A stretch of 32,814 nucleotides of DNA from Haloarcula japonica DSM 6131 (lineage in GTDB: Archaea > Halobacteriota > Halobacteria > Halobacteriales > Haloarculaceae): NCBI RefSeq assembly GCF_000336635.1, contig NZ_AOLY01000009.1, positions 208,778-241,591 on the forward strand. The letters run 5' to 3'. Below the pieces are notes generated by a model, which was given only the letters and a program-made list of their open reading frames with translations, did not search any database and was not told the DNA's origin. Made by a program: the position numbers and the translations under genes. Below are positions 1 through 32,814 of the stretch, in pieces (within the stretch, counting starts at the first letter, position 1; every line of letters starts with the position of its first letter).

Positions 1-398
1 CACGACCCCATCGAGACGACGAACTTCGGCTCGGGCATCTGGTCGTAGACGCGCTTCATCCGCGGCGCGAACTTCGAGACGATGGTCCCCGGGACAATGA
101 TGACGTCCGCCTGTCGCGGGGACGCACGCGGCACCCCTGAACCGAATCGGTCGAGGTCGTGTTTGATCGCGTAGGTGTGTATCATCTCGATGCTACAGCA
201 GGCAATCCCGAACTGCAGCATGAACATCGAGGAGCCCCGGACCCAGTTCATGAACTTGTCGAACTTGGTCAGGATGAACGGCGTCGATCCGAACGCCTCG
301 CGTAGCGTCGAATTGAAGCGGTCGTCGGCCCCGTCACCCATGCGGGCCTCCTGTGTCGATACGTCTTCGACGGCCGGTGGTGTCTGGTCACTACTCAT
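1..398 (-). CDS. nuoB: NADH dehydrogenase-like complex subunit B (NuoB), 5' part
   Basis: This is the Fe-S subunit of the membrane respiratory complex (complex I type) that carries cluster N2 and passes electrons to the quinone. About 132 residues are visible and the 3' end lies outside the window. The reading begins MSSDQTPPAVEDV and includes FGIACCSIEMIHTYA, with the paired cysteines that bind the 4Fe-4S cluster, and the family stretch PRQADVIIVPGTI. The ATG at 398 overlaps the end of nuoA by 8 bases, so the two are translationally coupled. Haloarchaeal complexes of this type usually lack the NADH-binding NuoEFG module, so the electron donor is probably not NADH; that is family knowledge, not visible here. 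Confidence 0.95.
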   Translation of the reverse strand, partial: MSSDQTPPAVEDVSTQEARMGDGADDRFNSTLREAFGSTPFILTKFDKFMNWVRGSSMFMLQFGIACCSIEMIHTYAIKHDLDRFGSGVPRASPRQADVIIVPGTIVSKFAPRMKRVYDQMPEPKFVVSMGS

Positions 399-804
399 AT
401 GTGTCTGCCCCCTTCGTGGCGCGCGGACTGCGCACCCACTGAACTGCGCCGTTACGCCAGGCCCAACCGAGTCCGATGGCGAGAATCGCGATGAATACGA
501 CCATCGGTAGCAGTGCCGTGGTCATCTCGACCTCAGCGACAGCGTCGCTGTAGATGACCGTCCACGGGAAGATGAAGACGGTCTCGATGTCGAAGACGAC
601 GAACAGCAGCGCGACCATGTAGTACTGGATATTAAACTTGATCTGTCGACTGCTGCCAGTCGGCACTTCACCGGACTCGTAGGTGGTGCGTTTGCCTTGT
701 TCCGGCACGCTGGGCCGCAAGAGGCTCGAAACTGCCATCATCGTCAGTGGGATGGCTAGCGCCACGACCGCGAGCGCGCCGATGGCGATCCATGGATTAC
801 TCAT
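391..804 (-). CDS. nuoA: NADH dehydrogenase-like complex subunit A (NuoA)
   Basis: A 137-aa small membrane subunit of the complex I proton-pumping arm. Three membrane helices are visible at about residues 5-28, 63-85 and 97-117. The conserved family stretch YESGEVPTGSS is followed by FNIQYYMVALLFVVFDIETV, whose acidic residues in and beside helix 2 are characteristic. It is the first gene of the nuo operon in this window and overlaps nuoB by 8 bases. A purine-rich ribosome-binding sequence (complement of 811-816) sits 6 bases before the ATG, and a TATA box lies at 842-850 on the minus strand. The length is normal for the family. Confidence 0.95.
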   Translation of the reverse strand: MSNPWIAIGALAVVALAIPLTMMAVSSLLRPSVPEQGKRTTYESGEVPTGSSRQIKFNIQYYMVALLFVVFDIETVFIFPWTVIYSDAVAEVEMTTALLPMVVFIAILAIGLGWAWRNGAVQWVRSPRATKGADTYE

Positions 805-810
805 TCCGGT

Positions 811-850
811 ATCTCCTATCGTCTGCCGGTTAGAAGTACTCGCATATAAG
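811..850 (-). promoter_or_regulatory. nuo operon promoter: TATA box plus Shine-Dalgarno
   Basis: Read on the minus strand, CTTATATGC (complement of 842-850) is a good archaeal TATA box. A start site about 27 bases downstream would fall near 818-820, leaving a short leader that carries GGAGAT (811-816) just before the nuoA ATG at 804. Most other genes in the window look leaderless, so a leader with a Shine-Dalgarno sequence is notable here. Confidence 0.55.
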
Positions 851-960
851 GGTTCATTGTTCGGTTTTTCGGCCCTGTGGGTCTTTAAGAGCCGACGCGC
901 CCTCGGATGGAAAGTGACCTCAATCCGCCGTATCTCCCGGGCCGTGACGCCGCTCGCCTT

Positions 961-1611
961 TCACTCGTCCCAGTACTTGCGTTTGAATCCGGGGGTCCCG
1001 AGTTCGTGGAGGTCGCGCGACGCCTCGCCGACATCGGTCTGGAGCCCCTCGTGATACGTGACGAGTCGATCACGGAGGTCATCGTACTGCCGTGCGAGAA
1101 TCTGTGCCGCGGAGAGCGCGGCGTTGAACGACTTGCCGGCGTCGACTGCAGTCAGCGGTGCGCCCTGGGGCATCCCAATGACGGAGTCGACGGATTTCTC
1201 TTGCACCGGGACGCCGATGACCGGCAACGGGTAGGCGATGCTGGCGGTCATGTTCGGCAGGTCCGCGGACTTGCCGCCAGCGCCGGCGATAATCACGTCG
1301 ATACCCCGGTCGGCAGCCGTCTCCGCGTACGCGTACATCAAGTCCGGCGTGCGGTGGGCCGAGCAGACGAACGTTTCGAACGTGAATCGGCTCTCGGGCG
1401 CGTCGGTGTAGTCCGTCTGTTCCTCGAAGCCGAGTTCGTCGGCGAGCGCTACGTAGGCTCCGGGTCGCTTGCCCTGCCCGCCGGCCATCGTCGGCAGATC
1501 AGAATCCGAGCCCATGATGATGCCGACGTCGGGCGTCAGGTCGTTCGGTCGGTCCATCTCGGCTTCGTCGTGTAACTGGTCGATGAGCGACTGGACGTTG
1601 TCTGCGGGCAT
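961..1611 (-). CDS. purE: N5-carboxyaminoimidazole ribonucleotide mutase (PurE)
   Basis: A 216-aa class I PurE that converts N5-CAIR to CAIR in purine biosynthesis. The hallmark GIIMGSDSDLPTM follows an N-terminal extension of about 28 residues, with SAHRTPDLM and GAGGKSADLPNM further on. IGVPVQ and GMPQGAPL complete the active site. The C-terminal tail of about 60 residues is longer than in bacterial enzymes. The frame stays open to 1839, but the upstream part is arginine/proline-rich and overlaps the next gene, so the ATG at 1611 (MPADNV) is chosen. Its partner purK lies about 13 kb away on the other strand. Upstream on the same strand are a small membrane protein and an NCS2 permease, which suggests a purine-related unit. 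Confidence 0.95.
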   Translation of the reverse strand: MPADNVQSLIDQLHDEAEMDRPNDLTPDVGIIMGSDSDLPTMAGGQGKRPGAYVALADELGFEEQTDYTDAPESRFTFETFVCSAHRTPDLMYAYAETAADRGIDVIIAGAGGKSADLPNMTASIAYPLPVIGVPVQEKSVDSVIGMPQGAPLTAVDAGKSFNAALSAAQILARQYDDLRDRLVTYHEGLQTDVGEASRDLHELGTPGFKRKYWDE

Positions 1612-1657
1612 ACAGCCGACTGGAACCGGGACCGGCGTAAGTGTAGGCGGTTTCTGC

Positions 1658-2080
1658 TCAGTCGGCGAGTGCTTGCTCCAGTTCGGCAAGCAGCGTCTGT
1701 GGATCCGCGGGGAAGCACCTGAGCGGGTCGGCACGCCCGGTGACCTGTATCCTGAGCGCGTACCGTTTGCGATAGGTGAGCGCGAGGCTGACAGCGCCGG
1801 CGGCGGCGAAGGCACCGCCGAGGAGGAGGGACCGGTCAAGTGACAGCAGGCCGAATCCGATCAGCGCGGCGCTCATCACTGCAAGGAACCAGTCGATATC
1901 CTGCAGACTCACCTCGACTACATCGTCGAGCTCGACGACCACTGGCTCGTCACCGCGGTCGACCACGAGGCGGTCAGCACCGAGGACGACAGTCCCGCCA
2001 GTTCGGAGCGTGCAAGTGTAGCGCTCATCGCTAACAGCTGATGCGATATCTGCGGTCGTGCCGTCGCTATTGTCGTCCAC
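1658..2080 (-). CDS. Small two-helix membrane protein, function unknown
   Basis: A 140-aa protein I do not recognise at gene level. Residues 1-58 are soluble and beta-rich (YTCTLRTGGTVVLGADRLVV, VVVELDDVVEVSLQDI), resembling a small PH-like fold. Two closely spaced membrane helices follow at about 62-81 and 85-103, then YRKRYALRIQV and an acidic C-terminus. It starts 2 bases after the stop of the NCS2 permease and is followed 46 bases later by purE, all on the minus strand, so co-transcription is likely. A role with the permease is inference from position only. Confidence 0.8.
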   Translation of the reverse strand: MDDNSDGTTADIASAVSDERYTCTLRTGGTVVLGADRLVVDRGDEPVVVELDDVVEVSLQDIDWFLAVMSAALIGFGLLSLDRSLLLGGAFAAAGAVSLALTYRKRYALRIQVTGRADPLRCFPADPQTLLAELEQALAD

Positions 2081-2082
2081 GG

Positions 2083-3705
2083 TCAGTCATCGCTCACTGC
2101 GGGCGGACGGTCGCCGTCGCGGCCACGGATACGGTCTACCGCTGAGACGTATTCATTGTCGTCTTCGGTGAGGGCGGCCCAGGCCGCGAGGCCGCGTTCC
2201 TCGCGGGTCCCGGGCACGGTGTTGTCGAGAATGAAAGCGACAATGCCACCGACGACCATCCCGGTACCGCCCATGACGAACAGCGTGGTCGCGACCACAT
2301 CGGTCCCGAGGACGCTCCCGAGCACCGGCACAGCCGCCAGCCCCTGCTGGAGGGCCGTCGCACCGCCGACGTCCATCCCTTGTCCGACCTGACTCATATA
2401 CTCGGGGACTGCGAGGCCGGCAAACAGCGCGAAGCCGACGATGAAGACGTTTCGGTTGGCATCGAGGTCGACGTACTTGAGCTGTGAGAGCCCGACAGCG
2501 GCGATCTGTCCGAACATGACGATGTAGAGCCCACCGATGATGGGCGACGGGATGGTCGCGAACAGTTGGCCCGCCGGGCCGAAGTAGCCGACCAGAATCA
2601 TCACGACGGCACCGATCTGGACGACGTAGCGGGAGGCGACGCCGGTAATAGCGATTGCACCGACGTTCTCGGTGTAGGAGGTACAGCCGTTGCCGGTGCC
2701 CATGATACCGGCGAACACGTTCCCGACACCCTCCATCCCGATACCGTCATTGATTCGGCTGCTGTTCGGTGCGCCGCGACCGGCGATACGGGCAACGGAG
2801 TGATAGTCACCGAAACTCTCGACAACGGAAGCGAGCATCCCGGCGAACATCCCGACGATGAACCCCGGCGTGAACTGCGGGAGCCCCCACTGGAACGGGT
2901 AGATCGGTTGGACCAGCGGGACGCTCGTGACAGATCCGAGCGAGACGTAGCTGACCGAGCCCGCGGCGAAGACGCCGGTGACCGAGAGGATAGCTGCAAC
3001 GGTCCACGCAAACAGAATCCCCAGAAGCACAGGAAAGAGCTTGAACGCGCGGTGCCGTCGGTCGAGATACTGCGAACACGCGATAATCGAGAGCATCGTC
3101 AGCCCGAGCAGCCACCAGTTCTGGCCGGTCCCGGGAGCGCCGGAGTTCGGGTTTGCAATCTGTGGGACGTTGAACAGCGACAGTCCGATGAGCGCGATGA
3201 CCGGCGCGATGACGACCGGACCGACGTACCGCTTCAACTTTCCCATGAGGCCGCTGTAGCCGATAACCACCTCGACGATACCGGCGACGATGACGGCCCC
3301 CTGTAGTTCGACGAGCATTGTCTGCCAGTTCGCACCCTGCTGGGCCAGTACGCCGATGATGGCTAGGCCGGGTGCAAGCATTGAGAACGTTCCGCCCTGA
3401 ACGATCGGGTATCTGTTCCCGAGCGTCGTTTGGGCGAGCGTCGCGATGCCCGAGACGACGAAGAACGTCCCGATGAGGCGGCCGACCTGGTCCGGCGCAG
3501 CCTCAAACATCCCCATCGCGCCCGCGAGTCCGAGCGGGATCGCGACGGACGCGCCGATCATCGTCAGGTAGTGCTGGACGCCGAGCAGTATTGCTTGCTT
3601 TCGCGGCGGCTTGTCATCGATGCCGTACTCCACGAAGCCGGCGGTTTCCGGTTCCTCCGGTGTGGTTGCGCTCTGGCCGTCATCGGGTGGTGTCGCGTCA
3701 GTCAT
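2083..3705 (-). CDS. NCS2-family xanthine/uracil permease
   Basis: A 540-aa polytopic membrane transporter of the nucleobase/ascorbate (NCS2) family, which takes up uracil, xanthine or other purine bases with a proton or sodium ion. Many hydrophobic segments are consistent with the 14-helix fold. The NAT signature appears as ENVGAIAITG (acidic residue, N, any, G, four residues, T-G). The start is taken at 3705 (MTDATPPDDG), because the open frame upstream to 3996 is serine-rich shadow sequence opposite the HEAT-repeat gene. It leads the unit permease / small membrane protein / purE, so a purine base is a reasonable substrate guess, but the sequence does not fix specificity. Confidence 0.9.
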   Translation of the reverse strand: MTDATPPDDGQSATTPEEPETAGFVEYGIDDKPPRKQAILLGVQHYLTMIGASVAIPLGLAGAMGMFEAAPDQVGRLIGTFFVVSGIATLAQTTLGNRYPIVQGGTFSMLAPGLAIIGVLAQQGANWQTMLVELQGAVIVAGIVEVVIGYSGLMGKLKRYVGPVVIAPVIALIGLSLFNVPQIANPNSGAPGTGQNWWLLGLTMLSIIACSQYLDRRHRAFKLFPVLLGILFAWTVAAILSVTGVFAAGSVSYVSLGSVTSVPLVQPIYPFQWGLPQFTPGFIVGMFAGMLASVVESFGDYHSVARIAGRGAPNSSRINDGIGMEGVGNVFAGIMGTGNGCTSYTENVGAIAITGVASRYVVQIGAVVMILVGYFGPAGQLFATIPSPIIGGLYIVMFGQIAAVGLSQLKYVDLDANRNVFIVGFALFAGLAVPEYMSQVGQGMDVGGATALQQGLAAVPVLGSVLGTDVVATTLFVMGGTGMVVGGIVAFILDNTVPGTREERGLAAWAALTEDDNEYVSAVDRIRGRDGDRPPAVSDD

Positions 3706-3732
3706 GCTCGCTACCCATGGCACTGCAACTCC

Positions 3733-3744
3733 CGATACATATTC
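3733..3744 (-). promoter_or_regulatory. Probable TATA box of the permease-purE unit
   Basis: On the minus strand the complement of 3733-3744 reads AATATGTATC, the only AT-rich element in the 121-base divergent gap between the permease (start 3705) and the HEAT-repeat gene (start 3827). A start site 25-27 bases downstream would give an almost leaderless transcript. Confidence 0.45.
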
Positions 3745-3826
3745 TTTGCTCGTTGGCCCAGCGCCGACGGGGCTCAGCCGCCTCGAAAGGAAAACGCTCT
3801 TGGCCCGCTCCGACACAGTCTTGGAC

Positions 3827-5101
3827 ATGAGCAACGGGGACGACGAGGCCGACGCGTCGGACGACGCCGAGGCAGCAGATGAGATCGACGTGACCGCCGA
3901 AGAACTGGAATCGCGTCTCACGGAGGCCGGCGACGCGTTAGAAGCCGCGGAGACGGAGGCCGACCTCGACGACGTCGAGTCGTCCCTCGACGACATCGAG
4001 AGCGACCTCGAAGCCGCCGACCTGCCCGAACCCGACGAGGACGACGACGAAGCCGAGGACCCCCGCGAGGAACTGGAGTCCCAGCTTTCGGACCTGCGCG
4101 ACGACCTCGAGGAACAGCGCGGCCCCTACGCCGAAGACGTGGTCACCATCGTTTCCGACGCAGCGGACGCCGTCACCGACAGCGAGTGGACCGACGACGG
4201 AGAGGGCGAGGCTCAGGAAGCCGTCGAGACGTTCCTCGACGAAAGCGCCGAGTTCGTCGACCACGACGCCGACACGGGCGGCGATTTCGTCGCTGCCGGG
4301 GACGCACTGCGTACAGTCGCCGACGCCATCGAAGCGGCAAACCTCGATCCCGACGAGGACACGGAGACTATCGAGGGACTCCTCGAAGCGGCGGAGGCGC
4401 TGGAAGCGGGGCTGGACGAAGCCGAAGTCTGGGACGACCTCACGGCACAAGAGCAACTCGACGCCCGCGGGTTCTACGATATCCTGACCAACGAGAACCG
4501 GAAGGACTTCCCGCCGGAGTGGAACGCCGCAAAGCTCCACGCCGAGGAGGGGGACTTCGAGCAGATCCTGTTCGCCTACGACAAACTCGGATCGGAGTTC
4601 TTCGACGGGTATATCGTCGACCTCCTGTACAACCTCGGGAGCGACGCCGAGCCGGCCTTTGACGCGATGCACCAGCGCGCACAGAAACGCGACAAGGGAC
4701 CGATCGAGGTGCTGGGGAAGATCGGTGACGAGCGCGCGACCGAAACGCTACACGACTACATCGACGGCGACGGCGACCCCGCGCTCCAGAAAGTCACGCT
4801 CCGAGCGCTGGGCGCTATCGGCAGTGCGGAGTCGGTCCAGCCGGTCGCGAATCGACTCGACGCCGACAGCGAGGAGGTCCGCTCAGTCGCGGCCCGCACC
4901 CTCGGCCTGCTCGGTGACACCCGCGCTATCGAGCCGCTTGGCGACATCCTCGAATCCGACGACAGCGACTCCGTGCGCGCCTCCGCCGCGTGGGCGCTCC
5001 GACAGATCGGGACCGAAACGGCGCTCGATGAAGCCGCCCGCTACACCGACGACCGCGCGTACCTCGTCCAGGCCGAAGCCGAGAAGGCGTCAAGCGCCTG
5101 A
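3827..5101 (+). CDS. HEAT-repeat protein with acidic coiled-coil N-terminus
   Basis: A 424-aa protein. Roughly the first 130 residues are extremely acidic with heptad-like leucines (DVESSLDDIESDLEAADL), consistent with coiled coil. The middle has a conserved-looking stretch (LTAQEQLDARGFYDILTNEN). The last 120 residues form three to four HEAT/PBS-lyase-type repeats, seen as IEVLGKIGDERATETL, LRALGAIGSAESVQPV, ARTLGLLGDTRAIEPL and AWALRQIGTETALDEA. Such proteins are usually scaffolds; no catalytic motif is visible. The ATG at 3827 (MSNGDDEAD) is preferred to an upstream extension that runs antisense through the permease gene. It is followed 42 bases later by the phospholipase-D-like gene, which has its own promoter. 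Confidence 0.85.
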   Translation: MSNGDDEADASDDAEAADEIDVTAEELESRLTEAGDALEAAETEADLDDVESSLDDIESDLEAADLPEPDEDDDEAEDPREELESQLSDLRDDLEEQRGPYAEDVVTIVSDAADAVTDSEWTDDGEGEAQEAVETFLDESAEFVDHDADTGGDFVAAGDALRTVADAIEAANLDPDEDTETIEGLLEAAEALEAGLDEAEVWDDLTAQEQLDARGFYDILTNENRKDFPPEWNAAKLHAEEGDFEQILFAYDKLGSEFFDGYIVDLLYNLGSDAEPAFDAMHQRAQKRDKGPIEVLGKIGDERATETLHDYIDGDGDPALQKVTLRALGAIGSAESVQPVANRLDADSEEVRSVAARTLGLLGDTRAIEPLGDILESDDSDSVRASAAWALRQIGTETALDEAARYTDDRAYLVQAEAEKASSA

Positions 5102-5111
5102 AGCAGGGGAG

Positions 5112-5121
5112 TTTTTTATAC
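5112..5121 (+). promoter_or_regulatory. TATA box of the phospholipase-D-like gene
   Basis: TTTTTTATAC lies 23-32 bases before the ATG at 5144, the spacing expected of a leaderless haloarchaeal transcript. The T-run immediately after the HEAT-repeat stop codon may also serve as that gene's terminator. Confidence 0.6.
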
Positions 5122-5143
5122 GAACGGGCGGCCAGACGCCCCG

Positions 5144-6766
5144 ATGCGGTCGCTCGCTCCACTCGTCTGTTGCGTGCTCGTCCTCGCCGCGATAGGTCCG
5201 TATACCGCCACTGGACAGGCGACTTCAGCCGAAACAACATCCAGCTCCGCAGAGCCGTCGATTCACGCGGTGTACCCGGATCCTGTCGCTGGCGGTGACG
5301 AGGGAGAGTTCGTTGTCCTCAGCGTCCCCAACGGGACTGACATCGGACAGTATGCTATCACCGACGGCGATGGAACCGCGGGGATTCCGAACACCAGCGC
5401 ACGCGGGCGCGTCGTTCTCTCGACGGCACCGAACCGGACACGGGAACTTACTGACTGGCCGGTCGTCGGTTTCGATGGTCATCTCGCACTGGCAAACGGC
5501 GGCGAACGAATCCGGCTGCAGCGAGGCAACCGGACTGTTGATGCCGTCCGGTACACGGATTCCGTCGAGGGGGAGCTCGGCGTGATTAATGGGTCGGTCA
5601 TCCGTTGGCGACCGCTGGGGGCGAGCGACCGCCCAGTCGTTAGGGCCGCCGGTGGTGAGGTGCAAGCGTTCACGCTTCCGGACTCGCCCGCCGCCCCGGT
5701 TCAACCGATTCGCAACGCTACCGAACGGGTGTACCTGGCGGGCTACACGCTCTCCTCGTCCAGAGTTGCCGACGCCCTCATCGCCGCTCAGCGCCGCGGC
5801 GCGACGGTCCGCGTCCTCCTTGAGGGGAATCCGGTCGGTAGTCGCACCGCCACTGAGGCCAGCACCCTCGACCGGCTGACCGACGCCGGCGTCTCGGTTC
5901 GGGTAATGACGGGCGCGCGCGCCAGATACCGCTACCACCACGCGAAGTACGCCGTCGCCGACGGGCAGGCCGTCGTGCTGACGGAGAACTGGAAGCCCGC
6001 GGGAACCGGTGGCAACAGCAGCCGGGGCTGGGGTATCGTTACGGCACAGCCGCGGGTTGTTGACGGACTGAACCAGACGTTCCAGTCCGATGCCGGGTGG
6101 CAGGACAGCGAGCGGTGGGGAGAGTACCGTCAGGGCCGACAGTTCGAGCAGGGCGAGCCAGCGACAGGTTCGTACCCGAGCGAGTTCCGGGCCGAATCGG
6201 TGTCCGTCCAGCGGACAGATCTTTTGGTCACCCCAGACAACGCTCAGGGTAAACTCGTCGCGACGATAGACGACGCGGACGACTCTATCGACGTCATCCA
6301 GCCGACGGTCGGGGACTGGGACAGCCCGCTTCTCCGGGCGCTCCGGCGGGCCGCGTCGCGCGGTGTCGAGGTCCGCTTACTGTTGAGTGACGCGTGGTAC
6401 GTCCGCGAAGAGAACAAACAGACAGCACAGCGGTTTCGAGAGTGGGCCGACCGCAACGACGCGCCGCTGACGGCGAAAGTGGCAGACCCCGACGGTCGCT
6501 ACGAGAAGATCCACGCAAAAGGTGCCGTCGTCGATGACGAACAGGTCATCGTCGGCAGCCTCAACTGGAACGAGGCGGCAGCGACATCGAATCGCGAGGT
6601 CGTACTGGTGTTGCACGGCAGCGACGCGGCCGACTATTTCGGCGCTGTCTTCACTGCTGACTGGGACGCCGGCGGCTTCGACACGCCGGTCGGGGCACTC
6701 GTGGCCTTGTTCGGACTCATCGTGGTCGCGGGGCTGGCCGCTCGTCGGGTTTCGTTCGAGGCGTAA
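5144..6766 (+). CDS. Secreted, membrane-anchored phospholipase-D-fold protein with lamin-tail-like domain
   Basis: A 540-aa protein that begins with a signal peptide (about residues 1-25) and ends with a membrane helix at about 513-535 followed by a short basic tail. It therefore probably sits outside the cell, anchored by its C-terminus. Residues 35-140 look like a lamin-tail/LTD beta-sandwich (IHAVYPDPVAGGDEGEFVVL). Two PLD halves follow, each with an intact HxKxxxxD motif: HAKYAVAD then TENW, and HAKGAVVD then GSLNW. PLD-fold enzymes act as phosphodiesterases on lipids or as nucleases. The LTD, which often accompanies nucleases, makes an extracellular DNA or phosphodiester substrate plausible, but this is inference. 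Confidence 0.88.
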   Translation: MRSLAPLVCCVLVLAAIGPYTATGQATSAETTSSSAEPSIHAVYPDPVAGGDEGEFVVLSVPNGTDIGQYAITDGDGTAGIPNTSARGRVVLSTAPNRTRELTDWPVVGFDGHLALANGGERIRLQRGNRTVDAVRYTDSVEGELGVINGSVIRWRPLGASDRPVVRAAGGEVQAFTLPDSPAAPVQPIRNATERVYLAGYTLSSSRVADALIAAQRRGATVRVLLEGNPVGSRTATEASTLDRLTDAGVSVRVMTGARARYRYHHAKYAVADGQAVVLTENWKPAGTGGNSSRGWGIVTAQPRVVDGLNQTFQSDAGWQDSERWGEYRQGRQFEQGEPATGSYPSEFRAESVSVQRTDLLVTPDNAQGKLVATIDDADDSIDVIQPTVGDWDSPLLRALRRAASRGVEVRLLLSDAWYVREENKQTAQRFREWADRNDAPLTAKVADPDGRYEKIHAKGAVVDDEQVIVGSLNWNEAAATSNREVVLVLHGSDAADYFGAVFTADWDAGGFDTPVGALVALFGLIVVAGLAARRVSFEA

Positions 6767-6770
6767 AAAC
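6764..6770 (-). terminator. Short T-run after the DHH phosphoesterase gene
   Basis: On the minus strand, TTTTTA (complement of 6764-6770) lies about 22 bases past the stop of the DHH gene and overlaps the stop of the convergent PLD-like gene. Archaeal termination often needs only such a T-run. It is short, so this is tentative. Confidence 0.3.
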
Positions 6771-6792
6771 CGGTATCGCGTGTCGAGCGGCG

Positions 6793-8706
6793 TTACACTT
6801 CTTCGGGCAGCGCCGTTGAACTCCCGAGTTCCTCGTCGATCTCGGCCTCGGCCATCTTCTCGACGAGGGCGTCGATGACCGACTCCCGTCGACCCTTGAC
6901 GAACTTGATGGAGCCGACGACGAGGTGGCCGCCGCCGGAGACGCCGCCGCCGTCGACTTCCTCGGTGAGTTCGGTGACCATCCGCGGGATGTCCAGTCTG
7001 ACACCGTCCGAGCGCAGGACGGCGAAGTCCGGGCCGTAGCCGATGGTGATGACGGGGTCGCCCGTCTCGGCGACCTTCCGGTCGTGGATTTCGCCGGTCG
7101 TCTTGCCCGGCGCGGGGTAAGTAAAGCGGTGGGCGTGGTTCTCTACGTCAATCGTGTAGAGGTGCGCGCCGTTGTCGAGGCGCTCGTGCTCGACGTGGCT
7201 CATGGCGGCGTCTAGCTGGTCCTCGACGTCGCGCTCGGCCCGCTCGGCGAGGAACTCGACGACCTCCGCGTGGCGGTCCCGGTTGTCACAGTCGACGTTC
7301 AGCACGTCGGTGATGAGCTGTTCGCCGGAGTTGTAGCGCAGCCAGTGGGTCGCGTAGTCGAGCGCCTCGCCGATGTCGCGAAGGTCGTTCTCGTCGTAGC
7401 CCTTCTCGCCCGCGAGGGCGATGTAGTCCCGCATCGCCTCGGCTTCCGAGCGGTCCGAGAGGCCGGCGACGGCGGGGACGTGCGTGAGGTCCTCAGTGAG
7501 GTCGGGGTCGATCATCCGGGCGAGTTCGACACACAGCATGCCCGTCGTGATGCGGTAGTCCTCGTCGTGGAGGTACGGGTTGACGTGCTGCTCGATGAGC
7601 GGCTCGACGGCCTCCGGGTCCGGGTGGTGGTGGTCGACGACGACCACTGGGATGTCGTAGTGCCGGAGATTACGGTAGGCCGGCGTGTCCTCCTCGGTGG
7701 AGCCGTTGTCGAGCATCAGCAGCATCGGGAGCTTCTGGCCGTGACGAGTGCGGTCCTCCAGCGCGAAGTTGAGGTCCCGCGTCACGTCCTCCATCTCGTA
7801 GTAGGGGGCCTTGCTCGGGAGGCGCTTGAGGAGGTGCTGGGGCGCACTGGCATCCTCGTACTGGGAGGCGATAAACGACTCCAGTGCGACCTGCAGCGGG
7901 ACGCTCGCACAGAGCCCGTCACCATCGGCGTGGTGACGCATGCGAATCGGTCGGCCTGACAGCACCGTCTTTCGGAGTTCTGTCGCAACATCACGGAGGT
8001 CGTCCCACAGCTTCCCGAAGGCGGGCCACTCGACGAGCGGCTCCACGTCGGCCGGTTCGGCGGCCTCGGCCAGTGCGGCTTCGAGGTCGCTCTCGACGGC
8101 GGCTGCCTCCTCGCCGCCGAGGACGGTCAGCGATTCGGCCTCGACCTGCAGGCCGTCATCGCGCTCCTCGGCGCGCCCGGAGACGCGGACGATGTCGTCG
8201 ATTTCGACCTCGGGGTGGGCACGGACGCCGGCCTCCTCGAAGGCGGCACACGGGACGATGCCGGTCTCGTCACGGACCTGGAAGACGGTCGGGCCGCCGG
8301 TCTGTTTGATCTGGACGACCTGCCCCTCGATGACGACCGTGTTACCGGTGGCGTCGCCGAGATCGGCGACGGTGGTCGCGTCGCCGTGGACGACGCGTTG
8401 TTCCTCGTAGTCGGCGACCCGTACCTCCTCGAAGCTCAGGTCGCCGTCGGGGCGGATCTCGCCGAGTTCGACGATGAGGTCATCGCCCACACCGTACTGG
8501 CCCAGGAGATTAGAGTCGTGAACGAGTCCGGAGACAGCATCGGAGAGATCGACGAACACGCCGTATTCGACGGTGCCGTTGACGGTTGCGTGGTACAGTG
8601 CGCCTTCCTCGAGATCGTCGGTCGTGCATTGATCCGCGAGATCGTAGACGATGGTCCCGCCATCGGGGACCGTGGCACCGTCACCGGTGCCAGTTGGCGA
8701 AGACAT
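6793..8706 (-). CDS. RecJ-like DHH-family phosphoesterase with S1 and OB domains
   Basis: A 637-aa protein of the archaeal RecJ/GAN-like group. Domains in order are an S1 RNA-binding domain (about 35-90, ALYHATVNGTVEYGVFVDLS), an OB fold (about 110-195, GQVVQIKQTGGPTVFQV), a DHH catalytic domain and DHHA1 at the C-terminus. Metal-binding motifs are intact: RHHADGDGLCAS (motif I), LDNGS (II), VVVVDHHHPD (III) and GGGVSGGGH near the end. It should be a Mn-dependent exonuclease on single-stranded DNA or RNA. The start at 8706 (MSSPTGTG) excludes a shadow extension that overlaps jamm1. It is divergent from jamm1 across 94 bases. Confidence 0.9.
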   Translation of the reverse strand: MSSPTGTGDGATVPDGGTIVYDLADQCTTDDLEEGALYHATVNGTVEYGVFVDLSDAVSGLVHDSNLLGQYGVGDDLIVELGEIRPDGDLSFEEVRVADYEEQRVVHGDATTVADLGDATGNTVVIEGQVVQIKQTGGPTVFQVRDETGIVPCAAFEEAGVRAHPEVEIDDIVRVSGRAEERDDGLQVEAESLTVLGGEEAAAVESDLEAALAEAAEPADVEPLVEWPAFGKLWDDLRDVATELRKTVLSGRPIRMRHHADGDGLCASVPLQVALESFIASQYEDASAPQHLLKRLPSKAPYYEMEDVTRDLNFALEDRTRHGQKLPMLLMLDNGSTEEDTPAYRNLRHYDIPVVVVDHHHPDPEAVEPLIEQHVNPYLHDEDYRITTGMLCVELARMIDPDLTEDLTHVPAVAGLSDRSEAEAMRDYIALAGEKGYDENDLRDIGEALDYATHWLRYNSGEQLITDVLNVDCDNRDRHAEVVEFLAERAERDVEDQLDAAMSHVEHERLDNGAHLYTIDVENHAHRFTYPAPGKTTGEIHDRKVAETGDPVITIGYGPDFAVLRSDGVRLDIPRMVTELTEEVDGGGVSGGGHLVVGSIKFVKGRRESVIDALVEKMAEAEIDEELGSSTALPEEV

Positions 8707-8770
8707 TTGCCAGTTCTTCGGCGCTCCTCGGTTTGTACTCTTCGGAATCCGTGGCGGGGCGAACACAACG

Positions 8771-8780
8771 TGTAAAAAGC
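8771..8780. promoter_or_regulatory. Shared AT element between dhh and jamm1
   Basis: TGTAAAAAGC lies 21-30 bases before the jamm1 ATG at 8801, a good leaderless arrangement on the plus strand. Read on the minus strand (GCTTTTTACA) it could also serve the DHH phosphoesterase with a leader of about 40 bases. It is the only AT-rich element in the 94-base divergent gap. Confidence 0.5.
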
Positions 8781-8800
8781 GCCCGACCCGACTGCGTGGT

Positions 8801-9298
8801 ATGGGGTTGTTCCGAACGAGCGGGATACTCGGGATCGCGGAGTCCGCACTCGAATTCGCGCTCGCAGCCTCCGAGGAAGCCCACCCTAACGAATACATGG
8901 GCTTTCTCCGGGGCGATGACGCCAGTAAGCTCGGGCTCGACGACGACGGCACGGTACTGACCGACGTGCTGGTCATCCCGGGGACGGAATCGAACCCGGT
9001 CAGCGCGACCGTCAAGACGAGCATGGTCCCCAACGACATGCGGGCGGCGGGGTCGATTCACTCCCACCCGAACGGCGTCCTCAAGCCGAGCGACGCCGAC
9101 CTCGCCACGTTCGGCCGCGGCGACGTCCACATCATCGTCGGCTACCCGTACGGCCGCGACGACTGGAAGGCCTTCGACAGCGACGGCTCGGCCGTCGACC
9201 TCCCGGTACTCGACGTGGAGCCGCCGGAGGAGTCCTTTTTCGATTTCGACCAGGCCGACATCGACGCGGAGCTCCGCGAGGAGGAGTTCGATCAGTGA
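8801..9298 (+). CDS. jamm1: JAMM/MPN+ metalloprotease, desampylase JAMM1-like
   Basis: A 165-aa zinc-dependent isopeptidase. The full JAMM motif is visible: Glu31 (NEYMGFL), then H87-S-H89 (SIHSHP), Ser97 and Asp100 (KPSDAD), with the canonical HxH-x7-S-x2-D spacing. The length and residue positions closely match the characterised Haloferax JAMM1, which removes ubiquitin-like SAMP modifiers from proteins. The C-terminal 25 residues are strongly acidic. The ATG at 8801 is chosen for the TATA box just upstream and because the family starts directly with the helix carrying the catalytic Glu. Its stop overlaps the GTG start of ribL by 3 bases, so the two are coupled. Confidence 0.92.
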
Positions 9299-9726
9299 CC
9301 CGCGTCGTCGCACAGGGGACCTTCGACATCCTGCACCCGGGCCACGTCCACTACCTGCAGGATGCCGCCGACATGGGCGACGAACTACACGTCATCGTCG
9401 CCCGCTCGGTCAACGTCACCCACAAGGAGCCGCCGGTCGTCCCGGACGAGCAGCGCCGGGAGATGGTTGCCGCGCTCAAACCGGTCGACCAGGCGCACCT
9501 TGGGCATCCGGAGGACATCTTCGTCCCAATCGAGCGAATCGAACCGGACATCATCGCCCTGGGTTACGACCAGCACCACGACGACGAGCAACTGGAAGCA
9601 GCGCTGTCCGCCCGCGGCATCGACTGTGATATCCGCCGGGCCAGCCCGCTGGAAGCCGAGGCAGCTGACCGGCTCCTGTCGACAGGCCGGATTATCGACC
9701 GGATTGTCGACGAACGTAGCGAGTGA
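9295..9726 (+). CDS. ribL: Archaeal FAD synthetase (FMN adenylyltransferase) RibL
   Basis: A 143-aa cytidylyltransferase-fold enzyme that adenylates FMN to FAD. The nucleotidyltransferase signature [17 protein letters not shown] (residues 8-24, with the HxGH catalytic motif) is complete. Family stretches [15 protein letters not shown] and [13 protein letters not shown] follow, and STGRIIDRI lies near the C-terminus where the family has its ISTTxI-type motif. It starts with GTG, overlapping the jamm1 stop. ribH, an earlier riboflavin-pathway gene, lies 2.2 kb downstream on the other strand. The stop abuts the stop of the convergent lipoprotein gene with no spacer. Confidence 0.93.
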
Positions 9727-10155
9727 TTACCCTTCGACGGTGACCGTCGCCTCCGAGACGGCACGCTCGTCCGAGGCGTCGGTGCCGGCCTCGACCGCCA
9801 GCGCGTACTCGCCGGGTGACGCGTCGTCCGGGACGGCGACGGCCAGGCTGCCGGTCACCGAATCGGCGACGGGGTCCCAAACTAGTTCTGGCGGATAAGA
9901 CTCTCGAACGGCGGTGGGCTCTGGCTCGAAGCCCTCGTGTGTCACCTGCCAGTTCTCGGGAATCTCGGCCAGCTGCCAGGTCATGACGCCGACGGACGAG
10001 GCCTGTACCTCGATCCGTGCTGTCTCGCCGGGCGCGGCGGTCGCGTCTGAAGTATCGATACTGAGGCTCCCGCCCGGGCCGCCGCCGGGCGCGCCACAGC
10101 CGGCGAGACAGAGCATGCCGGCCGAGAGCGCGAGCATCGTTCTACGGGTTCGCAT
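9727..10155 (-). CDS. Putative Tat lipoprotein with Ig-like beta domain
   Basis: A 142-aa protein. MRTRRTMLALSAGMLCLAGC is a signal sequence with adjacent arginines and a lipobox (LAGC), so it should be exported, probably by the Tat route, and lipid-anchored. The mature part is one beta-rich domain with the cadence of extracellular Ig-like/NEW3-type domains (SDATAAPGETARIEVQA, DDASPGEYALAVEAG). The start is set at 10155 for the signal peptide; an in-frame ATG at 10233 would bury it. No enzyme motif is visible. Confidence 0.78.
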   Translation of the reverse strand: MRTRRTMLALSAGMLCLAGCGAPGGGPGGSLSIDTSDATAAPGETARIEVQASSVGVMTWQLAEIPENWQVTHEGFEPEPTAVRESYPPELVWDPVADSVTGSLAVAVPDDASPGEYALAVEAGTDASDERAVSEATVTVEG

Positions 10156-10377
10156 ACCGACTGTTCCGGCGGCCGGGGCAAAACGGTTCCCACGCGGGCT
10201 GTTCGAAACAGCGGCTGGCTCAAACGCCGTCACTGTTCAGAAGCCGAGTAGGGTTTTAGCCGAGAACGGTACATTCGTGTTTCTTCTTCACCTACCACCC
10301 TAAAAGACGGCCATGAATACCGGGGGTTGGAAGTCATCAGTCAGGTGATTGCCCCTGCCGTCGAACGGGAAACTGCC

Positions 10378-10644
10378 ATGTCAGTCACCGCAAGCGCAGT
10401 CGTGTTACAGACCGGCGGTCCCGCGATCTCCGCCGAGGCGGCCAGGTATCTCGCCGGGGGACTCGCGGCCCTTGCCGTCGGGTTGGCGGCGCTGGGCTCC
10501 GGGTTCGCCGAGCGCGGTATCGGCGCGGCGGCGGTCGGGGCCGTCGCCGAGGATCCCGATATGTTCGGTCGGGGGCTCATTCTCACGGTCCTGCCCGAGA
10601 CGCTCGTCATCCTCACGCTGGTGACGGTGTTCGTCGTAACGTAG
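10378..10644 (+). CDS. atpK: ATP synthase proteolipid subunit (AtpK/subunit c-like), stand-alone
   Basis: An 88-aa protein with two membrane helices joined by a short polar loop, the subunit c/K hairpin of A-type ATP synthases. Helix 1 is glycine/alanine-rich with a GxGxxxG-like face (AVGLAALGSGFAERGIGAA). The loop VAEDPDMFGRG is typical. Helix 2 carries the ion-binding glutamate in LTVLPETLVILTLV. In haloarchaea this gene normally lies inside the large atp operon, but no other ATPase gene is in this window. It may be a relocated copy or a paralog. The ATG at 10378 is used; GTG 10345 is an alternative. Confidence 0.85.
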   Translation: MSVTASAVVLQTGGPAISAEAARYLAGGLAALAVGLAALGSGFAERGIGAAAVGAVAEDPDMFGRGLILTVLPETLVILTLVTVFVVT

Positions 10645-10674
10645 CAAAACTGCCCGTTTCCGCGGCCGATCCCA

Positions 10675-10681
10675 CTTTTTT
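10675..10681 (+). terminator. T-run after the atpK-like gene
   Basis: CTTTTTT about 30 bases past the atpK-like stop is a typical archaeal T-tract terminator, placed before the convergent aminotransferase gene. Confidence 0.45.
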
Positions 10682-10739
10682 GCCGCGACCCAGACGAGTG
10701 CGCTATCGAGCGTCGACGGGAGCGAGGACTCTAGTTCGC

Positions 10740-11900
10740 TTAGATGAGGTCGGCGTCGGCGAGGCGGTCGACGGCTTCCTCCAGTCGCTCCTTGCTGTTG
10801 GCGTAGGAGATACGAGCGTAACCGGGCGTCCCGAACGCAGTCCCGGGGACGGTGGCGACCTGTGCCTCGGAGATAGCCTGGTCACACCACTCGGTATCGT
10901 CGCCATCCGGCGCGATTTCGGGCATCATGTAGAACGCGCCCTGGGGCTCCGGGACGTGGACACCGTGGTCCTCGAACAGGCCCATGAGGAACTCGCGGCG
11001 CTCGGCGAAGGCCTGGCGCATCTCCTCGACAGCGTCGTCGGTGTTCGTGATCGCCTCGACGCCGGCGTGCTGGACGAAGTTCACGGCACACGAGACCGAA
11101 TGGGAGTGGACCTTGCCGGCCTGTGAGACGAGTTCTTCCGGAGCTGCGAAGTACCCCAGCCGCCAGCCGGTCATCGAGTAGGCCTTCGAGAAGCCGTTGA
11201 GCGTGATCGTTCGGTCCTCCATCCCATCGAGAGTTCCGAGCGAGATGGCCTCAGCGCCGTCGTAGGTAATCTCCTTGTAGATCTCGTCGGAGATGACCGT
11301 GATGTCGTGCTCGACGGCGAGGTCGCGGACGCCCTCCATCGCGTCGCGGGAGTACACCGCGCCGTGGGGGTTGCCCGGGGAGTTGACGACGAGCAGTTCC
11401 GTTTCGTCAGAGACAGCCTCGGCGAGGTCGTCGAGCGCGCCTTCGAGCTGGAAGTCGTGGGCGGCGGTGTCGACGCGGGTCAGCGTTCCGCCGGCGAGTT
11501 TCGCCATCGCTTCGTAGGACACCCATGCCGGGTCGAGCAGGGCGACCTCGTCGCCGTCGTCGATGATGGTCTGGAAAATCTCGTACAGCGCCTGCTTGCC
11601 GCCGGGGGTGACGATGAGGTTCTCCGGGCCGTACTGGGTGAGGCCGTCGTCGTGTAGCTTGTCGGCGATGGCCTCCTTCAGTTCGGGGATGCCGTTGGAG
11701 GACGTGTAGCCGGTGTGGCCGGCGTCCAGAGCGTCCTTGGCGGCGTCTTTGATGTTCTCCGGCGTATCGAAGTCGGGTTCGCCGACGCTCAGGTCAACGA
11801 CGTCTTTTCCTTCGGCCTCCAGCTCTGCGGCCTTGTTGCTGATCGCGAGGGTCGCGCTCGGTTCTACACGTTCGACGCGGGATGCGAAGTCCATAGTCAT
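10740..11900 (-). CDS. PLP-dependent class I aminotransferase (aspartate/aromatic type)
   Basis: A 386-aa fold-type I aminotransferase. The Schiff-base lysine is Lys239 in NGFSKAYSMTGWRLG. NSPGNPHGAVYS is the substrate/PLP-binding loop (usually NPTG, here NPHG), DEIYKEI carries the aspartate that pairs with the pyridine nitrogen, and ARISYANS near the C-terminus has the arginine that binds the substrate carboxylate. Length is normal. The donor is probably aspartate or an aromatic amino acid; specificity cannot be read from sequence. Its ATG overlaps the ribH stop by 4 bases, so ribH and this gene form one transcription unit. A second ATG two codons in is equally possible. Confidence 0.9.
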   Translation of the reverse strand: MTMDFASRVERVEPSATLAISNKAAELEAEGKDVVDLSVGEPDFDTPENIKDAAKDALDAGHTGYTSSNGIPELKEAIADKLHDDGLTQYGPENLIVTPGGKQALYEIFQTIIDDGDEVALLDPAWVSYEAMAKLAGGTLTRVDTAAHDFQLEGALDDLAEAVSDETELLVVNSPGNPHGAVYSRDAMEGVRDLAVEHDITVISDEIYKEITYDGAEAISLGTLDGMEDRTITLNGFSKAYSMTGWRLGYFAAPEELVSQAGKVHSHSVSCAVNFVQHAGVEAITNTDDAVEEMRQAFAERREFLMGLFEDHGVHVPEPQGAFYMMPEIAPDGDDTEWCDQAISEAQVATVPGTAFGTPGYARISYANSKERLEEAVDRLADADLI

Positions 11901-12310
11901 TGTTCGAGTTCAGTGGCGAGTTCGATTGCGCTCCGGACGGCCGAGGCCCCCTTGTCGGTTCGGGCCTCGGCCTCGTCTTGGCTCATGCCCGGGCCGATAA
12001 TGCCCAGCGTGACGGGGGTATCGCGGTCGAGGGACACGTCGGTCAGCCCCTGCGCAGCGGCGTTCCCGATGACCTGGTCATGGTCGGTGTCGCCGCTGAT
12101 GATCGCGCCGAGTACGGCCACGGCGTCGATGTCCGACCGGCGCGCGAGCCGGTCGGCGGCCAGTGGCGTGTCGTAGGACCCCGGGACATCGACCGACGCG
12201 ACAATTTCGGCGTCATTGTCGGCAGCGGCCTCGTAAGCCCCGTGCTCCATCTCCTCGATAACGGCCCCGTGTTTGTCGTACTGGGCGACAACCAGCCCGA
12301 GCTGCACCAT
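11897..12310 (-). CDS. ribH: 6,7-dimethyl-8-ribityllumazine synthase
   Basis: A 137-aa archaeal-type lumazine synthase, the penultimate step of riboflavin synthesis. The substrate-binding segments are visible: VAQYDKHG, DVPGSYDTPLAADRLA, AVLGAIISGDTDHDQVIGN and VSLDRDTPVTLGIIGP. The ATG at 12310 (MVQLGLVVAQ) is preferred over an upstream frame to 12367 because a TATA box sits at the leaderless distance. The gene is coupled to the downstream aminotransferase by a 4-base overlap. With ribL nearby it puts two flavin-pathway genes in one neighbourhood, though not in one operon. Confidence 0.92.
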   Translation of the reverse strand: MVQLGLVVAQYDKHGAVIEEMEHGAYEAAADNDAEIVASVDVPGSYDTPLAADRLARRSDIDAVAVLGAIISGDTDHDQVIGNAAAQGLTDVSLDRDTPVTLGIIGPGMSQDEAEARTDKGASAVRSAIELATELEQ

Positions 12311-12331
12311 ACCTGACACCCGGGCAGGGGC

Positions 12332-12340
12332 GACTAAAGA
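12332..12340 (-). promoter_or_regulatory. TATA box of ribH
   Basis: TCTTTAGTC (complement of 12332-12340) lies 22-30 bases before the ribH ATG, consistent with a leaderless transcript. Confidence 0.5.
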
Positions 12341-12402
12341 ACTACCGTTCCGTGCTTGCACGGCCACAGGTCGCTGCGTCGATAACGGCGACGGGCGGGT
12401 AG

Positions 12403-12411
12403 CTTAAAAAC
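12403..12411 (+). promoter_or_regulatory. TATA box of agl23
   Basis: CTTAAAAAC is centred about 31 bases before the ATG at 12438, giving a leaderless or nearly leaderless mRNA. Confidence 0.6.
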
Positions 12412-12437
12412 CTGTTATAGAAACCAGAAGGATTCTA

Positions 12438-14435
12438 ATGCCCCATGTGCTTGAGCCAGATATGGCTGAGTCGTCCCTGTTGTCTACCCTCTACGATCTC
12501 CGGGACCGGAGCCGGTCCTGGTTCGCGGACGACCCCCGCGCTACCGTGAAGCTCGTCGTCGCCGTGACGCTTCTCGGACTCGTCCTCAGGATTGCCGCCC
12601 TCGGGAGCCGCGTCGCCCACTTCGACGAGGGCCGGGTCGCCTACTGGGCGCTTAATCTGCGTGATTCCGGCTCGTTCGCGTACCGCTACATAATCCACGG
12701 GCCGTTCATCCAGCATGTCGATAGCTGGCTGTTCACAATCGCTGCGCCGACCGATTTCACGATGCGGCTCCCGGTCGCGATTGTCGGCGGCCTGCTTCCG
12801 CTGACGGCGCTGCTCTTTCGTGAACACCTCCGGTCCGACGAGACAGTCCTCATGGCCGTCTTTCTCGCGCTCAATCCCGTCCTCCTGTACTTCTCGCGGT
12901 TCATGCGTAGCGACGTACTGGTCGCGGCGTTCATGTTCACGGCTTTCGGCCTGCTCGTCCGGTTCGTCGACACCCGGAAGGCGCGCTATCTCTACGGCGT
13001 CGGGGCGTTCATGGCACTTGGGTTCGCCTCGAAGGAGAACGCCATCGTCTACGTGCTGACGTGGCTTGGCGCGACCGGCCTCCTGCTGGCGAAGGTGCTT
13101 GTCCTCCCGAACGGCTACCGCGACGCCGTCGGCTTCCTCCGGACCGTCCCAAGCATCGGTACAATCTGGGGTCGGCTCCGAGGCCGCTTCTGGGCAGACG
13201 TGCATCTGGGCCGCGATATCGTCCGCTCGTTCCGCGACCGCCACGACAGCGCTGCCTCCGTCCTCGCGGCATACGCGAGTCACATCGTCCTCGCCGCGCT
13301 GGTGTTTGGCCTCGTTTCGCTGTTCTTCTACGCGCCTCGCGGGGCTGGTGTCGCTGGTATCGAACACCCGCCAGCGCCGGCCGCCAGCGGCGACGTGAAC
13401 TTCTGGTCCGGCGTGACGAACCCGTCGCTGTTCCCCGAACTCGTCCAGACCACCTGGGAACGTGTCGTCGACCAGTACAGCGAGTGGTTTTCACCGGCCT
13501 CGGAGAAGGCTACGACGACGGACACCGGCCTCGTCGGTTCCATCGAGACGTTCTACGAGAGCGTCGACGGCCACTACGAGGTACTGCTGAAAGCGCTTGG
13601 CTACACCGCAGCACCGTTGCTTCTGTTCTCGGCGTTCGGGTACGTGCTCGACCGGCTTGGGACCGTCGAGCCGCGCCACCTCGTCCCGTTCGCGGCCTAC
13701 GGCGGCTACGTCTCGATTCTGGGCTACCCCATCGGGACCGACATCGGCGCGCCGTGGCTCGCCGTCCACGTCGTCGTCCCGCTGTCGATTCCGGCCGCCG
13801 TCGGGCTCGCTGCTGTGATCCGGTGGGGGAACGAATCGCTGTCGGCTGACGACGTGACCGGCGCTGCCATCGCCGCCGCCATCGTTCTGCTCGTTACCGC
13901 ACTCGTCGTCAACACGGCTGCAACGCGGGTGTACACCAATGAGCATTTGGAGGGGAATCCGCTGGTCCAGTACGCCCAGCCACAGGAGTCGCTCCGTTCG
14001 GATCTGGCGGAGATGGACCGTATCGCGACGGCCAACCGAAACGGCACCGATGTCGTCATGTACCATGGAGAGCGCGGCGACGCCTACGACGGCGACGACG
14101 CGTACGTCAAGGAAGACCGCAGTCAGTGGAACGACTCGTGGTGGAACACCAGACCGACCTGCTTGCAGTGGCACAACTCGCTGCCGCTGCCGTGGTACTA
14201 CGGGGCCGACGACGTGAACGTCTCGTGTGAGAACCGGCCCGACACGCTCGCCGAACAGGCGCAGGCGGACCAGCCACCGATAGTCGTTACCCAGCAGATC
14301 GACGGCACGGTCCCTGCCGAACAGCTCGAAGCCGCCGGGTACGTACCCAAAACACACCGGATGCGGACGAAGTACAGCTCGAACGATATGACGGTGTGGA
14401 TTCACGAGTCCTACGGCCGAGAACCGAACCGTTAA
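12438..14435 (+). CDS. agl23: Agl23-family membrane protein (flippase activity-associated, GT-C like)
   Basis: A 665-aa polytopic membrane protein with about ten helices in residues 40-490 and a soluble C-terminal domain of about 170 residues. The first external loop has HFDEGRVAYWAL, an acidic pair placed like the catalytic loop of GT-C glycosyltransferases (GT39/GT83). LYFSRFMRSDVLVAAF and GFASKENA are also typical of the family. These proteins are linked to N-glycosylation, where they are thought to help move or use dolichol-linked sugar. The downstream pilin-like proteins are rich in N-glycosylation sequons, but a direct link is inference. ATG 12462 is an alternative start; 12438 fits the TATA box. 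purK follows after 25 bases. Confidence 0.85.
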   Translation: MPHVLEPDMAESSLLSTLYDLRDRSRSWFADDPRATVKLVVAVTLLGLVLRIAALGSRVAHFDEGRVAYWALNLRDSGSFAYRYIIHGPFIQHVDSWLFTIAAPTDFTMRLPVAIVGGLLPLTALLFREHLRSDETVLMAVFLALNPVLLYFSRFMRSDVLVAAFMFTAFGLLVRFVDTRKARYLYGVGAFMALGFASKENAIVYVLTWLGATGLLLAKVLVLPNGYRDAVGFLRTVPSIGTIWGRLRGRFWADVHLGRDIVRSFRDRHDSAASVLAAYASHIVLAALVFGLVSLFFYAPRGAGVAGIEHPPAPAASGDVNFWSGVTNPSLFPELVQTTWERVVDQYSEWFSPASEKATTTDTGLVGSIETFYESVDGHYEVLLKALGYTAAPLLLFSAFGYVLDRLGTVEPRHLVPFAAYGGYVSILGYPIGTDIGAPWLAVHVVVPLSIPAAVGLAAVIRWGNESLSADDVTGAAIAAAIVLLVTALVVNTAATRVYTNEHLEGNPLVQYAQPQESLRSDLAEMDRIATANRNGTDVVMYHGERGDAYDGDDAYVKEDRSQWNDSWWNTRPTCLQWHNSLPLPWYYGADDVNVSCENRPDTLAEQAQADQPPIVVTQQIDGTVPAEQLEAAGYVPKTHRMRTKYSSNDMTVWIHESYGREPNR

Positions 14436-14460
14436 CCCTGCTGCTGTGAAAGCGCGCGGT

Positions 14461-15606
14461 ATGACGCTCACGTCACCAGGGCCGACCGTCGGCGTGGTCG
14501 GCGGTGGCCAACTCGGCCGGATGCTGGGCGAGGCGGCCGCGCCGCTCGGCCTCGAACTGCTCGTGACCGACCCGACGCCGGACTGCCCGGCCACGCCGGT
14601 CGTCCGCGACCAGCTCGTCGGGGACTTCGACGAGGAGGCGACGCTGCGGGAGCTCGCCGAGCGCGCCGACTACCTCACGTTCGAAATCGAACTGGCCGAT
14701 CCGGACGTGCTCGAACGGGTCGCCGAGGAAACCGGAACGCCGGTCCATCCGGCACCCGAGACGCTCCGGACGATTCAGGACAAGCTCGTCCAGAAGCGCC
14801 GACTAGCCGATGCCGGCGTTCCAGTCCCCGAGTTCCGCGCTGTCGATACTGCCGACGACCTCCGCGAGGCCTGCGAGGAACTGGGCTACCCCGCGATGCT
14901 CAAGGCCCGGACCGGCGGCTACGACGGCCGCGGAAACATCCGCGTCGAGGGCCCCGACGATGTCGAGGACGCTGTCGACGAGATCGCCGGCCCAGCGATG
15001 GTCGAGGAGATGGTCGACTTCGAGCGGGAACTGGCGGTCATGGGTTGTCGCGGTGCGGACGAGCGGGACACGTTCCCGGTCACCGAGACGATTCACCGGG
15101 AGGAGATTCTGCGGGAGTCCGTCGCGCCGGCCAGGGCATCACGAGCCGTCCGCGAACGGGCCCGAGAGGTGGCCCACGACGTGCTCGACGTGATGGACGG
15201 CCGCGGCGTGTTCGGCATCGAGCTGTTCGAGACGACCGACGGCGAGATCCTGCTCAACGAGATTGCGCCCCGACCGCACAACTCCGGCCACTGGACTATC
15301 GAGGGGTGCCACACCTCGCAGTTCGAGCAACATCTGCGGGCCGTCACCGGCAAGCCGCTGGGGTCGACCGACCAGCGGTTCCCCACTGCCTCGACGAACA
15401 TCCTTGGGGACGTGGCCGAACGCCAGTCTGCGGAGCTACGGGGCGAAGACGGCGTGCTGGAGACGCCGCGGGCACACCTGCACTGGTACGGCAAGCGCGA
15501 GGTGTACGAACTCCGGAAGATGGGGCACGTAACACTGACCGCCGACGACCGTGATGGCCTGCTCGCCGATGCCCGCGAACTCCGTGACGGACTGACTTTC
15601 GAGTGA
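14461..15606 (+). CDS. purK: N5-carboxyaminoimidazole ribonucleotide synthetase (PurK)
   Basis: A 381-aa ATP-grasp enzyme that carboxylates AIR to N5-CAIR, feeding PurE. The N-terminal GVVGGGQLGRMLGEAA is the PurK signature. The ATP-grasp core is visible in QDKLVQKRRLADAGVPVPEF, AMLKARTGGYDGRGN, GIELFETTDGEILLNEIAPR (metal/ATP site) and PHNSGHWTIEGC. The ATG at 14461 (MTLTSPGP) is chosen; an in-frame GTG at 14446 would add five residues. It lies 25 bases after agl23, so it may share that transcript. purE is on the opposite strand 13 kb away, whereas many genomes keep the pair together. Confidence 0.93.
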   Translation: MTLTSPGPTVGVVGGGQLGRMLGEAAAPLGLELLVTDPTPDCPATPVVRDQLVGDFDEEATLRELAERADYLTFEIELADPDVLERVAEETGTPVHPAPETLRTIQDKLVQKRRLADAGVPVPEFRAVDTADDLREACEELGYPAMLKARTGGYDGRGNIRVEGPDDVEDAVDEIAGPAMVEEMVDFERELAVMGCRGADERDTFPVTETIHREEILRESVAPARASRAVRERAREVAHDVLDVMDGRGVFGIELFETTDGEILLNEIAPRPHNSGHWTIEGCHTSQFEQHLRAVTGKPLGSTDQRFPTASTNILGDVAERQSAELRGEDGVLETPRAHLHWYGKREVYELRKMGHVTLTADDRDGLLADARELRDGLTFE

Positions 15607-15696
15607 CCGCCGCTGGCTGACTCTTGCGATGGGAGCTACGGACCGGTCGCGGTCCGGAACCGAGCGGTCTTTGACGCTGCGGTCCCGAGTCGCCGT

Positions 15697-16140
15697 ATGG
15701 ACCGACGGGAGTTCCTCCGTGCGGCCGGCCCGGCGGCAGTCGCGGGGCTCGCCGGCTGCCTCGGCGGTGGAAGCGCTGACACCGACTACGACGTGGGGAT
15801 GTCCGCGAAGGCGTTTCGCCCGGTTCGCATCGCCGTCGAACCGGGGACGACCGTGCGGTGGCTCAATACGAGCAAACAGGGCCACTCGGTCACAGCCTAC
15901 GAAAACGACATTCCCGACGGGGCCGACTACTTCGCCTCCGGCGGCTTCGACACCGAACAGGCGGCCCGCGACAACTGGGGGAGTTCCTCCGGCGGGACAA
16001 TGTACGAGGGTGACGATTTCACGCACACCTTCGAGACACTCGGTGAGTATCCCTACTTCTGTATCCCACACGAACGAGCCGGGATGGTCGGGACTGTCGT
16101 TGTAACTGAAGATCCCGAAACAGCGACGAGTGGCGAGTAG
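15697..16140 (+). CDS. Halocyanin-like blue copper lipoprotein
   Basis: A 147-aa plastocyanin-family protein. MDRREFLRAAGPAAVAGLAGC combines a twin-arginine motif (RREFLR) with a lipobox (LAGC), so it should be exported folded and lipid-anchored. The copper ligands are His in KQGHSVTAY and the C-x2-H-x4-M cluster in YFCIPHERAGMVG, the type 1 copper arrangement. It probably carries electrons at the outer membrane face, as halocyanin does. The gene stands alone, between purK and the convergent uspA, with no clear TATA box. Confidence 0.9.
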   Translation: MDRREFLRAAGPAAVAGLAGCLGGGSADTDYDVGMSAKAFRPVRIAVEPGTTVRWLNTSKQGHSVTAYENDIPDGADYFASGGFDTEQAARDNWGSSSGGTMYEGDDFTHTFETLGEYPYFCIPHERAGMVGTVVVTEDPETATSGE

Positions 16141-16166
16141 CAGCGCAGCCGGCGGGAACGGGCGTC

Positions 16167-16658
16167 TCAGTTCTCTTGGGTGGAATCCGTCATCGAGATA
16201 CCCACCAACGGCTCGTCGTCTCCGTCCTCGTCTCCGACGCTGACCGTCAGGACCGGCATCGGGGCGACGCGGACAACCTTTTCGGTGACACTCCCGAGGA
16301 GGTACCGGTCGTATCCGGTCCGGCCGTGAGTCCCCATGATAATGAGGCTAATATCGTTTTCCGTAGCGTAGGCGACGATCCCCGCTGGCGGGTTGCCCCA
16401 TCGAACCTCGCGGACCGTGTCGAGCCCGGCATCGAGTGCCCGCTGGGCGATTGCTTTCGTTGCGTCTTCTCCGTCCGCGGTGAGCGTTTCCTCTACGCGC
16501 TGTTGTACGTCGTCGGGAATCGATCCGTATGCTCGGTCATCGACGACGTGGAGGGCATGCACGGCAGCCTCGAACCGGTCGGCCAGTGCGATGGCGTGGT
16601 CAGCAACCTCGCGCATATCACCGCTCCCGTCGGTCGGAATCAGCACTGACTCGTACAT
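16167..16658 (-). CDS. Universal stress protein, UspA family
   Basis: A 163-aa single-domain Usp. MYESVLIPTDGSGDM is the family N-terminus, and MGTHGRTGYDRYLLGSVTEKVV is the ATP-binding motif (G-x2-G-x9-G-S). It is therefore probably an ATP-binding Usp. The ATG at 16658 is preferred over 16673 because it begins exactly at the family start and fits a leaderless TATA box at 16683-16690. The acidic tail after residue 140 is halophile-typical. Cellular role is not predictable from sequence. Confidence 0.9.
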   Translation of the reverse strand: MYESVLIPTDGSGDMREVADHAIALADRFEAAVHALHVVDDRAYGSIPDDVQQRVEETLTADGEDATKAIAQRALDAGLDTVREVRWGNPPAGIVAYATENDISLIIMGTHGRTGYDRYLLGSVTEKVVRVAPMPVLTVSVGDEDGDDEPLVGISMTDSTQEN

Positions 16659-16682
16659 GTGATATGATAACACACACTACAG

Positions 16683-16690
16683 CATAAACC
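16683..16690 (-). promoter_or_regulatory. TATA box of uspA
   Basis: GGTTTATG on the minus strand (complement of 16683-16690) lies 25-32 bases before the ATG at 16658. Confidence 0.5.
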
Positions 16691-16761
16691 CATGTCTACC
16701 GTCTCGCCAGTAGTGACTTTCTCTTACGACGAAGGAAAATCGAACGTCGGTGCTGGAACGC

Positions 16762-17403
16762 TTAGGCTTCGACGTCGACGTCTTCTTCGTCCACGTCGAC
16801 GGCCGTCTCCTCTTCGGCGGCGACTTCTTCCGGCCGCGCTTCGAGCGTGGTCTTCTTGATTTCGACGCGTCGGAGCGGGTAGATGTCCTTGGCCTCGCCG
16901 TAGATGGCCGAGGAGAGACGCCCTTCGACGACGCTGTCGACGAGCTCTTCGAAGGTGCGGTCTTTGGCCGTCTCGCGAACGAGGTCGATCATCGTCCGGC
17001 GGATAGCCTTCTCCTGAGAGGCGTCGGCCTTCTTCGTCGTCACGGCGACCGGCTGGATCTGGACGCGGTAGTCGTCCGTAGTCAGCACGGTGATGTAGGC
17101 CTCGACCTTCGAGGAGCCCCGTCGGACGAGCGAGCGGAGGTAGTCCCGCGTGAGTTCGTGGCGGATGAACTCCGTGTACGCCGTGTCCGAGGCGACCTCG
17201 TTGATCTTGAAGGTCAGCTTCGTGTTGTTCTCGCTGGCGTCGTTGGTCAGTTCGCCGAGCGTCGTTTCGATGGTGCGTCCGAGCACCTTGTCCGGTTCGT
17301 CTGCCGGTGTCTTACCGAGAACCTCCCGGTCGAACTGCTCGGGAGCCTGCACGGTGTACCACCGTTTCTGTTCTGTGCGCTTGGAAACGCTTCGTTCACT
17401 CAT
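16762..17403 (-). CDS. rps3ae: 30S ribosomal protein S3Ae (eS1)
   Basis: A 213-aa archaeal/eukaryotic eS1. Family landmarks are KRWYTVQAPEQFDREVLGKT, KLTFKINEV and RGSSKVEAYITVLTTDDYRV. The C-terminal tail is alternately acidic (AAEEETAVDVDEEDVDVEA), typical of haloarchaea. It is the last gene of the operon rps15 / recJ-like / pcc1 / rps3ae, and its ATG overlaps the end of pcc1 by 8 bases. Confidence 0.95.
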   Translation of the reverse strand: MSERSVSKRTEQKRWYTVQAPEQFDREVLGKTPADEPDKVLGRTIETTLGELTNDASENNTKLTFKINEVASDTAYTEFIRHELTRDYLRSLVRRGSSKVEAYITVLTTDDYRVQIQPVAVTTKKADASQEKAIRRTMIDLVRETAKDRTFEELVDSVVEGRLSSAIYGEAKDIYPLRRVEIKKTTLEARPEEVAAEEETAVDVDEEDVDVEA

Positions 17404-17626
17404 GGTTGGATTGTGTGTATTGGTCTGCGAGCTGTGCTGCAACCCGGATGTTGACGACGTAGTCGTCGACGGTCGCCTGCAGGCCGCCGGTCGAGTCGCG
17501 TTCGACGGTCGTGACCACGGCATCGCCCTCGACGCGCGTGGTCATCTCGTCGGTGTTGTCCGGCCGCACCGCGCGTGCGACGCGTTCGGGCGAGTCGTGT
17601 GTCGTCCGAATCTCGGCCCGTCTCAT
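17396..17626 (-). CDS. pcc1: KEOPS complex subunit Pcc1
   Basis: A 76-aa small subunit of the KEOPS complex, which makes the t6A modification on tRNAs that read ANN codons. The sequence shows the short Pcc1 fold: an N-terminal beta strand (RRAEIRTTHDSPERVARAV), strands DEMTTRVEGDAVVTTVERD, and a C-terminal helix after the conserved ATVDDYVVNIRVA. The frame is open far upstream, but that part is antisense or shadow of the RecJ-like gene. The ATG at 17626 overlaps that gene's stop by 4 bases. Gene order with rps15 and rps3ae is widely conserved in haloarchaea. Confidence 0.9.
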   Translation of the reverse strand: MRRAEIRTTHDSPERVARAVRPDNTDEMTTRVEGDAVVTTVERDSTGGLQATVDDYVVNIRVAAQLADQYTQSNHE

Positions 17627-18732
17627 ACTGCCTCCCGGAACGCTTCGATGAAGTCGGCCGTCGACACGTCGAACCGGGCACGTGCCCGGTCGCCCGTCCC
17701 GACGGCGTCGCCGCCGACCGTCTCGGCGGCTGCATGCATCGTCTCTGCCATGTCCCGCCCGTCCGTAGCGCGAGCCGCGGCCCGGTCGTCGGTAACGACG
17801 AGCGTCACCGGTTCCGGTGCGCGGTAGTCCGCGAACAGTCTGGCGACGGTCCCGGTCGGCATCGCGTCGCCGCGGGCGACGAACAGGCCGTCGTATCGAC
17901 CCGTGGTCGCCGCCGTAACCGCTTCGTGAGCGCGTGCGGCGTGTGTCCGCCACGCGGCCAGCGCGTCCTCGCGGACGGCCTCGTGGCCGAGCGCGAGCGC
18001 GACGGCGGTGCCCGGCTGTTCGCGGGCGACGGCGTCGAGTACGTCGGCGTACCCGCCGACTGTCTCGAAGGGGCCGCCTGTCGTCGGATGGAGCGCGCGC
18101 TGGACCTCGTCGGCGGCCCGAGGCGGCGCGTCATCCGTGACGGTCAGCGCGACCAGCGACGCGAGGCGTCGATGGTCGTCGGCCGACGAGGGTCCGTCGG
18201 GTGAGATGTCGAGCTTCGCTAGCGTGGCTCGCGCTGCGTCGGTGTCGCCCGAGAAGGGCGCGACGAACAGCGTCGAGTGGGCCAGTCCATCCGCGAGATC
18301 CGCCGTCGGCACGGCAACGCCGGGTCGGCGGTCGAACCCCGCCTGCTCGGCGGCTTCGGCGACGGTCCCGTCAACGTTCCCGGCGGCAATCGTGCCAGCC
18401 AGGGCGAGCGCGGGGTCGGCCGTGCCGAGTTCGCGGGCGGTCTCGAAGGCGGTCGCGGCGGTGCGGTCGGTCAGCGTCACGTCGGCGGTCGGCTGCGTGC
18501 GACCAATGGCGACAGTGATGTCGGTCTCCGTGGTCCGGTCAGGGTCCTCAAAGGGGCGGACGACGCTCGCCTGGAACGGCGTGTCCTCAAGCGCCCGTGC
18601 CAGCAGGCCGGTCGCCGCCAGCGCCTCGCCGGTCGCGTCGCTGACGAGGCGCACGAAGGTGGCCTCCCGCAGCGACCCGGCGAGGTCGCCGGGGGACGTG
18701 GCTGGCGTCGGTTCCCGACCGGTCGCCGACAT
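17623..18732 (-). CDS. Degenerate RecJ/DHH-like protein in ribosomal-KEOPS operon
   Basis: A 369-aa protein corresponding by position and general pattern to the RecJ-like gene found between rps15 and pcc1 in haloarchaea. The N-terminal VRLVSDATGEALAATGLLA aligns with DHH motif I but lacks the metal-binding His and Asp pattern (HxDxDG). I see no DHH motif III and no GGGH. A catalytic role is therefore unlikely; a structural or regulatory partner of an active RecJ or of another nuclease is more plausible. It abuts the rps15 stop with no gap and overlaps pcc1 by 4 bases, so expression is tied to the ribosomal operon. Confidence 0.82.
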   Translation of the reverse strand: MSATGREPTPATSPGDLAGSLREATFVRLVSDATGEALAATGLLARALEDTPFQASVVRPFEDPDRTTETDITVAIGRTQPTADVTLTDRTAATAFETARELGTADPALALAGTIAAGNVDGTVAEAAEQAGFDRRPGVAVPTADLADGLAHSTLFVAPFSGDTDAARATLAKLDISPDGPSSADDHRRLASLVALTVTDDAPPRAADEVQRALHPTTGGPFETVGGYADVLDAVAREQPGTAVALALGHEAVREDALAAWRTHAARAHEAVTAATTGRYDGLFVARGDAMPTGTVARLFADYRAPEPVTLVVTDDRAAARATDGRDMAETMHAAAETVGGDAVGTGDRARARFDVSTADFIEAFREAV

Positions 18733-19203
18733 CTATTCGAGACCCAGCGCCTCGACGGCGTTGTCGTAGCTGTAGGTGAAGTCCTCGTCGACCTCGTCAC
18801 CGCGGTAGTAGTCGATGAGGCGTCGGATCTTCGACTGCGTGTTCTGGAGCGCACGCTTGTTCTGGTAGTCACCGGGGTTCTCGTCCATGTGGTCGCGAAG
18901 GCGGACGGCCCGTTCGAGCAGGTTCCGAAGGTCTTCCGGAAGCTCCGGTTCGGCTTCGTTCTCCTCGAGGATCTCGGTGACTTTCTTGCCGGTCGCGAGC
19001 GAGACGTCAGGGATCGGCGTGCCCTGAACGCCCTCGTCGCGCAGCTTCAGGCCGATCTCGCTGGGCGAGTGGCCCTGTTCGGCCAGTTCGACGACGCGCG
19101 CTTCGATTGCGTCTTCGTCGACATCACTCCACTCCGGGGGTTCGTCTGCCGCCGGTTTGTCCGAGTCGGACGAACCGCGACGGCGTGTATGCATTCGTGC
19201 CAT
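18733..19203 (-). CDS. rps15: 30S ribosomal protein S15 (uS15)
   Basis: A 156-aa archaeal S15 with the long N-terminal part related to eukaryotic S13 (MARMHTRRRGSSDSDKP). Visible landmarks are SPSEIGLKLRDEGVQGTPIPDV, LLERAVRLRDHMDENPGDYQNKR and SKIRRLIDYYRG. It is the first gene of the operon. ATG 19203 (MARMH) is used; 19194 is an in-frame alternative. A perfect palindrome and a possible TATA element lie 42-64 bases upstream. Confidence 0.95.
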   Translation of the reverse strand: MARMHTRRRGSSDSDKPAADEPPEWSDVDEDAIEARVVELAEQGHSPSEIGLKLRDEGVQGTPIPDVSLATGKKVTEILEENEAEPELPEDLRNLLERAVRLRDHMDENPGDYQNKRALQNTQSKIRRLIDYYRGDEVDEDFTYSYDNAVEALGLE

Positions 19204-19244
19204 TGTAATCTGGTTGGAACCGCACGAACCGCTCTCGTTACGAG

Positions 19245-19267
19245 GCGTATTGGCACTGTACAGTGCC
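19245..19267 (-). promoter_or_regulatory. rps15 promoter with 16-base perfect palindrome
   Basis: GGCACTGTACAGTGCC at 19252-19267 is its own exact reverse complement. On the minus strand it runs directly into CCAATACGC (complement of 19245-19253), a possible weak TATA box for the ribosomal operon, so the palindrome occupies the BRE position. It could be an operator for a dimeric regulator. The rest of the gap up to 19463 shows nothing else I can name. Confidence 0.45.
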
Positions 19268-19463
19268 GAACACGGCCGCAATCCCGAGCTGTGAAAGTCC
19301 ACAGCGAGTCAGATTTGCGGTCGTGCTGTTCCCATCTCCCTGTCTGAGAGGGCGCGACTAAACCGTTCCGTTTCCCGGCCGCGTCTCTAACCGACGACAT
19401 CGTCGTGGAATCCGTTCCACAGCCGAACCCCTTCACAGTATTACAATTGATAACTTGCCCATC

Positions 19464-19473
19464 TCTTTTAAGT
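19464..19473 (+). promoter_or_regulatory. TATA box of first large pilin-like gene
   Basis: TCTTTTAAGT is centred about 31 bases before the ATG at 19500, giving a leaderless or near-leaderless transcript. Confidence 0.6.
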
Positions 19474-19499
19474 GATTTGTCGGGATAGATGCGCGTAGT

Positions 19500-21266
19500 A
19501 TGGGTAGTACTGGGTGGGGACTCGGAAATCGTGGACAAAGTGCTCCGCTCGGGTTAGCGCTGGTTTTTGCGGTGATGATTATATCGACGACAGCGGTCGT
19601 TGCACTGGGTGCTGACGCAATCACGAGTACCCAAACGCAACTCGACGTGGAACGAACTGAGAAATCGCTGACGGAACTCAATTCCAAAACCGCGCTCGTG
19701 GCGCTGGGACAGACGGACGTGCAGCAAGTCTCCCTGCCCGCAAGCAGTTCGAGCACCTATCGCATTAACGAGGATGCCGGGTGGATGAACGTCTCCTATC
19801 AGAATACAACGTCCGGGAACCGGACGACTGTGTTCAACGAATCGATGGGAGAGGTAGCGTATCACGGCAGTGACGAGACGCGACTCGCGTATCAGGGGGG
19901 CGGTGTCTGGCGGTCCACCAGCGACGGAACGTCAGTGATGGTGTCTCCACCCGAGTTCCACTACCGGGACGCGACGCTAACACTCCCCCTCGTGACAGTG
20001 AGTGGATCCGGAGCAATCAGAGACGGCGCGTCGATCTCTCACAACCGGACGAAATCGTACTTTCCGAACAGCACGCGCAACGAGAACTTCACGAACCCGC
20101 TGGAAGAGAAGCGCGTCAATATCACTGTCCGGAGTGAGTACTATCGAGCATGGGGCCGCTACTTCGAGGAACGGACGGACGGAGAGGTGACTTTCCACGA
20201 CAGTTCCAACATGGTGTCTATTGTTCTGAAGGTGCCAGCGGGCCCCCGCAAAGTCCGGAACGCCGTCGCGGCCACGTCCGGTTCGGGGTCGATTAAGATG
20301 TCCGGGAACGGTGCCTTCACTGACAGCTATTCCTCCGGCGACGGAGACGGATACACCGTAACCGAGGCGGGTAACGGAGGAAACCTCTCTACTGCGGGCG
20401 ATGTCATCATCACCGGCGGCGCGACGTTGAGCGGGAACATCACGTCGGGCGGGCGTGTTGAATTCAGCAGCAATTCCATGACCTACACTGGAAAGAAGGT
20501 GGAATGGGCGGATACGTTCGAGGACTCCAAGGGCAAATGTAACCCGTCGCCACCGGCCTGTTCCGACAAACAGATCGATTCGTTCGACGGACCACAGAAC
20601 ATCAATTCGCACGTGACCACGACCGTCGACGGATTGCAGTCCTCGAACGACAACGCCGGGACCATCGCGGACGACGGCGTCATTGACGGAACCGAAGGGA
20701 CAACGACGTTGTCCGCAGGCCGGTACCACGTCAACAAGATCGATCTGAGCAACGATGTCGAACTGGATACGACTGGCGGCGACGTCATCATCGGTGTCGA
20801 AGATTACGTCGACATCGATGCCCACACCATCGAAGTGTCCGGTCCGAACGAAGTCAAAATATACGTCCGCGGTGCCAACGCTGTTTCGAAAGGTGGGAGC
20901 GACTACCATTTCTTCTCGGAGGACGGCGACATACTGACTACCGGCGGCGTTAGCGAAAACTCGTCACAGGTGTGGATATACGGGCAGGACCACATGCAGG
21001 CCAGAGTCGAGAAAGGGTCAAGCGACGCAAAGGTGACCGGTGTCATCTACGCACCTGGCGGTGACGCGGGGTCGAGTCGGTTCGAGATACGACAGAGTGA
21101 TTTCTACGGCGGCGTGGTCACGAGCGAAGTCGAACTCGAGCAACAGGGGAGCGTCCATTTCGACCAGACGCTCCAGCAGCGTCGGACGATCCCCAAAGAC
21201 ACGAGCGTGGTTGCGATCACCTACCTCCACATCTCGACGAACGACGTCAATATTACGTCCAACTGA
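19500..21266 (+). CDS. Large pilin-like surface protein with beta-rich passenger, copy 1
   Basis: A 588-aa haloarchaeal protein of unknown function. The N-terminus (NRGQSAPLGLALVFAVMIIS) is a short polar leader ending in R-G/Q followed by one hydrophobic helix, as in archaeal prepilins. TELNSKTALVALGQTDVQQVSL follows. Residues 140-255 hold a domain shared with the next gene (SPPEFHYRDATLTLPL, EYYRAWGRYFEERTDG). The C-terminal half is glycine/serine-rich and beta-like (GDVIITGGATLSGNITSGG, GVIYAPGGDAGSS), recalling polymer-forming or beta-helix proteins. Two cysteines (KCNPSPPAC) and about 12 N-x-S/T sequons are visible. It probably belongs to the haloarchaeal DUF7289/DUF7305-type group; that label is from memory. 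A TATA box supports the start. Confidence 0.85.
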   Translation: MGSTGWGLGNRGQSAPLGLALVFAVMIISTTAVVALGADAITSTQTQLDVERTEKSLTELNSKTALVALGQTDVQQVSLPASSSSTYRINEDAGWMNVSYQNTTSGNRTTVFNESMGEVAYHGSDETRLAYQGGGVWRSTSDGTSVMVSPPEFHYRDATLTLPLVTVSGSGAIRDGASISHNRTKSYFPNSTRNENFTNPLEEKRVNITVRSEYYRAWGRYFEERTDGEVTFHDSSNMVSIVLKVPAGPRKVRNAVAATSGSGSIKMSGNGAFTDSYSSGDGDGYTVTEAGNGGNLSTAGDVIITGGATLSGNITSGGRVEFSSNSMTYTGKKVEWADTFEDSKGKCNPSPPACSDKQIDSFDGPQNINSHVTTTVDGLQSSNDNAGTIADDGVIDGTEGTTTLSAGRYHVNKIDLSNDVELDTTGGDVIIGVEDYVDIDAHTIEVSGPNEVKIYVRGANAVSKGGSDYHFFSEDGDILTTGGVSENSSQVWIYGQDHMQARVEKGSSDAKVTGVIYAPGGDAGSSRFEIRQSDFYGGVVTSEVELEQQGSVHFDQTLQQRRTIPKDTSVVAITYLHISTNDVNITSN

Positions 21267-21383
21267 TAGCCGATACACTTACTTCACCACTATCAGAAGT
21301 AATAGCACCTCACATCGGTCGGTATTTGCTGTGGCCGGCATAAAGAGCCACCAGTGGCGACAATTCAGAATTTGGCCAGCAAT

Positions 21384-21391
21384 CTTATCAA
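21384..21391 (+). promoter_or_regulatory. TATA box of second large pilin-like gene
   Basis: CTTATCAA lies 23-30 bases before the ATG at 21414, within the 147-base gap after copy 1, so the tandem paralog has its own leaderless promoter. Confidence 0.5.
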
Positions 21392-21413
21392 CCGTGATAA
21401 CTACTGTCGGATA

Positions 21414-23138
21414 ATGCACTTTCCCTGGGGCCAGAAACGCGCGCAATCAGCCCCGCTCGGGTTGCTACTGGTCCTCAGTCTCGTCATCGTCGGTTCCGGT
21501 GTGGTTGTCAGCCTGGGAGCGACGGCGCTGGTCGATACTGAGGCTGGGCTCGATGTCTCGCGGGCGGAGACAGGGATGACCCAGTTGGACTCTCAGGCGG
21601 CGCTGGTGGCGCTTGGGAACGCCGACAGCCAGCGGGTGTCGCTCGTCGGGACAGACCAATCCACGTACCGAATCGACGACACTGCTGGCCGGATGACAGT
21701 CAATATCACCAACCACTCGGCTTCGCCCCCAACCACCGTCACGCTGATGGACAAGCACCTCGGCGCGGTTGTCTACGAAAACGGGAATCAGGAAGTCGCC
21801 TATCAGGGCGGCGGGGTATGGCGGCGCTCCGACAGCGGCAGTGTCATGGTTTCACCGCCGGAGTTCTACTACCGCGACGCGACGCTGACGCTCCCGCTCA
21901 TCACCGTCCGCGGTGACCACTCCCTTGGCTCACGGGCGAGCGTTACCAAGGACAGCACGACACAGGTGTATCCCGACCAGGCGGCCGGGAACGTCAACCC
22001 GCTAGATACGGGCACGGTCAACATCACTGTCGAAAGCGACTACTACCGATCCTGGGGGCGCTACTTCGAAGAGCGGACTGACGGCGACGCGTACTACGAC
22101 CACGAAAACGACAGCGTAACCACGACGCTGGTCGTGCCGACGGGGCCGCGGGAAGTGACGAGCGCTGTTGCGGCCACATCCGCGGGCGGACAGATTACGC
22201 TCTCCGGTAGTGGCACCGACCCCGCCCGAACGGACAGCTACAACTCGTCTGTCGGCGATTACTCGACGTCACGGGGGTCGTTCGGAACGATCACCACAGC
22301 CGGTGACGTGTACGTGAAAGGGAACAGCGAGGTGGACGGCACTGTTCGGTCCGGTAGCCGGGTCGAGGTCAAAGGCAGTGGCGTCGTCACCCGTGACGTG
22401 GAATACTCCACCACGAAGCACATCAAGGGCACTGTCAACGGTGATATCAGACAGATTTCGGGTGTCGAGGGAGCCGGCGCTATCGACGGCCTGGTGAACC
22501 GGCGAGTCGCCAACGCAAGTGACACCAATGACAACGGCGCGACCGGCAGCATTTCGGGCGACCAGCTTACCAGCGGTGACCAGACGCTGGACGCTGGCAC
22601 GTACTATCTGGAAGACCTGACACTGAGCGGCGAGACGCTGACGATTAACACGGGTGGTGACGACGTAACCATCGCCGTCCGGGACTATGTCTACATCGAG
22701 AACAACGGGCGGATCAAAATCAACGGTGGCGGAAAAGTCCGCCTCTACGTCAAAGGCGACGCCATGTCTGCCAGCGGTCACCACTTCCACATCTATCGTA
22801 CCGGGGACATCGACGTCGATACCGCACAGAACTCGACGCAGTTCTGGGTGTACGGCAAGTCGGACTTCGATGCCGTGATCGAGGGGGACACCGATACTCC
22901 GCAGTTCGAGGGCGTGATTTACGCACCCGCCGGCGGCGTCGGTGCCAGCAGCGTCTCACTCAAGAAGGCGGAGCTGTACGGCGGCCTCGTCGCCGGGTCA
23001 GTCACGGTGGATAACGGCGGGCTGGTCCACTACGACCGGGCGCTCAGAAACAAGCGGGCTGTCCCGAAGAACACGAACATAATCAGGCTGACGTACCTCC
23101 ACGTCTCGGAGAACCGGATCAACGTGACCAGCGGGTAG
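21414..23138 (+). CDS. Large pilin-like surface protein with beta-rich passenger, copy 2
   Basis: A 574-aa tandem paralog of the preceding gene. The N-terminus (KRAQSAPLGLLLVLSLVIVG) has the same leader, R-A/Q junction and hydrophobic helix, followed by TQLDSQAALVALGNADSQRV. Shared blocks include AYQGGGVWRR, SPPEFYYRDATLTLPLITV, YYRSWGRYFEERTDGD and TYLHVSENRINVTSG. The C-terminal half has the repeated strand pattern DVYVKGNSEVDGTVRSGSRV, like a beta-helix or bactofilin-type passenger. The passengers have diverged more than the N-terminal and middle domains. ATG 21414 fits the TATA box; an upstream in-frame start at 21354 is not supported. It ends 8 bases before the convergent five-gene pilin-like operon. 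Confidence 0.85.
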   Translation: MHFPWGQKRAQSAPLGLLLVLSLVIVGSGVVVSLGATALVDTEAGLDVSRAETGMTQLDSQAALVALGNADSQRVSLVGTDQSTYRIDDTAGRMTVNITNHSASPPTTVTLMDKHLGAVVYENGNQEVAYQGGGVWRRSDSGSVMVSPPEFYYRDATLTLPLITVRGDHSLGSRASVTKDSTTQVYPDQAAGNVNPLDTGTVNITVESDYYRSWGRYFEERTDGDAYYDHENDSVTTTLVVPTGPREVTSAVAATSAGGQITLSGSGTDPARTDSYNSSVGDYSTSRGSFGTITTAGDVYVKGNSEVDGTVRSGSRVEVKGSGVVTRDVEYSTTKHIKGTVNGDIRQISGVEGAGAIDGLVNRRVANASDTNDNGATGSISGDQLTSGDQTLDAGTYYLEDLTLSGETLTINTGGDDVTIAVRDYVYIENNGRIKINGGGKVRLYVKGDAMSASGHHFHIYRTGDIDVDTAQNSTQFWVYGKSDFDAVIEGDTDTPQFEGVIYAPAGGVGASSVSLKKAELYGGLVAGSVTVDNGGLVHYDRALRNKRAVPKNTNIIRLTYLHVSENRINVTSG

Positions 23139-23146
23139 TCGACCGG

Positions 23147-23890
23147 CTACTGGTCGATATCGACTGCAAGATCGTGGTAGACGACGTACGTCCGCTGGAT
23201 GCCGCCGGAGGACGAGGTGAAGTTACACCAGCCGTCAGCCCCACAGGCGAACCCTTCCTGCTCGAAGTACGACTGCCAGAGTGCCTCACGCTGTGGGGTC
23301 GAGTCGACACTGACGTTGACGTGTTCGATGTTGCCACCGGTATCAGCGAACGAGACGTTGCTGTTCCGGTGGTTTGTCCGGACGAGAACCGTCGACCCGC
23401 CCAGGCTCTGCTGGTCGCTGGCGGTCGTGCCGACCACGGTGATGAGTACGCGGTCATCTGAGACGAGTATCGGCGGCGTTCGCTTTTGCACCCCACCGTC
23501 CCGGTTCGTCCGATACACTGCTCCAGCCTCGTAGACGAGCTCTCGCTCCTGATTGCCGGCATAGATGATCGGTCGTATCTCCCAGGTCCCGACGTCCTTC
23601 GGGGCGGTCCCGTCGTGGACTTGCACCGATATCGTCGTGTTTTCGCCCGTTCTGAGCGATGCCTCGCCGAGGCTGACCTCCGTGGCACGGCTCGGTGCGC
23701 CCTGCTTGTAGAGGTCCACGATGTTGTCCGAGAGCACGTCGAATGCCCGTTCAGCGTTCTCCATCTGCTCTGCGTCCCGAGCGTTCTGTAGCGCACCTAG
23801 GCCGCTCACTGAGACGAGTATGATCGATGCCACGATGAGGCTGAACACCAGGGCAAAGCTCAGTACTTCACTTACGGCGCGATCAGCCAT
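23147..23890 (-). CDS. Pilin-like protein, fifth gene of the minor-pilin operon
   Basis: A 247-aa protein with a pilin-type N-terminus: MADRAVSEVLSFALVFSLIV, a short leader ending in arginine followed by AVSEVL and a hydrophobic helix, very close to typical haloarchaeal type IV pilins (RAVSPVIG). The rest is beta-rich and extracellular-looking (TEVSLGEASLRTGENTTISV, ISV/VVG strands) with a cysteine pair in FACGADGWCNF, probably a disulfide. It is the last gene of the minus-strand operon; its ATG overlaps the upstream gene by 8 bases. Its stop lies 8 bases from the stop of the convergent large paralog. Likely a minor pilin; function is inferred. Confidence 0.83.
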   Translation of the reverse strand: MADRAVSEVLSFALVFSLIVASIILVSVSGLGALQNARDAEQMENAERAFDVLSDNIVDLYKQGAPSRATEVSLGEASLRTGENTTISVQVHDGTAPKDVGTWEIRPIIYAGNQERELVYEAGAVYRTNRDGGVQKRTPPILVSDDRVLITVVGTTASDQQSLGGSTVLVRTNHRNSNVSFADTGGNIEHVNVSVDSTPQREALWQSYFEQEGFACGADGWCNFTSSSGGIQRTYVVYHDLAVDIDQ

Positions 23891-24317
23891 CTTGGACCTC
23901 CAGTTGGTCGTCGTAGAACACGGTTATCACGCCGCCGTCAGCGGTGGAGTCCCCCAGGTCTGTCCGGGTTTTGAGTGAAACAGTCACCGACACCTCCGGC
24001 GATGTCGATTCGAGCGTGAGTTCATCGGCGGCGGCGTCAATCGAGACCCGGTAGCCGGTTCCACTCACCCGCGCCGGGAACGTGTGATTCAGCCGCGCAG
24101 TCGGGTCGTTGTCAGCAGCGACCACCAGCCGGTCGATACGGGCGATGTCGGCAGCGACCTGCTGTCCGATGACCTCGAGTTCATCCCTGATGACCTGTTC
24201 CTGCCGATTCTCGACGAAGTTGCCGCCGGCAATGAGGAGGCCAGACACCAGAATCGAGGCGATGGCCAGACTCAGCGTGTAGCTCAGCGTCGTCGAGACG
24301 GCGCGGTTACGACGCAT
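23883..24317 (-). CDS. Pilin-like protein, fourth gene of the operon
   Basis: A 144-aa protein. MRRNRAVSTTLSYTLSLAIA has a basic leader and a hydrophobic helix starting AVSTTL, a prepilin-like arrangement. A short heptad-rich segment (ENRQEQVIRDELEVIGQQVA) leads into a small beta domain (GTGYRVSIDAAADELTLEST, VSVTVSLKTRTDL). Size and layout resemble a minor pseudopilin. The start at 24317 is chosen because the frame upstream to 24554 is shadow of the neighbouring gene. It overlaps its upstream neighbour by 11 bases and its downstream neighbour by 8. Confidence 0.82.
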   Translation of the reverse strand: MRRNRAVSTTLSYTLSLAIASILVSGLLIAGGNFVENRQEQVIRDELEVIGQQVAADIARIDRLVVAADNDPTARLNHTFPARVSGTGYRVSIDAAADELTLESTSPEVSVTVSLKTRTDLGDSTADGGVITVFYDDQLEVQDG

Positions 24318-25287
24318 CTGGCTCACCCGGGGCCACCCGTATCTTTGCCTCGTACCGTAAATTAGAGGTGTCGTAGCGGTAGCGGACAGTCGCGTTATAG
24401 ATCGCGATAGTGCTGAACGGCGATTTGGGCGCTGTATCGAGCGGGTTTGCTGGCGTGCTATCGCGGACGACCATTGAGTAGTTCCCCTTGATCTGGTCGC
24501 CCCGCTTGTAGGTGATGTTGTACTCGTCGCCGACGCCGTGAGCGAACCGCCCATCGAAGTCCCCGCGTTGGAGTGCGAGACACGGCTTGCCCTGGACCGT
24601 CCCGCCGGTCACGTCGATATGGGCATATGGCTCCTCAATAGAGACGCCACACTCCTGCGTACCCGCTGGCGTGTCGACTGTCACGTTGACTGTCCCGCTA
24701 GGTCCGACACTGCCCCAGATACGCATCGTCCATTTCGAGTTGCTGCCAGTGTCGTTGGCTGTGACGACGAACTTGTTCCCCGAACTGGGGAGCTCTGTTG
24801 CGTTGATGACGAACCGTCTGGTCGCGTTCGTTCCATCACTTGGGCGCTTGATCCGCTCTCCGACCATCCAATCGGTGCTTGGTGTCGCTTCGCTGGAGTT
24901 GAACACCGACGTATCGTTCTGGACGATTCGCGTGCCGTAGGTCGGCGAGCCGGTGAGTGTGACGTTTACCAGTGTCCCGCTCGTGACCCGCTGGCGCTCC
25001 GTCTGTGTACTGACGGTCTGAATGCTCTCACGCGTACCGGTTTTGAGTGTTGTTTGGTTCGAGTGGTTGTACCTGTTGGCTGCGGTGATTCCCTGTCCGA
25101 CATTCGACTCTACCATCGCCCGCATCTCCAGTGCGTCGTTGCTCCCGGCAACCTCGCCCCGGCTCGCGAGGTTCTGAGTGTAAATCGCGGAGTTGACGAC
25201 CAGCGCAAGGCCGATGAACGTCACTGCAAGCGCTAACGCGGCAATGAGGATTATCTGTCCGCCTTCGTCGTCGTTCAGATGCGCCAC
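24307..25287 (-). CDS. Pilin/PilX-like surface protein rich in glycosylation sites, third gene
   Basis: A 326-aa protein. The N-terminus MAHLNDDEGGQIILIAALAL has an acidic leader, GGQ, then one hydrophobic helix, resembling GspK/PilX- or TadE-type N-termini. A helical segment (GEVAGSNDALEMRAMVESNV) is followed by a large beta-rich ectodomain with two cysteines (QECGVS, KPCLAL). I count 12 N-x-S/T sequons, so heavy N-glycosylation is likely. By analogy with type II secretion minor pseudopilins, the largest member with a GGQ start would be the tip subunit; that is inference. It overlaps the upstream gene by 13 bases. Confidence 0.83.
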   Translation of the reverse strand: MAHLNDDEGGQIILIAALALAVTFIGLALVVNSAIYTQNLASRGEVAGSNDALEMRAMVESNVGQGITAANRYNHSNQTTLKTGTRESIQTVSTQTERQRVTSGTLVNVTLTGSPTYGTRIVQNDTSVFNSSEATPSTDWMVGERIKRPSDGTNATRRFVINATELPSSGNKFVVTANDTGSNSKWTMRIWGSVGPSGTVNVTVDTPAGTQECGVSIEEPYAHIDVTGGTVQGKPCLALQRGDFDGRFAHGVGDEYNITYKRGDQIKGNYSMVVRDSTPANPLDTAPKSPFSTIAIYNATVRYRYDTSNLRYEAKIRVAPGEPDAS

Positions 25288-25862
25288 GCGACCACCTCCA
25301 CGCTGACCGTATTGTAGACGTTCTTTCCGGTGTCCGAAACCGTATAATCGGTCGCTGGGTCACCGAGCCGCGTGCTGTTGCGCGTCCCGTCTGCATCACG
25401 TAGGTGATCGTCGTCCATGAGTGTGATTGTGTGGCTTGCACGCACCGCGTTGTCGCTCGGCTCCCCGCTGTAGACGTAGCGGGTCGTGACGGTCTTTTCC
25501 TGCGTGTTCTGGAACCTGAGATAGACGTTGTACGCGATTCCCCGCTGGTCGAACGCGCGTTCTAACAACTCTCCGAACCGATTGTCCGGCGGCCCGTTCG
25601 TGTAGTACTCCCGACCACCGGCAGTGTTGTGGAACTGCGCCGTGCTGTTGTCCCAGTAGAGCACAGCCGGTTTCAGTGCGTCCTCTGCCGCCGCCGAGGT
25701 GAGGACCCCGTGACCGATTGCCTGCTGCTGGTTCTCGATGTGCTGACTCGATGTGCTCGCGGACAGCGGCGTCACCGCTGTCATCTGCAGCGCGAACACG
25801 AGGCTTGCCAGTAACAGCATTCCACTGACGATGGCTTCAAGCGTGTGTGCTTGCGCACGCAT
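25275..25862 (-). CDS. Pilin-like protein, second gene of the operon
   Basis: A 195-aa protein. MRAQAHTLEAIVSGMLLLAS has a very short leader and a helix with a glutamate at the fifth residue after the alanine (QAHTLE), matching the E5 position that type IV pilins use in assembly. The ectodomain has YWDNSTAQFHNTAGGREYYT and an Arg/Asp-rich C-terminal part (DDDHLRDADGTRNSTR). It starts 1 base after the stop of the first gene and overlaps the third by 13 bases. Likely a minor pilin; substrate and function unknown. Confidence 0.83.
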   Translation of the reverse strand: MRAQAHTLEAIVSGMLLLASLVFALQMTAVTPLSASTSSQHIENQQQAIGHGVLTSAAAEDALKPAVLYWDNSTAQFHNTAGGREYYTNGPPDNRFGELLERAFDQRGIAYNVYLRFQNTQEKTVTTRYVYSGEPSDNAVRASHTITLMDDDHLRDADGTRNSTRLGDPATDYTVSDTGKNVYNTVSVEVVAWRI

Positions 25863-25863
25863 A

Positions 25864-26409
25864 CTACCACATCACCACGCGTACTGTGACATCCTGCCCG
25901 TTCAGCGAGACCACTCGCAACGCAGTGACCGACGCGTCGTTGTTTGTCGGGGGGTTCCCGCCGGTCGTGAGTATCGTCCCACAGCCAGTTCCGGCTTCAA
26001 CGAGTTCCTCCCTTCCTCCATCCCAACAGAGCGTTTCATCTGAGGTTGCTGTTGCCGTCGCGTTCCCCCGGATTGTGACGTTCACGTTCTCCAGAGCCGG
26101 GTCGAGCCCGACCCGTTCCTCCGGACTCCCGCCGGAGTCGTAGCCACACCCTGACGGTGGTGCGTTCCCAGCGAAGAACTCCCGCGTACAGTGTTCGTCC
26201 AGGACATATGGCTGCTGTGGCGACCCAAGCATCCCCATTGTGAGTCCATCGGCGACTCTGTCGGTCGTGACTGTCTCCTCCTGAACCCCTGCAGAAAACG
26301 GCGACAACAGACCCGGAATGAACAGGAAGATGAATATCAGAACGCTCAGAAAGAGACTCATACCGATTGCGAAATCCAGCGTCGTCTGCCCACGGCGGCG
26401 CTCCTCCAT
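25864..26409 (-). CDS. Pilin-like protein, first gene of the operon
   Basis: A 181-aa protein if it starts at 26409 (MEERRRGQTT), or 201 aa from 26469 (MNRRRNEIQ). ERRRGQTTLDFAIGMSLFLS has a basic leader, a G|QTTLD junction with an acidic residue at position 5, and a hydrophobic helix, all typical of class III (prepilin peptidase) signals. The ectodomain has four cysteines (EHC, SGCGYD, TLCWDG, TGCGTI), enough for two disulfides. The TATA-like GTTATAAC at 26516-26524 would give a leader of about 25 bases for the longer form, so the start is not settled. The shorter form is given because it matches pilin leader length. Confidence 0.82.
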   Translation of the reverse strand: MEERRRGQTTLDFAIGMSLFLSVLIFIFLFIPGLLSPFSAGVQEETVTTDRVADGLTMGMLGSPQQPYVLDEHCTREFFAGNAPPSGCGYDSGGSPEERVGLDPALENVNVTIRGNATATATSDETLCWDGGREELVEAGTGCGTILTTGGNPPTNNDASVTALRVVSLNGQDVTVRVVMW

Positions 26410-26515
26410 CCGGGGTAACCGGCTGACAAACCAGCTGGTAGACTGTATCTCGTTTCTCCTACGGTTCATAAGCCTGATTCACTAAACTGAGATTACTGTA
26501 GGGATGGTATCAGGC

Positions 26516-26524
26516 GTTATAACC
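26516..26524 (-). promoter_or_regulatory. TATA box of the five-gene pilin-like operon
   Basis: On the minus strand the element reads GGTTATAAC. It is the best TATA match in the 210 bases between the operon and the tRNA gene. Transcription would start near 26494. Confidence 0.5.
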
Positions 26525-26630
26525 ATTGTGGCCGTACTGTAACTCCGATTACTAGATTTCTACGCACCCTGCAAGGTCGATACAATACTGGTCTGACCGG
26601 GACCATGGGGCCGGTTCTCTATGCCCCGGT

Positions 26631-26664
26631 GCTTCGATGGGTTTAAGCAATCCCATCGGAAAGC
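26631..26664 (+). promoter_or_regulatory. tRNA-Ala promoter inside an inverted repeat
   Basis: GGTTTAAGC (26639-26647) is a TATA box about 35 bases before the mature tRNA 5' end. It sits in the loop of an inverted repeat, CGATGGG (26635-26641) with CCCATCG (26652-26658), and the outer GCTT (26631-26634) also pairs with AAGC (26661-26664) across a two-base bulge. Confidence 0.45.
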
Positions 26665-26679
26665 AGATAACGCATACGA

Positions 26680-26751
26680 GGGCTCGTAGATCAGGGGTAG
26701 ATCACTCCCTTGGCATGGGAGAGGCCCCGGGTTCAAATCCCGGCGAGTCCA
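26680..26751 (+). tRNA. tRNA-Ala (anticodon GGC)
   Basis: The 72 bases fold as a complete cloverleaf. The acceptor stem is GGGCTCG with CGAGTCC, including the G3:U70 wobble that identifies alanine tRNAs. The D stem is GATC/GATC. The anticodon stem is CTCCC/GGGAG with loop TTGGCAT (anticodon GGC at 26712-26714). The T arm is CCGGG-TTCAAAT-CCCGG, and the discriminator is A. There is no intron and no encoded CCA. It marks the left edge of the accessory region; tRNA 3' ends are common integration sites. Confidence 0.95.
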
Positions 26752-26769
26752 TCCTAATTTTACTGTCGT

Positions 26770-26815
26770 AAACAGGGAATTTATATCACGGCGAGAGCGC
26801 CGTTTCTCCCTGTTT
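26770..26815. repeat. Nested inverted repeat upstream of the rep module
   Basis: The outer arms AAACAGGGA (26770-26778) and TCCCTGTTT (26807-26815) are perfect 9-base complements. Inside lies a perfect 6-base stem, ACGGCG (26788-26793) and CGCCGT (26798-26803), with a 4-base AGAG loop. A TATA-like TTTATATC sits at 26780-26787 between outer and inner left arms. Its place just after the tRNA and upstream of a rolling-circle Rep makes it a candidate replication origin, operator or promoter-hairpin. Confidence 0.6.
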
Positions 26816-26945
26816 TCGGCACAATCGGGGTTCGAGGACTGTCCCCACAGAAAGAGAGTTCATCGGAAATCCGGATGCACCCCTCGCAGTCACGCGATTA
26901 TTCCGAGGGAGTCTGTTTCTCTAACAGTTCCCGGAGGTGGTCGGC

Positions 26946-27089
26946 GTGTCGCCTGACCACGACCTCGCACAGCCCACCGACTGGCCGTTCGCTCGTGATG
27001 AGTTCGTCCGTGCGTCTCGCCTCCTGGAGGCGACCGACGACGATGTTCGGCGAGCTATCGAGCGCGTCGAGGACGGTGGTCGGCAATGA
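26946..27089 (+). CDS. Small 47-residue protein heading the rep module
   Basis: This short reading frame starts with GTG, 6 bases after a strong Shine-Dalgarno sequence (GGAGGTG, 26933-26939), and ends in an ATGA overlap with the next gene. The product begins MSPDHDLAQPTDWPFARDEF and ends in an acidic/basic helix (ATDDDVRRAIERVEDGG). The good ribosome site, the coupled overlap and halophilic composition argue that it is real. I do not recognise the family. It may be a small DNA-binding or copy-control protein, but that is only a guess from position. Confidence 0.6.
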   Translation: MSPDHDLAQPTDWPFARDEFVRASRLLEATDDDVRRAIERVEDGGRQ

Positions 27090-27451
27090 CGGACTGGTCG
27101 AACTACGTCCAGTACCGCTGTCCACTCTGTCAGGACAACTGCATCAACAAGGCCGACCATCCAGCGGCGGAGGCCAATCGCTGTAAGCAGTGCTACAGTG
27201 TTCCCTCGGCAGACACCACAAGCGAGGGCGCGGGAGAGCTGGCACGCCCGGAAGCGCAACGCAGTGAGCATCCCGGACCGGAGGGCGAGCGCCAATCGCA
27301 CTCCGCACCAGCTCGACCAACTGGAAGCGCCCCCACGCGGGGCGACCCGGAAGCCCGAGCGTTCCCCCCGAACCCGGAGGGTGAGGGGAATCCCAACAGC
27401 GACACACCGGGTAGCCGACGAGCGGACGCCCGTTCTGATGGTCCCAAATGA
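27086..27451 (+). CDS. Small zinc-finger protein of the rep module
   Basis: A 121-aa protein. The N-terminal 40 residues form a zinc finger: C12-x2-C15, C19, H25 and C33-x2-C36 (YRCPLCQDNC, NRCKQCYSV). The remaining 80 residues are rich in Pro, Gly, Arg, Ser and Glu, and are probably disordered. It overlaps the preceding small gene and the following rep gene, each by an ATGA, so all three are translationally coupled. Small zinc-finger proteins beside Rep genes are common in haloarchaeal plasmids and viruses. The role is probably nucleic-acid binding. Confidence 0.68.
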   Translation: MTDWSNYVQYRCPLCQDNCINKADHPAAEANRCKQCYSVPSADTTSEGAGELARPEAQRSEHPGPEGERQSHSAPARPTGSAPTRGDPEARAFPPNPEGEGNPNSDTPGSRRADARSDGPK

Positions 27452-29412
27452 GCGTTGTCGAGCCGCCGGGACACCTGGGCGGTCTCGACCTCGCCGATAG
27501 ATGTAACACTCCCGTCTTAGCAGACCTTCTCGAAGAGCGCGACCTTCTCGGTCACGGCCAATTGCTCGACGGAACTCTCACAGAACGCGACGAAGATCGC
27601 GTACGCGTAGCGAAGTTCATCGCGGCGCATCCGGAGGGTACACCGCTGTCACACGTTGTTTCGTACGCCGTCAAAGGTGTCGCGCCCGAGGCCTGCGAGC
27701 GCGTCGAAGGCTCCGACCCCGACTACCAGTTTGCATACCGCTTTGTCGACGATCTTGTAGCCCCTGAAAACCCCTACGTGCGGAAATCCGAGTCTGCAGG
27801 GGTTCTGATGGTGACCCCGACCCTCCGCCTTCTTGACTTGATTACAGAATGCATTACTCAAACAGCCAATGAAGAGGGCATCAAGTACGACAGAGAGTTT
27901 CTGCGGAACTACCTCGCTAAGGTCGATTCTGTAGATGATGACCTCCGGGCGCTGCTGAAGGACGGTTTTACATCCTACCTCAATCGCATCAAAGACTACA
28001 AGCTCCTGTTCGATGTCCACTTCGTCGACCGTCGTGGTGGTGAGTCCACCAAGCGGATGACAAAGGACTACAAGACTCGTTTCAACGACCAGGGCCGTGT
28101 TTCCAAACAGTTCGCCCGATTCAACGATGCGCTCGAATACGGCTATGAGAATGCTGACAACGCCGTGCTTGTGACGTTGACGACCGACCCGAAGCGCCAA
28201 GACTCGCTGCTCGACGGAATCGACTCTATCAACGAGAACTTCAATCGGCTCCTGTCGTACTTCGATTCTGACCCCTCGATGAAAGACAATACCCGACGTT
28301 CTGCCGTTCCCGGCTGGCGGCACGATCTCGACAGTAAGGTTACCGGGCGACCGCGTGATCGACCGGACTACATCAAGGCTCTAGAGTTCACGGAGAAAGG
28401 CTATCCGCACCTGCATGTCCTGTTCTTCGACGTTCCGACACGCGATAAGGACGGCCTTCCGTGGCTCTGTGATAAACCGGAGGTAGCTGCGAAGTGGGCC
28501 GACTACGGCCAAGGTGAGATCGTCGACGTGTACCCGTTGACCTACCGGGACAACCTCGACGACTTGGAACCAGAGTTCCAGAGTAACGAGGGATTCGTCG
28601 ACTGGTATAGATTTGGCGACCACGATCACGGCGAGCAGTGGGTTCGAGAACGAACACGGTCGCATGAGCTGATTGAGTTCGGTGACGACGGCCACGAGAA
28701 GGAATCAACAGCCGGCGCGTATCTTGGGAAGTACCTGAGTTCAACGTTCGGCTCGCTGCTCGACGCCACGGAATCTTTCGATCAAGACGATGATGAGAGG
28801 GAGGCCTATGCGGACAAAACAGCTACTTGGAAGCTCGCGCTGTATTGGGCGACGAACCGACGGTTCTGGTCTTGCTCGGAATAGATTACGAAGGGAATCA
28901 ACCCGAGCGACCACCTGCAAGACCCGGATGTCCGTGAAGCCGTCCGCTGGTGCTCGCTTGACTCAGTACAAGCCGTGAGCGAGAGCGAGATACGCGACGA
29001 CCTTGCGCGTCGGCAGTGAGACGACCGCGACGATCTCGACGCTGCCGTAGAGCGAGCGATTTCCGATGTTGAACAGCCGCAGGTACGCTCAACGCTGCCG
29101 GAAGAGGCCTCATTCAGGTGTATTGTGGATTATATTGGTGCGTCTGCGTACTGGGACCTCCCCAGTAGCGAAGTATCTGGCAGTTCGTGTAATCTCGAAA
29201 CCACTGAAGGCTGTGTTACTGATGCCGATGGTTTGACCCCGATTGACCGTGAGAACGATCCACCGATAGCTGATGTGTGGTCGTAGCGACGGCCAGTACA
29301 GGATAGGTTTGTTAAAGAAGGTACTATCTCATACGAAGAAATCAACCAAATCTTGAAGGCTCGAATAAACGAAGTTCATCCCGAAGCATCACCGGTGGTG
29401 ATCGCCTCGTAA
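27448..29412 (+). pseudogene. HUH-type rolling-circle replication initiator (Rep), interrupted by three in-frame stops
   Basis: The intact part is 478 aa (27448-28884). HUH motifs are visible: motif 1 VLVTLTTDP (about residues 239-247), motif 2 YPHLHVLFFD (His321, His323) and motif 3 AGAYLGKYL (nicking Tyr425). This is the Rep type of haloarchaeal plasmids and pleomorphic viruses, which nicks an origin to start rolling-circle replication. After TAG at 28882 the same frame continues with protein-like sequence (INPSDHLQDPDVREAVRWCS, SEIRDDLARR) through TGA 29017 and TAG 29284 to TAA at 29410-29412, giving about 654 codons without a frameshift. The catalytic domain itself is complete, so a truncated protein could still be made. 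I call it a decaying Rep of an integrated element. Confidence 0.78.
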
Positions 29413-29526
29413 ATATCTATATATCGACATTCGGTCTGCTGCTAAAATCATGCACTGGAAACAGGTGGGAGTCTATCGAAAAGGGCTAAGAAAGGGTCAA
29501 ACATCAAAAACTGACTTGATGATTAA

Positions 29527-29535
29527 TACTATATA
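29527..29535 (+). promoter_or_regulatory. TATA box of the PHD-like zinc-finger gene
   Basis: TACTATATA lies 24-32 bases before the ATG at 29559, a leaderless arrangement. The rest of 29413-29526, after the Rep frame ends, is AT-rich with no convincing gene. Confidence 0.55.
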
Positions 29536-29558
29536 CTACTGTCATTATTGAATATTCC

Positions 29559-29789
29559 ATGGGACTCTTTGGTTCCTCTGAGTGCATGTACTGTGAAAAG
29601 AGTGTAGAGAATACGAAATATGGCACCTGTGAGAACTGTGAGGAACATTGGCACCTGCCCTGTGCTAAGCAAAATGCGGATTTCCGCCAGGCCCACGATG
29701 ATGGTATAATCAAAGACGAGCATCATATTCAGTTTAACTGTCCAAATTGTGGCCACATAATGAGAAAAACAGAGAGTTCATACTTTTAG
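29559..29789 (+). CDS. PHD/RING-like C4HC3 zinc-finger protein
   Basis: A 76-aa protein that is almost entirely one zinc-binding domain. The ligands are C9-x2-C12-x11-C24-x2-C27-x4-H32-x2-C35-x25-C61-x2-C64, the exact C4HC3 order and spacing range of PHD fingers. CENCEEHWHLPC recalls the PHD core where an aromatic residue precedes the His. A cross-brace with two zincs is expected. PHD and RING folds bind histone tails or ubiquitin machinery in eukaryotes; nothing here shows such a partner. The coding sequence is AT-rich compared with the chromosome. It stands 79 bases before the reductase gene, on the same strand. Confidence 0.8.
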   Translation: MGLFGSSECMYCEKSVENTKYGTCENCEEHWHLPCAKQNADFRQAHDDGIIKDEHHIQFNCPNCGHIMRKTESSYF

Positions 29790-29868
29790 ATATGGAACTT
29801 ATAGTCACTGTGAAATTATTACGATCAAAGATTCAAAGTGAGAATTAATAAATTGGAAATTACAATCT

Positions 29869-31074
29869 ATGACAAAGATGGATTCAGAAAAACAGGATGT
29901 GGCCATCATCGGTGGTTCAGTGTCGGGGTTGGGTGCCGCAGAAAAGTTAGTTGACTTAGAGAAAACAAACGAGGTACGTGTCTTTGAACGCCAGGAGTAC
30001 GATGAGAAACGAGTTGATTGTGGTGAGGCCATCAATGACGCGACACTCGTGCCATTGAAGAAAAATCCCTCAAATGGATTCCTAAATAATGTTACTGGAT
30101 TCCAACTACGTGTATACACCGGAACTGACCGGAGTCACGATGAGGAACCACTAGGAGTCTCGAACCTCAGGTGTGAAGCAGGTTATATTTGCGACCGTGA
30201 TACAGTAGAGCAACAGTGGGCACGGCGACTCTCCGATAGAGGAGTCCTTTTCGAGACTGGTAAATCAGTCACGGCAGAGGAATACCATGATATAATTGAA
30301 AAATACGATTACGTAGTGGATGCGACAGGTCAACCTTCCCTCACACATAAGGTCAAAGATGAAGTCCCGAACTATACAGGGGACATGGTAGCCCTGAACG
30401 CCACAGTGGAAGGGGACTTCTCTGACTATACAAACTATCCACGAATCTTCTTCGAGGGGTATGTCGGGTACTCCTGGTCGTTCCCAAAATCGGAGACACA
30501 TGCGAACGTTGGAATTGGCTGGGCGGGTGACAAACGCCCAAACGATTACATGAGTGCGTTGGAGGGAGCAGCAGAGCGCAATGGCTTCCCGGTGCCGGAT
30601 CAGGAGGATGTGAATATTTATACAATCCCACGCGGCCCCAGTCTTGAACCTCATTCTGTTCATATTCCCGAGGACAACATCTTCTTGGTGGGCGATGCGG
30701 CTGGGATAGCAAATCGATACCAGGGCGAAGGCATTTGCCAGGGAATAAGGTCAGCCAATCTCCTCGCTGAGTTGATTGCGGAGGGTAGGGAATCGGATTA
30801 TCCTGAGGAGTTATTTGATAATATGAAATCAGAATATCGCCTCGCTCGGTTGATGCGAGGTGCTTGGGTTGAACATGAAGACCCTCAACTACTCGCCAGT
30901 GTTGCTGAAGCTTTGGAAGGGTTGACTATTGATGATATCACCCGTCAACCACAGCGTGTTATTGGACGGGTTATTCAGCATCCAGTTGTTGCTACACAAC
31001 TCGTTGCAGATCGGCAGATGATCAAACGACTATTTAAAGCCTATACAAATAACTGGGAATATAATTCTGCATAA
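29869..31074 (+). CDS. Geranylgeranyl-reductase-family FAD oxidoreductase
   Basis: A 401-aa flavoprotein. The N-terminal dinucleotide-binding motif is IIGGSVSGLGAAEKL (about 14-28). FERQEYDEKRVDCGEAI follows, like the Cys/Gly region of this family. The family signature YSWSFPKSETHANVGIGW begins near residue 201. The FAD-ribityl motif NIFLVGDAAGIANRYQGEGI is at about 269-288. Relatives reduce double bonds of geranylgeranyl chains in archaeal lipids or quinones. Codon use and base composition are AT-rich, unlike the core genome, so this is a transferred copy rather than the housekeeping enzyme. Downstream, a membrane protein starts 5-17 bases after the stop, so the two are probably co-transcribed. 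Confidence 0.87.
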   Translation: MTKMDSEKQDVAIIGGSVSGLGAAEKLVDLEKTNEVRVFERQEYDEKRVDCGEAINDATLVPLKKNPSNGFLNNVTGFQLRVYTGTDRSHDEEPLGVSNLRCEAGYICDRDTVEQQWARRLSDRGVLFETGKSVTAEEYHDIIEKYDYVVDATGQPSLTHKVKDEVPNYTGDMVALNATVEGDFSDYTNYPRIFFEGYVGYSWSFPKSETHANVGIGWAGDKRPNDYMSALEGAAERNGFPVPDQEDVNIYTIPRGPSLEPHSVHIPEDNIFLVGDAAGIANRYQGEGICQGIRSANLLAELIAEGRESDYPEELFDNMKSEYRLARLMRGAWVEHEDPQLLASVAEALEGLTIDDITRQPQRVIGRVIQHPVVATQLVADRQMIKRLFKAYTNNWEYNSA

Positions 31075-31091
31075 TTAGGGTGATTGGTCAC

Positions 31092-32138
31092 ATGCACGAA
31101 AAATTTGATTATAACTCTCATTGGGTGAGTGAACAGATTGAGAACGGATTGTTTGGAATTTCTAACCCCGTTGTGGTTAGTATATTGAAGTTCTCTATGC
31201 CATGGAATATATTATCGATATGTTACACGGTTCTGTTTTGGAACTCAATTACACTCTCTTTCCTCTATGCTTCTGTATTAGGGTTAATCTGGGTTAATAT
31301 TGCACCATTCCTAATTTGGTATTACGATGAGCGAGTGCTACCTGCGTTTTTTAACCATCTTTCTGAACTCATTCCTGAAGAACAGGAACGCAATCGATTA
31401 TCAAAAAAATTTAATAACTTTTTTTCCAAGCATCGGTTGTCAGTTTCGCTATTCTTTACGGTTTTACTCACGAGTATCGTATATGTGAGTGAACCAGCTC
31501 TCAGAGCGCAGGGTATGACAGGAACTGGTTCAATATTTATCTGGACCACATATGCATACGCTACCTACATTGGGGCGGTTTTGAGCCATGGTTATGTCGG
31601 CCCAGTAACAACTATTCTACTCATTAGGGAAATTACGGAGTACGAATTAGAGATAGATCCCCTGCATCCTGATAATTTAGGTGGACTTAGTACGGTAGGA
31701 TACGTTTCGATTCGTACTACGCTTCTATTCTCAACTGCCTCATTGTTTTTACCCCTTCTGTTTTATTTTTCATCAGCAGGTGGTGTCTCGGAAGTCATAT
31801 TTGCTGGTGCAGGAATATTGGTTCTAACCATATTTATCTCATTTATTTATCCGACCGCCATCGTCAATCGGAGAGCACAAGAATATCGTGATGCTGTACT
31901 TGAGGAACTTCGTGAAGAATACCATCAAATAGAACAAGATACAAATGATCCAGATCAAAATGAACTGTCTGAACTAAATAAGCGCCTAGAACTTGAAAGA
32001 GTTCAACGAAATTATGACAATTACAATTCTGTGAGCCTATATCCACTCCAAGTGAATATATTGTTTCAACTAATTGGTTCTGTGATACTCCCACTTTTAT
32101 TTATGTTTATAGAATTTTATTTGCCAAATCTAATCTGA
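31092..32138 (+). CDS. Multi-pass membrane protein, function unknown
   Basis: A 348-aa protein with six or seven membrane helices, at about residues 28-50, 53-77, 117-135, 151-180, 208-226, 232-258 and 320-345. Between helices 4 and 5 is EIDPLHPDNLGGLSTVGY, whose HPDxxGGL looks like a conserved functional motif. A charged, probably coiled-coil segment (RDAVLEELREEYHQIEQD onward) lies before the last helix. I do not recognise a named family. It follows the reductase by 17 bases (5 if the in-frame GTG at 31080 is used), so the pair may act together at the membrane. The sequence is strongly AT-rich. Confidence 0.82.
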   Translation: MHEKFDYNSHWVSEQIENGLFGISNPVVVSILKFSMPWNILSICYTVLFWNSITLSFLYASVLGLIWVNIAPFLIWYYDERVLPAFFNHLSELIPEEQERNRLSKKFNNFFSKHRLSVSLFFTVLLTSIVYVSEPALRAQGMTGTGSIFIWTTYAYATYIGAVLSHGYVGPVTTILLIREITEYELEIDPLHPDNLGGLSTVGYVSIRTTLLFSTASLFLPLLFYFSSAGGVSEVIFAGAGILVLTIFISFIYPTAIVNRRAQEYRDAVLEELREEYHQIEQDTNDPDQNELSELNKRLELERVQRNYDNYNSVSLYPLQVNILFQLIGSVILPLLFMFIEFYLPNLI

Positions 32139-32577
32139 GCTCCCATTATTAAATTTAAAATCAATACGCATATCACTCAATTCGCTGCCGACAGCGTAGC
32201 GGGGACCGGACCCAATCCATTCCGCTCCACAATTGGCAAGACGGTCCCTCTGGATTAGAACTATCTTCATTCATAATGTATTCTATTGGATCTCTTGGAA
32301 TCAGTCTCCCAGATATAGCCTCTTATTTTCCCAACTGGAGCGGAAACTCCGTGCTGTGTCGGTTCTGTCTTGTCATCTAATTCGGGATTCCAATCTTACC
32401 ATGGGGTCGCCAGCGTCTCACATACAAAACATAGTCCGAAATGTCAGACATTGTCACTGAGTGAATGGTGTTTAGTAGTTGACCACCTATAATCCAAGTT
32501 CACCAACCTATGTCTCTGTTTTGTCGAAATAGTGCGAAACAGTACACTTATGTGTAATAGTTGGTATGTAATTGGAT
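32139..32577. other. Gene-poor AT-rich spacer at right end of the cassette
   Basis: This 439-base stretch has no convincing gene. On the minus strand short protein-like segments appear in different frames (SDISDYVLYVRRWRPHGK at about 32451-32395, then HGVSAPVGKIRGYIWETDS around 32350-32290), which may be remnants of a degraded gene. Apart from the TATA box of the following pilin-like gene near 32550, I see no RNA gene, array or insertion sequence. Confidence 0.4.
32547..32554 (+). promoter_or_regulatory. TATA box of the terminal pilin-like gene
   Basis: CTTATGTG lies 24-31 bases before the ATG at 32578, consistent with a leaderless transcript. Confidence 0.5.
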
Positions 32578-32784
32578 ATGTTCGAGTGGGGCAGCCGGGG
32601 GGCTGGAGACCGGGGTGTATCGCACGTTCTGGGTGTGGTGTTGTTGGCGAGTACAGTCATTATTGGTGCTGTACTGATTGTTCAGGTGGGGCAGCAGACG
32701 ATCGGAGATGTCAACGACGACGCGAACGTCGAACTCGCTGAGGAGGTTCTGCTGTCGGTTGACCAGAGCTTCCAGCGGTCAGAC
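32578..32784 (+). CDS. Pilin-like protein, 5' part only
   Basis: Sixty-nine codons are visible before the sequence runs into adapter. The product starts MFEWGSRGAGDRGVSHVLGV, a basic leader ending at R-G followed by VSHVLGVVLLAST and a long hydrophobic helix, the same layout as the pilin-like proteins at 19500 and 21414. QQTIGDVNDDANVELAEEVL then matches their conserved segment after the helix. It is GC-rich again, so the AT-rich cassette ends before it. Full length and passenger are unknown. Confidence 0.75.
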
Positions 32785-32814
32785 CTGTCTCTTATACACA
32801 TCTCTGAGCGGGCT
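32785..32814. other. Sequencing adapter (transposase mosaic end plus 454-type adapter)
   Basis: CTGTCTCTTATACACATCT at 32785-32803 is exactly the 19-base Tn5/Nextera mosaic end. The next bases, CTGAGCGGGCT, equal the reverse complement of the 454 adapter B end (AGCCCGCTCAG). This is library sequence left on a contig end, not genome. The true contig end is 32784. Confidence 0.95.

Follow-up and report, generated by a model that had tools for sequence, protein, structure and literature searches.

The stretch of DNA analysed here (the window; 32,814 nucleotides, C9:208778-241591) comes from a Haloarcula genome whose nearest named relatives are Haloarcula argentinensis and H. sebkhae (98-99% for the DUF7288 protein). 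Its seven ORFs, which lie where the preliminary description had placed them, all match curated, functionally unnamed Pfam families above the cut-off (Table 1). Five minus-strand genes follow each other from 26469 to 23147 in the order DUF7287, DUF7288, DUF7261, DUF7266, and DUF7289 and are tightly packed, with a 1-nt gap and then overlaps of about 13, 11, and 8 nt. This run is convergent with a tandem of two large pilin fusions, T1 and T2, and the stop codons of T2 and DUF7289 are 8 nt apart. The five-gene run of the window is referred to as cassette A, and the second five-gene copy in the genome as cassette B. Judged from the sequence, DUF7266 most likely extends from 24317 to 23883 (144 aa, MRRNRAVSTT...), and translation of T2 probably begins near 21414, at an ATG in frame some 20 codons downstream of the ORF start; the predicted mature T2 protein begins at the Q encoded at position 21444.

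Table 1. Features of the window and the evidence on which their assignment is based
Feature	Position	Strand	Basis
T1, large pilin fusion, DUF7289 N-terminus and DUF7305 passenger	19500..21266	+	Pfam
T1 passenger region, apparently exchangeable, approximate limits (about residues 176-568)	20025..21203	+	Step in identity and in synonymous difference (pS)
T2, large pilin fusion, DUF7289 N-terminus and DUF7305 C-terminus	21354..23138	+	Pfam, AlphaFold
T2 passenger, predicted beta-solenoid (mature residues 235-540), fold like that of ice-binding proteins and ComZ	22146..23063	+	VIA-align
DUF7289, lone minor pilin without passenger, fifth gene of cassette A	23147..23890	-	Pfam, 242 bits
DUF7266, small pilin, fourth gene	23883..24317	-	Pfam; start inferred from sequence
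DUF7261, third gene, three N-terminal helices and predicted jelly-roll head	24307..25287	-	Pfam; model pLDDT 86; fold match borderline
DUF7288, pilin-like protein, second gene	25275..25862	-	Pfam
DUF7287, pilin-like protein, first gene, class III motif RRG-QTTLDF at about residue 27	25864..26469	-	Pfam, sequence
tRNA-Ala(GGC), conserved synteny anchor between giant pilin and cassette A	26680..26751	+	
Rep-like protein in the ~5.7-kb insert	27448-28884		Weak REP_ORF2-G2P/Rep_1 matches
Geranylgeranyl-reductase-like FAD protein in the ~5.7-kb insert	29869-31074		
Unknown protein in the ~5.7-kb insert	31080-32138		
Giant DUF7289 pilin, start (eighth member, 1244 aa, extends beyond the window)	32572..32814	+	

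The N-termini of the seven proteins had been described as pilin-like, and this was borne out: a strict class III (FlaFind-like) motif precedes the hydrophobic stretch in six of the seven, and a strongly hydrophobic segment is present in all. The DUF7261 motif is EGG-QI in the window strain, degenerate at position −2, and DRG-QI or ERG-QI in most congeners; across close Haloarcula species this position varies between R, G, and Q. A prepilin peptidase is encoded in the genome, on another contig. The resemblance of the five genes to a minor-pilin set, which had also been proposed, is supported, and no family matches to the type II secretion pseudopilins GspH/I/J/K were found among the seven proteins. 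DUF7266, the smallest of the set, has a PilA-like N-terminus and is a candidate for the major pilin.

The third gene product, DUF7261, had been called PilX-like. This label found no support, since the Pfam search reported only the DUF7261 family for this protein and no match to the PilX family model. Its AlphaFold model (pLDDT 86) predicts a helical stalk, with three N-terminal helices, and a beta-sandwich head, the best matches of which are jelly-roll and lectin folds at borderline Z values of 7-9 that a common arrangement can also give. A lectin-like head is therefore not claimed.

The large proteins share with lone DUF7289 their N-terminal part, which matches all but the last ~30 columns of that protein (E 6e-32). 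Across families, almost every large pilin examined has a tail strand of the form YLHxSxNxVxV behind the passenger. The AlphaFold models in this study are single chains; that of T2 (mean pLDDT 84, low in the N-terminal helix part; 26-sequence alignment) begins with a helix of 52 residues, which is followed by a beta-rich domain, a beta-solenoid (residues ~235-540), and a last strand at 551-563. Using VIA-align, the solenoid was matched to the ice-binding protein FfIBP (4nu2; Z 18.1, ~195 residues) and to the solenoid of ComZ from Thermus (6qvi; Z 16.7 over 243 residues), and next after ComZ came the tapirin adhesins with Z values of 8-9. In a profile match, the tail of the large pilins lands on the last strand of lone DUF7289, but this placement by itself is not significant (P 0.16), and a ComZ-like topology, with the solenoid inserted before the last pilin strand, is thus suggested rather than demonstrated. 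When the PDB sequences were searched with a profile, ComZ was not among the matches up to an E value of 10, so that it was not recovered as a sequence homologue of the large pilins; because the likeness is structural, we say that T2 may work like ComZ and not that it belongs to the same family. A tip or display role of the large proteins, which the preliminary description had put forward, gains support from this predicted ComZ-like passenger of T2. The passengers of T1 and T2 are both acidic (pI 4.6-4.9).

A segment of ~5.7 kb (about 26752-32500) between the 3' end of tRNA-Ala and the giant pilin gene is absent from three related loci (L054, L056, and L058), where the two are separated by about 0.5 kb or less; it holds the three genes listed in Table 1 and looks like an element integrated at tRNA-Ala. 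At positions 32785-32814 of the window, continuing at 3563-3616 of locus L050, two N-joined Nextera/Tn5 mosaic ends (CTGTCTCTTATACACATCT...) lie inside the giant pilin gene and are translated as LSLIHISER. These sequencing-adapter ends are an assembly artefact, and the giant pilin sequence is therefore unreliable at this place.

Purifying selection acts on all seven genes. In comparisons with seven close congeners, dN/dS values are 0.13-0.37 for T1 and 0.03-0.28 for the other six genes, DUF7288 being the most conserved of the set (0.03-0.05). T1 is distinguished by an abrupt change within the gene. Its first ~165 residues are 90-97% identical to the window in eleven other Haloarcula genomes, whereas the passengers of these genomes fall into two allele classes, one of eight genomes with 71-72% identity to the window passenger and one of three genomes with 34%. 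At this boundary the synonymous difference also steps, from ~0.3-0.45 to 0.6-0.9, which argues for replacement of the passenger by recombination and not for selection on amino acids alone; between two species of one T1 class it is 0.2-0.45 throughout, and T2 has no such step. These comparisons indicate that the T1 passenger has been swapped among Haloarcula species on a constant pilin base, and they suggest a pressure on the contacts of the tip, be it with surfaces, other cells, or viruses.

No ATPase is encoded in the window, and all six PF00437 proteins of the genome are encoded elsewhere, in agreement with the earlier observation that the set has no local motor. Cassette B lies ~150 kb from cassette A (C9:385239-393048) and directly follows the genes for an ATPase of 830 aa and a TadC protein of 678 aa. 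Other engines are present in the genome, including a PilB3-like ATPase/TadC pair on contig C37, and a further ATPase and TadC locus (L045; C7:220511-224452 of G000), which adjoins more distant DUF7289- and DUF7266-like pilins, represents another type IV pilus type in the same genome. DUF7288 is present in 163 of 195 Halobacteriales genomes. Outside the family of the window, the cassette was found directly behind a PilB4-type ATPase and TadC in all 49 loci sampled, in the order DUF7287-7288-7261-7266-7289, with DUF7261 undetected in a few, and in most engine-linked loci of other families a large DUF7289 protein converges on it. Conservation of the seven-gene order across haloarchaea had been put forward as a check; the five-gene order recurs throughout Halobacteriales. 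Measured against the PilB4-type (clade 2) pilin set, cassette A has the class III signals and the homologous families in order, but it has no ATPase and TadC in the operon, and we therefore regard the locus as a variant with the pilin set separated from the engine and not as a complete system. The earlier proposal that this is a motorless set borrowing an engine can be kept in its second half; the set is not inherently motorless, since the cassette is linked to a motor in the other families sampled, and a novel system without a motor is ruled out on the same ground.

Engine-less cassettes of type A were found only in the window's own family, in 18 genomes, and each of these 18 also has an engine-linked cassette. 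In two related genera (g4 and g6; L104, L105, and L064), a single locus contains the engine, cassette B, a giant pilin, tRNA-Ala, cassette A, and large pilins. In Haloarcula, the block of giant pilin, tRNA-Ala, cassette A, T2, and T1 has been kept (L054, L056), and the engine and cassette B are elsewhere; in L058 a single large pilin of 1100 aa takes the place of T1 and T2. The giant pilin beside cassette A in Haloarcula is homologous to that beside cassette B in g4 and g6 (27-33% identity over most of its length), and the same tRNA-Ala separates the giant pilin from cassette A in both. One relative, G059 (L121), retains only fragments of cassette A behind cassette B. In G003, the PilB4-type engine has no adjoining pilins and the sole cassette lies ~1.4 Mb away in record coordinates, which makes this genome a natural case of pilins in trans to a PilB4-type engine. 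Divergent cassettes in related genera (L117, L118, L120, and L146) adjoin DUF7289 proteins of 1874-2267 aa, and in some of them the engine is inverted relative to the cassette.

Trees were calculated for the cassettes (concatenated DUF7287, DUF7288, and DUF7289) and for the engines (ATPase and TadC). The engine-less cassettes form a single clade (SH-aLRT 99) beside an engine-linked cassette of family f5, and Haloarcula cassette B belongs to a different clade, together with cassettes of other families. Forcing the A and B cassettes of the family into one clade was rejected (p-AU 3e-13), a value to be read with caution because the B branches are long; with the same caution, a simple duplication within the family is ruled out. 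In the engine tree, which follows the families, a branch with a support of 63 sets off the whole family of the window, and each of the two halves of this family is supported at 100. Unlike the engine tree, the cassette tree does not follow taxonomy, and the same engine lineage adjoins A-type cassettes in some family members and B-type cassettes in others. This association is the main argument that a single engine lineage has worked with both pilin sets, and hence that one engine may be able to serve both.

We therefore consider it probable that the locus represents an additional pilin set of the PilB4-type pilus that has no engine beside it, is provided with two tip-display pilins, and is served by PilB4-PilC4 in trans; a single motor would then probably build filaments of two kinds that differ in their tips. 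This explanation draws on the observed gene content, gene order, selection, and passenger swapping, on the position and phylogeny of the engine and the cassettes, and on the predicted fold of the passenger. We infer that assembly would proceed as follows. All seven proteins would have their class III signal peptides cut off by PibD, and the five small pilins would make up the initiating complex and the filament. T1, T2, or both would be loaded first and thereby reach the filament tip, where they would carry a beta-solenoid set into the pilin domain ahead of its last strand, as in Thermus ComZ. Assembly would be driven in trans by the PilB4 ATPase and the TadC/PilC4 platform that are encoded beside cassette B on the same contig, and the exchangeable passenger of T1 would make the tip ligand or an exposed epitope variable. 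As a filament has only one tip, T1 and T2 cannot both occupy it. Precedents have been published for pilins in trans to PilB3 and for engines that serve different pilin sets (PMC4858521); however, the cross-complementation between two Haloferax PilB-C pairs is reportedly limited (PMC6491452), which calls for caution regarding an engine shared by cassettes A and B. More tentatively, Haloarcula may have two kinds of pilus run by one motor with a chosen pilin set, the ComZ-like tip solenoid being an exchangeable recognition module that recombination swaps between species, as with phage-receptor or kin-recognition domains; we regard this as a possibility of rather low probability.

A different engine, for example the PilB3-like pair on contig C37, might instead serve cassette A, or several engines might do so promiscuously. 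Six PF00437 proteins are encoded in the genome, no cassette families were detected beside the PilB3-like locus (L046), and the PilB3 of Haloferax works with pilins encoded in trans (PMC4858521). However, the homologous cassettes adjoin PilB4-type engines in all other families sampled and adjoin the same engine in the sister genera, and no cassette was seen beside the PilB3-like type, so that we consider such an arrangement unlikely. It is likewise doubtful that the products form no long pilus at all but a short, pseudopilus-like or membrane-anchored structure that displays the T1 and T2 solenoids at the surface. The number and sizes of the proteins are like those of minor pseudopilins, the passengers are large, and the set has no clear major pilin; on the other hand, according to Makarova et al. 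(PMC4858521) the PilB4-type set has a PilA-related major pilin of its own, and the small pilin DUF7266 has an N-terminus like that of PilA. That T1 and T2 act as DNA receptors in a competence-type pilus, with a function like that of ComZ, seems improbable: they share the two-domain architecture and the solenoid fold with this DNA-binding protein (PMC6561018), but their passengers are acidic, and the fold is common to ice-binding proteins and adhesins too. Finally, a decaying relic left behind after loss of the engine, which the missing engine nearby and the partial deletion of cassette A in L121 might bring to mind, is hardly credible, because the cassette is intact in the window and in all eight congeners fetched, T1/T2-like matches occur in 31 of 32 Haloarcula genomes (some of them weak and from incomplete genomes), and the dN/dS values given above rule out a pseudogene for Haloarcula.

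Turning to known systems, the favored reading of a second pilin set with a remote engine has its closest counterpart in the PilB4-type pilus of Haloferax volcanii (HVO_1160 locus; Makarova et al. 2016, Fig. 4B), which also has an engine locus with its own pilin set and shares a pilin family that is prone to duplication and variable in length. Our equation of the two is drawn from that paper and from the match of the Haloferax volcanii DUF7288 control. Haloarcula has two copies of the complete pilin set, one of them away from the engine; this is the opposite of the pattern reported as usual, in which the engine is duplicated and the pilins are not (Makarova et al. 2016, PMC4858521). Whether one archaeal engine assembles two pilin sets is a point raised by this 2016 census, and the Haloarcula locus offers a natural, genetically accessible test of it. 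The model also ties DUF7287, DUF7288, DUF7261, DUF7266, DUF7289, and DUF7305 to putative minor pilins and a beta-solenoid tip pilin. We found no literature on DUF7289 and no relevant paper combining DUF3494, pilin, and archaea; the elements are of known kinds, and the limited literature searched contained no description of their combination or of archaeal ComZ-like tip pilins.

For the passenger of T2, the DUF3494 ice-binding proteins (FfIBP 4nu2 and relatives) share the predicted fold (Z ~18, ~195 residues), but the T2 passenger is fused to a pilin domain, is 14-18% identical to them, comes from a halophilic host, and has no match to the Pfam ice-binding family. The bimodular adhesive pilin PilB of Streptococcus sanguinis (PMC8179133) follows the same principle, a modular pilin with a functional domain, in that case with another passenger and in another domain of life. 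A further counterpart of T2 is ComZ of Thermus thermophilus (6qvi), which combines a pilin-like domain with a large FfIBP-like beta-solenoid, is encoded in a minor-pilin gene neighbourhood, and has a proposed position at the tip; it binds DNA and has been proposed to be the DNA receptor there (PMC6561018). The large pilins of Haloarcula differ from ComZ in that they have no detectable sequence similarity to it, an archaeal class III signal, an acidic passenger, and two tandem copies, one of which undergoes apparent allele swapping. If the likeness is confirmed, a solenoid carried by a tip pilin would be in use in both bacteria and archaea.
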